Below, in pieces: positions 1 through 64,000 of a stretch of DNA of 64,000 nt. The notes below the pieces were generated by a model that made no database searches, was not told the origin of the DNA, and saw only the letters and a list, made by a program, of their open reading frames with translations. A program made the position numbers and the translations under genes. The DNA lies in the NCBI RefSeq assembly GCF_038404985.1, contig NZ_JBBKBA010000001.1, forward strand, positions 2,570,001 through 2,634,000. The letters run 5' to 3'. Within the stretch, counting starts at the first letter, position 1. Each line of letters starts with the position of its first letter. The DNA comes from Ferrovibrio sp. MS7 (GTDB lineage Bacteria > Pseudomonadota > Alphaproteobacteria > Ferrovibrionales > Ferrovibrionaceae).

Positions 1-1214
1 GCAGGCTCGATGGCCTGGAAATCCTTGACCGCATCGCTCGCGATCATCCCAATGTGCCGGTGATCATCATTTCCGGTCATGGCAATATCGAAACCGCTGT
101 GTCGGCGATCAAGCGTGGCGCCTACGATTACATCGAGAAGCCGTTCAAGAGCGACCGCCTGCTGCTGCTGGTGGAGCGCGCACTGGAGCAGGCCCGCCTG
201 CGCCGCGAGAACGAGGAACTGCGCCAGCGTTCCGGCAGCATCACCGAGATGATCGGCCATTCGCCGGCGATCAACGCACTGCGTCAGGCCGTGGAGCGGG
301 TGGCGCCAAGCAACAGCCGCGTGCTGATTTCCGGCCCGCCGGGTTCCGGCAAGGAACTGGTGGCGCGGCTGCTGCACGCCCGTTCGCGCCGTGCCGGCGG
401 CCGGCTGGTAGCGCTGAATGCGGCGGCCATGACGCCGGACCGCATGGAAACCGAACTGTTCGGCGTTGAAGAGGCCAGCGGCGGCTCGCATCGCGTCGGT
501 GTGCTGGAAGAAGCCCATGGCGGCACGCTGTTTCTTGATGAAGTGGCTGACATGCCGCTGGAGACCCAGGCCAAGATCCTGCGTGTGCTGACCGAGCAGA
601 GCTTCGAGCGCGTTGGTGGTCGCACCCGCGTACAGGTGGACGTGCGCGTGGTCAGCGGCACCAGCCATGATCTTGCCGCCCGGGTGCAACAGGGCCTGTT
701 CCGCCAGGATCTCTATCATCGCCTCAATGTCGTGCCGCTGAAGGTGCCCGCGCTTCGCGACCGGCGCGAGGATATTCCCGAACTGGCCAAGTATTTCGTG
801 CATTTCGAGGCCCAGCGTCAGGGCGTGCCGGAGCGTGAACTGGCCGAGGATGCGCTGCTGGCGCTGCAATCGGCGGAATGGCCGGGCAATGTGCGCGAGC
901 TGCGCAATGCCGTGGCGCGGCTGCTGATCATGATGCCGGGCGAGCAGCGCGGCGCCATCCATGCCGACATGTTGCCGGCCGATCTTGGCGCCACGCCGCC
1001 AGTGGCTTTGCGGCCCGAGACCACCACGGAAGTGATGGCGCTGCCGCTGCGCGATGCCCGCGAGGTGTTCGAGCGCGAATACCTGCTGGCGCAGATCACC
1101 CGCTTCGGCGGCAATGTTTCGCGCACCGCCAGCTTCATCGGCATGGAACGCTCCGCGCTGCACCGCAAGCTCAAGGCGCTGGGTGTTGCCAATCTCGACC
1201 GCAACGGCAGCTAG
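1..1214 (+). CDS. ntrX: Nitrogen regulation response regulator NtrX, 5' end outside window
   Basis: Response regulator of the NtrY/NtrX two-component system. The frame is open from base 3, so the gene starts before the window and the phosphoacceptor Asp is not visible; the first residues (RLDGLEILDRI) are the end of the receiver helix that follows it, and SGHGN and EKPF complete the receiver. An AAA+ domain follows with Walker A GPPGSGKE and Walker B GGTLFLDE, then a Fis-type helix-turn-helix (GGNVSRTASFIGMERSALHRKLK). The sigma-54 contact motif GAFTGA is absent: the stretch ELFGVEEASGGSHRVG sits where it should be. NtrX orthologues in several alphaproteobacteria are known to lack it. trkA follows directly, as is common in this class. 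Confidence 0.93.
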   Translation, partial: RLDGLEILDRIARDHPNVPVIIISGHGNIETAVSAIKRGAYDYIEKPFKSDRLLLLVERALEQARLRRENEELRQRSGSITEMIGHSPAINALRQAVERVAPSNSRVLISGPPGSGKELVARLLHARSRRAGGRLVALNAAAMTPDRMETELFGVEEASGGSHRVGVLEEAHGGTLFLDEVADMPLETQAKILRVLTEQSFERVGGRTRVQVDVRVVSGTSHDLAARVQQGLFRQDLYHRLNVVPLKVPALRDRREDIPELAKYFVHFEAQRQGVPERELAEDALLALQSAEWPGNVRELRNAVARLLIMMPGEQRGAIHADMLPADLGATPPVALRPETTTEVMALPLRDAREVFEREYLLAQITRFGGNVSRTASFIGMERSALHRKLKALGVANLDRNGS

Positions 1215-1217
1215 GCC

Positions 1218-1268
1218 ATGAAGGTGATCGCGCCATGAAAGTCATCGCGCCATGAAAGTCATCGTTTG
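1218..1268 (+). repeat. Three tandem 17-bp copies of the trkA start region
   Basis: Units begin at 1218, 1235 and 1252, each starting ATGAARGTSATCG. The third is the trkA start. The first two encode the hexapeptide MKVIAP followed by TGA, and each TGA overlaps the next ATG as ATGA. Because the unit is 17 bp, the three starts lie in three different frames. The result is a chain of two six-codon mini-ORFs leading into trkA, right after the ntrX stop at 1212-1214. Confidence 0.9.
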
Positions 1269-2625
1269 TGGCGCCGGCCTGGTTGGCACCACCATCGCCC
1301 GGCAGCTTGCTGCCGAGGGCAATGAAGTGACGGTAATCGACCAGTCGGCGGAGCAGGCGCATAAGGTTGCCGAGACCTACGATCTCCGCTCCATTGTCGG
1401 CCATGCCTCGCATCCGGATGTGCTGGACCGTGCCGGTGCCGCCGATGCCGACATGCTGATCGCGGTGACCTATGCCGACGAGGTCAACATGATCGCCTGT
1501 GAGGTCGGCCGCGCCATTTTCAAGGTGCCGACCAAGATCGCCCGTATCCGCGCCCAGAGCTATCTGAAGCCGGAATGGTCCGATCTGTTCAATGGCGAGA
1601 ATATCTCCATCGACTACATCATCTCGCCGGAAATCGAGGTGGCGCGCGCGATTCACCGCCGCATCCTGACGCCTGGCGCCTTCGACATGATTCCCTTCGC
1701 CGGTGACCGTCTGCGCTTGATCGGCGTGCGCCTGGAAGAAGAATGCCCGGTGCTGAACACGCCGCTGCGCCAGCTTACCGAGCTGTTCCCGGACCTCAAC
1801 ATCAATGTCTGCGGCATCGTGCGCAACGACGAGATGATCGTGCCCGAGGCCGACGATCACATGGAGGCGGGCGACGAAATCTATTTCCTCGCCATGACCA
1901 GCCATGTGCAACGCGCCATGCGGCTGTTTGGCCATGAGGAGCGCGAGGCGCGGCGTATCGTGCTGGCCGGCGGCGGCAATATCGGCCTGTTCCTGGCACG
2001 TGAGATCGAGGCACAGAAATCCGTCAAACTGAAGCTCATCGAGGCCAACCGTGCCCGTGCCGAAAACATTGCCGGCCAGTTGCAGGATACCGTGGTGATC
2101 CAGGGCGATACGCTCGACATGGATATCCTGAATGAGGCCAAGATCTCGCGCGCCGAGGCAATCATTGCGCTGACCAATGATGACGAAGTGAATATCCTCG
2201 CTTCCCTGCTTGCCAAGCGTGCCGGCTGCCAGCGTGCCATCACCCTGGTGAACAATCCGGCCTATGAGAACCTGATCGGCTCGCTAGGTATCGATGTAGT
2301 GGTCAATCCGCGTTCCACCACCGTATCTTCGATCCTGCAGCATGTGCGGCGCGGCCGTATCCGCGGCGTTTACAGCCTGCGCGATGGCGCGGCGGAAGTT
2401 GTGGAGGCGGTGGCGATTCAGACCAGCGCACTGGTGGGCAAGCCGTTGCGTGAGTTGAAGCTGCCTGTCGGCATTATGATTGGCGCCATCGTGCGCGGCG
2501 AGGATGTGGAAATCGCGCGCGGCGATTCCGAGATCGAGGCCGGCGACCGGCTGATCCTGTTCGCGCGCAAGGATGCGGTGAAGAAGGTCGAGAAGCTCTT
2601 CGCCGTGCGGCTTGAATTCTTCTGA
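1252..2625 (+). CDS. trkA: Trk potassium uptake system peripheral protein TrkA
   Basis: Cytoplasmic NAD(H)-binding gating subunit that binds the membrane protein TrkH/TrkG and controls K+ uptake. At 457 aa it has the usual double-RCK layout: a first Rossmann motif GAGLVGTTIA at residues 5-14, RCK-C near 140-220, a second Rossmann motif GGGNIGLFLA near 240-250, and a second RCK-C domain to the C terminus. The start is the last of three tandem ATG units, giving MKVIVCGAGLVG as in known TrkA proteins. It lies 37 nt after ntrX with no separate promoter visible, so transcription with ntrX is likely. Confidence 0.96.
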   Translation: MKVIVCGAGLVGTTIARQLAAEGNEVTVIDQSAEQAHKVAETYDLRSIVGHASHPDVLDRAGAADADMLIAVTYADEVNMIACEVGRAIFKVPTKIARIRAQSYLKPEWSDLFNGENISIDYIISPEIEVARAIHRRILTPGAFDMIPFAGDRLRLIGVRLEEECPVLNTPLRQLTELFPDLNINVCGIVRNDEMIVPEADDHMEAGDEIYFLAMTSHVQRAMRLFGHEEREARRIVLAGGGNIGLFLAREIEAQKSVKLKLIEANRARAENIAGQLQDTVVIQGDTLDMDILNEAKISRAEAIIALTNDDEVNILASLLAKRAGCQRAITLVNNPAYENLIGSLGIDVVVNPRSTTVSSILQHVRRGRIRGVYSLRDGAAEVVEAVAIQTSALVGKPLRELKLPVGIMIGAIVRGEDVEIARGDSEIEAGDRLILFARKDAVKKVEKLFAVRLEFF

Positions 2626-2642
2626 TCCGTGGAGATATCGCG

Positions 2643-3536
2643 ATGTCGCGCGTTGCTTATGTCAATGGCCGTTACCAGCCCTATCGCAATGCCATGGTGC
2701 ATGTGGAGGATCGCGGTTTCCAGTTCGCCGATGGCGTTTATGAAGTGATCGCGGTGATCGGTGGCCGGATGGTGGATGCCGAGGGCCATATCGTACGGCT
2801 GGAGCGCAACCTCGATGAGCTGCGCATCGCGCATCCGATGAGCCGTGCCGCCCTGCAGGTGGTGTTCGAGGAAACCATCCGCCGCAACCGGGTCGATTTC
2901 GGCAGCATCTATGTGCAGGTAACGCGCGGTGCAGCGCGCCGCGATTTCCCATTCCCGGCTGGTGCGCGCCCAACCCTGGTGGCCATCGCCAAGCCGCTGG
3001 ACCGCGCCAAGATCGCTGCCAATGCCGCCAAGGGCGTCGCCGCCATCACCACGCGCGACCAGCGCTGGGCCCGCTGCGACATCAAGAGTGTAGGCCTGCT
3101 GCCGGCGGCGCTGGCTAAGCAGCAAGCCAAGGAAGCCGGCGCCTTCGAGGCCTGGCTGGTGGATGGCGAGGGCAGGGTGACGGAGGGCTCGTCCTCCAAT
3201 GCCTGGATCGTCACCAAGGATGGCGCTCTGGTCACCCGCCAGCTCGATAACGGCATCCTCAGCGGTATCACCCGCTCGGCCATCCTGGCCCTGGCCAAGG
3301 CGGAGGGATTGAAGATCGAGCAGCGTGCTTTCACGCCCGCCGAGGCCTATGAGGCGCGGGAAGCCTTCGTCACTTCCACCACGGCCTTTCTGATGCCGGT
3401 GACCAGTCTGGATGGCAGGCCGATCGGCAATGGCGCGCCGGGCCTGCTTTCAGGAAAAATCCGTGCGCTTTATGAGGTTTATGCCGATTCCCAGGCAGCT
3501 GGCGAACTGCCTTCGGCGCCCTATCTGGCCCCCTGA
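2643..3536 (+). CDS. D-amino acid aminotransferase-like class IV PLP enzyme
   Basis: Fold-type IV PLP aminotransferase of 297 aa. The N-terminal VNGRYQPYRNAMVHVEDRGFQ and DGVYEVI, the catalytic-lysine region DIKSVGLLPA, and EGSSSNAWIV with the later NGILSGITR phosphate-binding stretch are typical of D-alanine/D-amino acid transaminases, with branched-chain aminotransferases and aminodeoxychorismate lyases as relatives. It interconverts D-amino acids and 2-oxo acids, feeding D-Ala and D-Glu for peptidoglycan. It lies 17 nt after trkA in the ntrX-trkA-dat-hfq order common in alphaproteobacteria. The assignment to D-amino acids rests on overall pattern rather than a decisive residue. Confidence 0.85.
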   Translation: MSRVAYVNGRYQPYRNAMVHVEDRGFQFADGVYEVIAVIGGRMVDAEGHIVRLERNLDELRIAHPMSRAALQVVFEETIRRNRVDFGSIYVQVTRGAARRDFPFPAGARPTLVAIAKPLDRAKIAANAAKGVAAITTRDQRWARCDIKSVGLLPAALAKQQAKEAGAFEAWLVDGEGRVTEGSSSNAWIVTKDGALVTRQLDNGILSGITRSAILALAKAEGLKIEQRAFTPAEAYEAREAFVTSTTAFLMPVTSLDGRPIGNGAPGLLSGKIRALYEVYADSQAAGELPSAPYLAP

Positions 3537-3698
3537 GCCACTCCCTCGCCGCTGCATTATGTTGCAGTGCGGCATGGCGTCGCGGGGCTGCACCCGGCAG
3601 GGTTGGGCCATTGTTTTGCCATACTTCGTGTCTATGTTAGCACTATGGGTATTGCACGGTCGGCAACTTGTTAGCCGCGCCGTTCTTTCGGCAAACCC

Positions 3699-3747
3699 GA
3701 CAACAAAAACAAGAACGCGATAACAACAACAAACAAAAAAGAAAGGT
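3699..3747 (+). promoter_or_regulatory. A-rich, ARN-repeat-like leader of hfq
   Basis: The last 55 nt before hfq are almost free of U and rich in A/AAC triplets (ACAACAAAAACAAGAA, then AACAACAACAAACAAAAAA), ending in the Shine-Dalgarno AAAGAAAGG. Such ARN repeats are the known ligand of the Hfq distal face, so the mature Hfq could bind its own ribosome-binding region. A weak promoter candidate (TTGTTT at 3611-3616, 16 nt, TATGTT at 3633-3638) lies upstream. Confidence 0.55.
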
Positions 3748-3753
3748 CCAACG

Positions 3754-4053
3754 ATGGCCGCCGAAAAGCCGCAAAACGTCCAAGACGTTTTCCTCAACCA
3801 CATCCGCAAGACCAAGACCCCGGTCACCGTCTTCCTCGTCAATGGCGTTAAGCTGCAGGGCATCATCAGCTGGTTCGACAATTTCTCGGTGCTGCTGCGC
3901 CGTGATGGTCACATGCAGTTGGTCTACAAGCATGCCATCTCCACCGTGATGCCGTCTGGCCCGATCCAGCTGTTCGACCCGGCCGCCCAGGGTGGCGCTG
4001 GCGGTGCGCAGGGTGGTTCGGCTGGTGGCGCCGCTGGCGGGCACCACGACTGA
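3754..4053 (+). CDS. hfq: RNA chaperone Hfq
   Basis: Hexameric Sm-like protein that pairs small RNAs with mRNAs. The Sm1 segment ([28 protein letters not shown]) and the Sm2 signature (LVYKHAIST) are intact, and the proximal-face YKH residues are present. At 99 aa it is longer than the roughly 80-aa alphaproteobacterial norm because of a Gly/Ala-rich tail after residue 75 ending in HHD. The RBS AAAGAAAGG sits 7 nt before the ATG. hflX follows within a few bases, the classical hfq-hflX order. Confidence 0.97.
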
Positions 4054-4057
4054 TCCC

Positions 4058-5368
4058 TTGAGCGATCAAACCGCGAGCCCGTCCGGCGGCAATGGCGCCG
4101 GACGGGCACTGGTCATCCATCCTGTTCTGAAGGGCGCCGCGCCCGAGAAGCGACAGCCGGAAGCCCGGTTGGCGGAGGCTGTCGGCTTGACTCGCGCCAT
4201 CGACCTCGAGGTGCGCCATGCCGAGGTGATCAACGTCTCGGCATGGCGGCCCGGCACCCTGATCGGGCCGGGCAAGGTTGAGGAACTGGCGCAGCTTATC
4301 CAGGAGCAGCCGGTGGATGTGGTGGTGGTGGATGCCGCTGTCACGCCGGTGCAGCAGCGCAATCTCGAGCGTGGCCTGAAGACCAAGGTGATCGACCGTA
4401 CTGGCCTGATCCTGGAAATCTTCGGTGCCCGCGCCCGCACGCGCGAGGGCCGGCTGCAGGTCGAGTTGGCGCATCTCACCTATCAGCGCTCACGCCTGGT
4501 GCGGTCCTGGACCCACCTTGAGCGCCAGCGCGGCGGCTTTGGCTTCCTCGGCGGCCCTGGCGAAAGCCAGCTTGAAATGGACCGCCGCATCATCGGCGAC
4601 CGCATCACCCGCATCAAGGCGGAGCTGGAACATGTGGTGACGACGCGTGGCCTGCACCGCCGCGCGCGCCAGAAGGTGCCTTATCCGGTGGTCGCCCTGG
4701 TCGGCTATACCAATGCCGGCAAATCCACGCTGTTCAACCGCCTGACCCGCGCCGACGTGTTCGCCAAGGACCTGCTGTTCGCGACGCTGGATCCGACCAT
4801 GCGCGTGGTGAAGCTGCCGTCGGGCCGCAAGGTGATCCTGTCCGATACCGTGGGTTTCATCTCCGATCTCCCGACCCATCTGGTTGCCGCCTTCCGCGCC
4901 ACCCTGGAAGAGGTGGTGGCCGCTGACTTGGTGCTGCATGTGCGCGACATGGCGCATCCCGACTGGGCGGCGCAGGGCAGCGATGTGGATGCCGTACTGG
5001 CCTCGCTCGGCATCACCGACACTTCCGGTCACAAGCTGATGCAGGCCTGGAACAAGATCGACCAGATGGAGCCGGAAGCCCGCGAGACGCTGCTGAATCA
5101 GGCTGAGCGGCAGGATGAGGTGGTGGCGATTTCGGCTCTGGATGGCAGCGGCTGCGACCTGCTGTTGGCCCGCATCGACGCCCGGCTTGGCGATGACCGG
5201 GTGGAGCTGGACCTGACGCTGCCGGCTGCCGATGGCGCCGCGCTGGCTTGGCTGCATCGCCACGGCGAGGTGCGCAGCATGGCGGAGAAGGACGGGGAAC
5301 TGCATCTGGCGGTCAGCCTCAGTCCCGGCGAGTATGGCCGCTGGCAGAAGCGGCAGCAGGGAGCTTAG
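4058..5368 (+). CDS. hflX: GTPase HflX
   Basis: Ribosome-associated GTPase that splits stalled or heat-stressed 70S ribosomes. The N-terminal HflX domain (SAWRPGTLIGPGKVEEL-type), a helical linker, and the G domain are present: G1 GYTNAGKST, G3 DTVG, G4 NKID. The frame is open further upstream into hfq, but the TTG at 4058, 4 nt after the hfq stop, gives LSDQTASPSGG and a normal length of 436 aa; a start inside hfq at 3992 would add 22 residues without family support. The start codon is therefore probable rather than certain, and no strong Shine-Dalgarno precedes it. Confidence 0.93.
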   Translation: MSDQTASPSGGNGAGRALVIHPVLKGAAPEKRQPEARLAEAVGLTRAIDLEVRHAEVINVSAWRPGTLIGPGKVEELAQLIQEQPVDVVVVDAAVTPVQQRNLERGLKTKVIDRTGLILEIFGARARTREGRLQVELAHLTYQRSRLVRSWTHLERQRGGFGFLGGPGESQLEMDRRIIGDRITRIKAELEHVVTTRGLHRRARQKVPYPVVALVGYTNAGKSTLFNRLTRADVFAKDLLFATLDPTMRVVKLPSGRKVILSDTVGFISDLPTHLVAAFRATLEEVVAADLVLHVRDMAHPDWAAQGSDVDAVLASLGITDTSGHKLMQAWNKIDQMEPEARETLLNQAERQDEVVAISALDGSGCDLLLARIDARLGDDRVELDLTLPAADGAALAWLHRHGEVRSMAEKDGELHLAVSLSPGEYGRWQKRQQGA

Positions 5369-5370
5369 GG

Positions 5371-6192
5371 ATGATCGACATGTCGGCGGTGAACCGCCTG
5401 CTGGTGGAGGCGGCGAAGGAAACCATCCTGCCGCATTTTCGCCAGCTCAAGGCCGGCGAGGTGGATACCAAGGCCGGGCCGCATGATGTCGTTACTGTTG
5501 CCGACCGCGCCGCCGAAGCCTGGCTCGGCCCGAAGCTGAAGGCACTTGCGTCGGATTCCGTGATTGTCGGCGAAGAAGCCGCCAGCGCCGATGAAAGCGT
5601 GATGGAAGCCCTGCGCCGCCCGGGCATTGCCTGGCTGATCGATCCGGTGGATGGCACGGCCAATTTTGCCGTCGGCTCGGCCTTGTTCGCCGTCATGGTT
5701 ACCATGGTGCGCGATGGCGAGGCGGAAGCGAGCTGGATTCACGATCCGGTGCGTGGCGTCACCGCCATGGCGCGGCGCGGGCATGGCGCCTGGATGCTGG
5801 AAGCCGATGGGACAGAGCGGCGTTTCCAGTTATCGAAACCCGCCAGCCTGGCGCATCTCTCAGGCGCGCCGAATATCCGCTATGGCGAGCGCGATTTCGC
5901 CGCACGCATCGCGCATCGGCTCGACCGTACCGCGGGTGTGTTCATCCTGCGCTGTGCCGGCCAGGAATACATGGCCATTGCCGAAGGGCACATCCATTAC
6001 GCGCTCTATAACCGCGCCTTGCCCTGGGATCATGCTGCTGGCTGCCTGCTGATCGAGGAAGCCGGCGGGGTGGCGAAGCGGCTGGATGGCAGCCGGTATC
6101 GCGCCGCCGACAAGCCCTGGGGCAGCCCGCTTGTCGTGGCCTGCGGCGACGATGCTTGGAACTGGCTGAAATCAGGCGTTTTTGACCCCTGA
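5371..6192 (+). CDS. Inositol monophosphatase family protein
   Basis: Mg2+-dependent phosphatase of the IMPase/FBPase/CysQ fold, 273 aa. The metal-binding motifs are visible: VGEEAA (Glu), WLIDPVDGTANF (Asp-Pro-x-Asp-Gly-Thr), and WDHAAGCLLIEEAGG near the C terminus. The ATG at 5371, 2 nt after the hflX stop and preceded by GGGAGCTTAGGG, gives a normal N terminus; the frame is open upstream inside hflX but that part is not homologous. The substrate (inositol-1-P, histidinol-P, PAP or other) cannot be told from sequence; a histidinol-phosphatase role is a common alternative in this family. Confidence 0.88.
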   Translation: MIDMSAVNRLLVEAAKETILPHFRQLKAGEVDTKAGPHDVVTVADRAAEAWLGPKLKALASDSVIVGEEAASADESVMEALRRPGIAWLIDPVDGTANFAVGSALFAVMVTMVRDGEAEASWIHDPVRGVTAMARRGHGAWMLEADGTERRFQLSKPASLAHLSGAPNIRYGERDFAARIAHRLDRTAGVFILRCAGQEYMAIAEGHIHYALYNRALPWDHAAGCLLIEEAGGVAKRLDGSRYRAADKPWGSPLVVACGDDAWNWLKSGVFDP

Positions 6193-6335
6193 TTTCCCCC
6201 CCTGTAAAGGGGGCCGCGGCGTTGCCCGGAGAAGCCCGGATATGCTAGTTTTCTCAGCCTGATTCCAGCGCCGAAAACCGGGGCGAGTCGAGGCCATTTC
6301 CGCCTTGTTCCCGACCTTTACCCGGATCCCGTCCA

Positions 6336-9058
<2,723 letters not shown>

Positions 9059-9062
<4 letters not shown>

Positions 9063-9580
9063 GCAAGACCCGTATCGGTCTCTACCCGGGCACGTTCGAT
9101 CCGGTTACCAAGGGCCATTACGACATCATCAAGCGCGCCGCCAAGCTGGTGGACAAGCTGGTGGTTGGCGTGGCGGTGAATGCCGGCAAGGGCCCACTTT
9201 TCTCGCTTGAAGAACGCGTCGCCATGGTGCGCGAGGAAATCGGGCCGCTGATGCCCGGCGCCACCGAATTCGAGGTCAAGCCGTTCTCCAACCTGCTGAT
9301 GCATTTCGCCATGGATATCGGCGCGGCGGTAATCATCCGCGGCCTGCGCGCGGTGTCTGACTTCGAATACGAATTCCAGATGGTAGGCATGAATGCCCGC
9401 CTCAATTCCGAAATCGAGACCGTGTTCCTCATGGCCTCGGATAACCACCAGTTCATCGCCTCGCGCCTGGTCAAGGAGATCGGCATGCTGGGCGGCGATG
9501 TGGCTCCCTTCGTGTCGCCGCGTGTCGCCGAGCGGCTGCTGGCGCGGGTTGCCGCGTTGAAGGAAGGCCGTTCCGAATGA
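9059..9580 (+). CDS. coaD: Phosphopantetheine adenylyltransferase
   Basis: Penultimate enzyme of coenzyme A synthesis, joining 4'-phosphopantetheine and ATP to dephospho-CoA. At 173 aa it has the nucleotidyltransferase motif [14 protein letters not shown] (T/HxGH type) at residues 9-22, [15 protein letters not shown] in the middle, and the ISSR-like [10 protein letters not shown] near residue 130. The ATG overlaps the gyrA stop as ATGA, so translation is probably coupled. Its own stop overlaps the following cyclophilin gene in the same way. Confidence 0.96.
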
Positions 9581-10128
9581 TCCGCCGTCAGTTCCTGGTT
9601 GCCGCTGCCGCCCTTTGCGCTGCTCTGCCGTTTGCCGCCCGGGCGCAGGTGACGGACCCGGAGAATACGCTGTATCTCGACCTGGAGTGGGGCCGCGTGG
9701 TCATCGCCATGCGCCCCGATCTGGCGCCGCGCCATGTGGCCCGGATCAAGGAACTGGTGCGCCAGGGCTTCTACGACGGCATCGTGTTCCATCGCGTGAT
9801 CCGCGGCTTCATGGCGCAGGCCGGCGATCCCAACGGCCGAGGCGATGGCGGCTCGGGTCAGAAGCTGCCGGCTGAATTCAGTTCGCAGAGCCATGTGCGC
9901 GGCACCGTGTCGATGGCCCGCACCAACGATCCCAACAGCGCCGATAGCCAGTTCTTCATCTGCCTGGATGCCGCCACCTACCTTGACCGCCAGTACACGG
10001 TCTGGGGCAAGGTGGTGTCGGGCATGGAATTCGTCGACCGCATCAAGAAGGGCGCGCCGGGCAGCGGCATTGTCGATGGCCCTGACAAGATTGTCCGCAT
10101 GCGCGTCGCCGCCGACGTGAAATCCTGA
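9577..10128 (+). CDS. Exported cyclophilin-type peptidyl-prolyl isomerase
   Basis: Peptidyl-prolyl cis-trans isomerase with an N-terminal signal peptide (RR, then a hydrophobic run to a PFAARAQ cleavage site near residue 24), so it should act in the periplasm on folding secreted proteins. The cyclophilin core is complete: [38 protein letters not shown], and YTVWGKV. At 183 aa it has normal PpiA-like length. It overlaps coaD by 4 nt and is followed 23 nt later by a cytosolic paralogue, so the two look like a tandem duplication split between compartments. Confidence 0.93.
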
Positions 10129-10151
10129 ACCTATAAGCCGGAGCCGCCACT

Positions 10152-10631
10152 ATGAGCGCCGATCTCGAGAACACCCTCTACCTCGAACTCAAGGATGGCC
10201 GCGTCACCATCGCCCTGCGCCCGGACTTGGCGCCGAAGCATGTGGCGCGGATCAAGGAACTGGCGCGGCAGCATTTCTATGATGGCCTCAAGTTCCATCG
10301 CGTGATCGATGGCTTCATGGCGCAGACCGGCTGCCCGCGCGGCACTGGCACCGGCGGCTCGGGCCAGAATCTCAAGGCCGAGTTCAACAAGGAGTCGCAT
10401 CAGCGCGGCACCTGTTCGATGGCCCGGGCGCAGAACCCGGATAGCGCCGACAGCCAGTTCTTCATCTGCTTCGACGATGCCAGCTTCCTTGATGGCCAGT
10501 ATACCGTCTGGGGCCAGGTCATCGACGGCATGGAGCGCGTCGATGGCATCAAGAAGGGCGATCAGCGCAACAACGGCTCCGTGAGCGATCCGGATAAGAT
10601 CGTGTCGCTGCGCGTCGCCGCCGACGTCTGA
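10152..10631 (+). CDS. ppiB: Cytosolic cyclophilin-type peptidyl-prolyl isomerase
   Basis: Peptidyl-prolyl isomerase of 159 aa without a signal peptide, expected in the cytoplasm. The cyclophilin motifs [44 protein letters not shown] and YTVWGQVIDGMERVD are intact. It is closely similar to the upstream exported gene over the whole catalytic domain; the main differences are the missing leader and a short insertion (KKGDQRNNGSVSDPD) near the C terminus. It lies between the exported copy and queA on the same strand, in one continuous gene run. Confidence 0.94.
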   Translation: MSADLENTLYLELKDGRVTIALRPDLAPKHVARIKELARQHFYDGLKFHRVIDGFMAQTGCPRGTGTGGSGQNLKAEFNKESHQRGTCSMARAQNPDSADSQFFICFDDASFLDGQYTVWGQVIDGMERVDGIKKGDQRNNGSVSDPDKIVSLRVAADV

Positions 10632-10662
10632 TCCGCCGGGCCTTGTGCCCGGCACTTGAACC

Positions 10663-11727
10663 ATGCTGGTCGACGACTTCGATTTCCCACTGCCGGCGGC
10701 CCTGATCGCCGAGCGGCCCGTGTCGCCGCGCGATGCCGCGCGACTGCTGCTCTGGCCGTCTGATGGCCATGCGTATCATGTCCGCGACCTGCCGGATCTG
10801 CTGCGGCCGGGCGACCTGCTGGTGTTCAACGATACCAAGGTAATCCCGGCGCGGCTGTTCGGCCGCCGCGAGCGCGAGCCGCTGGTGGCGGTGGAAGTGC
10901 TGCTGCTCAAATCATTGGGCCAGCGGCTGTGGTCGGCGATGGCGCGACCGGCCCGCCGCCTCAAGCCGGGCGACCGGCTGCTGCTGGATGGTGGTCTGGT
11001 CGCCGAGGTGGCCGAGCGGCTGCCCGGCGTCGATGGCCTGAGCCTGCGCATCGACCGCGAGGATGCCGACTTGCTGCCGCTGCTTGAGCGCGCCGGTGCC
11101 ATGCCGCTGCCACCCTATATCGTCGCCCAGCGCCCGGCCGATGCCCGCGACCATGCCGATTACCAGACTGTCTATGCAGCAAAGCCCGGCGCGGTGGCCG
11201 CGCCCACGGCGGGGCTGCATTTCACCCCGGAGCTGCTGCGCCGCCTGGAGCAGCGCGGCATCGGTCGCGCCACGGTGACGCTGCATGTCGGCGCTGGCAC
11301 CTTCCTGCCGGTGAAAGCCGAGCGGGTGGAAGAACACCGTATGCATGCCGAATGGGGCGAGGTGGATGAGGCGGCGGCCCAAGCGATCCGTGCCGCCAAG
11401 GCGCAGGGTGGCCGCATCGTGGCGGTCGGCACTACCAGCTTGCGGCTGCTGGAAACCGCGGCGCGCGAGCATGGCGACGTGCGGCCCTGGCGCGGCGATA
11501 CCGATATCTTCATCACGCCCGGCTTCCGTTTCCGCGCCGTGGATGCGCTGATGACCAATTTCCACCTGCCGCGCTCCACCCTGGTCATGCTGGTGGCAGC
11601 CTTTGTCGGCCAGGAGGCGCAACGCGCCCTCTATGCCAGGGCCATTGCGGAAGGCTATCGTTTCTATTCCTACGGCGATTCCTCGCTGCTGTTCAGGGCT
11701 GCCCCCATGCGTGTCGCTACCCCATGA
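10663..11727 (+). CDS. queA: S-adenosylmethionine:tRNA ribosyltransferase-isomerase
   Basis: Queuosine synthesis enzyme that transfers the ribosyl part of SAM to preQ1 in tRNA, forming epoxyqueuosine. At 354 aa it starts with the typical [16 protein letters not shown], followed by [24 protein letters not shown], and later [23 protein letters not shown] and [17 protein letters not shown]. The ATG at 10663 matches the family start. The stop overlaps tgt by 4 nt, so the two consecutive queuosine genes are translationally coupled. Confidence 0.97.
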
Positions 11728-12848
11728 GCCTCGCTTTTACTGTCCATGCCCGCGATGGCGCCGCGCGTCTCGGCAAGCTCGAGACCGCCCATGGCGTGAT
11801 CGATACGCCGGTCTTCATGCCGGTGGGTACGGCGGCCACGGTCAAGGCGATGACGCCCGAAGCTGTTGCCGTCACCGGCGCGCAGATCATTCTCGGCAAC
11901 ACCTACCACCTGATGCTGCGGCCCGGCGCCGAGCGCGTGGCGCGGCTTGGCGGCCTGCACAGGTTCATGCATTGGCCGGGGCCGATCCTCACCGATTCCG
12001 GCGGCTTCCAGGTGATGTCGCTTGGGGCCCTGGCCAAGGTCACCGAGCGTGGCGTCGCCTTCCAGTCGCATATCGATGGCGCGAAATACGATCTCACGCC
12101 TGAGCGCTCGGTGGAAATCCAGCATCTGCTTGATGCCACCATCACCATGCAGCTTGATGAATGCGTATCCTATCCGGCGGAGGAAAAGCGCGCGGCGGAT
12201 GCCATGCGGTTGAGTTTGCGCTGGGCCGAACGCTGCAAGGCGGCCTTCGATGCACGGCCGGGCTATGGCCTGTTCGGCATTGTTCAGGGCAGCACCTTCC
12301 AGGCCCTGCGCGAGGAATCCGCCGCTGGCTTGCAGCGCATCGGTTTCGATGGCTATGCCATCGGCGGCCTGGCGGTGGGCGAACCGCAGGAAGCGATGTT
12401 CAAGACCCTGGAAGAAACCGTACCGCATCTCACCGAGGCGCGACCGCGCTACCTGATGGGCGTCGGCAAGCCCTCCGATCTGGTCGGCGCGGTGCAGCGC
12501 GGGGTCGACATGTTCGACTGCGTGCTGCCGACCCGCTCGGGCCGCACCGGCCAGGCCTTCACGCGGCGAGGCAGCGTCAATATCCGCAATGCCCGCCATG
12601 CCGAGGATACGCGACCGCTGGATGCGCTATGCCGCTGCCCCGCCTGCACCAATCATAGCCGCGCCTACCTGCATCACCTGGTGCGCTCGAACGAGATTCT
12701 CGGCAGCGTGCTGATGACCTGGCATAACCTGACGTATTTCCAGGATCTGATGGCCGGCATGCGTGCTGCCATCGCGGAGGGGCGGCTGGCTGCCTTTGCG
12801 GCCGATTTCCATGCCGGCCAGGCGGCCGGCGATATAGAACCGCTTTGA
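11724..12848 (+). CDS. tgt: tRNA-guanine transglycosylase
   Basis: Exchanges guanine-34 for preQ1 in tRNAs with GUN anticodons, the step before QueA. The 374-aa TIM barrel shows [13 protein letters not shown], the substrate segment [10 protein letters not shown] with its Asp, the nucleophile region [27 protein letters not shown] (Asp), and the structural zinc site [17 protein letters not shown]. It begins inside the queA stop (ATGA). No queC, queD or queE is present in the window. Confidence 0.97.
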
Positions 12849-12863
12849 TTGCAAGAGGCGTGA

Positions 12864-12977
12864 ATGGACAAGCTGCGCCGTCACGCCCGGGTTTTCGCCA
12901 TCGCCTTCGTCTTCGCGATGCTGGCCTATGGCCTCACCCATGGCGTGGTGTGGCTGACGCGCGGCTGGTGGCAGTAG
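12864..12977 (+). CDS. 37-aa single-pass membrane microprotein
   Basis: Short reading frame starting at ATG 12864 with the RBS-like AAGAGG about 6 nt upstream, 15 nt after the tgt stop. The product begins MDKLRRHARV, has one hydrophobic segment (FAIAFVFAMLAYGLTHGVVW) and ends LTRGWWQ. The Arg-rich N terminus before the helix predicts the N terminus inside. Its position in the queA-tgt operon and the good RBS support translation. I do not recognise the family. It could also be a chance frame, since it is only 38 codons. Confidence 0.55.
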   Translation: MDKLRRHARVFAIAFVFAMLAYGLTHGVVWLTRGWWQ

Positions 12978-12978
12978 T

Positions 12979-13509
12979 TCAAAGTCCGGCCTTGCCGCGA
13001 TAGGGCAGGCGGGGCATATCGGTGCCATAGAGCTGTGCGATCAGCAGACGGTCGATGCCGCCACTGGCCGAAGGCGCCAGGGGCAGCAGCAGGTAATCCA
13101 CCGGATAGCGGCGGCCCTCGAAGCGGCGCTCTGCCTGCATCTGCACCGGCTGGCGCGTCTCCACTGCCAGGCGGCAGACAATAGGGCCGGTATTGGCGAC
13201 CATCGGGTCTTCATGTTCATGCATCCAGCCGCCGGTATGGTCGTGGCCGCGCCGAGCCACAAGGTCTGTGCCGACTAGACGATAATTGAAGCGCAGGTCG
13301 CCTTCGGCATCCTGCATTACGCCAACAATGATCAGGCTGCCAAGCAGGTAATTGAGCTTCAATGGGTCGACAAAAGCTGGTGAGGGCAGGCCATTCTGCG
13401 CTGCTGCTGCTCGCCAATCCGTCAGCAGCCGCTGCAACAACGGATGCTCAGGCTGCTCGCCAGCGGCAAGCACGCCATATTTTGGACTGACAATTCCATC
13501 CCCCGGCAT
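12979..13509 (-). CDS. PAS domain protein (PAS_5 type)
   Basis: Protein of 176 aa consisting of little more than one PAS_5-type domain, a family widespread in Rhodospirillales and mostly uncharacterised. The typical features are FVDPLKLNYLLGSLIIVGV, FNYRLVGTDLV, a GxxHTGGW-like turn, and a conserved tail VDYLLLPLAPS. No output domain is attached. The frame continues upstream to a TTG at 13578, but the ATG at 13509 has GGGAG at a good distance and is preferred. It ends 2 bp from the microprotein on the opposite strand. Ligand and partner are unknown. Confidence 0.78.
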   Translation of the reverse strand: MPGDGIVSPKYGVLAAGEQPEHPLLQRLLTDWRAAAAQNGLPSPAFVDPLKLNYLLGSLIIVGVMQDAEGDLRFNYRLVGTDLVARRGHDHTGGWMHEHEDPMVANTGPIVCRLAVETRQPVQMQAERRFEGRRYPVDYLLLPLAPSASGGIDRLLIAQLYGTDMPRLPYRGKAGL

Positions 13510-13598
13510 CGCCGCGACTCCCGCGCAGCCTTGCAATGGGTAAAGCCTATCGAGGGCGCGGGTGAGGGCGCAATGCAAATCCGATCAAAAAGAGAAGT

Positions 13599-13674
13599 TG
13601 GTGACCCCGGCGGGATTCGAACCCGCGACCTCTCGATTAAAAGTCGCTTGCTCTACCAGCTGAGCTACGGGGTC
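13599..13674 (-). tRNA. tRNA-Lys (anticodon TTT), CCA encoded
   Basis: Reverse strand gives acceptor GACCCCG pairing with CGGGGTC, discriminator A and an encoded CCA at 13599-13601. The D arm TAGCTCAGCTGGTAGAGC and T arm GGTTCGAATCC are canonical, and the anticodon loop CTTTTAA gives TTT (Lys, AAA/AAG). The outer two pairs of the anticodon stem (27-43 and 28-42) read as A-G and G-A and do not form Watson-Crick pairs. Confidence 0.95.
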
Positions 13675-13743
13675 ACGCGCGGCGGACCATAAAGGCCGCC
13701 CCCAGCCTCGTCAACAGCCCGGAAAATATGGAAAATCGGGCAA

Positions 13744-14277
13744 TTACTGGAGTTTTCGGAAGGTCAGCAATACCTGTCCGACCTCGACGCCGAATTTGCG
13801 CACACTGGCACGATTCAGCACCACCTCATCGTCAAAGCGGTAAAGCCAGTCGTCGAAGCGCACGTCAATGCCGCCATCATCGGTTTTCAAGTTGATGTCA
13901 TATGCCCATTGGAATGCATTGCCGCGGGATTGCCCCTGGGCAGTCCCGATCACGTCGTCGGCACGGCCGACATACTGGCCGTCCTCCAGGCGGATACGCC
14001 AGACCCGACGCTGGATTTCACCGTCGCTGAAGCGGAAATCCTCCTCCAGCACCAGCTCGCCATTCTCCCGGCGCCCTGCCAGCTCGACGGTGAATTGCCG
14101 CACCTTGCCGCCAAATCGGGGTTCGAACAGGCCCCAGGCCTTCGAGCGGCCAAGGAAATAGTGTTCCAGATCAAACGCGCCATAGGCGGCAAGACCGGCT
14201 GGATCAGGCCGGGTGGGGCCTGCGCAAGCGGCCAAAAACAGCGGTACAAGCAGGAGCAGAGCGAGGCGGCGGGTCAT
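13744..14277 (-). CDS. DUF3833 family lipoprotein
   Basis: Predicted outer- or inner-membrane lipoprotein of 177 aa. The leader MTRRLALLLLVPLFLAAC ends in a clear lipobox (LAAC). The mature part (FDLEHYFLGRSKAWGLFEPRFG, then EDFRFSDGE..RRVWRI, and WAYDINLKTDDG) matches the DUF3833 pattern seen throughout proteobacteria, often near flagellar or motility genes. No enzymatic motif is visible. ATG 14277 is chosen because it starts the leader directly; a longer frame to 14346 lacks support. The function is unknown. Confidence 0.82.
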   Translation of the reverse strand: MTRRLALLLLVPLFLAACAGPTRPDPAGLAAYGAFDLEHYFLGRSKAWGLFEPRFGGKVRQFTVELAGRRENGELVLEEDFRFSDGEIQRRVWRIRLEDGQYVGRADDVIGTAQGQSRGNAFQWAYDINLKTDDGGIDVRFDDWLYRFDDEVVLNRASVRKFGVEVGQVLLTFRKLQ

Positions 14278-14362
14278 GGTGATCTTGATTTTTTGGGCGG
14301 GCGGAAACAGCCACCACTGACATAATGCCGCCAAGCGCCGATGCAAGAAGGCGCTACAAACG

Positions 14363-14391
14363 AAAACGGCGGCCCCGAAAGGAGCCGCCGT
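14363..14391 (-). terminator. Rho-independent terminator of the flagellin gene
   Basis: Reading the minus strand: ACGGCGGC, an 10-nt loop, GCCGCCGT, then TTTCG, 29 bp after the flagellin stop. The 8-bp stem is perfect. The T-run is short (TTTT shared with the stem end). Confidence 0.75.
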
Positions 14392-14419
14392 ATCGTCAGG
14401 CCGGAAAAGGTTGGCGCTA

Positions 14420-15241
14420 TTAGCGGAACAGGCTGAGCAGGGTGTTCGGCTGCTGGTTGGCGATCGAGAGCGCCTGGACGCCGAGCTGCTGACGAACCTG
14501 CAGGGACTGCAGGGCAGCGGATTCGGCGGCGACGTCCGCGTCCACCAGGGCGCCGAGGCCCTTCTTGGTCGCGTCCACCAGGTCGTTCACGAAGTTACGC
14601 TGCAGCGACAGCGAACGGCTCTGCGCGGCAACCTGCGCGGAGATCGAGTTCACCAGGCCTTCGAAGGTGTTCAGGCTGGCGAGCGAGGTCGAGTACTGCG
14701 AGGCGTCAGTGAAGTCGGTGATCACCTGGCCGAGGTCGGTCGCGCCGTTCAGCGTGTTGCTGCCAGTCTGCAGCGTCAAGGTGGTGCCGGACACGTCGGC
14801 CACGAAGGTCACCGTGGCAGTGGTGTTCAGCAGGTTCTTGCCGTTGTAGGTGGCCTGATTCACGAAGTTTGTGATCTGCTGCAGGATCTGGTTGGCGTCG
14901 TTCTGGTAGGTGGTGCGCTGCTCAGCGGTCAGCGAGCCGTCCGCCAGGTTGGCGAACTTGGCCTTGAGGTCACCCACGAGGTTCGAGATGCCGGTGAGTG
15001 CGGCCGCCGAAACCTGACCAAGACCTTCACCAGCAGCCAGCGAGGACTGCACCGAGGCGTAGGCCTTAACGTTGCCACGGATGCCCTGGGCAACGGCGAA
15101 AACGGCGGCATCATCCTGCGCGTCCGCAACGCGGAAGCCGGTCTGGATGCGCTTGGAGGTCTTGTCGAGTTCGGTGTTGGTCGAGCGCAGCGACGACAGG
15201 GCGACGAGCGCACCAATATTGGTGTTGACTGAGTTTGCCAT
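14420..15241 (-). CDS. Flagellin
   Basis: Filament subunit of 273 aa. The conserved N-terminal D0/D1 coiled coil (SVNTNIGALVALSSLRSTN, then RIQTGFRVADAQDDAA) and C-terminal D1/D0 (LQVRQQLGVQALSIANQQPNTLLSLFR) are both present; the central variable domain is short (residues about 140-190), so the filament should be thin and little decorated. The RBS AAAGGAA lies 8 nt before ATG 15241. No other filament or hook gene and no flbT or flaF is nearby, so this is an isolated flagellin locus. An inverted repeat covers the start codon. Confidence 0.94.
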   Translation of the reverse strand: MANSVNTNIGALVALSSLRSTNTELDKTSKRIQTGFRVADAQDDAAVFAVAQGIRGNVKAYASVQSSLAAGEGLGQVSAAALTGISNLVGDLKAKFANLADGSLTAEQRTTYQNDANQILQQITNFVNQATYNGKNLLNTTATVTFVADVSGTTLTLQTGSNTLNGATDLGQVITDFTDASQYSTSLASLNTFEGLVNSISAQVAAQSRSLSLQRNFVNDLVDATKKGLGALVDADVAAESAALQSLQVRQQLGVQALSIANQQPNTLLSLFR

Positions 15242-15304
15242 TGTTAAGGTTCCTTTCTGGTCCTTTGACGATGGCTAACTTTTTAAACCCGACTCCTTAA
15301 CAAT
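15240..15304 (-). promoter_or_regulatory. 10-bp inverted repeat spanning the flagellin start codon
   Basis: On the minus strand ATTGTTAAGG (15304-15295) is followed 45 nt later by its exact complement CCTTAACAAT (15249-15240), the last two bases of which are the AT of the flagellin ATG. The Shine-Dalgarno AAAGGAA lies just inside the loop. If transcribed, this would form a long-range stem that hides the initiation codon. Confidence 0.6.
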
Positions 15305-15357
15305 CCCTGAACGGATAAGTGCATAATTTTGCTAGTTTTCAGCCAAAAAAATTTGAC

Positions 15358-16152
15358 TTATTCTGGCTGCGGCATAATTTTCTGCTCACGCAAGGCCTGC
15401 AGAATCGCGGTATTTGCCGCGTAGCGCATCTGGAAATACTGCCGGCTGGGCACCCAGTAGCGCACCCCCAGCACGATGCCGGTGGCAGTGAATTCATGGA
15501 TGCCGATCTGCGCCGGCGGGCCGTCCACGATCTCGGGGAAGCCGTTCAGGGCCTGGCGCACGGCGGCGGCGGCGCGGTCGTGGTTGGCATCGGTCGGCAG
15601 GTGCACGCGGGTCTCGACCACATGATGGGCGCGCGAATTGACAATGATTTCGCCGTTTATTGACTTGTTCGGCACCGTGATCTCTTCGCCATCCTGGTTG
15701 CGCAGCACCGTGGCGGACAGGGTCACTTCCTCGACTACGCCGCTCACGCCCTTCACCGCGATGGTGTTGCCGACCACGAAGGGGCGGCTGAGGATGATGG
15801 CAAGGCCGGCACCGTAATTCGACAGCGGCCCCTGGATCGCCAGGGTGGCGCCAAAGGCGCTGGCGCCGGCCAGCGCGATCAGTGGCGCGATTGAGATGCC
15901 GAAATTGCCCAGCGTGATCAGCACCACCGCCGCCAGCACGCCGATCTTAACCACATTGCCGAATAGCCGGGCGAGGGTGATATCGATGCTCTTGCGCTCG
16001 GCGAGTGCGGTGGTGCGAGAGCCGAGCCATATGGCCAGCTTGAGGCCGATGAAAAAGACGACCAGCGCACCAAGGATCTGCAAGCCGTAGCGGACCAGGA
16101 AGTCCATCGCCACTTCGGCCATGCGGGTCAGTGCGGTGATTTCCTTGTCCAT
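15358..16152 (-). CDS. Small-conductance mechanosensitive channel, MscS family
   Basis: Membrane channel of 264 aa that releases solutes on hypo-osmotic shock. Three N-terminal helices (the first around residues 20-45, then EKAI-like loop, then the pore helix) are followed by the pore signature GASAFGATLAIQGPLSNYGAGL and the beta domain with FVVGNTIAV, GVVEEVTL and PNKSINGEIIVN. ATG 16152 is preceded by GAGGAG and gives MDKEITALTRM; the frame extends further upstream without a ribosome site. The size equals E. coli MscS, with no added periplasmic domain. Confidence 0.93.
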   Translation of the reverse strand: MDKEITALTRMAEVAMDFLVRYGLQILGALVVFFIGLKLAIWLGSRTTALAERKSIDITLARLFGNVVKIGVLAAVVLITLGNFGISIAPLIALAGASAFGATLAIQGPLSNYGAGLAIILSRPFVVGNTIAVKGVSGVVEEVTLSATVLRNQDGEEITVPNKSINGEIIVNSRAHHVVETRVHLPTDANHDRAAAAVRQALNGFPEIVDGPPAQIGIHEFTATGIVLGVRYWVPSRQYFQMRYAANTAILQALREQKIMPQPE

Positions 16153-16428
16153 GGCGGTCTCCTCGGGTTCAGGCTTGGGTGCAGGCCGGCGAATCAAGGG
16201 CTGCCGGCCAATCGTAGCCAAAGACCAATCCTAGCCAAAGATATGGCGGTTGCCGCTAGTGCTCAGCCTGGTTTTGTCTGGTTATTGGCGGTTTGGCGGG
16301 GCAGGCCAGCCATATTACGCAACAGTCACTTGCTTCCGGCCGGCGGCTCCAGGAGACTATACGGCATGGCCGACCCGGTAACAGGGCCGGCAGACACAGT
16401 CGTAACAGCGAGGTCAAGGAGGCCGGCG

Positions 16429-16614
16429 ATGGCGAAATTTTACGTCGAAGGCGGCATTTTCAAGGATTTAGCCGATCCGAAGCCGATGCCCGGTACGGAG
16501 GAGAGCTATGGCCCGTTCGAGAGCGAACGGGAGGCGGACAAGGTCTGGCGCGCTCGCATGGCGGAGAAGATCGACATCTGCAACCACCGCCTGCGGGTCT
16601 TCGAGCGCGACTGA
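16429..16614 (+). CDS. DUF4170 family small protein
   Basis: 61-aa soluble protein starting MAKFYVEGGIFKDL, with GPFESEREADKVWRARM and ending HRLRVFERD. This matches the alphaproteobacterial DUF4170 family, which has no assigned function. The ATG has a near-perfect RBS (AAGGAGG) 7 nt upstream. It faces away from mscS, so the 276 bp between them should hold both promoters. Confidence 0.82.
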   Translation: MAKFYVEGGIFKDLADPKPMPGTEESYGPFESEREADKVWRARMAEKIDICNHRLRVFERD

Positions 16615-16750
16615 TCCGGCTGCGCCAGCGGCCCGAAGGGCGTCCCGGAGGGATTCGCGGCTGCGTTAAATACTTGATAACGGCTTCTGTCGTCACAATA
16701 CACTATTGTGCGGGGGCGAATCGGTGCCCCCGTCGGACGGAAGCTGCGCT

Positions 16751-17404
16751 ATGCTAAATGCCCAGTCATCAGGGAAGATCATCGCCAATCGAGGCGACCT
16801 GAAGCGGCGCGCTGTCAATTTCCGCCGCGGCCAGGAACTCCGACTGACGCCGGAAATGCGCGACAAGATCGAGAAGGTGATCGTGGAAACCCAGAGCGAT
16901 TTCGAGATGGCGGCGGACGACGCGCTCCGCAACATGCGTGACGCCTATTCCTCGGCGGCCTTCAACCAGGTAGGCCGTGCCAGCTATTACGAGTGGATTC
17001 ACGATCTGGCGGTGGAGATGAAGGGGCAGGGCGGATTGTTCAACTATCCGCTGCTCACCACCTATGCCGATATTCTGCGCCAGCTCACCGCCAATCTGAA
17101 CGAGAATAACCCGCGCCTGCACAAGATCATCGGCCTCAATATCGATGCCATTAATGTGGTGGTGCGGCGTAAGCTGACCGGCCTTGGTGGCGCCACCGAG
17201 CACAAGGTGGCGGATGCGCTGAAGGAAGCTTACCAGCATTTCCGCTTGGGCGGCGGCAAGGCGCCGGCTGGCATGGAGCGCAAACTTGCCACCGCCGTGC
17301 GCAAGCTGGATGGCAAGCCGGATCCGAAGGCGGGCGAAATCCTGCCGCCGCTCACCGATACGGCACGCACCTGGCCGGCTGGCCGCCGCGTACCGGCCAA
17401 TTGA
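16751..17404 (+). CDS. HPt-like protein lacking the phosphoacceptor histidine
   Basis: Mostly alpha-helical protein of 217 aa. Residues about 65-140 resemble HPt phosphotransfer domains of Rhodospirillales: where those read A-H-x-L-K-G-Q-G-G-x-F-G-Y-P-L, this one has AVEMKGQGGLFNYPL, so the phosphorylated His is replaced by Val, and the third helix LHKIIGLNIDAINVVV is also kept. The comparison is from memory of the family and is an inference. The N terminus is basic (ANRGDLKRRAVNFRRGQ) and the C-terminal 50 residues are Pro/Lys-rich. First gene of a four-gene run through 18529. ATG 16751 is preferred over an upstream start at 16706. Confidence 0.6.
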   Translation: MLNAQSSGKIIANRGDLKRRAVNFRRGQELRLTPEMRDKIEKVIVETQSDFEMAADDALRNMRDAYSSAAFNQVGRASYYEWIHDLAVEMKGQGGLFNYPLLTTYADILRQLTANLNENNPRLHKIIGLNIDAINVVVRRKLTGLGGATEHKVADALKEAYQHFRLGGGKAPAGMERKLATAVRKLDGKPDPKAGEILPPLTDTARTWPAGRRVPAN

Positions 17405-17425
17405 TCGAGTAGGGCAGGTTGGCCA

Positions 17426-17749
17426 ATGGCGGCGAATACCGATGACGATGATGGCGAAGCCCAGTTTGACTGGAAGCCGCAGAATATCCGGCCCATCGCC
17501 GCGCAGCAGGTGATCGCGGAGGCGATCAAGGCTGCCGATACCAGTTATTTCTTTGAGAACTACACCAAGCAGTCGAATGCCGTGATCAAGGCTCTGCGCC
17601 AGAGTGGCTATGTCATTGTGCCGTATTATCCGACGGTGGATATGGTGCGGGCGGCGATGGAAGAACTGCAATACGGTTCGAACAAATTCACCAATGTGGT
17701 GATGCCAATGTATCTGGCGATGATGAAGGCGGCGCCGAAGTCGCGCTGA
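17426..17749 (+). CDS. Uncharacterised 107-aa protein
   Basis: Acidic N terminus (MAANTDDDDGEAQFDW) followed by a compact helical region (IAAQQVIAEAIKAADTSYFFENYTKQS) and a segment YVIVPYYPTVDMVRAAMEEL. No signal peptide or membrane segment. I do not recognise the family. It lies 21 nt after the HPt-like gene and 43 nt before the next small gene, in the same orientation, which suggests joint transcription. Confidence 0.7.
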   Translation: MAANTDDDDGEAQFDWKPQNIRPIAAQQVIAEAIKAADTSYFFENYTKQSNAVIKALRQSGYVIVPYYPTVDMVRAAMEELQYGSNKFTNVVMPMYLAMMKAAPKSR

Positions 17750-17792
17750 TCATTCCTGCCAGGACAGATGCAAGAAGAGGGATGTTCCGGCC

Positions 17793-17996
17793 ATGAGCCG
17801 CGACAAGCTGGTCGCTTTCCTGCGTGCTGCGGGACCCGAGCGCGCTAACGTGATCCTGAACCGCCTGCCGCCGCAGGAGGCGCAGGCGATCCGTCAGGCC
17901 ATGGATCAAAGTCCGGCCGTGCCAGCAGCCGTGGTGGAGCAGGCAGCGGATGCGGCCGCCACTTTCGTTGCCGCGATAACCCACAACAAGCGCTGA
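17793..17996 (+). CDS. Uncharacterised 67-aa protein
   Basis: Small helical protein beginning MSRDKLVAFLRAAGPERANVILNRL and continuing PPQEAQAIRQAMDQ; the tail is Ala-rich. The first half is loosely reminiscent of the helical repeats of FliG/MgtE N-terminal domains, but the match is too weak to name it. The stop shares one base with the ATG of the next gene (TGATG), so the two are likely translationally coupled. Confidence 0.65.
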   Translation: MSRDKLVAFLRAAGPERANVILNRLPPQEAQAIRQAMDQSPAVPAAVVEQAADAAATFVAAITHNKR

Positions 17997-18529
17997 TGCA
18001 CTGCCGCGTCGCGATACTGTTCAGTCTGCTGCTGGCAGTGGCCGGCGATGCCCAGGCGCAGCAGGACCCGGCCTTCGGCCTTGGCCCCGGCAGTCGACCA
18101 AAGCGCGTGTTGCCATGCATGGACGATCGCGAGCAGAAGGCGGAGGCGCTGATCCGAACCGGCATCATCCTGCGCGAGATCGGCCGCGAATGTCAGCGCC
18201 GCCGCGTCGACATCACTCTGCTGCCGGCCTGGCAGGCGTTCGACCAGGCCAATGCCGAGCAGATCCAGGCGGCGGCGCGGCTGCGTGGCGAGGCGCTGGA
18301 ACGCAATTATCCGGATATTCCCGATATCGCGCTGCGGCTCGATTCCCGGCTGATTGCCTCAACCGGCCTGCAGCGCATGGCGAATGAGGAATGTCACGTC
18401 GCCAACAGGCTGGTCAGTGGCTTCGCCGAATACAATGATTTCGTGCTGCATGCCCAGCGCACTGAGCTTGGCCGCGTGAAGAATACCTATCCGCGCTGCC
18501 GCACGCGCAACGACCGTGGTGACCGTTAA
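17996..18529 (+). CDS. Exported protein of unknown function, four cysteines
   Basis: 177-aa protein with a signal peptide (hydrophobic residues 5-17, cleavage after DAQAQ). The mature part is basic and helical, with Cys in VLPCMDDRE, GRECQRRRVD, NEECHVANRL and YPRCRTRN that could form disulphides. No known domain is recognised. It starts inside the stop of the preceding gene and closes the four-gene run. The neighbouring genes are cytosolic, so a shared pathway is not obvious. Confidence 0.7.
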   Translation: MHCRVAILFSLLLAVAGDAQAQQDPAFGLGPGSRPKRVLPCMDDREQKAEALIRTGIILREIGRECQRRRVDITLLPAWQAFDQANAEQIQAAARLRGEALERNYPDIPDIALRLDSRLIASTGLQRMANEECHVANRLVSGFAEYNDFVLHAQRTELGRVKNTYPRCRTRNDRGDR

Positions 18530-18542
18530 TTTGGGGTGACCG

Positions 18543-19016
18543 CTAGTTCGTCGGCACGACAATGACGCGGCCATTGTCCAGCACGATGGAACCGGCGCGG
18601 AATACCGAGGCACCGTAAGGATCGAGCTGGCCGACGACGCGGATACGGTCGCCGGCCTTGAGCCGGGTCAGTTCCTGCCAGCTTGGCCCCAGATTGACCA
18701 CGATGGATGCATTGCCGTCGTTGAGCACGAAGGTGCGCGGCTGTGGTGCGGAGAGCACACCGGCCAGCAGCACGGTCTGGCCGCGCGGAATTTCGGCAAT
18801 CGGCGTCGGGTTCGGCAGGCCGATGGTGTTGGCGGGCGCGCCGGTGGCAGGGCGGCGTTGCTGCTGGGCCGGCTGTTGTGCTGCCGGCGGCTGCTGGCCC
18901 TGCGCGGGGGCTTGCTGCGCCGGGGCCTGCTGTGCCGGTGTCTGCTGTGTTTGGGCCAACGCTGCGCCGGCCCCCAGCAGCATCAGAAGTGTCGCGCTTA
19001 TACTGGTCAGATGCAT
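18543..19016 (-). CDS. Exported OB-fold (BOF-like) protein with Gln/Pro/Ala repeats
   Basis: 157-aa secreted protein. A signal peptide (to ALAQ near residue 22) is followed by a low-complexity stretch built from QQAP/AQ repeats (residues 23-58). The rest, IAEIPRGQTVLLAGVLSA, TFVLNDGNASIVVNLG and KAGDRIRVVGQLDPYG, looks like the bacterial OB fold (BOF, YgiW/YdeI type) found in periplasmic stress proteins. The start overlaps the end of the upstream SDR gene by 10 nt, which implies one transcript. The fold assignment is by pattern only. Confidence 0.62.
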   Translation of the reverse strand: MHLTSISATLLMLLGAGAALAQTQQTPAQQAPAQQAPAQGQQPPAAQQPAQQQRRPATGAPANTIGLPNPTPIAEIPRGQTVLLAGVLSAPQPRTFVLNDGNASIVVNLGPSWQELTRLKAGDRIRVVGQLDPYGASVFRAGSIVLDNGRVIVVPTN

Positions 19017-19765
19017 CGGCCGCCATCAACCTCCATGCAGACGCCGGTGATGAAATCGGCCTCGTCAGAAGCCAGGTAAAGCGCGGCATTGGCAATGTCG
19101 CGCGGCGTGCTGAAGCGGCCGATGGGAATCGTCGAAACGAATTTCGCCTTCATCTCCTCGGTCTCCTCGCCGCCCATGAATTCCTTCAGCATCGGCGTCA
19201 GGCCAGCCACCGGGTTCAGCGCATTGACGCGGATCTGCTCCGGCGCCAATTCCACCGCCATGGCGCGGGTGATGGTGATAACCGCGCCCTTCGAGCCGTT
19301 ATACCACACCAGGCCGGGGCGCGGGCGCACGCCGGCGGTGGAGGCAATATTGATGAAGGCACCACGGCCACGCTTGCGCATTTCCGGCACGGCATGCATC
19401 GCCGAGAGATAGATGCTCTTGACGTTGACGGCGAAGATCTTGTCGAAGGTGGCTTCGTCGGTATTCAGCAACGGCGCGTTTCGTTGCGGCATGCCGGCAT
19501 TGTTGACCACAATGTCCAGGCCGCCGAATGCCTGCACCGTGGCGGCCACCATGGCCTGCATCGGGCCGGACTGGCTGACATCCACCTGTACCGCGATGGC
19601 CTTGCCGCCAGCAGCCTTGATTTCGCCGGCGACACGCTCGGCGCTGGCGGGATTGAGATCGGCCACAGCGACGGCCGCACCCTCGGCAGCGAAACGCTTG
19701 GCAATGCCTTCGCCGAAGCCCGAACCACCGCCGGTAACGATCGCCACCTTATTCGCCAGACGCAT
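19007..19765 (-). CDS. Short-chain dehydrogenase/reductase
   Basis: Classical SDR of 252 aa using NAD(P)(H). The glycine motif TGGGSGFG (residues 11-18), Asp at the end of beta-2 (VADLNPA, which favours NAD), NNAG, the catalytic Ser in NIASTAG, and YNGSK (Tyr-x3-Lys) are all in place, with a terminal substrate loop and VDGGRCI. The substrate is not predictable. It is followed with 10 nt overlap by the exported OB-fold gene, an unusual pairing. Confidence 0.9.
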   Translation of the reverse strand: MRLANKVAIVTGGGSGFGEGIAKRFAAEGAAVAVADLNPASAERVAGEIKAAGGKAIAVQVDVSQSGPMQAMVAATVQAFGGLDIVVNNAGMPQRNAPLLNTDEATFDKIFAVNVKSIYLSAMHAVPEMRKRGRGAFINIASTAGVRPRPGLVWYNGSKGAVITITRAMAVELAPEQIRVNALNPVAGLTPMLKEFMGGEETEEMKAKFVSTIPIGRFSTPRDIANAALYLASDEADFITGVCMEVDGGRCI

Positions 19766-19789
19766 GCTGATTCCTCCGGGTCCCGTTTT

Positions 19790-21760
19790 CTAGATATGCG
19801 CCAGCATGTCGATAACGCGGGCTGGCGGAAAAGTCATGGTGGCCACTGTACCCTGGCCCGGCCTGCTTGCAAGCGTGAGGCTGCCGCCATGGGCTTCCAT
19901 CAGGCGGCGCGACAATGGCAGCCCGAGGCCGGTGCCTTCAAAGCGCCGGTTATGCGAGCCATCGGCCTGCACGAAGGGCTCGAACATGCGTCCGAGGTCT
20001 GCCGTTTCGATGCCGATGCCGGTATCGCGCACCACAAGCGAGAGACCGCCATCTTCGCTGCGGCTGATCGCCATGGTCACTTCGCCGCCCGGCGGCGTGA
20101 ACTTAGTGGCATTGGACAGGAGGTTGAGAATCACCTGCCGGCTCATGCGCGCATCGGCGAGCAGCAGCGGCGGTTCCGGGCCGATATCGAGCTGGTCCAC
20201 CAGCTTGAGCGAACGGCTCTCGGCAATCTCCTGCATCGAACGCAGGCAGACGCGGCCCAGCGCCAGAAGATCAATTTCCTCTTCGTTCAACACCAGCTTG
20301 CCGGCCTCGACGCGGCTCCAGTCCAGCACCGCGTTGATCAGCGACAACAGGTGCCGGCCGCTATCCAGGATGTCGCGGACATATTCCTGATACTTCGGCG
20401 CGCCGAGCGGTCCGAGATGCTGGCGGTCGAGCAGTTCCGCGAAGCCGATGATGGAATTCAGCGGCGTGCGCAACTCATGGCTCATATGCGCCAGGAATTC
20501 GCTCTTGGACTTGCTCGCCATCACGGCGGCAACGCGGGCATTCTCCAGTTCGCTTTCGATGCGGTCTTGTTCGGTGATGTCGTAGAACACGCTCAGCACC
20601 ACCTGACGGTCGTCGAACAGGATCGGTCGGCCTTGCACGCGCACAGTCATCGGTTCGCCATTCAGGCGATGGGCCTGCATCCGCATCATCTCCGGCACCA
20701 CGCCTTCCTGCTGGATGCGCCGTGTCCGTTCGCGGGCGATGGGGCGGGCTTCCGGTCCGACGATTGTGAACAGGTCCCAGCCAATCAACTGCGCCAGGCT
20801 TTCGGCCCGGAGCATATGCACGGCACCCGGATTGGCGAACAGCACGCGGCCAAGGTCATGTACGATGAAGGCATCGGGCACCAGGTCGAACACGGCGCGG
20901 ATCTGGTGTTCACGCGCCACCAGATCAGATTGCATCCGGCGATGCTCGCGCAAGATGCGCACCAGTCGCGCCGCCATCAGGCCGGCAGCACCGAAGCAGG
21001 CGATCACCACTACCGCCAGCAGCAAAAACCGCTGCCCATTCAGCCGCCACCAAAGCATCACGGGGCTTTCCGTCGGGCAGGCGACATCAAGTTCCAGGTC
21101 ATAGTCGTCGAGTTGTGGCGGCCGCAGACTGAACCAGAGGGCATCGCCGGAAAGCGGCAGCCCGAGCCAGGTGGTGCCGCTGGGCAGCCGCCAATGCAGG
21201 TTCAGGCCGGTATTGGCCAGCCAGGTTGTCGCCTCCGGCAACCGGAACCCGACCACCACCCAGTCGCTTGTGGTGTCGTCGCCCCTGTAGGTGATGGCAT
21301 GGATGAAGGTGGCGCAAAGCTGTGTGCCACAGGCATAAGGGGCACCGAGGCGGTCGCTGCCGGTATGCCCAACCGACCTGCTTTGGCGCAGAATTTCGGG
21401 AATATCTGGTGGTGGCGGGAGGTCGCCGATGCTGCCGATGCTGCGTCCTGAGGGATCCACCAGGTGTACCGACTGGCCCTCCAGCAGCACATCGGCCAGG
21501 GTCGGCCCCCCCACCAGCAGCAGCCCTTCGGCGGCTGTTGTAAGATTGGCCAGGCCATCCACCACCTGGGCGATGTGGCGGGCTTCGCGGATCGCGGCGG
21601 CCATCGCCTCGGCTTTTACCGCCGCTTCGGTTTCACCCAGGCGGCGCGTGGCCTCCCGTTCCCGCGCGATATCGGCCGCAGCCCAGAGGGCCAGGGCGGC
21701 GATAGCGAGCAGGGGGAGCAGCAGGACGGTCCTAAGGTTGGTGCCTTGGGTTATTTTCAT
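19790..21760 (-). CDS. Membrane sensor histidine kinase with PAS domain
   Basis: 656-aa sensor kinase. A first transmembrane helix (residues about 10-28), an extracytoplasmic sensor region of roughly 220 residues containing two cysteines (ACGTQLC), a second helix (FLLLAVVVIACFGAAGLMA), a PAS domain (FDLVPDAFIVHDLGRVLFAN), then HisKA with MSHELRTPLNS and HATPase_c (NLLSNATKF, DTGIGI, GTGLGLPLS). The phosphoacceptor block (HLGPLGAPKYQEYVRDI) is of the PleC/DivJ sort common in Rhodospirillales. ATG 21760 is preferred over a TTG at 21796. No response regulator is adjacent, so it is an orphan kinase. It lies 25 nt upstream of the SDR on the same strand. Confidence 0.92.
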   Translation of the reverse strand: MKITQGTNLRTVLLLPLLAIAALALWAAADIAREREATRRLGETEAAVKAEAMAAAIREARHIAQVVDGLANLTTAAEGLLLVGGPTLADVLLEGQSVHLVDPSGRSIGSIGDLPPPPDIPEILRQSRSVGHTGSDRLGAPYACGTQLCATFIHAITYRGDDTTSDWVVVGFRLPEATTWLANTGLNLHWRLPSGTTWLGLPLSGDALWFSLRPPQLDDYDLELDVACPTESPVMLWWRLNGQRFLLLAVVVIACFGAAGLMAARLVRILREHRRMQSDLVAREHQIRAVFDLVPDAFIVHDLGRVLFANPGAVHMLRAESLAQLIGWDLFTIVGPEARPIARERTRRIQQEGVVPEMMRMQAHRLNGEPMTVRVQGRPILFDDRQVVLSVFYDITEQDRIESELENARVAAVMASKSKSEFLAHMSHELRTPLNSIIGFAELLDRQHLGPLGAPKYQEYVRDILDSGRHLLSLINAVLDWSRVEAGKLVLNEEEIDLLALGRVCLRSMQEIAESRSLKLVDQLDIGPEPPLLLADARMSRQVILNLLSNATKFTPPGGEVTMAISRSEDGGLSLVVRDTGIGIETADLGRMFEPFVQADGSHNRRFEGTGLGLPLSRRLMEAHGGSLTLASRPGQGTVATMTFPPARVIDMLAHI

Positions 21761-21902
21761 TACCGCCAGCGTAACAGGCGGGGTTTGCTGCGACAATCCG
21801 CCATAGTTGCTAAGCCTCGGAAATTCCTTGTCTCAAATGCCTGGGCAGACTATAGAAAGCGCGTTTTCCGGCTCTCTCTCGCGGATTCGCTCTCCAACTC
21901 CG

Positions 21903-22679
21903 ATGCAGCCCTCTGAAACCCCGCCGGGACAGCCCGCGGCGGTCGCATCCGGCCCGGATTTGTCTGTGGTCATTCCCGTGCACAACGAGGCCGCCAATAT
22001 CGGTTCGTTGCTCGAGGAGGTGTGCGCCGCGTTGCGTGGCCGCATCGCCTTCGAGATCGTGGCGGTTGATGACTGCTCGAGCGATGGCTCCACCGAGATG
22101 CTGAAGCAGCTTGCCGCTGCCATGCCGGAGTTGCGGCCGATCCGGCATCGCCGCAATGCCGGCCAGTCAATGGCGGTGTTGAGTGGCGTGCGTGCCGCCC
22201 GCGCGCTTTTCATCGCGACACTGGATGGTGATGGTCAGAACGATCCTGCCGATCTGCCGGCTTTGTGGGCGATGCTGCGTGCCGAGGGCGATGGCGGCAT
22301 GCGCCTGCTGGTGGCCGGCCACCGCACCAAGCGCCGCGATACCTGGGTGAAGCGTTATTCCTCGCGCATCGCCAATGGCGTGCGCGCCCGGCTGCTTGGC
22401 GATGCCACGCCGGATACCGGCTGCGGCCTGAAAATGCTGTCGCGGTCGCTGTTCCTGGAATTGCCGGCCTTTGATCACATGCACCGCTTCCTGCCGGCCC
22501 TGGTGCTGCGCCATGGCGGGCGGGTACGCTCGGTGCCGGTGAATCACCGCCCGCGCGGTGGTGGCGCCTCGCATTACGGCACCTGGGGCCGCCTCAAGGC
22601 GGGTCTGGTGGATATGGTTGGGGTCATCTGGCTGCAGCGCCGCTGGCGCGATAGTGGCGGCAGCGACCCCCTGGCGTGA
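21903..22679 (+). CDS. GT2 family glycosyltransferase (polyprenyl-phosphate sugar synthase type)
   Basis: 258-aa GT-A fold enzyme of the dolichol-phosphate-mannose synthase/ArnC type, without the C-terminal membrane helices seen in GtrB. Motifs: LSVVIPVHNEAANIGSLLEE, EIVAVDDCSSDGS, the DxD-like LDGDGQNDPADLP, and TGCGLKMLSR. It probably loads a sugar from a nucleotide donor onto a C55 carrier on the inner membrane face. ATG 21903 gives a compact N terminus; upstream in-frame starts at 21807 and 21837 exist. Two membrane genes follow that would use such a donor. Confidence 0.88.
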   Translation: MQPSETPPGQPAAVASGPDLSVVIPVHNEAANIGSLLEEVCAALRGRIAFEIVAVDDCSSDGSTEMLKQLAAAMPELRPIRHRRNAGQSMAVLSGVRAARALFIATLDGDGQNDPADLPALWAMLRAEGDGGMRLLVAGHRTKRRDTWVKRYSSRIANGVRARLLGDATPDTGCGLKMLSRSLFLELPAFDHMHRFLPALVLRHGGRVRSVPVNHRPRGGGASHYGTWGRLKAGLVDMVGVIWLQRRWRDSGGSDPLA

Positions 22680-22709
22680 TGCCGGGATAATTTTTTGGGA
22701 GTAGGCGCC

Positions 22710-23021
22710 ATGCTGGCGGAATTTTGGGACCGTGTAATTGATAACCTGAGCTTCTGGGCCATTGTCGGCTTTGGCGGCCAAGCGATCTTTGCCTCGCGCT
22801 TCATCGTGCAGTGGATTCATGCCGAACGCGTCCGCCGCAGCGAAATCCCGCTGGCCTTCTGGTACATCAGCCTGTTCGGCGGCGTCACGCTGCTGGTCTA
22901 TGCCATCCATCGCGCCGACTTGGTGTTCATCCTCGGCCAGATCAGTGGCCTGGTGGTGTATGCCCGTAACCTGCATCTGATCTACCGCGAGCGCCGCAAG
23001 CTCGCCGCCGAGATCACCTGA
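22710..23021 (+). CDS. LAB_N (lipid A biosynthesis N-terminal) domain membrane protein
   Basis: 103-aa integral membrane protein with three hydrophobic segments and the LAB_N signature (FGGQAIFASRFIVQWIHAE, then ARNLHLI). This domain is found alone next to ArnC/ArnT-like genes or fused to LpxB; it is often proposed to be involved in moving or handling the lipid-linked sugar. RBS GGGAG lies 8 nt before ATG 22710. The stop shares its last base with the start of the next gene. Confidence 0.88.
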   Translation: MLAEFWDRVIDNLSFWAIVGFGGQAIFASRFIVQWIHAERVRRSEIPLAFWYISLFGGVTLLVYAIHRADLVFILGQISGLVVYARNLHLIYRERRKLAAEIT

Positions 23022-24673
23022 TGCAGCCGTCGCTCGGCTCCCGTCCGCTGCTGCCCGCCACTTTCGCTTTGTGGCTGCTGGTGGTTGTGGCGGCGCTGGT
23101 GGCGCGGCCGATCATGCCGATTGACGAGACCCGCTACATCACCGTGGCGTGGGAGATGCACCTGGCCGATCATTGGCTGGTGCCGCTGCTGAATGGCGAA
23201 GCCTATCACCACAAGCCGCCGCTGCTGTTCTGGCTGATCCGTCTCGGCTGGATGATCTTCGGTGTGTCGGAGACCTGGGCGCGCCTGGTGGCACCGCTTT
23301 TCGGCCTCGGAGCCCTGGGTTTGAGCGTAGTGCTGGCGCGGCTGCTCTGGCCGGGGCAACTGGGCCGCGATGTGAGTGCGCTGGCGCCGCTGCTGCTGCT
23401 CACCGGTGCATGGTGGATGCTGTTCGCCACGCTCACCATGTTCGACCTGATGATGGCCTTCTTTGCGCTGGCCGGCTGGATCGGGCTGACGCTGGCTTTG
23501 CGCCACGGCCAGATGAAGCGCGGCCTGCTGCTCACCGGCCTTGCCATCGGCATCGGCATTCTGGCCAAGGGGCCGGTGATCCTGGTCTATGTGCTGCCGC
23601 CCGCCCTGCTGGCGCCGCTCTGGGCCGATGCTGCCAACCGGCCCGGCTGGCTTTCCTGGTATCTCGGCCTGCTCGGCAGCATCGTGTTTGGCGCATTGAT
23701 CGGCCTTGCCTGGGCCCTGCCGGCGGCGGAAGCCGGTGGACCGGAATTCAAGCAGGCGCTGCTGTGGGGCCAGACCGCCGGCCGCATGAAGGACAGCTTC
23801 GCGCATAAGCGCGGCTTCTTCTGGTATTTCCCGATGCTGCCGCTGCTGTTGCTGCCGTGGCTGTTCTGGCGCCCAAGCTGGCGCGCGCTGTGGTTGAATG
23901 ATGGTGCCTGGCGCGACAGCGGCCTGCGCTTCTGCCTCATCGTCGGCGGCAGCGGCCTGCTGATCTTCTCGGCGATCAGTGGCAAGCAGCCGCATTACCT
24001 GCTGCCGCTGGCGCCGGCCTTCGCGCTGATCGTGGCGCATGGGCTGTTGGTTGGCCGCACGGAGGCGCGCCGCTGGGATGCCTGGCCGTCGATTGCTGTG
24101 CTGCTCGTCCTCACCATTGCACTGGCCGCCTTGCCCTGGCTGTTGCACAAGCAGCCGCAACTCGGCGACAAGCTCGATCTGCCGGACTGGGCGCTGGAGC
24201 AGCATTTCGAAGTGGTGTCGGCGCTGGTTGTGGTCGCGGTCATCGCCATCTGGCTGTCGCTGAAGCCGACGCTGCTGCGCCAGATCGCGGCCGTTGTCAC
24301 CGTAGGCGTTGGCCTGTTTCTCACCGTGCATCTCGGCGTCTTTCCGCCGGCCCGGCTGAGCTACGATGGCACACCGGCGGCACTGGAAATCAAGCGCGCC
24401 CAGGATGCCGGCCGGCCTGTGGCCTTTGCCGGCGATTATCACGGCGAATACCAGTTCCTTGGCCGCCTGACCAAGCCGTTGCCGGAAGTCGCCTATCGCG
24501 ACATCCCAGCCTGGTTCATCGCCAATCCCGCCGGCCTGATGGTGGCGCGCTACACCGAAGAGCGTCTCGCCACCGGTCCGAAGCCGGTCTACACCCAGCC
24601 CAAGCGTGGCCGCGTCATGGTCATCTGGGATGCAAAAGCCGTAGCTGAACAGCCGGAATTCTTCCGGCACTGA
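23021..24673 (+). CDS. ArnT-like polyprenyl-phosphate-sugar lipid A glycosyltransferase
   Basis: 550-aa membrane glycosyltransferase of the PMT/ArnT (GT83) superfamily. The N terminus has the catalytic first periplasmic loop with IDETRY (acidic residue of the DE/D motif) after the first helix, then HHKPPLLFWLI, as in ArnT. About eleven to twelve hydrophobic segments follow, and a soluble C-terminal domain of about 120 residues. It should move a sugar from its C55 carrier onto lipid A or another periplasmic acceptor. Together with the GT2 and LAB_N genes it forms a three-gene cassette; the sugar (Ara4N, galacturonic acid or other) cannot be read from sequence. Confidence 0.88.
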   Translation: MQPSLGSRPLLPATFALWLLVVVAALVARPIMPIDETRYITVAWEMHLADHWLVPLLNGEAYHHKPPLLFWLIRLGWMIFGVSETWARLVAPLFGLGALGLSVVLARLLWPGQLGRDVSALAPLLLLTGAWWMLFATLTMFDLMMAFFALAGWIGLTLALRHGQMKRGLLLTGLAIGIGILAKGPVILVYVLPPALLAPLWADAANRPGWLSWYLGLLGSIVFGALIGLAWALPAAEAGGPEFKQALLWGQTAGRMKDSFAHKRGFFWYFPMLPLLLLPWLFWRPSWRALWLNDGAWRDSGLRFCLIVGGSGLLIFSAISGKQPHYLLPLAPAFALIVAHGLLVGRTEARRWDAWPSIAVLLVLTIALAALPWLLHKQPQLGDKLDLPDWALEQHFEVVSALVVVAVIAIWLSLKPTLLRQIAAVVTVGVGLFLTVHLGVFPPARLSYDGTPAALEIKRAQDAGRPVAFAGDYHGEYQFLGRLTKPLPEVAYRDIPAWFIANPAGLMVARYTEERLATGPKPVYTQPKRGRVMVIWDAKAVAEQPEFFRH

Positions 24674-24696
24674 CATAAAAACAGGAGGCGAGGGCG

Positions 24697-25572
24697 ATGC
24701 TGTTTGAGGGCTTCGAAACCAGACGGATCGCCGGCGCCGGGGCTGAGATTTTCTGCCGCATCGGCGGCTCAGGCCCGCCCTTGCTGCTGCTGCACGGCTA
24801 TCCGCAGACCCATGCCATGTGGCACAAGGTGGCGCCGCGCCTGGCCGAGAAATTCACCGTCATCTGCGCCGACCTGCGCGGTTACGGCGATTCATCGAAG
24901 CCAGACTCCGATGCCGCGCATCGTGTCTATTCCAAGCGCGCCACTGCTGCCGACATGGTGACGGTGATGCAGGCGCTGGGCTATCCGCGCTTCCGCCTGG
25001 CCGGCCATGACCGTGGTGGCCGCGTGTCGCATCGCCTGGCGCTGGATTTTCCGGCTGCCATCGAGCGTGTCGCTGTCCTCGACATCATCCCGACGCTGAC
25101 GCTGTTCAATACCGTCAATCAGGCGGTGGCGACGTCCTATTACCACTGGTTCTTCCTGGCGCAGCCGAACCCGCATCCGGAGCGCATGATCGGTGCAGAC
25201 CCGGACTATTATCTCGAGAGCAAGCTGCGCGCCTGGTCGGCGGCGGCTGCCGACATCTACGCCCCGCAAGCCATGGCGGAATACAAGCGCTGCTTCCGCG
25301 ATCCGCGCTGCATTCATGCCACCTGCGAGGATTACCGCGCCGGTGCCAGCATCGACCTTGACGATGACCGTGCCGATTCCCATATGCGCGTGGATGCGCC
25401 GCTTCTGGTGCTATGGGGGGCTAACGGCGCTATGCAGAAGAATTACGACGTGCTGGCCACCTGGCGCGAGAAAGCCCGCGATGTGCACGGCGAAGCCTTG
25501 CCCTGCGGCCATTTTCTGCCCGAGGAAGCGCCGCAAGAAACCTTCCACGCGCTCAACGCCTTTTTCGCCTGA
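24697..25572 (+). CDS. Alpha/beta hydrolase, fluoroacetate dehalogenase-like
   Basis: 291-aa alpha/beta hydrolase with an Asp nucleophile. The order of diagnostic residues fits the fluoroacetate dehalogenases: HGYPQTHAMWH near the oxyanion hole, DLRGYGDSSKP, GHDRGGR with nucleophile D105 and carboxylate-binding R106 and R109, D129 in LDIIPT, halide-pocket H150-W151 in YYHWFFLAQP, Y213 in CEDYRAG, and H272 in CGHFLPEEAP. The His-Trp pair is what marks the defluorinating branch as known from the Rhodopseudomonas enzyme. It would hydrolyse haloacetates to glycolate. RBS AGGAGGCGAGGG precedes the ATG. Related esterase or epoxide hydrolase roles remain possible. Confidence 0.82.
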   Translation: MLFEGFETRRIAGAGAEIFCRIGGSGPPLLLLHGYPQTHAMWHKVAPRLAEKFTVICADLRGYGDSSKPDSDAAHRVYSKRATAADMVTVMQALGYPRFRLAGHDRGGRVSHRLALDFPAAIERVAVLDIIPTLTLFNTVNQAVATSYYHWFFLAQPNPHPERMIGADPDYYLESKLRAWSAAAADIYAPQAMAEYKRCFRDPRCIHATCEDYRAGASIDLDDDRADSHMRVDAPLLVLWGANGAMQKNYDVLATWREKARDVHGEALPCGHFLPEEAPQETFHALNAFFA

Positions 25573-25589
25573 TAGGACAGCCCAGCAAG

Positions 25590-26291
25590 ATGCCAGACCA
25601 GCCCCAGTTCGACCCGGACAAGCCGGCGATCATCCTGCCGCCGCCGCGCCCGAGCCTGTGGACCAGGCTGCGCAACTGGTTCCTGGCCGGCATCATCATC
25701 ACCGCGCCGATCGGCCTTACCATCTATCTGGTGGTGATCATCATTGAGGCGATTGACCGCAACGTCAAAAGCCTGATCCCGCATGGCTACGAGCCGGAGC
25801 GCCTGCTGCCACCCAACCTGCCGTTCAGCGTTCCGGGCCTGGGCGTCATCGGTGCCGTGGTGCTGTTGACCCTGATCGGCTTCCTGTTCACCAATTTCCT
25901 TGGTCGCAGCCTGCTCGGTTTCGGCGAGGGGCTGGTGGCGCGGATGCCGATCATCCGTGGCCTCTATAGCGGCCTGAAGCAGATTTTCGAAACCGTGTTC
26001 AGCCAGTCTGGCCAGTCCTTCCGCCAGGTCGCCCTGGTGCCCTGGCCGGCCAAGGGCTCCTGGACTCTCGCCTTCGTCACCAGCGAGTTGACTGGCGAGG
26101 TGGGTGGCCGTCTGGGCCGCGATATCGTCGCCTGCTATGTGCCGACGACGCCGAACCCGACCGGCGGCTACATGGTCTATTTCCCCCGCGAGGATATCCA
26201 GATCCTCTCCATGAGCGTCGACCAGGCGATGAAACTGATCATCTCCTGTGGCGTCATCGTGCCGCCGGAACGTCTCGAACCCCCGAAGTAA
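25590..26291 (+). CDS. DUF502 family membrane protein
   Basis: 233-aa protein with two N-terminal membrane segments (AGIIITAPIGLTIYLVVIII and LGVIGAVVLLTLIGFLF) and a soluble domain. The pattern MPIIRGLYSGLKQIFETV, FRQVALVPWP and the C-terminal MSVDQAMKLIISCGV identifies DUF502, common in proteobacteria and found in plants as the COV (continuous vascular ring) family. The molecular function is unknown. It follows the dehalogenase by 17 nt, probably on one transcript. Confidence 0.9.
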   Translation: MPDQPQFDPDKPAIILPPPRPSLWTRLRNWFLAGIIITAPIGLTIYLVVIIIEAIDRNVKSLIPHGYEPERLLPPNLPFSVPGLGVIGAVVLLTLIGFLFTNFLGRSLLGFGEGLVARMPIIRGLYSGLKQIFETVFSQSGQSFRQVALVPWPAKGSWTLAFVTSELTGEVGGRLGRDIVACYVPTTPNPTGGYMVYFPREDIQILSMSVDQAMKLIISCGVIVPPERLEPPK

Positions 26292-26355
26292 TGCCTTGAA
26301 TTCATTGGTTGGCGGGCCGGGCACAGGCTCTTGCCAATTCCTGACTTGTTGATTG

Positions 26356-26369
26356 AATTGAATTCAATT
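26356..26369. promoter_or_regulatory. Palindromic candidate operator for the TetR/Rieske operon
   Basis: AATTGAATTCAATT is a perfect 14-bp palindrome 11 nt before the TetR start codon. A shorter match (TTGAATTCA) occurs 60 bp upstream at 26295-26303. A promoter candidate, TTGCCA at 26331-26336 and TGAATT at 26354-26359, overlaps it, as expected for autorepression. Confidence 0.5.
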
Positions 26370-26380
26370 AAAATCCAGGC

Positions 26381-27043
26381 ATGGGACGCCCGAAAGCACA
26401 GAAAACCGTGCCGGCCAACGATGCCGGCCCGATCGAGCGCAGCGGTCTCGAACGAGGCCGCGCCGATACGCGCCGCCGGCTGCTGGAGGCAGCCGCCGCC
26501 GAACTGGTGGCGGGCGATGGCGCGCTCGAGATCGGCGATGTGGCCCGCCGTGCCGGTGTCTCGGTCGGCCTCAGCTATCACTATTTCGGCTCCAAGGCCG
26601 GTTTGATCGCAGCGGTGGTGCAGGATTTCTACGACCGCTTCGATGCCCGCGTGATGGCGGTGAACCCGCAGCCCGGTGTCGACTGGGGCCGTCGCGAACA
26701 GCGCCGCCTGGAGGCCATGGTGGCTTTCCATTATGCCGAACCGCTTTCGCCGGTTGTGCTGGCGCGCCTGAGCCGCGAGCCGGAAGTGGCGGCGGAAGAA
26801 GCGCGCCGGCTGCAGGCGCATATCGAACTGGCGGCACAGAATATCGCGCTGGCGCAGAGGCGCGGCGAAATCCCGGACAGCCTCGATCCGCACTTGCTCG
26901 GCGCCATGATCCTCGGCGGTTTGCGTCAGGGTATCGGTCAGGCGCTGGCACAGAAGGAACGTCCGGATCAGGCGGCAATCGCGGCACGGCTTTGGGATTT
27001 CGTCGCTGCCATGGCACGGTTCAAGACAATAAAAAGCGGGTAG
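26381..27043 (+). CDS. TetR family transcriptional regulator
   Basis: 220-aa repressor. A basic N-terminal extension (MGRPKAQKTV) precedes the HTH domain: RRRLLEAAAAELVAGDGALEIGDVARRAGVSVGLSYHYFGSKAGLIAAV, the typical TetR recognition helix with YHYF. The ligand-binding domain (residues 85-220) resembles BetI-type C-terminal domains. It sits 12 nt upstream of the Rieske oxygenase gene on the same strand, with a palindrome over its probable promoter, so it most likely represses itself and that gene. The ligand is unknown. Confidence 0.9.
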   Translation: MGRPKAQKTVPANDAGPIERSGLERGRADTRRRLLEAAAAELVAGDGALEIGDVARRAGVSVGLSYHYFGSKAGLIAAVVQDFYDRFDARVMAVNPQPGVDWGRREQRRLEAMVAFHYAEPLSPVVLARLSREPEVAAEEARRLQAHIELAAQNIALAQRRGEIPDSLDPHLLGAMILGGLRQGIGQALAQKERPDQAAIAARLWDFVAAMARFKTIKSG

Positions 27044-27055
27044 GGAGAGGGGCGG

Positions 27056-28207
27056 ATGGATCAGGCAACACAGACGGCTTGGCTTTCGCGCACGCTGAAG
27101 CATATCGAGGGCGGCACCACCGATCAGGGCGAGGCGGTGACGCGCATTGCCGTGCAACGGTATATCGATCCCGATTTCCTGGCGCGCGAACGCGATACCG
27201 TGTTCCGCAACCATCCCATCGCGGTCAGTTTTTCTTCCAAGCTTGCCAAGCCCGGCGATTTTGTCACCCATGATCACCTCGGCCTGCCGCTGCTGTTGCT
27301 GCGTGGCCGCGATGGGCAGGTGCATGCCTATCTCAATGTCTGCCGCCATCGCGGTGCGCGCCTGGTGACGGCGCGCGAGGGCTGCGGCAGGCATCGCTTC
27401 ACCTGCCCGTATCATGCCTGGACGTATGACGATGCCGGCACCCTGCTGAGCCTGCCGCATGAAGCGGGTTTCGGCGATCTGGATAAGGGACAGCATGGCC
27501 TGGTGCGGCTGCCGGTGGCGGAAGCCTTCGGCGTGGTGTTTGTGCTGCCGCGCCAGGATGGCGACCTTGATCTCGACAAGGCGCTCGGGCCGCTGAAGCG
27601 CGACATGGAGAGTTTCGGGCTATCGGACCATGTGGTCTATGACGAACGCGAGATCGGCCTGCGCTGCAATTGGAAAGTGGTGATTGAGGGCGGGCTCGAA
27701 ACCTATCATGTGCGCCATGCCCATGGCCGCACCATCGCGCCGATGTTCCTCGATAATGTCAGTGTCATGGAACGCTTCGATCCCCATGCGCGGCTCTATT
27801 TCACCAAGCGCGAGGCGGCGAAGCTGAAGACACAGGCGCTTGATGGGCTGCGCGTGCGCGATTTCGGCAACCCGCTCTATTTCTTCTTCCCCAACCTGAT
27901 TGTGCTGGTGCAGCCCGATCATGCCACGGTGATGATCACGTTCCCGCAAGGCACCGATGCCTGCATGATCCAGGGCGCGGCGCTGATTCCGGAACCGGCG
28001 TTGACCGAGAAGGCGCGGGCGCATTGGGATAAGAATGTGAAGATCTTCTGGGATGCGCTGGACGAGGATTTCCAGATGGGCCAGTCGATTCAGGCCGGCT
28101 TCCGCTCCGGTGCCAACAGCCACATCACCTTCGGGCGTTTTGAGCATCCCTGCGGCTGGCTCCATGCCGCGCTCGACAAGGCCATGACAGCCGGGGCGAT
28201 GGCCTGA
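27056..28207 (+). CDS. Rieske non-heme iron oxygenase, large subunit
   Basis: 383-aa ring-hydroxylating/demethylating oxygenase alpha subunit. The [2Fe-2S] Rieske site CRHRGARL and CPYHAW (C-x-H, C-x2-H) lies near residues 95-122; the mononuclear iron ligands are in ETYHVRHAH, with an acidic third ligand expected in the later catalytic domain. Such enzymes need a reductase, which is not encoded nearby. The closest functional analogues are carnitine/betaine demethylases and aromatic dioxygenases; the substrate is unknown. Its stop codon directly abuts that of the convergent transglycosylase gene. Confidence 0.88.
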   Translation: MDQATQTAWLSRTLKHIEGGTTDQGEAVTRIAVQRYIDPDFLARERDTVFRNHPIAVSFSSKLAKPGDFVTHDHLGLPLLLLRGRDGQVHAYLNVCRHRGARLVTAREGCGRHRFTCPYHAWTYDDAGTLLSLPHEAGFGDLDKGQHGLVRLPVAEAFGVVFVLPRQDGDLDLDKALGPLKRDMESFGLSDHVVYDEREIGLRCNWKVVIEGGLETYHVRHAHGRTIAPMFLDNVSVMERFDPHARLYFTKREAAKLKTQALDGLRVRDFGNPLYFFFPNLIVLVQPDHATVMITFPQGTDACMIQGAALIPEPALTEKARAHWDKNVKIFWDALDEDFQMGQSIQAGFRSGANSHITFGRFEHPCGWLHAALDKAMTAGAMA

Positions 28208-29071
28208 CTACCAGGAAGAGTCGTTGTTGCGGCCGATCCGGCCGGCACGCATCATCAGGTCGCGCAGGGCCTCGAAGGCCATCATCTTCGCCATGTGATC
28301 GACACTGGCGCGGGTTTCCGCCATCTGCTGCGCCACCGTGGTGGCGGCAGGGGTCTGCCCGCCATTAGCCGTCTGCCCCGGCGCTTCGGCGAATTGCTCC
28401 AGGCCCTCGGCATGGGCTTCCAGCTTGCGGGTAAAATAGGCGTGGATGTCGCCGACGCTGCGCTTGCGGCCCATGCTGTCGAAGAACACGCCGCTATTGC
28501 TGGCGGCTGCATCCGGCAGCAGATCGGCCGCCGGCATGTCGGGGCGGTCGCGCAGTGCCGTGAGGAACTTGGTGGCGCCGTTGCTGCCGAGGAAATGGCC
28601 GAGATACAGTTCTGTCTTGCCGACCTCGACGCCGAATTCACGCGACAGCATGGCCTGGTTGCCACGGGCATATTCGGCGGCCATGGCGGCGGCAACGCGT
28701 GGGTCGTCGCGCAAGGCCAGGATCGCCTGGCGGTCGGCTGCGTCGGCGATACGCGGGCGGCCATCGCTGCCGGTGGTGATCTTGGCGGCCTGATCGGCGA
28801 GGCCGTATTTGCCGCCGTGGTCGCGCACCATCTCCAGCCAGGTGCTCTCGATGAACTGGAACATGCCGCGCGCCGAGCTGGTGCGGGCCTGGGCATCGGT
28901 GCGGAAACCGCTTTCCTGCGCCGCCTGCGACACCAGATAGGCGAAATCCACGCCAGTGCTGCGGCTGGCCTGGCGCAGCGTGTCGAGGATTTCGGTGCTC
29001 ACCTTGTGCTGGCCGACCCGGACATGGTCGGGGCGGGAGGCGAGGGAACTGGGCGGGATCGGCGCGGCCAT
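28208..29071 (-). CDS. Lytic transglycosylase-like (SLT) protein
   Basis: 287-aa protein with an SLT-type muramidase fold: FAYLVSQAAQESGFRTDAQARTSSARGMFQFIESTW contains the catalytic Glu and the GMFQ motif. It cleaves the glycan strand of peptidoglycan. No signal peptide is seen, as in several alphaproteobacterial relatives tied to flagella or secretion, which may use a non-classical route. The C-terminal 80 residues are a Gln/Ala/Thr-rich linker and a helix (VDHMAKMMAFEALRDLMM). RBS AAAGAGA precedes ATG 29071. Confidence 0.82.
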   Translation of the reverse strand: MAAPIPPSSLASRPDHVRVGQHKVSTEILDTLRQASRSTGVDFAYLVSQAAQESGFRTDAQARTSSARGMFQFIESTWLEMVRDHGGKYGLADQAAKITTGSDGRPRIADAADRQAILALRDDPRVAAAMAAEYARGNQAMLSREFGVEVGKTELYLGHFLGSNGATKFLTALRDRPDMPAADLLPDAAASNSGVFFDSMGRKRSVGDIHAYFTRKLEAHAEGLEQFAEAPGQTANGGQTPAATTVAQQMAETRASVDHMAKMMAFEALRDLMMRAGRIGRNNDSSW

Positions 29072-29168
29072 GGTCTCTTTGCGGTTAGACTCATCCGATT
29101 CGCAGCTTGATCCCGGTTGGCAAAGAAACCGTTAATGTGGGGGCATTGAGTCGCGTGGAGGCAGCAGG

Positions 29169-30239
29169 TTGCAAGCAGTGATCGAGGCTATCGACTGGCA
29201 GCAGGATGGGCCCTGGCTGGCCTTGCTTGGGCTGCTGCTCGGGCTTGGACTGCTGCTGGCCGTATTCGACCTGCTCGACCGCTGGGCGGCCTCGCATCTC
29301 GCCATCGACCGCGTGGCGCTGGCGACCCGTTATGGCGGTTTCATGAATTCCTGGGCGGTGTTCGGGCGTGGCGCCACCGATTACCGTGATCTCAAGCCGA
29401 TGTTTCCCGGTGCCGAGGCAGCCGAGATGGCACGCTACGGCGATGGCACCGCCTGCATCGTGGCGCGGTTCAACGATCCGGCCCTGGCGCGGGCGCAGAT
29501 CGAGCGCGGCAATGGCCGTTCGCTCGGCAGTTTCGCGGCTGCCGGTGTCGAGATCGGCGAGGCCGGCCTGACTTTCGCCACCGTCGAGTCCGGCGAGCGT
29601 GCGCGCTACCGCGTCGGGCAATGGCTGGCGGTGGAAGACACCTTGCTGGCGGTCTATGGCCCGGATCCGGCGGCATTGGCGAAGCGGCGGCGGCAATTGC
29701 CGTGCCTGCAACAGCGCCATGTGCTGCCCGCGCTGGTCTGGCTGCGCAGCCGCGCCGGTTTCTCGCTGCTTGCCGCGTTGTGGCTGCTGCTGCTCGGCGC
29801 CGGCCTGGTGCCGCTGCTGGAGCGCGTGCAGGCGGTGAAGCCGGCGGCGGGCACGGTGGTGCAGGAGGTGGCCGCTTTGCGTAGTGCGCTGCTGGCACTG
29901 GGCGAGCGGCGCAGCGTGCTGCGCGTGTCCGAGGAAGGCGATGCGTTGCGTATCGCGCGGCGCCTGGACGATCCGCGCCTTGCCGATTTGCTGGATTTGA
30001 GCGAAGGCGGGCGCTTCATTGCCGCGCTGGAATTGCGCTTTGATGATACGGCCAAGACTGTGGCGGTGTTGCGCCTCGCCGGCCGGCTGCAGGCAGCGGC
30101 CCATGCCGGTGAGCCACCCTTGCCACCGGCCCGCTGGCTCAACCTGGCTGGACTTGGGCCCGATGACGGCGCCCTGCGCGACGCGGCACGTGCCGTGGTG
30201 CTGGCTGCCGGCTGGCAATGGCAGCCCCGGCTGTTCTGA
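29169..30239 (+). CDS. Uncharacterised membrane protein
   Basis: 356-aa protein with two hydrophobic segments, one near the N terminus (LALLGLLLGLGLLLAVFDLL) and one in the middle (FSLLAALWLLLLGAGLVPLL), separated by a soluble region of about 150 residues, and a soluble C-terminal half. The start is a TTG with GGAGG 8 nt upstream; a GTG at 29178 is an alternative. I do not recognise a family. Base composition and codon use look like the neighbours, so it appears to be a real chromosomal gene. Confidence 0.68.
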   Translation: MQAVIEAIDWQQDGPWLALLGLLLGLGLLLAVFDLLDRWAASHLAIDRVALATRYGGFMNSWAVFGRGATDYRDLKPMFPGAEAAEMARYGDGTACIVARFNDPALARAQIERGNGRSLGSFAAAGVEIGEAGLTFATVESGERARYRVGQWLAVEDTLLAVYGPDPAALAKRRRQLPCLQQRHVLPALVWLRSRAGFSLLAALWLLLLGAGLVPLLERVQAVKPAAGTVVQEVAALRSALLALGERRSVLRVSEEGDALRIARRLDDPRLADLLDLSEGGRFIAALELRFDDTAKTVAVLRLAGRLQAAAHAGEPPLPPARWLNLAGLGPDDGALRDAARAVVLAAGWQWQPRLF

Positions 30240-30382
30240 GACGGCTGTTCTGAGGCAGAGGGCGAGCCGCGCGGTTTGCCGCGTTTTTCGGCAGAATCAA
30301 ACTTTCGTTAGGTAAGGCTGGCAAAGCCCCGCTCGGGCTTGCTAACCTTGGGCTTAACCCTGGAGTTGGGAGGAACAAAACC

Positions 30383-30793
30383 ATGGCCATTGGCTATAAG
30401 CAGATGGTGGCCGAAGCGCTGGCGGAAATCGTCACGCTAACGCCGGAACAGGCCGCCGCCAAACTCGGCCAGCCCGATGTGGTGCTGGTCGATATCCGCG
30501 ATCCGCGCGAACTGGAGCGTGATGGCGCGGTGCCGGGCGCGTTCCATTGCACGCGCGGCATGCTGGAATTCTGGATCGATCCGGAAAGTCCCTATCACAA
30601 GCCGGTTTTCGCCGAGGGCAAGGAATACGTGTTCTTCTGCGCCGGTGGCCTGCGTTCGGCGCTGGCCGGTCACACCGCCAAGCGGATGGGGCTGGAGAAG
30701 GTGTCGCATATCGATGGCGGCTTCGGCGCCTGGAAGAAACAGGGCCTGCCTACCGTCGAATGGGCACCCAAGCAGCATGGAGAAAAGAAATGA
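30383..30793 (+). CDS. Rhodanese-like sulfurtransferase domain protein
   Basis: Single-domain rhodanese of 136 aa. VVLVDIRDPRELERDGAVPGAFH is the conserved N-terminal region and FFCAGGLRSALAG carries the active-site Cys loop (CAGGLR), followed by HIDGGFGAWK. It can transfer sulfane sulfur or act as a redox/scavenging partner. ATG 30383 follows GGGAGGAAC. It overlaps the acyl-CoA racemase gene by 4 nt (ATGA), so it belongs to the following acyl-CoA operon. Confidence 0.92.
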   Translation: MAIGYKQMVAEALAEIVTLTPEQAAAKLGQPDVVLVDIRDPRELERDGAVPGAFHCTRGMLEFWIDPESPYHKPVFAEGKEYVFFCAGGLRSALAGHTAKRMGLEKVSHIDGGFGAWKKQGLPTVEWAPKQHGEKK

Positions 30794-31950
30794 GCGGTCC
30801 GCTTACCGGCCTGAAGGTCATTGAAATGCCGGCAATCGGCCCGGTGCCGTTCTGCGGTATGCTGCTGGCCGATCTGGGGGCCGATGTGCTGCGCCTGGAG
30901 CGTTTGGGCGATTCCGGCCTCGGCCTGCCGGTGGAGCCGAAATACGAGTTGCTGGCACGCGGCAAGCGTTCGGTGCCGGTGGACCTGAAGAATCCCGCTG
31001 GCATTGCCATGGTGCTGGACCTGATCGGCAAGGCCGATGTGGTGCTGGAAGGTTTCCGCCCCGGCGTGATGGAGCGGCTCGGCCTTGGCCCCGATGTGGC
31101 GCTGAAGCGCAATCCCGGCCTGGTCTATGGCCGCATGACCGGCTGGGGCCAGGATGGCCCGCTGGCCCAGGCGGCAGGCCATGACATCAACTATATCGCG
31201 CTGACCGGCGCGCTCGGCGCCATCGGCCCGGCTGGCGGTGCGCCCGTCGCGCCGCTCAATCTGGTTGGCGATTTCGGCGGCGGCTCGCTCTATCTCGCCA
31301 TGGGCCTGCTGGCGGCGTTGTTCGAGCGCCAGAACAGCGGCAAGGGCCAGGTGGTGGATAGCGCCATGGTGGATGGTGCCGCCTCGCTGATGACCATGTT
31401 CTATGCCTTCCGTGCCTCGGGCCGTTGGCAGGACCAGCGCGGCGTCAACATGCTGGATGGCGGCGCGCCGTGGTATGGCAGCTATGAATGCGCTTGCGGT
31501 GGCTATATCTGCATCGGTTCGATCGAGACCAAGTTCTATGCCGAACTGATCGAGAAGCTGGGCCTCGATCCCAAGGTGCTGCCCAAGCAGCATGACCGCG
31601 CCCGTTGGGGCGACCTGCGCGCCGCATTCGCCGCCGCCTTCCGCACCCGCAGCCGCGCGGAATGGTGCAAGCTGATGGAGGGCAGCGACATCTGCTTCGC
31701 GCCGGTGCTGAACCTGGAGGAAGCGACGCAGCATCCGCATATGCAGGCGCGCAACACCTTCGTCACCTTGGATGGTGTGACGCAACCCAATCCGGCGCCG
31801 CGCTTCTCGCGCACGCCGGGCGCGATCCGTCGCGGCCCGCCCGGTGCCGAGGGCACCGACAAGGCCGCCGATGGCCGCGCCGCGCTCAAGGAATGGGGCG
31901 TCGATACCTCGGCAGCCGCTGCTGCCGGCGCTCTAGGCACGGCAGCTTGA
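30790..31950 (+). CDS. CoA transferase family III, alpha-methylacyl-CoA racemase-like
   Basis: 386-aa CaiB/BaiF family protein. GLKVIEMPAIGPVPFCGMLLADLGADVLRLE at the N terminus and DLKNPAG are typical. Where CoA transferases have Asp near residue 169, this one carries the racemase pair, His in AAGHDINY and Asp in NLVGDFGGGSLYLAMG, so it likely epimerises 2-methylacyl-CoA esters for beta-oxidation of branched acids. ATG 30790 overlaps the rhodanese stop; the longer frame upstream runs inside that gene. The following SDR start overlaps its stop. Confidence 0.88.
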   Translation: MSGPLTGLKVIEMPAIGPVPFCGMLLADLGADVLRLERLGDSGLGLPVEPKYELLARGKRSVPVDLKNPAGIAMVLDLIGKADVVLEGFRPGVMERLGLGPDVALKRNPGLVYGRMTGWGQDGPLAQAAGHDINYIALTGALGAIGPAGGAPVAPLNLVGDFGGGSLYLAMGLLAALFERQNSGKGQVVDSAMVDGAASLMTMFYAFRASGRWQDQRGVNMLDGGAPWYGSYECACGGYICIGSIETKFYAELIEKLGLDPKVLPKQHDRARWGDLRAAFAAAFRTRSRAEWCKLMEGSDICFAPVLNLEEATQHPHMQARNTFVTLDGVTQPNPAPRFSRTPGAIRRGPPGAEGTDKAADGRAALKEWGVDTSAAAAAGALGTAA

Positions 31951-32702
31951 GCCGGCTCGCCGGCAAAGTCGCCTTGATTACCGGTGGCGCGTCCGGCTTT
32001 GGCCGCGCCACTGCCGGCCTGTTCCTGAAGGAAGGCGCGCGCGTCGTCATCACCGACCGCAATGCCGCAGAGGGCAAGGCGGCGGAAGCTGAACTCGGCT
32101 GCCGTTTCGTTGAACAGGATGTGACGGACGAGGCTTCCTGGCCGCTGCTGATCGATGGCATCGCCGCCATGGAAGGGCGCCTCGATATCCTGGTGAACAA
32201 TGCCGGCATCGGCGTGTTCCGTAGCGTCACCGAGATGAGCCTGAAGGAATGGCGCCGGGTGCAGGCGGTGAATGCCGATGCGGTATTCCTCGGCTGCAAA
32301 TACGCCATTCCATTGATGGAACGCGCCGGCGGCGGCTCAATCATCAATGTCGCTTCCATTGCCGGCAAGGTTGGCGCACCACTGATGGCGGCTTATTGCG
32401 CCTCCAAGGGCGCGGTAACGCTGTTTACCAAGGCGCTGGCGATGGAATGCGCCGCCGCGCGGAACAATATCCGCGTCAATTCCGTGCATCCTGGCTATGT
32501 CGAAACCGCGATGGTGCAGGGGCATATCGCGGCTGGCGCCGACCCGGAGCGCACGCGCAAGCATCTCGAATGCCTGCATCCCATCGGCCGCATGGGCCAG
32601 GTAGAGGAAATCGCCCGCGGAATCCTCTATCTTGCGGGCGATGAATCCAGTTTCATGACTGGCGCCGAGCTGGTGCTCGATGGTGGGCTGACGGCGCAGT
32701 AG
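31947..32702 (+). CDS. Short-chain dehydrogenase/reductase
   Basis: 251-aa classical SDR. TGGASGFG cofactor motif, Asp after beta-2 (ITDRNAAEG, favouring NAD), NNAG, INVASIAG (catalytic Ser) and YCASK (Tyr-x3-Lys), then HPGYVETAM. The only start that fits the family N terminus (LSRLAGKVALITGG) is TTG 31947, overlapping the racemase stop as TTGA; longer frames run inside the upstream gene. A 3-hydroxyacyl-CoA or alcohol dehydrogenase role in the same acyl-CoA pathway is likely but not proven. Confidence 0.9.
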   Translation: MSRLAGKVALITGGASGFGRATAGLFLKEGARVVITDRNAAEGKAAEAELGCRFVEQDVTDEASWPLLIDGIAAMEGRLDILVNNAGIGVFRSVTEMSLKEWRRVQAVNADAVFLGCKYAIPLMERAGGGSIINVASIAGKVGAPLMAAYCASKGAVTLFTKALAMECAAARNNIRVNSVHPGYVETAMVQGHIAAGADPERTRKHLECLHPIGRMGQVEEIARGILYLAGDESSFMTGAELVLDGGLTAQ

Positions 32703-32728
32703 TTTCGTTTTCTTTTTGGGAGGAACAG

Positions 32729-33511
32729 ATGGATCTCGGTATCAAGGGCCGCAACGCCCTGGTTTGCGCGTCGAGCAAGGGGCTGGGGCTTGGCTGTGCT
32801 GAAGCATTGGCCAAGGAAGGCGTCAACATCACCATGACGGCGCGCGGCAAGGAAACGCTGGAAGCAGCGGCGGCCCGCGTGCGTGCAATGGCGCCCGGCG
32901 TTACCGTGAAGACCGTCGCCGGCGATATCGCAACGCCGCAAGGCCGCGCCGATGCGCTTGGTACTGCCGGCGCGGTTGATATCCTGGTGAACAATGCCGG
33001 TGGTCCGCCGCCGGGCGACTTCCGCGATTGGGATCGCGATGCCTGGATCAAGGCGCTGGATGCCAACATGCTGGCGCCGATCGAACTGATCAAGGCGACG
33101 CTGGACGGCATGATCGCGCGCAAATGGGGCCGCGTGGTCAACATCACTTCGTCCTCGGTGAAGGCGCCGATTGCCATTCTCGGCCTGTCCAACGGCGCCC
33201 GCTCCGGCCTCACCGGCTTCGTCGCCGGTCTGGCGCGTCAGGTGGCGCCGCATGGCGTCACCATCAATGGCTTGCTGCCGGGCCGCTACCTGACCGACCG
33301 CCTCAAGGGCACCATCGCCGCCCAGAGCAAGAAGAGCGGGGCTGAACTCGAAGCTGAATTCGCCAAGCAGGCCGCTTCAATTCCGGCTGGCCGCTTCGGC
33401 ACGGCCGAGGAATTCGGTGAAGTCTGCGCCTTCATGTGCTCGGAACGCGCCGCCTATCTCACCGGCCAGAATATCCTGCTCGATGGCGGCAATTACCCGG
33501 GCACTTACTAA
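32729..33511 (+). CDS. Atypical SDR lacking the catalytic Tyr-Lys pair
   Basis: 260-aa SDR-fold protein with an altered cofactor loop (VCASSKGLGLG) and NNAGG. The catalytic region reads NITSSSVKAPIAILGLSNGARSGL: the Ser is present, but the usual YxxxK is replaced by LSNGAR. Such SDRs form a recognised subgroup with Ser-Asn-x-x-Arg in that place and are often annotated as 3-oxoacyl-ACP reductase-like; their chemistry is not well established. RBS GGGAGGAAC lies upstream of the ATG. It sits between the classical SDR and the carboxyltransferase gene. Confidence 0.85.
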   Translation: MDLGIKGRNALVCASSKGLGLGCAEALAKEGVNITMTARGKETLEAAAARVRAMAPGVTVKTVAGDIATPQGRADALGTAGAVDILVNNAGGPPPGDFRDWDRDAWIKALDANMLAPIELIKATLDGMIARKWGRVVNITSSSVKAPIAILGLSNGARSGLTGFVAGLARQVAPHGVTINGLLPGRYLTDRLKGTIAAQSKKSGAELEAEFAKQAASIPAGRFGTAEEFGEVCAFMCSERAAYLTGQNILLDGGNYPGTY

Positions 33512-33533
33512 AACCAACGAAACGGGGCGGGAA

Positions 33534-35081
33534 ATGAGCTGGGAACCGGAAATCGAGGAACTGCGTCGGCGTGAGGAATTCGCCCGGCAGATGGGCGGGC
33601 CGGACAAGATCAAGCGCCAGCATGATGGCGGCAAGCTGACGGTGCGCGAACGCATCACCCAGCTTCTCGATTCCGGCAGTTTTCACGAGATCGGCGCCAT
33701 CGCCGGCCGTGCCCGTTATGGCGATAACGGTGAGTTGCTCGATCTCAGCCCGACCAACTTCGTTTTCGGTCGCGGCAAGCTGGATGGTCGCCCCGTGGTG
33801 GTGGGCGGCGACGACTTCACCGTGCGCGGCGGTGCCGCCGATGCCGCGATCTGGCAGAAGCAGGTGATGAGCGAGCAGATGGCGCGCGAATTGCGCATCC
33901 CCATCGTGCGGCTGGTGGATGGCACCGGCGGCGGCGGCTCGGTGCGCTCGCTGGAAAGCGAAGGCCGCACCTATGTACCGGCCAATCCCGGCTGGGACCA
34001 TGTGGTGGCTAATCTCGGCACCGTGCCGGTGGTGGCGCTTGCGCTCGGTTCGGTCGCTGGGCTTGGGGCGGCGCGTACGGTCTCGAGCCACTTCTCGGTG
34101 ATGGTGGAAGGCATTTCGCAGATGTTCATTGCCGGCCCGCCGGTGGTGGCGCGGGCGGGCGAGACGCTGACCAAGGAGGAACTCGGCGGCGTCGAGATTC
34201 ACACCCGCTCCGGCGCCGTCGATCTGGCCGTAAGCAGCGAGGCGGAAGCCTTTGCCGCCGCCAGGCGTTTCCTCTCCTATCTGCCGAGTTCGGTCTATGA
34301 GCTGCCGCCGCGCGGGCCGCTGATTGATCCGCCGGACCGCCGCGAGGAGAAGTTGATCAGCGCCATCCCGCGTGATCGCCGCCGCGTCTACAAGATGCGC
34401 GAGATCATCGACGCAGTGGTCGATCTCGGCAGCTTCTTCGAGATGGGCAAGATGTATGGCCGCTCGGTGATCACCGGGCTGGCGCGGCTGGATGGCTGGC
34501 CGGTCGCCATCCTCGCCAGTGATCCGTATCACTATGGCGGCGGCTGGACGGCCGATGCTTCGATCAAGGTCGAGCGTTTCGTCGACATGGCCGAGACCTT
34601 CCATCTGCCGGTGGTGCATCTGGTGGATGTGCCGGGTTTTGTCATCGGCCTCGATTCCGAGAAGGCAGGCACCATCCGCCATGGCGCGCGCGCCATGGCT
34701 GCGGTGTATCAGGCCAGCGTGCCGTGGTGTTCGATCCTGGTGCGCAAGGCGTTTGGTGTTGCTGGTGCGGCCAATTCCAATGCGGCGCGGCTGCATTACC
34801 GCTATGCTTGGCCGTCCGGCGACTGGGGCAGCCTGCCGCTGGAAGGCGGCATCGAGGCAGCCTATCGCGCCGACCTTGAGGCCGCTGCGGATCCAGTGGC
34901 GCTGAAGGCGGATATCGAGGAGCGCTTGAACCGCGTCCGCTCGCCGTTCCGCACCGCCGAGAGTTTCTGGGTCGAGGAAATCATCGACCCACGCGACACC
35001 AGGCCCTTGCTCTGCGAATTCGCCAACCTCGCCGCGCCGCTGCGGCAGGCCGGGCCGGCGGCCTTGCCGTATCGGCCTTAA
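33534..35081 (+). CDS. Acyl-CoA carboxylase carboxyltransferase (beta) subunit
   Basis: 515-aa carboxyltransferase of the propionyl/methylcrotonyl/geranyl-CoA carboxylase type. It starts WEPEIEELRRREEFARQMGG and KLTVRERITQLLD; the N domain has FTVRGGAADAA and the oxyanion-hole Gly stretch GTGGGGSVRSLE; the C domain has DVPGFVIGLDSEKAGTIRHGA. It moves carboxyl from carboxybiotin to an acyl-CoA. No biotin carboxylase subunit is adjacent. ATG 33534 has GGGGCGGGAA upstream; the frame is open further into the SDR. The downstream stop is followed by a palindromic repeat. Confidence 0.9.
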   Translation: MSWEPEIEELRRREEFARQMGGPDKIKRQHDGGKLTVRERITQLLDSGSFHEIGAIAGRARYGDNGELLDLSPTNFVFGRGKLDGRPVVVGGDDFTVRGGAADAAIWQKQVMSEQMARELRIPIVRLVDGTGGGGSVRSLESEGRTYVPANPGWDHVVANLGTVPVVALALGSVAGLGAARTVSSHFSVMVEGISQMFIAGPPVVARAGETLTKEELGGVEIHTRSGAVDLAVSSEAEAFAAARRFLSYLPSSVYELPPRGPLIDPPDRREEKLISAIPRDRRRVYKMREIIDAVVDLGSFFEMGKMYGRSVITGLARLDGWPVAILASDPYHYGGGWTADASIKVERFVDMAETFHLPVVHLVDVPGFVIGLDSEKAGTIRHGARAMAAVYQASVPWCSILVRKAFGVAGAANSNAARLHYRYAWPSGDWGSLPLEGGIEAAYRADLEAAADPVALKADIEERLNRVRSPFRTAESFWVEEIIDPRDTRPLLCEFANLAAPLRQAGPAALPYRP

Positions 35082-35089
35082 AATAAAAG

Positions 35090-35183
35090 CCGTCATGCCC
35101 TGCGCAGGCAGGGCATCCACGAGTTCTTTCGTTAAGTAAAAAAAACTCTACTCGTGGATACCCCGCCTCCGCGGGGTATGACG
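35090..35183. repeat. REP-like palindromic element, two nested hairpins
   Basis: Left arm (35090-35122) and right arm (35151-35183) are inverted copies of a roughly 33-bp sequence of the form GCGTCATGCCC...GGGCATCCACGAG. Each arm contains its own hairpin (GCCCTGC/GCAGGGC-like and ACCCCGC/GCGGGGT). Bounded by GTCATGCCC and GGGTATGAC, it closely resembles the termini of the element at 50794-50920. Confidence 0.75.
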
Positions 35184-35195
35184 CTTTTTCTACCC

Positions 35196-35223
35196 TTGTC
35201 ATAACTAGACCAGTCTGTATAAT
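35196..35223 (+). promoter_or_regulatory. Promoter with operator-like spacer, TetR gene
   Basis: TTGTCA (35196-35201), 16 nt, TATAAT (35218-35223). The spacer holds AGACCAGTCT (35207-35216), an AGAC/GTCT inverted repeat like those bound by LmrA/YxaF-type TetR proteins. The expected start of transcription is at about 35230-35231, which is the ATG itself. Confidence 0.65.
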
Positions 35224-35230
35224 TCTGGTT

Positions 35231-35800
35231 ATGGCCAAACGCACCCAATCGAGCCGCGACCGCTTCGTGGAAATGGCAGCGAAGCTGTTTTCGCGCCATG
35301 GCTATGCCGCTGTAGGCCTCAATCGCATCATCGAGAAAAGCGGCGCCCCGAAAGGCTCGCTGTATCACCATTTTCCAGACGGCAAGGAGCAGCTTGCCGC
35401 CGAGGCGGTGGCCTGGGCGGCGGAAAGCTTCACCGAAACCCTGCGCGCCGAGATCGATGCCGCGCCGAGCGTGGCGGTGGCGATCTGGCGCACCGCTGAC
35501 CGCATTGCCGGCTGGCTGGAAAAATCGGGATTCCGCGATGGCTCGCCGCTCACCATCGTCGCGGTCGAGACCGGCGCCTTCAACGCAGCTCTGCGCGAGG
35601 CCTGCCGCCAGGGCTATGCGCAATGGGCTGCCATCCTCAGCGCCGCCTTGCTGGCGGAAGGGCGCAGTGAGCAGCGCGCCGAGGCGCGCGCAGAACTGAT
35701 TCTCGCCGCCTTCGAGGGAGCGATGATTCTCTGCCGCGTGCAGGCTTCCGGCGAGCCGCTGCGCGGCATTGGCCGGCAACTTGAGGAGATACTGCAATGA
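35231..35800 (+). CDS. TetR/AcrR family regulator (LmrA/YxaF type)
   Basis: 189-aa repressor. HTH: RDRFVEMAAKLFSRHGYAAVGLNRIIEKSGAPKGSLYHHFPDGKEQLAAEA, with the GAPKGSLYHHFP signature of the LmrA/YxaF/YcdC branch. The C-terminal ligand domain is helical (residues 60-189). The promoter's -10 lies 7 nt before the ATG, so the mRNA is probably leaderless. Its stop overlaps the thioesterase ATG by 4 nt, so it likely controls that gene and perhaps the upstream acyl-CoA operon. Confidence 0.92.
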   Translation: MAKRTQSSRDRFVEMAAKLFSRHGYAAVGLNRIIEKSGAPKGSLYHHFPDGKEQLAAEAVAWAAESFTETLRAEIDAAPSVAVAIWRTADRIAGWLEKSGFRDGSPLTIVAVETGAFNAALREACRQGYAQWAAILSAALLAEGRSEQRAEARAELILAAFEGAMILCRVQASGEPLRGIGRQLEEILQ

Positions 35801-36216
35801 CTGATATCGCCAAGCTGCCACCATCGCGTGAATTGCTCGAAGCGGCGATGAAGACCAGCCCGTTCACCACCTGGATCGGCACGGAACTGCTGCATTTCGA
35901 ACCCGGACAGGTGGAGATCGCCGCCAATCTGCGCAGCGAGATGACGCAGCATCATGGCTTCGCCCATGGCGCCGTGGTCGGCTACATGGCGGATACGGTC
36001 TGTGCCTGGGCGGCGGCCTCGGTGGCCGGCGACGTTGTGACGGCGGAATATAAGCTCAACCTGCTGGCGCCGGCGGTGGGGCAGCGTCTATACGCCACCG
36101 GCTCGGTGATCAAGGCCGGCAAGGCGCAGGTGGTGACGCGTGCCGATGTGTTCGCCGAACACCAGGGCACGAAGAAGATCGTCGCCACGGCCCTGGCGAC
36201 GATCGTTCGCGTCTAG
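35797..36216 (+). CDS. PaaI family hotdog-fold thioesterase
   Basis: 139-aa thioesterase of the 4HBT/PaaI type. TQHHGFAHGAVVGYMADTVCAWAA holds the HGG-like region and the catalytic Asp helix; AEYKLNLLAPA and ATGSVIKAGK follow. It hydrolyses acyl-CoA, often to clear dead-end CoA esters in catabolism of aromatic or branched acids. It is translationally coupled to the TetR gene. Its stop codon TAG shares CTAG with the stop of the convergent transporter gene. Confidence 0.9.
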   Translation: MTDIAKLPPSRELLEAAMKTSPFTTWIGTELLHFEPGQVEIAANLRSEMTQHHGFAHGAVVGYMADTVCAWAAASVAGDVVTAEYKLNLLAPAVGQRLYATGSVIKAGKAQVVTRADVFAEHQGTKKIVATALATIVRV

Positions 36217-37643
36217 AGCCAGCCGAGCAGGCGCCACCACAGCAGGTCGAGCGGTATCAGCACAACGGAGCTGATGGCGAACAGCCACAGGCAGAGCTTG
36301 GTGGCGGCAGCCATTGGCACGCGGCCGAGCTGCGTCGAGAGCAGCAAAGGTGGCGACTGGTAGGGCACCAGAATGTTGGAGAAGCCGAGCACCTGGCTCA
36401 TCAGCACACTGGCCAGCGGCAGGCCGGTGGCGCGCGCCAGTTCCTCGGCCATTGGCGTCATGATGGTGGGCACACCGGCCAGCGTGGTGACAACGCCGAT
36501 GGCGCTGGAAACGGTTGCCAGCATGCCCACATTCCAGAACGGCGTATCATGGGAGAAATGCGCCACGTGCTCGAAGCCATGCACCAGCAGCGGCCCCAAG
36601 CCGGAACCGGCGACGATGGCGCCGAGTCCCATTACGCCGGCGAGGAAGAACAGCGACGCGAAGCCGATCTCCTCGTTGAACACCCGTTTCGAGGTCAGGC
36701 CGAGGCTTGGCAGCAGGCAGACCAGGGCCGCGCCAAGGCTGACCCAGGCCGGCGAGACATGATGCAGCGCGTCGGTGATCCACAGGATCAGGCTGAGGCC
36801 GAGTATGACACTCAAGCGCCATTGCGGCGCCGTCATCGGCCCCAACGCGGTGCTGTCCTCATCCTTGGCCGCTTCCGCGTCGCGGTCCGGGAACAGCCAC
36901 AGGATCAGCACCACCATCACGGCGGATTTCAGCAGTCCGAGTACCGGGAAATGCAGCAGCAGATACTGGCCATAGGTGGTGGTGTAGCCGTAGAGGGTTT
37001 CCGCGCTGCCGGCCAGGATGGTGTTCGGGATGTTGGAAGGCAGGATCGAGAAGGTTGGCACATGGCTGCCGAAGCAGGCGGCGAGCAGCATGCCAATGCG
37101 GCCGTTGCGGCCTTCCGCGTAGCCCATGCGGTCGGCCAGCGCCATGGTGATTGGCACCAGCAGCACGGCGCGGCCCATGGAGGACGGCATCAGGAAGCCC
37201 AGCAGCAGCCCGACCAGCGCGATGCCGAGCACGATATTGCGGTAGCGCATCCCTAAGGCGCGCGCCATCAGCAGCGCGATGCGCTGGCCGAGACCGGTGA
37301 AGCGAATGGCGGCACCGATCACCAGGCCGCCCAGCACCAGCCAGAAGGTGGTGGAGTGAAAGCCGGAAAAGATCACCGCCGGTGGCGCCACATGCAGCAG
37401 CACGGCGAACAGGAAGAAGGCCAGCGTGGTCCAGTATTCCGGCAGCGCTCCGCTGGCCCACAGGCCGATGCCGAACACGCCCAGCGCGGCGGTCAGCGCC
37501 ATCTCCTGCGGGATATGCTGCTTTGTCAGGACCCAGGTCAGCAGCGCGGCGACAACCACGCCCAGTGCGGTCCAGAGTTTGTGGGCGGGAATAGTTTCCA
37601 CACCGCCGGGCGGCTTGGCCGCAGCGCCGGGCATTGACGACAT
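36213..37643 (-). CDS. SLC13/DASS family anion transporter
   Basis: 476-aa membrane transporter with 11-12 hydrophobic segments. Family features: LPEYWTTLAFFLFAVLLH, FHSTTFWLVLGGLVIGAAIRFTGLG, then MPSSMGRAVLLVPITMALAD and a second inverted repeat with FLAGVMGLGAIVAGSGLG and TPIMTPMAEELA. These carry dicarboxylates, citrate or sulfate with Na+ or H+. It may take up a carbon source for the neighbouring catabolic genes, but the substrate is not evident. Next to it the URC operon runs divergently; no direct link is obvious. Confidence 0.85.
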   Translation of the reverse strand: MSSMPGAAAKPPGGVETIPAHKLWTALGVVVAALLTWVLTKQHIPQEMALTAALGVFGIGLWASGALPEYWTTLAFFLFAVLLHVAPPAVIFSGFHSTTFWLVLGGLVIGAAIRFTGLGQRIALLMARALGMRYRNIVLGIALVGLLLGFLMPSSMGRAVLLVPITMALADRMGYAEGRNGRIGMLLAACFGSHVPTFSILPSNIPNTILAGSAETLYGYTTTYGQYLLLHFPVLGLLKSAVMVVLILWLFPDRDAEAAKDEDSTALGPMTAPQWRLSVILGLSLILWITDALHHVSPAWVSLGAALVCLLPSLGLTSKRVFNEEIGFASLFFLAGVMGLGAIVAGSGLGPLLVHGFEHVAHFSHDTPFWNVGMLATVSSAIGVVTTLAGVPTIMTPMAEELARATGLPLASVLMSQVLGFSNILVPYQSPPLLLSTQLGRVPMAAATKLCLWLFAISSVVLIPLDLLWWRLLGWL

Positions 37644-37792
37644 GAGTACAAATCCTTGTTCTGCTTTTCTGGGTACTAGGCGCGGGGCGGAGCCAGTAGA
37701 AGGGGAAATAGTACTCTAGGCGGCATGGTCTAGGGGCGCTATGGCTAGATCGGGTGCCTTGGCGATCCAGCGATCCGGCGTTAGGATGGGGG

Positions 37793-39082
37793 ATGAAGAC
37801 CGAGACCGACCTGCCGGCCAAGAAGCCGGCAATCAAGCCCATCGTTCTCACCTCGCATCCCGGCGGCAGCGGACCGAAGCCCTTGCCCATCGACTGGGGT
37901 GCCGCCGATCCGCTACGCCGTGGCCCGATCATTGCGACCGTGCATACCGGCGAGGGCGCCGCCATCGCCGCAAAGAATGCCATCGGCACCCATGCCGGTG
38001 CCTATGCGCTGTATCGCGCGCTGGCCATCGCCGCCGGGCAGCTCAAGGCCGATCACAAGCCCGATCTCACCAACACCGCGCCGGCCGAGGCCATCGGGCC
38101 GTTTCCGCAATGGGCCGATCCGGCGAAGATCGTGTCCATGGACCCGTTCGGCCACATGGTCAGCGAGGCCTATGCCGACCTGATCCGGCTCGGTGCCGAT
38201 ATCCGCCCGAGCATCGCGGTGACCAAGGCGCATATCAACATGCCTGAGTTGCTGGATGCCATGCGCGCTGGCCGCCTCAAGGCCGATGGCGAAGTGCTGG
38301 CGGCGAATGGCGATGTGCGCGTCACCAAGGTCGCCATCGAGCCGGTATGGTGGCTGCCCGGCGTGGCGGCGCGGTTCAAGATCAGCGAGACCGACTTGCG
38401 CCGCAATCTGTTCGAGCAGACCGCCGGCATGTTCCCGGAACTGGTGACGCGGCCCGATCTCAAGGTATTCCTGCCGCCGATCGGCGGCATGACGGTGTAC
38501 TTGTTCGGCGATATCGCCAAGCTCGGCAAGCCGGAAACCCGCATCGCCTGCCGCATCCACGATGAATGCAACGGTTCCGACGTGTTCGGCTCCGATATCT
38601 GCACCTGCAGGCCTTACCTCGCCCATGGCATAGAAGTCTGCATCGAGATGGCGCAGCGGGGCGGCGTCGGCGTCATTGTCTATAACCGCAAGGAGGGTAG
38701 GGCGCTCGGCGAGGTAACCAAGTTCCTGGTCTACAATGCCCGCAAGCGTCAGGCCGGCGGCGACCGTGCCGAGGCTTATTTCGAGCGCACCGAGTGCGTT
38801 GCCGGCGTGCAGGACATGCGCTTCCAGGAATTGATGCCCGATGTGCTGCACTGGCTCGGCATCACCCGTGTCGACAAGCTGGTGTCGATGAGCAATCTGA
38901 AATTCCAGCCGCTGGTGGATAGCGGCATCGAGGTGGTGGAGCGCATCCCGATCCCGGACGAATTGATCCCCGCCGATGCGCGGGTGGAAATGGATGCCAA
39001 GAAGGCGGCTGGCTATTTCACCGACAAGGTGCCCGATGCCGCCGAACTGAAGCAGAGCAAGGGCCGCCGGCTGGATGAGTGA
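37793..39082 (+). CDS. GTP cyclohydrolase II-like protein (URC1-type, uracil catabolism)
   Basis: 429-aa protein whose C-terminal half is a GTP cyclohydrolase II domain: C-x10-C-x-C zinc site at C259, C270 and C272 (IHDECNGSDVFGSDICTC), then VIVYNRKEGRALGEVTK like the RibA GTP-binding segment. The N-terminal 230 residues are specific to the URC1 branch. In yeast Lachancea kluyveri URC1 is needed to degrade uracil, and its bacterial homologues lie with URC4 and Upp, as here. It probably opens a pyrimidine ring rather than GTP. ATG 37793 follows GGATGGGGG. It overlaps the DUF1688 gene by 8 nt. Confidence 0.88.
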   Translation: MKTETDLPAKKPAIKPIVLTSHPGGSGPKPLPIDWGAADPLRRGPIIATVHTGEGAAIAAKNAIGTHAGAYALYRALAIAAGQLKADHKPDLTNTAPAEAIGPFPQWADPAKIVSMDPFGHMVSEAYADLIRLGADIRPSIAVTKAHINMPELLDAMRAGRLKADGEVLAANGDVRVTKVAIEPVWWLPGVAARFKISETDLRRNLFEQTAGMFPELVTRPDLKVFLPPIGGMTVYLFGDIAKLGKPETRIACRIHDECNGSDVFGSDICTCRPYLAHGIEVCIEMAQRGGVGVIVYNRKEGRALGEVTKFLVYNARKRQAGGDRAEAYFERTECVAGVQDMRFQELMPDVLHWLGITRVDKLVSMSNLKFQPLVDSGIEVVERIPIPDELIPADARVEMDAKKAAGYFTDKVPDAAELKQSKGRRLDE

Positions 39083-40295
39083 GTTGCTTGACTGGCTGCT
39101 CAGCCCGGTGGCGATCCGTGCCCGCGCCGAGCAGCTCTATGCCCATGTTGCTGCCGGCAAGTCGGCGTATTTCACGCTCGACGCCGGCCGGCTGGAAGCT
39201 GCGGCGGATTACGTCGCAGAGGTCATCCGCGCGAATTACCCCTCCTTGAAGATTCCCTATCACGCCCGCTGGCGCCATTTCGGCGACCGCTGGGACAAGC
39301 TGGCGCCCCGTTTCCAGGGCATCCACCCGGATGAACTGGCGCGCATCCGTTTCGATCTCGCCGTGGTGTCGGTGCTGCTCGATGCCGGCGCGGGCGCGGC
39401 ATGGAAATACGAGGAGCCGGGTACGGGCCAGATGCTGGCGCGTTCGGAAGGCTTGGCGGTGGCCAGCTTGCATGCCTTCCAGAAGGGTGTGTTCTCGCGC
39501 CTGCCGGAAGCCTTGCCCTGCCGCGCCGATGCCGAAGGCCTGGAGCGTATCGCCACGGAGGATATCGCCCAGGCATTCCAGGTGACGGCGGATAATCCGC
39601 TCGATGGCCTGGAAGGGCGCACCAAGCTGCTGCGCGATCTTGGCGCAGCATTACGCAAGAGCCCGGATTACTTCGGCCGTGCCGATGAGGTGCCGCGCAT
39701 CGGTTTCCTGTTCGATCACCTGAAGGCGCAGGCGCGCGATGGCGTGCTGCCGGCGGATGCCATCCTCAAGGCGTTGCTGCGCGGCCTTGGCCCAGTCTGG
39801 CCGGGGCGGATCGAGTTCGAGGGCGTCAATCTCGGCGATTGCTGGCGCCATGCGGCGGCCACCGCGCCGGATGCCAGCAATGGCCTGGTGCCGTTCCACA
39901 AGCTGTCGCAGTGGCTGGCCTATTCGCTGGTCGAACCGCTGGAGGAGGCGGGTATCCGCGTCGCTGATCTGGATGCGCTGACCGGCCTGCCGGAATACCG
40001 CAATGGCGGCCTGTTCCTCGATCTTGGCGTGTTGCGCCTGAAGGATCCGGCCCTGGCCGCCGAGCGGCTGCCGCCAGCCCATGAGGCTGTCGTGGAATGG
40101 CGTGCCCTGACGGTGGCGTTGCTGGACCGCCTGGCCGATCCGCTACGCCGCCGCTTGGGCAAAACCCGAGCCGAGCTGCCGCTGGCCAGCCTGCTCGAAG
40201 GCGGCACCTGGGCCGCGGGACGGCGCATCGCCGCCGAGCGCCGGCCTGGCGGGCCGCCACCACTCAACATCATCAGCGATGGCACGGTTTTCTAA
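39075..40295 (+). CDS. DUF1688 (URC4-type) protein
   Basis: 406-aa soluble protein matching DUF1688, the family of yeast URC4: LLSPVAIRARAEQLYAHV, YHARWRHFG, LVPFHKLSQWLAYSLVEPLE and TGLPEYRNGGLFLDLGVLRL. The enzymatic step is not established; genetics in yeast put URC4 in uracil breakdown along with URC1. It starts inside the 3' end of the URC1-like gene and is followed by upp after 6 nt, so all three are one transcript. Confidence 0.9.
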   Translation: MSELLDWLLSPVAIRARAEQLYAHVAAGKSAYFTLDAGRLEAAADYVAEVIRANYPSLKIPYHARWRHFGDRWDKLAPRFQGIHPDELARIRFDLAVVSVLLDAGAGAAWKYEEPGTGQMLARSEGLAVASLHAFQKGVFSRLPEALPCRADAEGLERIATEDIAQAFQVTADNPLDGLEGRTKLLRDLGAALRKSPDYFGRADEVPRIGFLFDHLKAQARDGVLPADAILKALLRGLGPVWPGRIEFEGVNLGDCWRHAAATAPDASNGLVPFHKLSQWLAYSLVEPLEEAGIRVADLDALTGLPEYRNGGLFLDLGVLRLKDPALAAERLPPAHEAVVEWRALTVALLDRLADPLRRRLGKTRAELPLASLLEGGTWAAGRRIAAERRPGGPPPLNIISDGTVF

Positions 40296-40301
40296 GGGAG
40301 T

Positions 40302-40937
40302 GTGCGAATGTCGAACGTGCATGTGATCGATCACCCTCTGGTGCAGCACAAGCTGACACTGCTGCGCCGCAAGGAAGTGTCGACCGCCGAATTCCGTGGC
40401 CTAGTGCGCGAGGTCAGCCTGCTGATGGCCTATGAGGTGCTGCGCGACCTGCCGACCGAGCTGGTGAGCATTGAGACGCCGCTGGAGCAGATGCAGGCGC
40501 CGCTGCTGTTGGGCAAGAAGCTCTGCTTCGTCTCCATCCTGCGCGCTGGCAACGGCATTCTGGATGGCATGCTCGATCTGGTGCCTTCTGCCCGCGTCGG
40601 GCATGTCGGGCTCTACCGCGATCCCGCTACCCTGGTGCCGGTGGAGTATTACCTCAAGCTGCCCGACGATGTGAGCCAGCGCCTTGTCGTGGTGGTGGAT
40701 CCGATGCTGGCCACCGGCCATTCCGCAGCGGCAGCAGTGTCCCGCCTGAAGCAGGCTGGTGCCACGCAGATCAAGTTTGTCTGCCTGCTCACCGTGCCGG
40801 AAGGCCTGCGCGTGTTCCATGACAGCCACCCGGACGTGCCGGTCTATACCGCCGCCGTGGACCGCCAGCTCGACGACCATGGCTATATCCGTCCCGGTCT
40901 CGGCGATGCCGGCGACCGGCTTTACGGCACCAAATAG
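40302..40937 (+). CDS. upp: Uracil phosphoribosyltransferase
   Basis: 211-aa enzyme turning uracil and PRPP into UMP. N terminus [17 protein letters not shown], the region [17 protein letters not shown], and the PRPP-binding loop [16 protein letters not shown] are typical, and the C-terminal [24 protein letters not shown] uracil-binding segment is complete. In the yeast URC pathway a uracil phosphoribosyltransferase (URC6) is also required, so here Upp probably supplies the nucleotide substrate of the two preceding genes as well as salvage. Confidence 0.96.
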
Positions 40938-41066
40938 CGAATTCCACCGGTCACATCGGAGTCTAGTGTGTCGGCTGTCACAGGCTGGCCCTCGACTTGC
41001 GCCGCCACGCTCCCATTTGTCGGGCTAAGACATACACCAAGCCCAGACAAATCAAAGGAACGTGCC

Positions 41067-41693
41067 ATGGCCTTCCTCTATCGCCGCCTCGTCCGTATCG
41101 GACTCACTCTTGCCGTTGCCACCGCTGCCGGTCTTGCCGCGCCGGCTTTTGCCGCCTCGCCGGACAGCCTGTCCGCCGAGCCTCTGGCGATTGCCGCCAG
41201 CCCGGTGCCGCGCGTGGTGGGCCATGACCAGCGCCGCAATGTCTCCGTGGTACTCGGCCAGCGGCTCGCTGCTGGACCCGGCTCCGGCATCGCCGTGCGG
41301 CTTGCCGATGGCACCAATGTGGTGATTGGTCCGAACAGCGCCATCAGCGTCGACGAATATGCCCCCGATCGCATCGTGCTGCGGCTAGAGCGGGGCAGCT
41401 TCCATGTCGATTCCGCTAACCCTGGCCTGGTGTATGTGGTGCTGCCCTCGGGCAGTGTCAGCATTCGTGCTGCGGCGGTTGCAGGCCGCGTCACGCCGGA
41501 TGTAACGGACGTGGTGATGCTGAGCCCTGGCCGCGCCGAGGTCACCGGCTTCGGTGGCCGCAGCGTGCGGCTCGACCGCCAGGGCCTCGCCACGCGGATT
41601 CAGGGCCTTGGCAGCCCGAGCAGCCCGGCGATGCTGCCGGCGGAGCGGCTGAAGGACTTTGCCGGCATCGTCTCCCAGGTTGCCTCGCGCTGA
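41067..41693 (+). CDS. Exported FecR-like domain protein
   Basis: 208-aa secreted protein. A signal peptide (to AFAAS near residue 30) is followed by a FecR-type beta region: GSGIAVRLADGTNVVIGPNSAISVDEY, LRLERGSFHVDS and LPSGSVSIRAA. Stand-alone periplasmic FecR domain proteins are common in alphaproteobacteria and are not the anti-sigma FecR; their role is unclear. RBS AAAGGAA lies 6 nt before ATG 41067; the frame is open for a further 33 codons upstream without support. Confidence 0.78.
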   Translation: MAFLYRRLVRIGLTLAVATAAGLAAPAFAASPDSLSAEPLAIAASPVPRVVGHDQRRNVSVVLGQRLAAGPGSGIAVRLADGTNVVIGPNSAISVDEYAPDRIVLRLERGSFHVDSANPGLVYVVLPSGSVSIRAAAVAGRVTPDVTDVVMLSPGRAEVTGFGGRSVRLDRQGLATRIQGLGSPSSPAMLPAERLKDFAGIVSQVASR

Positions 41694-41813
41694 CCCGATT
41701 CCGTTGCCCTTTCCTCCGCGGCGACCCGCCGCTGGGGAAAAGCGCCGGTTTTAGCCTCGCCGGAGTCGTTTTGTGACACACTTCGGCGGCGTTATCGGCC
41801 CAGCGCTCAAATA

Positions 41814-41846
41814 GCAAAAAAGCCGCATGAATTGCGGCTTTTTTGC
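41814..41846. terminator. Strong bidirectional hairpin terminator
   Basis: GCAAAAAAGCCGCA, a 5-nt loop (TGAAT), TGCGGCTTTTTTGC: a perfect 14-bp stem with A- and T-runs at its ends, so it can stop transcription in either direction. It lies 120 bp after the FecR-like gene and before the decarboxylase leader. Confidence 0.88.
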
Positions 41847-41889
41847 ATTTCTGTGGGTGCTGTGTCCTCCCCGGCAGTGACCCCTGGGA

Positions 41890-42086
41890 CACAGTGAGCG
41901 AAAAAAAATTTCGCGAGGGGGCAGTTTGCTATTGCGTTGGGGGGCAAATGTTGTAAATAGCACCTCATGTGACGCACCCGCACGTGCCGATGGCCCCTGG
42001 CAGGTTATGCAACGACGAACGCGTCTCTTTTGGTGGCACAGTGAAAGCTGTGTCGGGTTCAGAGCCGGTCCGAGAGGGAGGTTTCG
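41890..42086 (+). ncRNA. Structured leader of the decarboxylase gene, candidate speF motif
   Basis: The 197 nt between the terminator and the ornithine/lysine decarboxylase are non-coding. Near the 3' end is a 7-bp hairpin with GGCACAG (42035-42041), a 6-nt loop and CTGTGTC (42048-42054), preceded by CTCTTTTGGTGG. The TCTC at 42024-42027 can pair with GAGA at 42072-42075 beside the Shine-Dalgarno GGGAGG. Alphaproteobacterial ornithine decarboxylase genes are known to carry a conserved leader called the speF motif (RF00518); position and gene match, but I cannot confirm the family without a covariance model. Confidence 0.45.
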
Positions 42087-43292
42087 ATGCTTGCAGCCAA
42101 TGGTGGCCGCGTGAAGACTCGTCTGCGAAATACGCCCGTGAAGCGTTTTGAGCAGGGGCAGATCACCCCGAAAATTCAGAAGTTCCTCGCCGATTGCCAG
42201 GACACCGAGCCGTTCCTCGTGGTCGATGTCGATGTGGTTGAGCACAACTACCGCACGCTGCGCCGTTTGCTGCCGCTGGCCAAGGTGTTCTATGCCACCA
42301 AGGCGAACCCGGCTGAGGAAATCGTGCGCCGCCTGGCCGATCTCGGCTCCAGCTTCGATGTCGCCTCCACCGGCGAGATTGAGCTGTGCCTGAGCCAGGG
42401 CGTGACCGCCGACCGCATTTCCTACGGCTCGACCATCAAGAAGCGCAGCGATATCGCCGTGGCCTTCAACAAGGGCGTGCGCCTCTATGCCTTCGACTCC
42501 GAAGCCGAGCTGCTGAAGCTGGCTGACGTAGCGCCGGGCTCGCGCGTGTTCTGCCGCGTGCTGATGGAGTGCGAGGGCGCCGAATGGCCGCTGTCGCGCA
42601 AGTTCGGCTGCTCGCCGCGCATGGCTGCGGACCTGCTGGTACAGGCGCGCCGTCTGGGCCTGGAGCCCTACGGCATCTCCTTCCATGTCGGCTCGCAGCA
42701 GACCGATCTCGGCCAGTGGGACAAGGCTGTGGCCCAGGTGGCGCAGATGTTCACCATCCTGCAGGAAGCGGATGTGGAGCTGCGCATGATCAACCTGGGC
42801 GGCGGCTTCCCGGCCCGCTATCGCTCGGATGTGCCGATGCTGGAAGCCTATGCCAAGGCGATCTCGGACGCGATGACGAAGCATTTCGGCAACAAGCTGC
42901 CGGAAATGATCGTCGAGCCGGGCCGTGGTCTGGTTGGCGATGCCGGCGTGATCCAGGCCGAGGTGGTGCTGATCTCGCGCAAGGACTATGACGAGGACCG
43001 CCGCTGGGTCTATCTCGACATCGGCAAGTTCTCCGGCCTGGCCGAGACCATGGACGAGGCGATCAAGTACCGCCTGGTGACGCCGCGTGACGGCGGCCCC
43101 ACCGGTCCGGTCTCGATCGCGGGTCCGACCTGCGATAGCGCCGACATCCTGTATGAGAAGGCTGACTACCAGATGCCGCTCGACCTCCAGGTCGGCGACA
43201 AGGTGCAGATCCTCTCGACCGGCGCCTACACCACCACCTACTCCTCGGTGGGCTTCAACGGCTTCCCGCCGCTGAAGAGCTACTGCATCTAA
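42087..43292 (+). CDS. Ornithine/lysine decarboxylase, alanine racemase fold (type III/IV PLP)
   Basis: 401-aa PLP decarboxylase of the eukaryotic-ODC/DapDC fold. PLP lysine in FYATKANP (near residue 72), FDVASTGEIE, HVGSQ, INLGGGFP, the phosphate-binding EPGRGLVGDAG, and the catalytic Cys in GPTCDSADIL are all present. It should make putrescine from ornithine, possibly cadaverine from lysine; the Cys plus DSAD motif fits ODC/LDC rather than diaminopimelate decarboxylase. The GGGAGG RBS is well placed. The leader suggests polyamine control. Confidence 0.92.
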   Translation: MLAANGGRVKTRLRNTPVKRFEQGQITPKIQKFLADCQDTEPFLVVDVDVVEHNYRTLRRLLPLAKVFYATKANPAEEIVRRLADLGSSFDVASTGEIELCLSQGVTADRISYGSTIKKRSDIAVAFNKGVRLYAFDSEAELLKLADVAPGSRVFCRVLMECEGAEWPLSRKFGCSPRMAADLLVQARRLGLEPYGISFHVGSQQTDLGQWDKAVAQVAQMFTILQEADVELRMINLGGGFPARYRSDVPMLEAYAKAISDAMTKHFGNKLPEMIVEPGRGLVGDAGVIQAEVVLISRKDYDEDRRWVYLDIGKFSGLAETMDEAIKYRLVTPRDGGPTGPVSIAGPTCDSADILYEKADYQMPLDLQVGDKVQILSTGAYTTTYSSVGFNGFPPLKSYCI

Positions 43293-43677
43293 GCAGCGAA
43301 CCCAAGACGGGTAGCGCTGGGCGCAATGCCCTGGCGATGCTCGTCTTTTCGCGCCGGAACCCCGGACTACCGCTTGACGGACTCCGGGGTTCCGGCTGCG
43401 ACTAAAGGCTGTGGAATCTCACCACTGCTGCGCGTTTTACTGCAATTCCGCTTGCCGCAAACGTCAAGCTGTGTGACAAATTTCGTGTGATTCCGTCAGT
43501 TTGTCGGAAGCGATGGGAGAAGCTTTCTCCTCAAAAACAGAAGAACGGTGGGAGGCCATGGCCCGCCGGGGGCGCCAGGGCGCCGGGTACATGGAACCGG
43601 GGTGGGGCGAATGCTTCCAAAATTCAGGGTGAGTCCGTGAACGGACGGGTGACTTGCCACGCTACGGGGAATCTCCC
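43293..43677. other. 385-bp intergenic region with several hairpins
   Basis: Between the decarboxylase and the PAS kinase. It holds a 13-bp perfect stem CCGGAACCCCGGA (43354-43366) with TCCGGGGTTCCGG (43383-43395), with no T-run, and further small stems near 43510 (GGAGAAGCTTTCTCC) and 43634 (GTCCGTGAACGGAC). No coding frame of good quality and no known RNA family is recognised. Confidence 0.6.
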
Positions 43678-43713
43678 ATGAGCGGAGCCGGGCCCATGAG
43701 CGGAGCCGGGGAG
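43678..43713 (+). repeat. Tandem 18-bp duplication of the kinase start
   Basis: ATGAGCGGAGCCGGG with CCC is followed by a second copy at 43696, giving MSGAGP-MSGAG at the protein start and two possible in-frame start codons. Confidence 0.85.
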
Positions 43714-45450
43714 GATGATTTCCTGCTGGCACTGGGCGCCCGCCACCGCCGGGAACAGCTCGACGCGGCCTTGCTGCAACTCCGCCCCCGCGATGATACC
43801 TCGGACCTGTTTCTCGCCGCGCTGGATGGCATCGGCGAGGCTTTGGCGGTGTGGGATGAGGGGCCGCGGCTGCTGCGCTTCAACCGCCGCCTGCCGGAAA
43901 TCTTCGGGCTGTCGCCAGCCGACCTTGTGCCCGGTCTCCCGGCCAAGGATTTCCTGTTTCTGCTGATCGACCAGGGCGTGGTCAATCTGCGCGCCGAGGA
44001 AGCCGAGGCCTGGGTGGAAGCCTATGTCGATGCCTCGACGCGCGCCGACCGCAAGCAGGAAGTGCGGCTGGCCGATGGCACCTGGCTGAGCTTCGACTGG
44101 CGCCGCATGCCACCGGGTCTCGGCAGCGGCGGCTATGTCTCGGTGTTCAGCGACATCACCGCACGCAAGCGGGCGCAACTCCGCCTGCGCCATGCCGAAG
44201 CCAAGTATCGCCAGATTTTCGATAACGTGCAGGAAGGCATCCTGCAGGTGACGCCAGAAGGCCGCATCCTGTCAGTGAACAAGGCCGGTGCCCGCGTGTT
44301 CGGCTATGCCTCGCCGGAGGTGATGCTGCGCGAGGTGACCAATATCGGCCGCCAGCTCTACCTGCAGAGCACGCGCCAGCGCGAATTGATGGACCTGCTC
44401 GAGCGCAACGGCGCGGTGCAGGATTTCCGTTCGCAGATGCGCCGGCGCGACGGTGGCATCATCTGGGTGGCCAAGACCTTGCGCCGCGTGGTCGATGACC
44501 GTGGCAACACGGTGATGATCGAAGGCATGTTCCGCGATGTCTCCAGCCAGCGCCGCGCCGAAGAGGCGCTGATGCAGGCGAAGGATCAGGCCGAGGCGGC
44601 GAACCGTGCCAAGAGCGATTTCCTTGCCAATATGAGCCATGAGCTGCGCACGCCGCTGAATGCCATTCTCGGCTTCTCGCAGATTCTTTCCGAAGGCATG
44701 CTGGGGCCGCTCGGCAATGCGAAATACACCGAATATTGCCGCGACATCCTGGCTTCTGGCCGGCATCTCCTGGCGCTGATCAATGACATCCTGGATATGG
44801 CCAAGGTCGAGGCCGGCAAGATGGCGCTCGATGAAGAATGGCTCGATCTCGAGGACAGCATCGATGCTGCCTTGCTGCTGGTGCGCGAGCGTGCTGCGCA
44901 GGGCAGCATTCACCTGTCGAAGACATTGCCGAAGCCACCGCCCACCGTGTGGGGCGATACCCGCCGCCTGCGCCAGGTATGGATCAACCTGCTGACCAAT
45001 GCGGTGAAGTTCACGCCGGCCGAGGGGCGCGTGAATGTGAATGTATCGGTCAGCGAGGATGGAGCCATCGCCATTGCGGTATCGGATACCGGCATCGGCA
45101 TTGCCGCCGCCGATATCGAACGCGTGCTGCAGCCCTTCAGCCAGGTGGAAACCGCCTTGAGCCGTGGCCATGAAGGCACCGGCCTTGGCCTTGCCCTGAC
45201 CCGCAGCCTGGTGGAATTGCATGGCGGCCGGCTGGCCATCGACAGTGAAGTCGGCATCGGCACCACGGTCACTGTGATCCTGCCGGCGGATCGCCGCCGC
45301 ACCGCGGCTTTGCTACCGCAGCAGCTTTCAGGGGATGCGCAGGACCAGCTTGCCGACAACCTGGCGTTCGCCCAGGCGGACAATGGCGCGGGCAGCACGA
45401 TTGAAGGGGTGGATTTCGCTCACCAGCGGACGCCCCTTGCCGCTGGCTAG
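43678..45450 (+). CDS. Cytosolic PAS-PAS sensor histidine kinase
   Basis: 590-aa kinase without membrane segments. Two PAS domains (around residues 50-170 and 175-300; EGILQVTPEGRILSVNKAGARVFG marks the second), HisKA with SHELRTPLNAILGFSQ, and HATPase_c (NLLTNAVKF, DTGIGI, GTGLGLALT). The dimerisation helix carries MLGPLGNAKYTEYCRDIL as in PleC/DivJ-type kinases and resembles the membrane kinase at 19.8-21.8 kb. The start ATG 43678 lies in a tandem 18-bp duplication that adds MSGAGP. The last 41 codons run antisense over the end of the quinone reductase gene. No response regulator is next to it. Confidence 0.9.
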   Translation: MSGAGPMSGAGEDDFLLALGARHRREQLDAALLQLRPRDDTSDLFLAALDGIGEALAVWDEGPRLLRFNRRLPEIFGLSPADLVPGLPAKDFLFLLIDQGVVNLRAEEAEAWVEAYVDASTRADRKQEVRLADGTWLSFDWRRMPPGLGSGGYVSVFSDITARKRAQLRLRHAEAKYRQIFDNVQEGILQVTPEGRILSVNKAGARVFGYASPEVMLREVTNIGRQLYLQSTRQRELMDLLERNGAVQDFRSQMRRRDGGIIWVAKTLRRVVDDRGNTVMIEGMFRDVSSQRRAEEALMQAKDQAEAANRAKSDFLANMSHELRTPLNAILGFSQILSEGMLGPLGNAKYTEYCRDILASGRHLLALINDILDMAKVEAGKMALDEEWLDLEDSIDAALLLVRERAAQGSIHLSKTLPKPPPTVWGDTRRLRQVWINLLTNAVKFTPAEGRVNVNVSVSEDGAIAIAVSDTGIGIAAADIERVLQPFSQVETALSRGHEGTGLGLALTRSLVELHGGRLAIDSEVGIGTTVTVILPADRRRTAALLPQQLSGDAQDQLADNLAFAQADNGAGSTIEGVDFAHQRTPLAAG

Positions 45451-46323
45451 CCAGGCCGCGAGGCTCTGGCGCTGCAGCGGTTCCAGCGCCGGATTACGGC
45501 GCAATTGTTCACCGGCACGCACGCCGATCAGCGAGGCGCCGCGCAGCAGCAGGCGGTTGGCGGCCAGGCTCGGGCGGTCGCCGGAAGCGAAGCCGATCAC
45601 CAGGTAGCGGCCATTCGGCGCCACGGTTTTCCATGCCGCATGGAAGGCATCGCCGCCCACCGGATCGAACACCACATCGGCGCCGTGCTGGTCGGTGAGA
45701 TTCATCACCTCCATTGGCCAGTCGGGCTTGCTGGCATCCAGCACATAATCGGCGCCGGCCTGCCGCGCGGCGCGGCGCTTTTCCTCGGTGGAGGCAATGG
45801 CAATCACCCGTGCGCCAAGCTGATGCCCCAGCGCCACTGCCGCAAGGCCGGTGCCCCCGCCGGCGCCGAGCACCAGCAATCGTTCGTTGCTGCGCAGATC
45901 GCCGCGCGCCACCAGGGCAGCCCAGGCGGTGCTGGCGCAGACCGGAAAGGCAGCGCCCTGCTCGAAGGTATAGTGTTCCGGTTTCGGCAGCAGGCTGGTA
46001 TCGGGAACAACCAGTTCCTCGGCGAAGGCGCCGGTACGGCAATTCGCCAGCACCGCCTGGCCGAGCCGCCAGCCGCTCACGTCCGGTGCCATCTCGATGA
46101 TGGTGCCAGCGGCCTCAAAACCCGGAACGAAGGGCAGGCTCGGCTTGTACTGGTATTCGCCAGCCAGCATCAGCAGGTCGGGGAAATTGATGCCGGCGGC
46201 GCGCACTGCCACGCGCACATGGCCCGGCGGCAATGGCCCGTGCGGCCGCGTGGCGAATGCAAGGGCCTGCTCAGGCTGGCCCAACTGCACGCATTCGAGA
46301 ACTGTGTACACGGCACTACTCAT
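45328..46323 (-). CDS. NADPH:quinone oxidoreductase-type MDR dehydrogenase
   Basis: 331-aa medium-chain reductase of the quinone reductase/zinc-free alcohol dehydrogenase group. N-terminal GroES-like domain with VRAAGINFPDLLMLAGEYQYKP and PFVPGFEAAG, then the Rossmann domain with LVLGAGGGTGLAAVALG and GADYVLD. No zinc-ligand Cys is seen. It probably reduces quinones or enoyl compounds with NADPH. It lies 7 nt downstream of the MFS gene on the same strand, and its 3' end overlaps the histidine kinase gene by 123 bp on the opposite strand. Confidence 0.9.
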   Translation of the reverse strand: MSSAVYTVLECVQLGQPEQALAFATRPHGPLPPGHVRVAVRAAGINFPDLLMLAGEYQYKPSLPFVPGFEAAGTIIEMAPDVSGWRLGQAVLANCRTGAFAEELVVPDTSLLPKPEHYTFEQGAAFPVCASTAWAALVARGDLRSNERLLVLGAGGGTGLAAVALGHQLGARVIAIASTEEKRRAARQAGADYVLDASKPDWPMEVMNLTDQHGADVVFDPVGGDAFHAAWKTVAPNGRYLVIGFASGDRPSLAANRLLLRGASLIGVRAGEQLRRNPALEPLQRQSLAAWLASGKGRPLVSEIHPFNRAARAIVRLGERQVVGKLVLRIP

Positions 46324-46330
46324 CCGGCGC

Positions 46331-47494
46331 TTACCCGGCGTTTCCCTTGATCGGTCGATAGAATACCACCAGGGTCAACAGCAGCAACACGCCGCCGGCA
46401 ATATATGGTGCCTCGAGACTCACGGTTTCAAACAGGTAACCACCCAGCAAAGGCCCGAGCACGCGGCCGAGTGCCGCGAAACTCTGTGCCGCACCCATGG
46501 TGAGGCCCTGGTGCTCCGGATCGGCGGCGCGGCTGATCAGGCTGGCGAGGCTGGGATTGATCATGGCGAAACTGGAGGCGGTGAACAGCACGCTCAGCGC
46601 CAGCATAGGCACATTCACCACCCACACCACCAGCAGCGTGCCGAAGCTCAGCCCCAGGATCCCGATGCGCAGCAGGTTGTTCTCGCCAAAGCGGCGACTC
46701 AATGGTCCGATCAGGCCGCCCTGCATCGCCAGCACGATACAGCCGATGCAGGCGAAGGCGATGCCGACCTCGAAGGCATGCCAATCGAAACGGGCGCGGG
46801 CGAAAAGCGGGAATAGCACTTCGATCTGCGCGAACACGAAATTGATCGAAAACTGCACCAGGATCAGACCCAGCGCGATGCGGTTGATCTTATCGAGATG
46901 CTTGAGCGGGTTGCGGCTGGCCGGCGGCAGGGTTCCGCTGCCGGGCTGCCGGGTTTCCGGCAGGCGCCACAGCGCAAAGCCAAAGGCGGCGAGGGAGGCC
47001 GCGGCGGCGGCGAAAGCCGGCAGGTGATAATTCGGATTGAGCGGGTCTGGCCCGGTCAGCAGGCCGCCCAGCACCGGCCCCAGGATCATGCCGATGCCGA
47101 AAGCCGCACCAACCATGCCCATGCCCTTGGCGCGGGTTTCCGGCGTGGTGCTGTCGGCGATGATCGCCTGGGCGATGCCGATCTTGCCGGCACCGATACC
47201 GGCGAAGATGCGGGCCAGGAAGATGGCGACCAGGCTGTCGGCGAAAGCCAGGCCGATATAGGCGCAGCAGGATACCACCAGGCAGGCGAGAAAGACCGGT
47301 CGCCGGCCAACCCGGTCGGTCAGGGCACCGAGCAGTGGCGCGGTAAGGAACTGGGCAATGGAGAACACGGCGGCAAGCAGCGCCACGGTGGCCGGCGTGG
47401 CGCCGAAACTGATGGCGTAGAAGGGCAGCAGCGGCAGCACGATGCCGAAGCCGATCAGATCGACCACCACCGAAAGGAAAATTACGCCCAGCAT
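46331..47494 (-). CDS. MFS transporter, DHA1 (TetA-like) family
   Basis: 387-aa transporter with 12 hydrophobic segments. LGALTDRVGRRPVFL is the loop 2-3 signature of the DHA1 drug/H+ antiporters, and the cytoplasmic mid-loop (LWRLPETRQPG) lies near residue 190. It resembles TetA-like multidrug exporters found on chromosomes. It is co-oriented with the quinone reductase gene, so both may belong to one detoxification operon. It is divergent from mtnA; the 122 bp between hold both promoters. Confidence 0.88.
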   Translation of the reverse strand: MLGVIFLSVVVDLIGFGIVLPLLPFYAISFGATPATVALLAAVFSIAQFLTAPLLGALTDRVGRRPVFLACLVVSCCAYIGLAFADSLVAIFLARIFAGIGAGKIGIAQAIIADSTTPETRAKGMGMVGAAFGIGMILGPVLGGLLTGPDPLNPNYHLPAFAAAAASLAAFGFALWRLPETRQPGSGTLPPASRNPLKHLDKINRIALGLILVQFSINFVFAQIEVLFPLFARARFDWHAFEVGIAFACIGCIVLAMQGGLIGPLSRRFGENNLLRIGILGLSFGTLLVVWVVNVPMLALSVLFTASSFAMINPSLASLISRAADPEHQGLTMGAAQSFAALGRVLGPLLGGYLFETVSLEAPYIAGGVLLLLTLVVFYRPIKGNAG

Positions 47495-47616
47495 GAAAAA
47501 TGTCTCATTTATGACGGGTTTCCCGGTCCCGTTTGGAGCGCCGTCCGGCGATTGCTAGGGCGGGCCGAACCGGCTATTTTCCGGCCCGATTTTCCGCTTT
47601 CCGAAAAGGGCCGGCC

Positions 47617-48714
47617 ATGAAGGTCAACGGCGTAGCCTACCGCACGATTTGGGTCAATGACGACGGCTGGTCGGTCGGCATCATCGACCAGACCGGGCAG
47701 CCGCATCGGTTCGTCACCACCAGCCTCAGCACCATGGAAGAGGCGGCGCATGCCATCAAGGCGATGATCGTGCGCGGCGCGCCGCTGATCGGCGCCACCG
47801 GCGCCTATGGCTTGGCGCTGGCGATGCGCCATGATCCCTCCGATGCGGCGCTGGCCAAGGCCTATGAGGTGCTGGTCGAGACCCGCCCGACGGCGATCAA
47901 CCTGCGCTGGGCGCTGGACCGGGTGCGCAAGGTGCTGGAGCCGCTGGTGCCGAAGGAGCGTGCCGCCGCCGCCTACAAGCTTGCTGCCGAGATCTGCGAT
48001 GAGGATGTGGAGGTCTGCTCCAGCATCGGCAATTACGGCCTTGGCCTGATCCAGGCGATGCATGCCGAGACCGGCCGCTCGCGCCCGGTGAATATCCTCA
48101 CCCATTGCAATGCCGGCTGGCTCGCCTGCGTCGACTGGGGCACCGCGCTGGCACCGATCTACAAGGCGCATGATGCCGGCATTCCGGTGCATGTCTGGGT
48201 CGACGAGACCCGGCCGCGCAATCAGGGCGCCTCGCTCACCGCCTGGGAACTGGCCAGCCATGGCGTGCCGCATACGCTGATCGTCGACAATGCCGGCGGC
48301 CACCTGATGCAGCATGGCATGGTGGATTTCTGTATCGTCGGCACCGACCGCACCACGCGGCGCGGCGATGTCTGCAACAAGATCGGCACCTACCTGAAGG
48401 CCCTGGCGGCGAAGGATAACGGCGTGCCGTTCTATGTCGCGCTGCCGAGTTCCACCATCGACTGGACGATTGCCGACGGCGTGCGCGAGATTCCCATTGA
48501 GGAGCGTGCCGAGAGCGAAGTGACCGTGATGAGCGGCAAGACCGCTGCCGGCGAGATCGTTTCGGTGCGTGTTGCGCCGGATGCCACCCGCGCCGCCAAT
48601 TATGGTTTCGACGTCACCCCGGCCCGTCTCGTCACCGGCCTGATTACCGAGCGCGGCATCTGCCCGGCCTCCGAGGCCGGCTTGGTCTCGCTCTTTCCCG
48701 AACACGCCCTTTAA
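47617..48714 (+). CDS. mtnA: S-methyl-5-thioribose-1-phosphate isomerase
   Basis: 365-aa isomerase of the eIF2B-like fold converting 5-methylthioribose-1-P to 5-methylthioribulose-1-[42 protein letters not shown] and the catalytic [18 protein letters not shown] (Asp) are present. In several bacteria MtnA also isomerises 5-deoxyribose-1-P. ATG 47617 gives [12 protein letters not shown], matching the family. The rest of the classical methionine salvage set (mtnB, mtnC, mtnD) is not in the window; instead an aldolase/dehydrogenase follows after 12 nt. Confidence 0.95.
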
Positions 48715-48726
48715 GGAACCGCCGCG

Positions 48727-50781
48727 ATGAAGAATCTCTGGTCCGACCGCGACGCCAAGGCCGCCATCAAGCATTACGCCCTGCAGGGCGTGAATGAGGA
48801 TCTGGCCATACGCACCTACACCACGCGGCTGCTCGGCGGCGTGCCCGCCCTGGTGCAGCATGGCGGTGGCAATACCTCGGTGAAGACCAAGATGCGCGAC
48901 ATCCTGGGCAATCCGGTGGACGTGCTGTGCGTGAAGGGCTCGGGCTGGGACATGGCGGTGATCGAGCCGCCAGGGCTGCCCGCCGTGCGGCTGAAGCCGC
49001 TGCAGGCGTTGATCGACCTCAAGGCGCTGACCGATGAGGACATGGTCAACGTGCAGCGTTGCAACCTGCTGGATTCGACCTCGCCGAATCCTTCGGTGGA
49101 AACCCTGTTCCATGCCTTCCTGCCGCACAAGTTCATCGACCATACCCATGCCGACGCGGTGCTGGCGCTGACCGATCAGCCCGATGGCATCGAGCAGGCG
49201 AAGAAGCTCTACGGCAAGCGCATCGCCGTGGTGGAATATGAAATGCCGGGCTTCGGCCTGGCCAAGAAGGCGGCGGAAGCCTTCCGCAAGCAGCCCGATG
49301 CCGAGGGCCTGGTGCTGGTGAAGCATGGCATCTTCACCTGGGGCGAGACCGCCAAGCAGGCCTACGACCGCATGATCGAGTATGTCTCGATGGCCGAGGC
49401 GCGTCTGGCCAAGGGCAAGAAGACCGTGTTCGTCCAGGCCAAGCAGCCGAAGAAGATAGCGGCGCCCGAAGACGTAATGCCGATCCTGCGCGGCCTGCTG
49501 GCCCTGCCGGTCAATCCCGATGACGGCCAGTATGCCCGCTGGGTGTTTGATCGCCGCCAGAGCCCGGAAATCGATGCTTTCGTGAATGGCAAGGATGTGG
49601 CGCGCTACAGCCAGGCCGGCACGGTGACGCCGGACCATGTGATCCGCACCAAGCCCTGGCCGGTGATCCTGCCAGCACCCGAGGCCGGCAAGCTGGATGT
49701 ATTCGCCGCCGAGGCCAAGAAAGCGGTCGATGGTTATATCGCCAAGTACAAGGCCTATTTCGAGCGCAACAATGCTGTGGCGCAGCCGAAGAAGATCATG
49801 CTCGATCCGATGCCGCGCGCCCTGCTGGTGCCGGGCCTCGGCCTGATCGGCGTCGGCAAGTCGCGCAAGGATGCCAGCATCGCCGCCGATATCGCGCAGA
49901 CCGCCGTGGCGGTGATCACCCGCGCCGAGGCCATCGGCAAGTTCACCTCGATTTCCGAGCGCGACATCTTCGATGTCGAATACTGGTCGCTGGAGCAGGC
50001 CAAGCTCGGCAAGGGCGGTGAGAAGCCGTTGGCGCGGCAGGTTGTGGTTGTGACGGGCGGGGCAGGGGCCATCGGCGCCGCCACCGCCAAGGCCTTTGCG
50101 TCGGAAGGCGCCGAAGTGGCAGTGCTCGATCTCGATGGTGCCAAGGCCGCTGAGATCGCCAAGAAGCTCGGCGGTATCGGCCTTGCCTGCGATGTCACCA
50201 AGGAAGCCGACGTGCGCGCGGCCTTTGCCAAGGTGGCGGCGCATTTCGGCGGCGTCGATATCGTGGTGTCGAATGCCGGCAATGCCTGGGGCGGCAAGAT
50301 CGGCGAAGTTTCCGACGCGCTGCTGCGCCAGAGTTTCGATCTCAATTTCTTCAGCCACCAGTATGTCGCCCAGGCGGCGGTGGCGATCATGCTGAAGCAG
50401 AAGACCGGCGGCTGCCTGTTGTTCAACGCCTCCAAGCAGGCGGTGAATCCGGGCCCGGATTTCGGCCCCTATGGCCTGCCCAAGGCTGCGACGCTGTTCC
50501 TCTCGCGCCAGTATGCGCTCGACTATGGCGCGGCTGGCATCCGCTCCAGCGCGGTGAATGCCGACCGCATCCGCTCAGGGCTGCTCACCGATGAGATGGT
50601 AGCGAAGCGTTCCAAGGCGCGCGGCGTGTCGGAGAAGGACTACATGTCCGGCAACCTGCTCGGCCGCGAGGTCAAGGCCGCCGATGTGGCCCAGGCCTTC
50701 GTGCAGCTAGCCGTGGCGCAGAAGACCACCGGCGGCGTCGCCGTGGTCGATGGCGGCAATATCGCGGCGGCGTTGCGGTAA
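48727..50781 (+). CDS. Bifunctional class II aldolase/short-chain dehydrogenase
   Basis: 684-aa fusion. Residues 1-430 are a class II (zinc) aldolase of the rhamnulose-1-P type: GGGNTSVKT phosphate loop, HTHADAVLAL zinc ligands, VKHGIFTWG. Residues about 435-684 are a classical SDR: VTGGAGAIG, SNAGN, LLFNASKQAV and YGLPK (Tyr-x3-Lys), ending VVDGGNIAAAL. It would split a ketose-1-phosphate into DHAP and an aldehyde and then oxidise or reduce the aldehyde. Such fusions are usually called RhaD-type, but no rhamnose genes are near and mtnA is immediately upstream, so 5-deoxyribulose-1-P or methylthioribulose-1-P is the likelier substrate. Confidence 0.88.
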   Translation: MKNLWSDRDAKAAIKHYALQGVNEDLAIRTYTTRLLGGVPALVQHGGGNTSVKTKMRDILGNPVDVLCVKGSGWDMAVIEPPGLPAVRLKPLQALIDLKALTDEDMVNVQRCNLLDSTSPNPSVETLFHAFLPHKFIDHTHADAVLALTDQPDGIEQAKKLYGKRIAVVEYEMPGFGLAKKAAEAFRKQPDAEGLVLVKHGIFTWGETAKQAYDRMIEYVSMAEARLAKGKKTVFVQAKQPKKIAAPEDVMPILRGLLALPVNPDDGQYARWVFDRRQSPEIDAFVNGKDVARYSQAGTVTPDHVIRTKPWPVILPAPEAGKLDVFAAEAKKAVDGYIAKYKAYFERNNAVAQPKKIMLDPMPRALLVPGLGLIGVGKSRKDASIAADIAQTAVAVITRAEAIGKFTSISERDIFDVEYWSLEQAKLGKGGEKPLARQVVVVTGGAGAIGAATAKAFASEGAEVAVLDLDGAKAAEIAKKLGGIGLACDVTKEADVRAAFAKVAAHFGGVDIVVSNAGNAWGGKIGEVSDALLRQSFDLNFFSHQYVAQAAVAIMLKQKTGGCLLFNASKQAVNPGPDFGPYGLPKAATLFLSRQYALDYGAAGIRSSAVNADRIRSGLLTDEMVAKRSKARGVSEKDYMSGNLLGREVKAADVAQAFVQLAVAQKTTGGVAVVDGGNIAAALR

Positions 50782-50793
50782 GTCTTACCAGTT

Positions 50794-50920
50794 CGTCATG
50801 CCCGCCTGGGCCCTTCGGGCCTGTGCGCCCACGAACGCCCCTGGCGTTCGCGCGCTTACAGTGACCCGGGCATCTTTTGCCATCAGGCATGAGATGCGCG
50901 GGTCTAGCCCGGGCATGACG
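50794..50920. repeat. REP-like palindromic element
   Basis: Bounded by a perfect 11-bp inverted repeat CGTCATGCCCG (50794-50804) and CGGGCATGACG (50910-50920). The inside holds further stems such as GGGCCCTTCGGGCC and GAACGCCCCTGGCGTTC. Its ends match the element at 35090-35183. Confidence 0.7.
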
Positions 50921-50931
50921 ATTTGAATTAA

Positions 50932-51153
50932 TTAAACCTCGAGCCGCGCCAGCGCCTGGCCTTCCTTGACGCTGTCGCCCTCGGCGACGAGCAGGGCGGC
51001 AAGCTTGCCGGCCTTCGGCGCCTCGACCGGGATTTCCATTTTCATCGATTCCAGGATCATCACCACGTCGCCGGCGCCGATGCTGTCGCCCGGCTGGGTT
51101 TCGATCTTCCACACCTTGCCGGTGACTTCCGCCTTGATATCGACGCTGGGCAT
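50932..51153 (-). CDS. Stand-alone biotinyl/lipoyl carrier protein
   Basis: 73-aa protein made of a single biotinyl domain: VKWKIETQPGDSIGAGD-like beta region, attachment site ILESMKMEIPVEAP with Lys in MKM, then VAEGDSVKEGQALARLEV. EXMKM indicates biotin rather than lipoate. It would serve as a small carboxyl carrier for an acyl-CoA or other carboxylase; no carboxylase gene is adjacent. ATG 51153 has AGGGGAAGG just upstream; a longer frame to 51414 is not supported. Confidence 0.9.
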   Translation of the reverse strand: MPSVDIKAEVTGKVWKIETQPGDSIGAGDVVMILESMKMEIPVEAPKAGKLAALLVAEGDSVKEGQALARLEV

Positions 51154-51258
51154 TGCCTTCCCCTTAAGCTTTTTTGAATGTCGTTTCCCGAGTGTCAGGC
51201 CTGGGGCCAGATGGATCAAGCCTCGCCAAAGGGCAGGGGCAATGGCATCATCGCCGCC

Positions 51259-52089
51259 ATGAAGGATTCGTCCCGCCGCAACCCTGCTACCCTGCCGCTC
51301 CTGGTGCCCGCTGCCCTGGTTCTCGGCTTGCTGGCTGGCTGCGACACGCCCCAGGAGCAGGTTCAGGGCCAGGTTCAGGGCCAGGGCCAGGGCCAGGGCC
51401 AGCAACGGCCACAACCGCTACACCCTTCTACCTGGACATTGACCAAGCCACAGCCTGCGACGGCCCCACGGGTGGCGGAGCCTTACCCGATCCAGCCCCG
51501 CAGCTACCCGGAGCAGACCAACACCACGCCGGTTGGCTGGGTGTCGCCCGAGGAACGTGCTGCCCAGGAGAAGGCGGCTGAGGAACGCCGTGCCGCCGAG
51601 CGCAAGGCGGCCGAAGAACGCGCGGCCCAGGCCGCCGCCGCACCGCCGCCACAGCCGGCCCGCAACACCCGTAGCAGCCAGCAGGGCGGCACCCGTACCG
51701 CCGCGGCCAGCCCGGCACCGAATGCCTCGGCGGGATCGCGCCAGAAGCCACCCAGTGCCCAGGGCCAGGCATCGGGCCAGGCAGCCGCCACCAAGCCGGC
51801 GGAGTCCATGACCGCCGCGGCGACTCCCAATCCCTATGCCGGGCGCTGGCATGCCCATCTCGCCTCGCATCGCAGCGAGGAAGCGGCGATCAATGACTGG
51901 CAGGCCCGGCTCAAGGCGAATCCCCAGGTCTATGCCGAGCTTGAGCCGGCGATCCTCTGGGTCGACCTGCCGAACCGTGGCTCCTATGCCCGCCTGGTCG
52001 CCGGCAACTATGCCAGCAAGGCAGAAGCCGACGCCGCCTGCGCCAAGATCACCGGCCCGGGGCGCTACTGCACGGCAGTGGTCGAGTAA
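51259..52089 (+). CDS. SPOR domain lipoprotein
   Basis: 276-aa predicted lipoprotein. Leader ending LGLLAGC (lipobox, Cys near residue 25), a QVQGQ-type repeat just after it, a charged Ala/Glu/Arg coiled coil (AAQEKAAEERRAAERKAAEER), a Pro/Ala/Gln linker, and a C-terminal SPOR-like domain (WHAHLASHRSEEAAINDWQARL, YARLVAGNYASKAEADAACA). SPOR domains bind denuded glycan at division sites. ATG 51259 gives a proper leader; an earlier in-frame start at 51178 does not. Confidence 0.82.
   Translation: MKDSSRRNPATLPLLVPAALVLGLLAGCDTPQEQVQGQVQGQGQGQGQQRPQPLHPSTWTLTKPQPATAPRVAEPYPIQPRSYPEQTNTTPVGWVSPEERAAQEKAAEERRAAERKAAEERAAQAAAAPPPQPARNTRSSQQGGTRTAAASPAPNASAGSRQKPPSAQGQASGQAAATKPAESMTAAATPNPYAGRWHAHLASHRSEEAAINDWQARLKANPQVYAELEPAILWVDLPNRGSYARLVAGNYASKAEADAACAKITGPGRYCTAVVE
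51358..51402 (+). repeat. CAGGTT/CAGGGC short tandem repeat in the SPOR gene
   Basis: Two copies of CAGGTTCAGGGC followed by three of CAGGGC and a final CAG. Units are multiples of 6 bp, so copy-number change keeps the reading frame and lengthens or shortens the QVQGQ linker right after the lipidated Cys. Confidence 0.85.
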
Positions 52090-52170
52090 GCCAAACCCCA
52101 TTCAATTCAATATGATGTGCTTCACTTATGAAGCGATGTGTTGCCTTATGTCGTTCGGGGCATGGCAAAG

Positions 52171-52199
52171 AAAAAGCCCCACCGGTTTCCCGGCGGGGC
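52171..52199 (-). terminator. Rho-independent terminator of glnBA
   Basis: Minus strand reads GCCCCGCCGG, a short loop, CCGGTGGGGC, then TTTTTCTTTG, 27 bp after the glnA stop. The 10-bp stem has one G-T pair. Confidence 0.88.
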
Positions 52200-52225
52200 C
52201 TCTCCGTTAGACGATACGGCGTTGC

Positions 52226-53635
52226 TTAGACGCTGTAGTACATCGAGAACTCGATCGGGTGCGGGGTGTGCTCGAACGCGTACACCTCTTCCCACTTCAG
52301 TTCCATGTAGGCGTCGATGAAGTCGTCGTTGAACACGTTGCCGGCCTTGAGGAAGGCGCGGTCCTTGTCCAGGCTCTCGAGGGCTTCACGCAGCGAACCG
52401 CAAACCTGCGGCACCTTGGCCAGTTCTTCCGGCGGCAGGTCGTAAAGGTTCTTGTCCATGGCGTCGCCGGGATGGATCTTGTTCTTGATGCCATCCAGAC
52501 CGGCCATCAGCATGGCGGCGTAAGCGAGGTAGGGGTTCGCGCCCGGATCGGGGAAGCGGACCTCGACGCGCTTGGCCTTCTCGCCGGCGCCGAACGGGAT
52601 GCGGCAGGAAGCCGAGCGGTTGCGCGCCGAGTAGGCGAGCAGCACCGGGGCTTCGAAGCCGGGGATCAGGCGCTTGTAGCTGTTGGTCAGCGGGTTGGTG
52701 AAGGCGTTCAGCGCCTTGGCATGCTTGATGATGCCGCCGATGTAGAACAGGGCCAGTTCCGACAGACCGGCATACTTGTTGCCGGCGAACAGCGGCTTGC
52801 CGCCCTTCCAGATCGACTGGTGCACATGCATGCCCGAGCCGTTGTCGCCCTTGATCGGCTTCGGCATGAAGGTCGCGGTCTTGCCCCAGGCATGCGCCAC
52901 GTTGTGGACGCAGTACTTGTAGATCTGCATGGAGTCAGCCGACTTCACCAGCGGGGCGAACTTGATGCCCAGCTCGTGCTGGCTGTTCGCGACTTCATGG
53001 TGATGCTTTTCGACGGTCACGCCCATGCCGGCGATGGTCGCCAGCATTTCGCCGCGCAGGTCATTGCCCTGATCGAGCGGCGCCACCGGGAAGTAGCCGC
53101 CCTTGATCGGGGCGCGATGGCCCATGTTGCCGCCTTCGTAGGCCTTGCCGGAATTGTAGGCGCCTTCGATATCGTCGAGGTAGACGAAGGTCTCGTTCAT
53201 CGACACCTTGAAGCGGGCGTCGTCGAACACGAAGAACTCAGCTTCCGGACCGAAATAGGCGACGTCGCCGACCTTGCTCGACTTGATGAAGGCCTCGGCG
53301 GCCTTGGCGATGGAGCGCGGGCAGCGGTTATAGGTGGTGCCGTCGCCCGGGTTCAGCACGTCGCAGAACAGGACCAGCATGGTCTGCGCCGAGAACGGAT
53401 CGAAGGTAACGGTGTTGAGGTCCGGCTTCAGCAGCATGTCGGACTCGTTGATCGCCTTCCAGCCGGCAATCGACGAACCGTCGAACATGGTGCCTTCGTT
53501 GAGCAGATCATCATCGACCATGGCGATGTCGATGGCGAGATGCTGCCACTTGCCGCGCGGATCCGTGAACCGGAGGTCCACGAACTTCACGTCTTTGTCC
53601 TTGATCAGCTTAAGAATGGATTTCGCGTCAGCCAT
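52226..53635 (-). CDS. glnA: Glutamine synthetase type I
   Basis: 469-aa dodecameric enzyme that condenses ammonia and glutamate with [48 protein letters not shown], and [11 protein letters not shown] are GSI signatures. The adenylylation Tyr lies in NLYDLPPEE, so it is controlled by GlnE as in other proteobacteria. It is downstream of glnB with 79 bp between, in the usual glnB-glnA order, and is probably expressed from the sigma-54 promoter upstream of glnB. Confidence 0.97.
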
Positions 53636-53714
53636 GGCTTTTTCCTGCTGCTCTTTCCTGATTCAGGTTAACTGGGTTGGGGTAATGATCAGGCGGTGGC
53701 GACCCGCCCAACCG

Positions 53715-54140
<426 letters not shown>

Positions 54141-54244
54141 TTAACGCGCTGAAAAGCGGCCTAACCCCAGGGGTGCGGTGGATGGTCTGACGTGCAAAAG
54201 GACGGATATTAAGCATAATGCCCTCGTATTAGGCAAATATTTGC

Positions 54245-55429
54245 TCAATTATTCACCTTGTGCGCCGCCAGCCAATTTCCAACCCGCTGAAGCGCCTCCG
54301 AAATAGCCGCATCGTCGGCGGCAAAGGAGAAGCGCAGATAGCCTTCGCCATGGCGCCCGAAGCTGGTGCCGGCGATGGTTGCCACACCGGCATCCTCCAG
54401 CAGCGCATCTTGCAGTTGCTTGGCGGAATAACCGGTCTTGGTGATGTTCGGGAAGGCGTAGAAGGCGCCAGCGGGCTGGATGCAGCTTACACCCGGGAGC
54501 TTGTTAAGGCCTTCCACGGTCAGTTTGCGGCGCCGGATGAAGGCCTGGCGCATCTGCTCCACCGCGTCCTGCGGCCCCTGCAGGGCGGCAATGCCGCCGA
54601 ACTGGGTCGGCGCGTTGACGCAGGAATGCACATTGATCGCCAGCTTGGTGGCCAGTTCCGCCAGTTTTTTGGGCCACAGGCCCCAGCCGAGCCGCCAGCC
54701 GGTCATGGCATAGGTCTTCGACCAGCCGTCCAGGACGATCAGCCGGTCATGCAGGTCGGTATAGGGGATGAAGCTGGCATAGGGCTTGTCGTCGTCCAGC
54801 ACCAGGCGCGAGTAGATCTCGTCCGACATGATGGCGACATGCGGATGCTTGGCCAGGCCCTCGGCCAGTTTCTTGACTTCCGCCGCCGGGGCGACGCCGC
54901 CGGTGGGATTGGCCGGAGAATTGACGATTAGCAGCCGGGTGCGCGGCGTGATGCGGGCCAGCAGGTCGTCGGCGCGGAAGGCGAAGCCATCCTTTTCCAG
55001 CAGCGGATAGCCCATGGCGGTGGCGCCGGTGAAATTCACCAGCGACTCATAGATCGGGAAACCGGGGTCGGGATACATGATTTCGCCGCCGGGCTCGCCG
55101 AACATCTGGATCGCGGTGGCCATGGTCACCTTGCCGCCCGGGACGATAACGATGCGGTCGGGATCGACGCTGACACCGCGCCGCGCCGCGATATCGGCGG
55201 CCACGGCCTCGCGCAGCGGCAGGATGCCGTTGGCCGGGGTATAGCCGTGATGGCCGTCGCGCAGCGCCTTCACGGCGGCTTCCACCACATGCGGCGGCGT
55301 GGAGAAATCCGGCTGGCCGATGCCGAGATTGATCACCGACTTGCCCTGGGCTTCCAGCGCCTTGGCCCGTGCCAGCACCTCGAAGGCGCTTTCCGAGCCG
55401 AGCCGGTTCATGCGCGCGGCAATCTGCAT
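54245..55429 (-). CDS. Class I PLP aminotransferase (aspartate aminotransferase type)
   Basis: 394-aa fold-type I aminotransferase of the AspB/AspC subgroup Ib. INLGIGQPDFSTPPHVVEAA, NSPANPTGGV, MSDEIYSRLV, and the PLP lysine in DGWSKTYAMTGWRLGW are visible, with Arg in YLRFSFA binding the substrate carboxylate. It likely moves amino groups between aspartate or an aromatic amino acid and 2-oxoglutarate. ATG 55429 has GGGAGGA 8 nt upstream; the frame runs on to 55456 without a better site. It is divergent from the NIPSNAP gene and upstream of glnB on the same strand. Confidence 0.92.
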   Translation of the reverse strand: MQIAARMNRLGSESAFEVLARAKALEAQGKSVINLGIGQPDFSTPPHVVEAAVKALRDGHHGYTPANGILPLREAVAADIAARRGVSVDPDRIVIVPGGKVTMATAIQMFGEPGGEIMYPDPGFPIYESLVNFTGATAMGYPLLEKDGFAFRADDLLARITPRTRLLIVNSPANPTGGVAPAAEVKKLAEGLAKHPHVAIMSDEIYSRLVLDDDKPYASFIPYTDLHDRLIVLDGWSKTYAMTGWRLGWGLWPKKLAELATKLAINVHSCVNAPTQFGGIAALQGPQDAVEQMRQAFIRRRKLTVEGLNKLPGVSCIQPAGAFYAFPNITKTGYSAKQLQDALLEDAGVATIAGTSFGRHGEGYLRFSFAADDAAISEALQRVGNWLAAHKVNN

Positions 55430-55545
55430 GCCATTCCTCCCGTCAGACGTTGCCAAAGCTTATGCCGGGTTTCCTCATGGTCGACAAGGGCGAGGGGGGA
55501 TTCTAGTCTGCTGCCAAAGCCTTAGCTAAAGACTCAGGAGGAACC

Positions 55546-55872
55546 ATGCTGCTCGATGTGCGCACCTATACCTGCCGGCCCGGCCGCCTGAAGCCGCAGC
55601 TCGATCTCTACGAGAAGCTCGGTTTTGCGGCGCAGAAGCGCCATCTCGGCGAACCGCTGGCGTTTCTGGTCACCGAGAGCGGGCCGCTCAATACCTATGT
55701 GCATATCTGGGTCTACGAGAATGCCGGCGACCGCGAGAAGAAGCGTGCTGCGATGCTGGCCGATCCGGAATGGCAGGCCTTCATCGCCGCCTCGGCGGCG
55801 GAGGGCAATCTGGTGGCGCAGGAAACCAAGCTGATGAACCCGGCGTCCTTCGCGCCGATCAAGCGGAGCTAA
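55546..55872 (+). CDS. NIPSNAP family protein
   Basis: 108-aa protein with the NIPSNAP/dimeric alpha-beta-barrel pattern: LLDVRTYTCRPGRL, YEKLGFAAQKRHLG, YVHIWVYENAGDREKKRAAMLADPEWQAF. Function is generally unknown; bacterial members often sit next to catabolic enzymes. RBS GGAGGA lies 4 nt before the ATG. It is followed 6 nt later by the TPP enzyme, so the two are one unit. Confidence 0.9.
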   Translation: MLLDVRTYTCRPGRLKPQLDLYEKLGFAAQKRHLGEPLAFLVTESGPLNTYVHIWVYENAGDREKKRAAMLADPEWQAFIAASAAEGNLVAQETKLMNPASFAPIKRS

Positions 55873-55878
55873 GGCGTT

Positions 55879-57561
55879 ATGAGCAAGCGTACCGGCGGCC
55901 AGATCCTGGTCGAACAATTGCGTATCCAGGGTGTCGAGATGGCCTTTGGCGTGCCCGGCGAGAGCTACCTCGCGGTGCTGGATGCCATGCATGACCATGC
56001 CAATGCCATGCGCTACGTCATCTGCCGCCAGGAAGGCGGCGCGGCGATGATGGCCGATGCCTATGCCAAGCTCACCGGCAAGGTCGGCGTCTGCATGGTG
56101 ACGCGCGGCCCCGGCGCCACCAATGCCTCCGCCGGCGTGCATGTCGCCTTCCAGGATTCGACGCCGATGCTGTTGCTGATCGGCCAGGTCGGGCGCGACA
56201 TGATCGAGCGCGAGGCGTTCCAGGAAATCGACTACCGCCGCATGTTCGGCCAGATGGCGAAATGGGTGGCGCAGATCGACGATGCCTCGCGCATTCCGGA
56301 ATATATCAGCCGTGCCTTCTCGGTGGCGCAATCGGGCCGCCGTGGTCCGGTGGTGCTGGCGCTGCCCGAAGACATGCTGACCGAACTGGCGGAAACCGCC
56401 GACGCGCCGCCGGTGAGCGTGCCGGAAGCGCATCCCGGCCCGGAGGACATGCAGCGCTTCAAGGCGATGCTGGAAAAGGCCGAGCGGCCGCTGCTGATTG
56501 TCGGCGGCGGCGGCTGGAGCGAGGCCCTGCGGCTTGAAACCCAGGCTTTCGCCGAGGCTGCCGGCCTGCCGGTGGCGCCGGTTTTCCGCCGCCAGGACTA
56601 TATCGACAATGACTGGCCGAACTATGTCGGCGAGATCGGCATTGGTCCCAATCCGAAATTGGCCGAGCGGGTAAAGAATTCCGATCTGCTGATCGTGCTG
56701 GGCGCGCGGCTGGGGGAGATGACCACCGGCGGTTACACGATGTTCGGCATTCCGCGCCCTAATCAGCCGATGGTGCATATCCATGCCGGTGCGGAAGAAC
56801 TCAACCGCGTCTACCAGGCCGACCTGGCGATTCAGGCATCCTCGCGCGCCTTCATCGCGGCGGCGCGCAAGCTCGGGCCGATCGATGGCAGCCGCTGGGC
56901 CGCGCAGGTGAAGCAGGCGCGCGCCGAATACGAAGCCTGGCAGCAGCCGACGCAGTCGCCGGGTCCGGTGCAGATGTCGGAGATTGTGCGCTGGCTGGCG
57001 GCCAATACGGCGGCCGATACGGTGGTGACCAATGGTGCTGGCAACTACGCCACCTGGGTCCATCGCTTCCACCGCTACCGCCGCCATGGCGGCCAGTTGG
57101 CGCCGACCTCGGGCTCGATGGGCTATGGCCTGCCGGCGGCGGTGGCGGCCAAGCTTGCGGCGCCGGACCGCACCGTGATCGCCTTTGCCGGCGATGGCTG
57201 CATCCAGATGACGATCCAGGAATTCGCCACCGCACGCCAGCATGGCGCCAATATCATCGTGGTGGTGATGAACAATGGCATGTACGGCACCATCCGCATG
57301 CATCAGGAACGCGAATACCCGACGCGGGTGAGCGGCACCGAATTGTTCAATCCGGATTTTGCCGCTATTGCGCGCGCGTATGGTGGCCATGGCGAAATCG
57401 TCGAACGTACCGAGGATTTCGGTCCCGCCTTCGAGCGGGCGCGGCATTCCGGCAAGCCGGCGATCATCGAGGTGCGGGTGGACCCGGAGGCGCTGACGCC
57501 GCGCGCTTCCTTGAGCCAGATCCGCGAAACCGCGATAAAGGCGCATCACAGCCAGCGATAG
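55879..57561 (+). CDS. Thiamine pyrophosphate-dependent enzyme, acetolactate synthase-like
   Basis: 560-aa three-domain ThDP enzyme. Catalytic Glu in ICRQEGGAAMMADAYAKLTG, middle FAD/NAD-type domain, and the ThDP/Mg site GDGCIQMTIQEFATARQHGANIIVVVMNNGMYGTI. Overall it looks like the large subunit of acetolactate synthase, glyoxylate carboligase, oxalyl-CoA decarboxylase and relatives. No ALS small subunit is near, so it is probably a decarboxylase or lyase of uncertain substrate rather than biosynthetic ALS. Confidence 0.88.
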   Translation: MSKRTGGQILVEQLRIQGVEMAFGVPGESYLAVLDAMHDHANAMRYVICRQEGGAAMMADAYAKLTGKVGVCMVTRGPGATNASAGVHVAFQDSTPMLLLIGQVGRDMIEREAFQEIDYRRMFGQMAKWVAQIDDASRIPEYISRAFSVAQSGRRGPVVLALPEDMLTELAETADAPPVSVPEAHPGPEDMQRFKAMLEKAERPLLIVGGGGWSEALRLETQAFAEAAGLPVAPVFRRQDYIDNDWPNYVGEIGIGPNPKLAERVKNSDLLIVLGARLGEMTTGGYTMFGIPRPNQPMVHIHAGAEELNRVYQADLAIQASSRAFIAAARKLGPIDGSRWAAQVKQARAEYEAWQQPTQSPGPVQMSEIVRWLAANTAADTVVTNGAGNYATWVHRFHRYRRHGGQLAPTSGSMGYGLPAAVAAKLAAPDRTVIAFAGDGCIQMTIQEFATARQHGANIIVVVMNNGMYGTIRMHQEREYPTRVSGTELFNPDFAAIARAYGGHGEIVERTEDFGPAFERARHSGKPAIIEVRVDPEALTPRASLSQIRETAIKAHHSQR

Positions 57562-57643
57562 ACGGGTTTCGACCACGTAACAGTGATCACGTTTCGGGCG
57601 GGAAGCGCAGGTTTTCCCGCCCGCTTTCGTGTAGGCTAAAACC

Positions 57644-58885
57644 ATGGTTGCACTTGAAACTCCCGCCAATGATCCCGGCTCCCTGGATGCTTGGCTGCTG
57701 AAGGCCGGCCTGCGCGGTGATGCGGTGGACGACCTGCTGGCCGGTTTTTGCCGCCGGCTGGAAGCCGAGGATTTCGCGCTGACCCGTGTGCATGTCTCGC
57801 TGGCGGCCCTGCATCCGCTGATCCGTGCACGCTCCTTCACCTGGCTGCGCGACCAGGCCGGGATCGGCAACGAAGAGATGCCGCACCGCGCGCCTCAGGA
57901 TGAAACCCAGGCTTGGCTCGAGAGTCCGTTCCGCTACATGCTGAGCAATGACGTGCGCTGCCTGTATCGGCGCCTGACGGGGCCGCAGGCGCAGCTTGAT
58001 TTCCCGGTGCTGCATGAATTCGCCGCCCAGGGCGCCACTGACTGGCTGGCGCATGCCTTTGGCTTCGGTTGGTCGCTGGAGCATCTGCCGATGACGCCGC
58101 GCATGGCCGAGATCGGCATGATCTGTTCGATGACTACCGACCGCCCGAGCGGCTTCCATGCCAGCGAGAAGGCGAGACTTGCCGCTTTGCTGCCGCTGCT
58201 GGCGCTGGCGATCAAGGCGACCGTGCAGATGGCCACCACGCGCGATGTGATGGCGGCCTATCTCGGCAACGATGCGGCGCGTCATGTGCTGTCCGGTGAT
58301 ATTCGCCGCGGCATGGCGCACCGTATCGAGGCGGCGATCCTCTATGCCGATCTGCGCGGCTTCACGGCGCTTGCCGACCGGCTGGCGATCGAGCCGCTGG
58401 TGGAGACGCTGAACGCCTATTTCGACTGCCTGGGACCGGCCATCGCGGCGGAAGGCGGGCAGGTGTTGAAATTCCTAGGCGATGGCCTGCTGGCCAGTTT
58501 CCAGCCGGAAGCGGAAGCACCGATTGATGCTGCCCGGTTTTGCCAGGCGGCCTTGCGTGCAGCCAAAGCCGGCCTGGCGGCGGTGGAGCGCTTGAATGCC
58601 GAGCGTGCCGCGAAGGGGCTGGATTGCCTGCAACTGGATATCGCCCTGCATCTCGGTGACCTGATGTATGGCAATGTCGGCACAGCCGACCGGCTGGATT
58701 TCACCCTGATCGGGCCGGTGGTGAACGAAGCCGCCCGCATCGAGAATCTCTGTGGTGCCCTGGACCGCAGCCTGCTGGCTTCGGATAGCTTTGCCTTGGC
58801 AGCGGGGTCGAAGAGCGGCCTGGCCTCGCTTGGCCGTCATGCCCTGCGCGGCGTGGCCGAACCGCGCGAGATTTTCGGCCTCTGA
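57644..58885 (+). CDS. Class III adenylate/guanylate cyclase
   Basis: 413-aa cytosolic nucleotide cyclase. Residues about 215-390 form the catalytic domain: AAILYADLRGFTALADR with the first metal Asp, KFLGDGLLASF with the second, and DFTLIGPVVNEAARIE with Asp typical of adenylate specificity. The N-terminal 210 residues are soluble and not recognised as GAF or PAS by eye. It should make cAMP. The upstream gap of 82 bp gives it its own start; no obvious partner gene is adjacent. Confidence 0.88.
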   Translation: MVALETPANDPGSLDAWLLKAGLRGDAVDDLLAGFCRRLEAEDFALTRVHVSLAALHPLIRARSFTWLRDQAGIGNEEMPHRAPQDETQAWLESPFRYMLSNDVRCLYRRLTGPQAQLDFPVLHEFAAQGATDWLAHAFGFGWSLEHLPMTPRMAEIGMICSMTTDRPSGFHASEKARLAALLPLLALAIKATVQMATTRDVMAAYLGNDAARHVLSGDIRRGMAHRIEAAILYADLRGFTALADRLAIEPLVETLNAYFDCLGPAIAAEGGQVLKFLGDGLLASFQPEAEAPIDAARFCQAALRAAKAGLAAVERLNAERAAKGLDCLQLDIALHLGDLMYGNVGTADRLDFTLIGPVVNEAARIENLCGALDRSLLASDSFALAAGSKSGLASLGRHALRGVAEPREIFGL

Positions 58886-58966
58886 TATTGGCGCTCAAAT
58901 AACAGGCTGGTTGACGGGCGATGCGATTTGCGCGAGTTTCAGGTACGCGCCAATTCGCCAGAGCCG

Positions 58967-59386
58967 ATGATCACCTACACCATCCTGCTACCCGCCGAAC
59001 CTGCCACCAGCCCCGAAGGGCTGGCTGTGGCGCAGGAGGTGCTTGAGGCCGCCGGCCGCCGCCACGGTTTCGGGTTTCGCTGGCGCCGCCTTGGCCAGGC
59101 CAAGGCGCAGGATGATATGGCTTGGCGCGGCGACGCGATCCTGGCCGCCGGGCCCGTGGCCCATGGCCATCATGGCGATGTGCCCGTATTCATGCCGCCT
59201 GGCGATGAGGCCGGCCATACGCTCGGGCTGCTCAATGCCGGCGCCCGCATGCTGGCACATCTGGGCCAGGAAGGTGCCGCCCATACCGTCGCTGCCGCCA
59301 TGACTCGTGCCATGGCCGATGAGCACCGCCGACTCAGCCCCTCGCGCCCGCGCCAGATGGGCGCCGCGATCCTGCTGGCAATATAG
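58967..59386 (+). CDS. Miniature isopropylmalate/isocitrate dehydrogenase-like protein
   Basis: 139-aa protein. The first 60 residues (ILLPAEPATSPEGLAVAQEVLEAAGRRHGF, GDAILAAGP) follow the N-terminal beta-alpha unit of isopropylmalate dehydrogenase (where LPGDGIGPEV and the DAVLFG strand lie). The last 70 (FMPPGDEAGHTLGLLNAGARMLAHLGQEGAAHTVAAAMTRAMADE, MGAAILL) follow its C-terminal part (GSAPDIAG, LLRYSL, MGDII). The roughly 200-residue catalytic centre between them, with Lys, Tyr and metal Asp residues, is missing. This reading is by eye. The gene is intact, with no frameshift, so it may be a maintained small protein. Confidence 0.65.
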   Translation: MITYTILLPAEPATSPEGLAVAQEVLEAAGRRHGFGFRWRRLGQAKAQDDMAWRGDAILAAGPVAHGHHGDVPVFMPPGDEAGHTLGLLNAGARMLAHLGQEGAAHTVAAAMTRAMADEHRRLSPSRPRQMGAAILLAI

Positions 59387-59395
59387 TCAAGAGAC

Positions 59396-60568
59396 TCAGA
59401 CTCGCACAAACGAGGCGAGCGGTCGACGTGGTGTCGCAGGGGCCGGTTTATCGCTGTAACCCAGTCGGCAGAACATCTGCACGGTTTCTTCGTCCGGTGA
59501 CGTAGGTGCGGGGCGATTGATCAGTAGCTGATGCGCGCGCGCGTAATACGGCGCCATCTCTGGAAATTCCTGCAGGGCTTGACTCATTGGATGTACTCCA
59601 AGGCCCAATTCTGTCGCCTTGAGTTGAAGCCGCAGATATGCGCGCCCGGCATTGATCTGGTCGATGCGGCGATTTTTTCCACTCAGCCAGACAAAGCCCA
59701 TTGCCGTCTGGCTATGTCCCTCAAATCGACCCATCATTGCTTTGTAAGCTTGGCTGCCTTCCGTCGGCGGCGCACTGCGATCGAACTGCCCCATGGCATC
59801 GAGAGCGCGTACCATCAGGCTATTGATGGATATGCCATCACGATGCTTGAGAATCTCTGTGGGGCCGACCCGTGTGAGATGAATGCTTTCCATGACGGTC
59901 CGCGGGGTAAGCAATTCAACCCGCGCCGACTGCCAGCAAAGCTCTCGAAGTGGCGGCAGGTCCGGCAGGCTAACTGTACCGCCCACCCGAACCGTCTTGT
60001 CGCTCACGCTGGTCATCAGGCTATTCAAGGTATCGACTGAAACCGGGCGACTGACCGAGTAGTTGGATTTCGGCGTATGACGTTTAAGTGCCTGCGCGAA
60101 AAGCGGGTCATTCAATCCGCCGGGCTTAAGCGTGATGCGGGCAATCGGGCGCTGATCCCAATCCTTCAGGTCGGCGCCTAACTCCCCCTGTGGCCATAAG
60201 GCCACCTCCGCGGCGCTGCCTTGCGCTGCTGCCGCTAGCACCAACAGCTCGATGAAGGCGCCATGTCCAATCAAAATCTGGCGGCCGAAGGGATCTGTTT
60301 GCGGCAATACTCTTGTGGTGTCAGTGAAGACGGTAATGACGCCGTCCTCCCTCAGATCAACCAGCCAAGGCTGCAGGTTGTGCGGATTGGGCGCCGTGAT
60401 CGCATAGGCTAGCGCGCGGCGGCGTGGATCGGTCTCATTTTGAGGGCCTTTCCAGGCCTCGACAGCCTGATCCGGGAAGTCGCTGCTTGGCGAGCAACCA
60501 CTCACCGGCATAGTCGCTGCGACGACGATACCGCCGCCTACCAAACGAATGAAATTTCTGCGGTGCAT
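59396..60568 (-). CDS. Tat-exported nitroreductase-family lipoprotein
   Basis: 390-aa protein with a twin-arginine leader (RRNFIRLVGG) and a lipobox-like VSGC near residue 25, so it should be moved folded, with FMN, to the periplasm. The rest resembles nitroreductase-fold proteins of this size: RRRALAYAITAPNPHNLQPW, FGRQILIGHGAFIELL, and LQLKATELGLGVHPMSQALQEF. The substrate is unknown. It is divergent from a LysR gene. Codon use and the lower GC look different from the core genes around it, which is consistent with acquisition. Confidence 0.85.
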   Translation of the reverse strand: MHRRNFIRLVGGGIVVAATMPVSGCSPSSDFPDQAVEAWKGPQNETDPRRRALAYAITAPNPHNLQPWLVDLREDGVITVFTDTTRVLPQTDPFGRQILIGHGAFIELLVLAAAAQGSAAEVALWPQGELGADLKDWDQRPIARITLKPGGLNDPLFAQALKRHTPKSNYSVSRPVSVDTLNSLMTSVSDKTVRVGGTVSLPDLPPLRELCWQSARVELLTPRTVMESIHLTRVGPTEILKHRDGISINSLMVRALDAMGQFDRSAPPTEGSQAYKAMMGRFEGHSQTAMGFVWLSGKNRRIDQINAGRAYLRLQLKATELGLGVHPMSQALQEFPEMAPYYARAHQLLINRPAPTSPDEETVQMFCRLGYSDKPAPATPRRPLASFVRV

Positions 60569-60631
60569 GTTCGACGCTTTCCCAAAGGGTGCAGATAGAT
60601 GCTGGTCATCAGCAGGAACATGCGGCTATTG

Positions 60632-60671
60632 TGCAAAGATAACCCGTCTATCACAATTGGCTATCTTCGCA
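60632..60671. promoter_or_regulatory. Inverted repeat in the nitroreductase/LysR divergent promoter
   Basis: TGCAAAGATA (60632-60641) and TATCTTCGCA (60662-60671) are inverted copies with one mismatch; ATTGTG (60628-60633) and CACAAT (60652-60657) form a second, nested pair. This lies between two divergent genes, the classical position of a LysR binding site. Confidence 0.55.
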
Positions 60672-60687
60672 CTTATGGATTTCATTT

Positions 60688-61581
60688 ATGAATATCTCGT
60701 TTGACTGGTCGCTGGTGCGCTCGTTTCTTGCCGTGCTTGACCACGGCAGCCTGCTGGCTGCCGCGCGTCAGCTTAAATCAAGCCAACCGACCATTGGGCG
60801 ACACGTAGCGGAACTTGAAGCGCAACTCGGGCTGGCGCTGTTTGATAGAACCGGGCGGGGCCTGATGCCGACCGAAGCGGCATTACGCCTTGCGGATTCT
60901 GCGCGTGCCATGCAGAGCGGAGCTGACCAACTTGCTCGCAGTGTCATCGGCTCTGATAAGTCCACATCCGGCACAGTGCGCATCAGTGCCAGTCAGACCG
61001 TTGCCTGCTTTGTCTTGCCGGCCTTGTTGGCACAGATGCGCCAAGCGTTGCCGGACATACAGGTCGAACTGGTTGCCAAAAATTCCGTGAGCAATCTCTT
61101 GAGGCGAGAGGCCGATATTGCGGTGCGGATGGTGCAGCCTGAGCAGGCCAGCATTATCGCGCGCAGGGTGGGTAAGGTGGGGTTGAGAGCCTGCGCTCAC
61201 CAGGACTATTTGCGTCGACGCGGCGCGCCTCGCCATCCGCGCGATCTTCTCGGACACGATCTCATCGGTGGCGACCGCAACGACAGCATCCTCAGAGGCT
61301 TCGCCGCGAATGGTCTTGTGGTCGAGCGAAACAATTTCGCATTTCGAACGGATGACCTGATCGCGATATGGCAGGCCGTGCGGGCGGGTTTGGGAATCGG
61401 CTTCGTTAGTGAGCTCCTGATCCGCAGCGATCCCTCGGTAATCCCGGTTTTACCGAAACTGAAAATAGAACCGCTGCCGGTCTGGTTGGCGGTTCACAAG
61501 GAGATACGCACCAACAAGCGAATCCGGGCCGTCTATGATTTTCTCTCCGATGCCTTGACCAAGGCGATACACCACAATTAG
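60688..61581 (+). CDS. LysR family transcriptional regulator
   Basis: 297-aa regulator. N-terminal winged HTH: SFLAVLDHGSLLAAARQLKSSQPTIGRHVAELEAQLGLALFDRTGRGLMPTEA, followed by the two-lobed effector domain (VRISASQTVACFVLPALLAQM). It is divergent from the Tat nitroreductase gene with 119 bp between them and an inverted repeat there, so it probably controls that gene and itself. It is a member of the probable inserted block. Confidence 0.93.
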   Translation: MNISFDWSLVRSFLAVLDHGSLLAAARQLKSSQPTIGRHVAELEAQLGLALFDRTGRGLMPTEAALRLADSARAMQSGADQLARSVIGSDKSTSGTVRISASQTVACFVLPALLAQMRQALPDIQVELVAKNSVSNLLRREADIAVRMVQPEQASIIARRVGKVGLRACAHQDYLRRRGAPRHPRDLLGHDLIGGDRNDSILRGFAANGLVVERNNFAFRTDDLIAIWQAVRAGLGIGFVSELLIRSDPSVIPVLPKLKIEPLPVWLAVHKEIRTNKRIRAVYDFLSDALTKAIHHN

Positions 61582-61678
61582 TGCAACGAAGTCTGTCCGG
61601 ACTATCGCCATTCATTGCCTTCTATTTGGAAGGCGCAGGCGCACCATCCTTATTGTTTGGTCCGGCGCCGCCAGCGTG

Positions 61679-61764
61679 CTGCCGGTACATCCTGATGCCG
61701 CTTGATACGCTCGGGCCGCTCAATGCCGGTGCCAGATGGGCACCGCGATCCTGCTTGTCCTCTA
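61679..61764 (+). pseudogene. Decayed partial copy of the mini-IPMDH gene 3' end
   Basis: ATGCCGC, ACGCTCGGGC-GCTCAATGCCGG and AGATGGGC-CCGCGATCCTGCT at 61695-61755 repeat, in order, parts of 59192-59376 of the mini-IPMDH gene. Relative to that gene, about 20 bp after ATGCCGC and about 110 bp between the two later blocks are missing. Upstream similarity (TGCCGGTACATCCTG) begins about 61679. The copy has no usable open frame and ends TAA at 61762. Confidence 0.7.
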
Positions 61765-61788
61765 AGGCAATTCACTGTTCGCAGAAAT

Positions 61789-61817
61789 GAAAACGGCGGC
61801 ACCGATGATGCCGCCGT
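61789..61817 (-). terminator. Rho-independent terminator of the cold-shock gene
   Basis: Minus strand ACGGCGGC, a 9-nt loop, GCCGCCGT, then TTTC; 8-bp perfect stem, 26 bp after the cold-shock stop. The stem sequence is the same as in the flagellin terminator. Confidence 0.75.
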
Positions 61818-61842
61818 TCTGCTCAATCTGAAGCGCTGGCGG

Positions 61843-62046
61843 TCAGGCCGGCTTGATATTCACCGCTGCGGTCTTGCCGCGCTGGGTGGCGAGTTCGTAG
61901 CTCACTTTCTGGCCTTCGTTCAGCGTGGTGAGGCCGGCCTTCTCCAGGGCGGTGATATGCACGAACACGTCCTTGCCGCCGTCGACCGGCTGGATGAAGC
62001 CGAAGCCCTTCGTGTTGTTGAACCACTTAACGGTACCGTTCGCCAT
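61843..62046 (-). CDS. Cold-shock domain protein
   Basis: 67-aa single-strand nucleic acid binding protein. RNP1 KGFGFIQP and RNP2 VFVHITAL are intact, and the start [15 protein letters not shown] is typical. It melts RNA secondary structure. AGGAG lies 4-5 nt before ATG 62046. In the leader a CTGGCTC/GAGCCAG hairpin lies at 62082-62099, as in many cold-shock mRNAs that use structure for thermal control. Confidence 0.95.
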
Positions 62047-62558
62047 AGGAGACTCCTCTGCGGCAATTGACATGGCAATCGCTGGCTCAGCAGAGCCAGA
62101 CGAAGACAACCGGAATTTTTGGAAGCGTCCCCTGCCACCCATGGGCCGGTTGGATCGAGGGCTATGCCACAGCACAGCGCGCCTTTGTTTCGCTGAAGAT
62201 TTACCCAAGCCAAAAACAACGATTGCGCGCCTGATAACAAGACAGGAGATCTATAAAGTCAAGCTATGCCAGTGGGATAGGGATATCTGCAGCGAGCGGA
62301 AGGGAGTTTTCTAACGTCCTTAGAATAGCGCTGCTCCGGCTCAACTGCACGCCAACTGCTAGGAATTGCCTTTGAAACGGCCCTCGAACCCTCTGGTGTG
62401 TATTAATCATATATACCCTTTAAGATATACTATATATAAGTAGGCGTGTGGAATGCAATATGGGCAATACTTTACAGTTGAGTGTGGCTTTTACGAGGAG
62501 ATAAGTTTCATCTTCCAAGGGCGGGGCGCTGAACCCGCCGCAGTGGGAGACGGAACAC
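62047..62558. other. 512-bp intergenic region with an AT-rich island
   Basis: Lies between the cold-shock gene and a sensor gene reading the other way. The first part is the cold-shock leader. At 62400-62450 is a pronounced AT-rich stretch (TTTAAGATATACTATATATAAG and flanks), in strong contrast to the GC-rich surroundings; it includes TATACT-like -10 boxes. No coding frame with a proper start was found. Confidence 0.6.
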
Positions 62559-64000
62559 ATGCCCAAGCTTGGGAGTGCTTCTTTATCGGCTCGCATGGCA
62601 ATCCTGGTTGCCCTCATCGTGGCGCCCACGGTGTTGCTTGCGGTTTACCTTGCAGACATGCGCCGCACGCAGGAGCTCGACCACATCCGCAGGGAGGCGC
62701 TGGGATTCGCCCGCACCGTGGCCTATCAGCAGGGCCAGGCGTTGCAGCAGGTCCGCCAGCAACTCGGGCGGCTTGCTTCCAACGGCGAGCCTTTACTGGG
62801 GAGCGGTTGCAGCGACGAATTGAATGATCTTCTGCGGCTCGGCTCGATCTATTTCGAAATCGCCCTGGTCGATCTCTCCGGTGAACTGACCTGCTCTGCA
62901 CGGACTCAGTTTGCCTCTCTGCGTATCGCGGACCGTGGCTATTTCACCCAGGCCTTGGTGACGGGAAACTTCACCCTCAGCGATGTGGTCCAGAGCAGGT
63001 TGAGCAAGAAGTGGTCAGTGATCGCAGCTCAGCCGGTAGTGATCGACAATATGATGCGGGCGATGATTGTTGCCAGCCTGGATTTCAACTGGGCGCAGAA
63101 CTTGCTTACCAATCTGAAATTACCAGAAGCCTCTATTATCAGCATGTCGGATGCGAATGGCATTGTAATCGCGCGGGCACCGGACTCGGAGCGCTTCGTC
63201 GGCAGGCAATTGCTGGAGGCGGAGAGTTTCCGCAAGCTGGTGGCATCGAGCAGTGAGGGCTACGTGCATTCTGCGGGTCTGGATGGTGTGCCACGTATCA
63301 TTGCCTATGCTCAGGTTCCAGACAGCAGTCTCTTCGTTCGCGTCGGCATTCCACGCAAGGATATTGACGCGGCGGGCAGCATGGCGCTGCAGGCTGGTGG
63401 CTTGGCGGTATTGTTTACGCTGCTGACCACGGGCCTTTTCGGCTGGTCGGGTTCGCGCCAGCTGCTGCTGCTGCCGATCCGCCGGCTTGCCAGTGCTGCA
63501 GAAACGCTTGGCAAGGGCAATTGGACTATTCGCACCGGCCTGCCGCACGGCGATCATCTGCTTGGTCGTCTGGCATCCAAGATGGATGAACTCGCTTCTT
63601 ATGGTCAGCGCCTTACACGTGCTTTCCGCACGTTAAGCGCGGGTAACCGTACGCTGCTGCGAGAGAGCAGCGAACCCTCGCTGCTCAATGCAATGTGCCG
63701 TGTGGCGGTGGAGCAGGGTGGTTATGCCCTGGCATTGGTGAACTACCTGCGTCATGACGAGGGCAAGACTGTTGAGCCGGTGGCGCATTTCGGGGCATCC
63801 AATGGCTTCATCGAAACCATGAATCTGACCTGGGCAGATACCGAGCGCGGCCGCGGCTCGGTCGGCATGGCAATCCGCAGCCGCAAGCCTTGCGTCATCC
63901 ATCGGTTGGCCGAAGATCCGCGCTTCGCTCCTTGGCGCCAAGAAGCGGTGATCCGCAGCTTCGGCTCCATCGTGTCGCTGCCGCTGATGGTGGAGGGAGA
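62559..64000 (+). CDS. Membrane sensor protein with Cache, HAMP and GAF domains, 3' end outside window
   Basis: The frame from ATG 62559 (GGGAGA upstream) stays open to the window edge, 480 codons. Order: a transmembrane helix (MAILVALIVAPTVLLAVYL), an extracytoplasmic double-Cache-like sensor (residues about 40-260, with YFTQALVTGNFTLSD), a second helix (GGLAVLFTLLTTGLFGW), a HAMP (PIRRLASAAETLGKGNW) and a GAF-like domain (GGYALALVNYLRHDE, then GRGSVGMAIRSRKPCVI). The output domain is beyond the edge; a histidine kinase, GGDEF/EAL or HD-GYP protein are all possible. Confidence 0.85.
   Translation, partial: MPKLGSASLSARMAILVALIVAPTVLLAVYLADMRRTQELDHIRREALGFARTVAYQQGQALQQVRQQLGRLASNGEPLLGSGCSDELNDLLRLGSIYFEIALVDLSGELTCSARTQFASLRIADRGYFTQALVTGNFTLSDVVQSRLSKKWSVIAAQPVVIDNMMRAMIVASLDFNWAQNLLTNLKLPEASIISMSDANGIVIARAPDSERFVGRQLLEAESFRKLVASSSEGYVHSAGLDGVPRIIAYAQVPDSSLFVRVGIPRKDIDAAGSMALQAGGLAVLFTLLTTGLFGWSGSRQLLLLPIRRLASAAETLGKGNWTIRTGLPHGDHLLGRLASKMDELASYGQRLTRAFRTLSAGNRTLLRESSEPSLLNAMCRVAVEQGGYALALVNYLRHDEGKTVEPVAHFGASNGFIETMNLTWADTERGRGSVGMAIRSRKPCVIHRLAEDPRFAPWRQEAVIRSFGSIVSLPLMVEG

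Follow-up and report, generated by a model that had tools for sequence, protein, structure and literature searches.

A probable domain-1-only pseudoenzyme of the isocitrate/isopropylmalate dehydrogenase superfamily encoded behind a class III cyclase gene in Ferrovibrio

The window analyzed here, a 64,000-nucleotide stretch of contig NZ_JBBKBA010000001.1 from Ferrovibrio sp. MS7 (genome size 4.58 Mb), carries at 58967..59386 on the plus strand a short gene, hereafter the mini gene, whose ORF, selection pattern, homology and predicted structure mark it as a likely stand-alone domain-1 relative of the tartrate/D-malate (isocitrate/isopropylmalate-type) dehydrogenases. The ORF runs from an ATG at 58967 to a TAG ending at 59386 (the coordinates include the stop codon) and encodes 139 aa; because the frame is also open upstream, where a TTG at 58928 could serve as start, the start codon is uncertain. 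Based on alignment and secondary structure, residues 1–59 (58967..59143, plus strand) were assigned to the N-terminal half of domain 1 and consist of a strand, a helix, the strand LEAAxRRxGFGFRWR, a second helix and the strand DAIL, with the GDGIG motif absent. Residues 60–139 (59144..59383, plus strand) were assigned to the C-terminal half from alignment, substitutions and secondary structure; they form mainly three helices, including GARMLAHLGQEGAA and MGAAIL, and lack HGSAPDI. The join of the two halves was placed near 59144, where the gene varies most.

Upstream on the same strand lies a gene for a class III adenylate/guanylate cyclase of 413 aa (57644..58885; Pfam PF00211, E 3.5e-8, and synteny), the stop codon of which is 81 bp from the mini gene. 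The N-terminal region of the cyclase (∼220 aa) has no Pfam match, and its catalytic domain matches the PADLOC Pycsar cyclase models (PycC), matches that we think stem from the cyclase domain common to both. In the window a TPP-dependent, PRK08199-type enzyme (55879–57561) precedes the cyclase, with a terminator-like stem of 11 pairs (57595–57623) between the two genes. No terminator-like site was found in the gap between the cyclase and the mini gene, although the scan is weak evidence because it returned 4 sites where 2.3 were expected from shuffles; it returned no promoter-like site. A long open frame of 778 aa at 55534–57870 runs antisense to a likely gene; such frames recur in the genome, which is GC-rich, and are a potential source of wrong gene calls. 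Downstream, the interval 59396–61581 between the mini gene and a cold-shock gene holds an Acg/Rv3131-type nitroreductase-like gene on the minus strand (NF047509, 228 bits versus a cut-off of 199) and a LysR gene. In a second genome of the same species the cold-shock gene follows ∼80 bp behind the mini gene, indicating a strain-level indel of roughly 2.4 kb relative to the window genome.

Orthologues of the mini gene were present in 4 of 10 Ferrovibrio genomes: the window genome (G000), G061 from the same species, and two other Ferrovibrio, G003 and G007. The encoded proteins are 139–154 aa long and are 99% (G061), 45% (G003) and 43% (G007) identical to the window protein; short homologues in relatives, which the initial annotation had proposed to look for, thus exist within the genus. 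Searches beyond it covered several sets. No match at E 0.001 was obtained in 8 genomes from other genera of the family, and at the class level no homologue outside the genus was detected at E 1e-4 among 385 genomes (including its own and three genus mates). At the phylum level no short orthologue was seen among 398 genomes, where the six non-self matches were four full-length enzymes of the tartrate type (TTC-like) and two that by eye seemed due to chance; in the class and phylum searches at most 9 candidates were scored per genome. A genome contig collection contained no relative beyond the same species (Ferrovibrio sp. isolate Gw_Bodden_bin_214, whose protein is 99% identical), and none was found in viral contigs, plasmids, phages, PHROGs or PADLOC, nor did the predicted model match anything at E 0.001 in a viral fold library. 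Several weaker candidates were set aside. A weak match behind the cyclase of G016 and G014 (E 0.09 and 0.26) was discarded as the terminal part of an open frame (352 or 357 codons) that by eye resembles agmatine deiminase, and among the weak first-round matches L004–L009, the translations of L004 and L005 looked unrelated.

Substitutions between orthologue pairs, counted by the Nei-Gojobori method, showed the signature of a protein-coding gene under constraint. The G000/G061 pair differed by 10 synonymous and 1 non-synonymous substitutions (dN/dS 0.033, binomial P 1.2e-5), and the G003/G007 pair by 28.3 synonymous and 20.7 non-synonymous substitutions (dN/dS 0.24, binomial P 8.9e-6 with counts rounded to 21 of 49). 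Between the two pairs dN/dS was 0.37–0.51, at a dS of 1.0–1.4 that is near saturation. For the neighboring cyclase gene the corresponding dN/dS values were 0.025, 0.079 and 0.26–0.30. The 19 codons with non-synonymous changes between G003 and G007 were distributed as 6 in residues 10–24, 1 in residues 25–57, 8 in residues 58–81 (the join region) and 4 in residues 82–154. From the dN/dS values and this distribution, the mini gene is kept yet evolves faster than the adjacent cyclase. A chance ORF in GC-rich DNA, or a gene on the other strand, was ruled out by a six-frame comparison of the substitution pattern: the mini frame was free of stops and had the lowest non-synonymous/synonymous ratio in each pair (0.04 and 0.27), whereas one minus-strand frame also had a low ratio (0.09 and 0.45) but contained two stops per genome. 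In addition, the frame was uninterrupted throughout its length in all four carrier genomes, and the termini and the core strand-helix-strand were conserved across the four mini sequences. We conclude that the mini gene is kept by purifying selection as a protein; the clean, intact frame originally described at this position was therefore confirmed as stop-free and selected, dN/dS being one of the checks that had been suggested for it.

Taken singly, the mini protein resembles the Iso_dh superfamily only weakly. Pfam PF00180 (Iso_dh) gave 12.7 bits (E 0.074), under its gathering cut-off of 27 bits, and matched only two of the four mini family members at all when E-values up to 10 were allowed. 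Against PDB sequences, residues 4–45 matched plant isopropylmalate dehydrogenase chains (E 0.24–0.30; Arabidopsis IPMDH2, E 0.24) and residues 68–127 matched a bacterial isocitrate dehydrogenase (E 0.46). A profile of the four mini sequences searched over the 10 genus genomes yielded 17 non-self matches with E-values from 0.008 to 4, 9 of which (E 0.008–0.21) fell on the same C-terminal stretch of a full-length TTC-like paralogue, one per genome in 9 genomes. In G005 this paralogue ranked below another non-self match, and in G004 the profile missed it. The copy in the window genome, which is intact and located on a different contig from the mini gene, scores as a tartrate dehydrogenase with TIGR02089 (592 bits versus a cut-off of 470); the other eight copies were recognized from their sequence.

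Profile-profile comparison supported the two-ended similarity. The Iso_dh set comprised 29 of 31 loci from Pfam family searches, with L046 (an NADP-isocitrate dehydrogenase) and L092 (truncated) dropped and family matches lacking a locus left out, and the cut points for domain 2 were picked by motif. With domain 2 excised, hhalign aligned both halves of the mini profile to Iso_dh in order, with a probability of 93.5 and a score of 49.0; because pairwise hhalign E-values are uncalibrated, significance rests on 300 column shuffles (mean 13.0, sd 2.4, maximum 21.6), and the reversed profile scored 15.0. The uncut full-length Iso_dh alignment scored 33.3 and was matched only in its C-terminal part. 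The score against eight tartrate-type (TTC) domain-1 sequences was 76.2 (maximum of 500 shuffles, 22.7), with four of those eight rows having themselves been found by the mini profile; identity of the mini protein to the joined domain-1 parts of the eight enzymes was 23–33%. Split by subfamily, the scores were 43.6 for the tartrate type (9 rows), 28.8 for a LeuB-like third group (3 rows, one of them TIGR00169) and 15.3, inside the shuffle range, for the main LeuB group (17 rows), a score that was perhaps lowered because a start-codon rule trimmed the first residues from 11 of the 17 rows. As judged by profile, we favor the tartrate/D-malate dehydrogenases as the nearest subfamily over the main LeuB group, with the trimming of 11 of the 17 LeuB rows as a caveat. 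In a tree of domain 1 the mini proteins formed a long branch between the TTC and LeuB groups, and the parent was not placed.

Predicted structures agreed with the homology. Template-free AlphaFold2 models, each built from four sequences, had a pLDDT of 81 and pTM of 0.78 for the window protein and a pLDDT of 67 and pTM of 0.67 for the G003 orthologue. Among PDB entries, both models matched the isopropylmalate dehydrogenase 5j32 best (window model: Z 14.2, rmsd 3.0, 134 of 139 residues; G003 model: Z 14.1, rmsd 3.1, 148 of 154 residues), in a Z-score comparison that re-ranked Foldseek's own candidates only. All 50 PDB entries listed for each model belonged to the isocitrate/isopropylmalate dehydrogenase superfamily, and the aligned target ranges of both models covered both chain ends. 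With Foldseek alone, TM-scores were modest and a single match (8.1e-4) reached E 0.001 or better, as expected if a large middle part of the target must be skipped. Together, the profile alignment and the models indicate that the mini protein is a member of the isocitrate/isopropylmalate dehydrogenase superfamily by its predicted domain-1 fold, with both chain ends colinear.

In enzymes of this superfamily the two chain ends together make up domain 1, and domain 2, which is inserted between them, holds the substrate, metal and proton-transfer residues as well as most of the dimer contacts. In the full-length paralogue, R104, R130, Y137, K188, D221, D245 and D249, which by motif we take to be the substrate arginines, tyrosine, lysine and metal aspartates, all lie within residues 83–255, the segment without a counterpart in the mini protein; a further LeuB substrate-arginine position falls on K92 of the paralogue. 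Active-site residues described for the Shewanella isopropylmalate dehydrogenase (PMC3282623) served as the guide to these catalytic positions. That source places the dimer contacts in helices g and h, the FG loops and the arm regions (PMC3282623), elements that in our reading fall in the segment absent from the mini protein. Neither GDGIG nor HGSAPDI occurs in any of the four mini sequences, and the region of the cofactor-side loops is shorter and hard to align in them. Alignment near the place of HGSAPDI is uncertain; an APD there in G003 and G007 and an HG in the window protein may be traces of that motif. What distinguishes a tartrate/D-malate dehydrogenase as an enzyme, namely the domain-2 catalytic residues together with GDGIG and HGSAPDI, is thus missing, and on sequence grounds the mini protein appears to be a pseudoenzyme, that is, an enzyme-family homologue without catalytic residues that is selectively kept. 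The initial annotation had described an isopropylmalate-dehydrogenase-like product whose fold seemed to have its N- and C-terminal parts joined and the catalytic centre removed. Both the joining and the removal are borne out by the colinear halves and the missing segment, and the models (Z about 14) are clearly similar to LeuB-type enzymes, so that a lack of structural similarity does not apply; the isopropylmalate label fits the predicted fold, while the profile scores favor the tartrate/D-malate type.

The gene neighborhood provides some information on history. The cyclase was the constant direct upstream neighbor of the mini gene in all four carriers, and it occurred without a mini gene behind it in 6 of the 10 genus genomes, from which it follows that the cyclase does not need the mini gene. 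In the four carriers the TPP-enzyme gene immediately precedes the cyclase, but in G001, G002, G004 and G005 the two are separated by ∼4 to 7.5 kb, and because this distance differs among genomes, the neighborhood was rearranged more than once. The order in carriers is cyclase, mini gene and cold-shock gene, with other genes intervening before the cold-shock gene in the window. The cold-shock gene also follows the cyclase in two non-carriers, at ∼60 bp in G004 and ∼670 bp in G008, so the conserved neighborhood perhaps reflects plain inheritance. In a cyclase tree the four carriers grouped together with a support of 0.877, the outgroup being distant and the root uncertain. The simplest account is a single gain of the mini gene in one lineage; alternatively, it may have been lost in other lineages. 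The large divergence from the tartrate type (23–33% identity) suggests either fast change or a parent from elsewhere.

We consider it likely that the mini gene product is a non-catalytic, domain-1-only pseudoenzyme of the isocitrate/isopropylmalate superfamily, the tartrate/D-malate type being favored. Since the catalytic domain is gone and the gene is selected beside a gene for a signaling enzyme, a former enzyme fold was probably reused for a non-enzymatic job. According to the models, loss of the domain-2 insert would leave a compact alpha/beta domain still able to fold. Without the catalytic residues, GDGIG and HGSAPDI, neither substrate oxidation nor the usual NAD binding would be expected, and the mini protein most likely acts by binding another protein. 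The best candidate for such a partner is the adjacent class III cyclase, of which the mini protein would be an accessory or regulatory subunit, and the two genes may be co-transcribed; gene order suggests this pairing, which we regard as less likely than not. The mini gene would have been gained behind the cyclase in one Ferrovibrio lineage from a full-length dehydrogenase and then have diverged fast. The fuller proposal, that a dehydrogenase stripped to domain 1 is now a dedicated regulatory subunit of the class III cyclase and conveys metabolic state to cyclic-nucleotide signaling in one lineage, is similarly speculative.

Other explanations must be weighed against the pseudoenzyme reading. 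The mini gene could be a decaying remnant of a tartrate or isopropylmalate dehydrogenase whose frame is open by luck, and its fast divergence between lineages and limited range within the genus are what one would expect of a pseudogene. However, the excess of synonymous over non-synonymous changes (10:1 and 28.3:20.7, P about 1e-5 each), the open frame in four of four genomes and the conservation of the termini and core strand-helix-strand make this very improbable. An assembly deletion in a full-length homologue, which had been raised as a way in which the original interpretation might fail, is also very unlikely because the same short form is found in four genomes and an intact full-length paralogue exists elsewhere in the genome. 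The initial annotation had offered either a new small enzyme or a non-enzymatic regulator. A re-invented active site in domain 1 might be sought among the residues invariant in the four sequences (R31, R32, R38, R40, R54, D56, R94, R129 and Q130), but invariance says little with four sequences in two lineages, and because GDGIG, HGSAPDI and every catalytic position that was checked are absent, the enzyme option finds no support and we regard it as highly unlikely. A non-enzymatic regulator, on the other hand, can reasonably be inferred.

Two versions of a non-catalytic role other than that of a cyclase subunit were also considered. In the parent family, part of the dinucleotide site comes from domain 1, and this, together with the position of the mini gene next to a signaling enzyme, raises the possibility of a small-molecule sensor that binds a nucleotide or organic acid through the old cofactor side and feeds the cyclase or another partner. 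Against this stand the absence of GDGIG and HGSAPDI from the four sequences and the shorter, hard-to-align loop region, and we view such a sensor as doubtful. The mini protein might instead partner the full-length tartrate-type dehydrogenase of its own genome in a dominant-negative or chaperone-like manner, given that the mini profile matched such a full-length TTC-like paralogue in 9 of 10 genus genomes. Yet that paralogue is encoded on another contig, and the dimer contacts described for Shewanella isopropylmalate dehydrogenase (PMC3282623) fall, in our reading, in the segment that the mini protein lacks; we therefore think this role improbable.

If the mini protein is indeed a domain-1-only pseudoenzyme, it bears on the general question of whether a host domain can survive alone and take on a new job once its inserted domain is gone. 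The mini gene seems to be a natural experiment of this kind, in which the insert has been lost while what is left is predicted to fold and is retained by selection. As an example of a possible enzyme-to-regulator conversion it is small and testable, and the intact paralogue in the same genome can serve as a control.

Limited word searches of one open literature collection returned no stand-alone domain 1 of this superfamily, and although non-catalytic members of the superfamily are known, to our knowledge none is reduced to domain 1 alone. The tartrate/D-malate dehydrogenases (TIGR02089, within PF00180) have the domain-1 fold and order of elements in common with the mini protein but are about 350 aa long and possess domain 2, the catalytic positions, GDGIG and HGSAPDI, none of which is found in the 139–154 aa mini proteins. 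LeuB, the 3-isopropylmalate dehydrogenase, has the same predicted fold and provides the best structural matches, whereas the mini protein is without its catalytic domain. Like pseudoenzymes generally, the mini protein has lost catalytic motifs and probably has a protein-binding role; pseudoenzymes generally lose active-site residues, however, while here a whole inserted domain is missing. A non-catalytic superfamily member is found in ATPTB3, the isocitrate-dehydrogenase-like subunit of the Euglena ATP synthase (PMC6930080). ATPTB3 resembles our case in being a superfamily member that serves as a structural subunit, but at about 330 residues it keeps far more of the chain, and it is eukaryotic and belongs to an unrelated setting.
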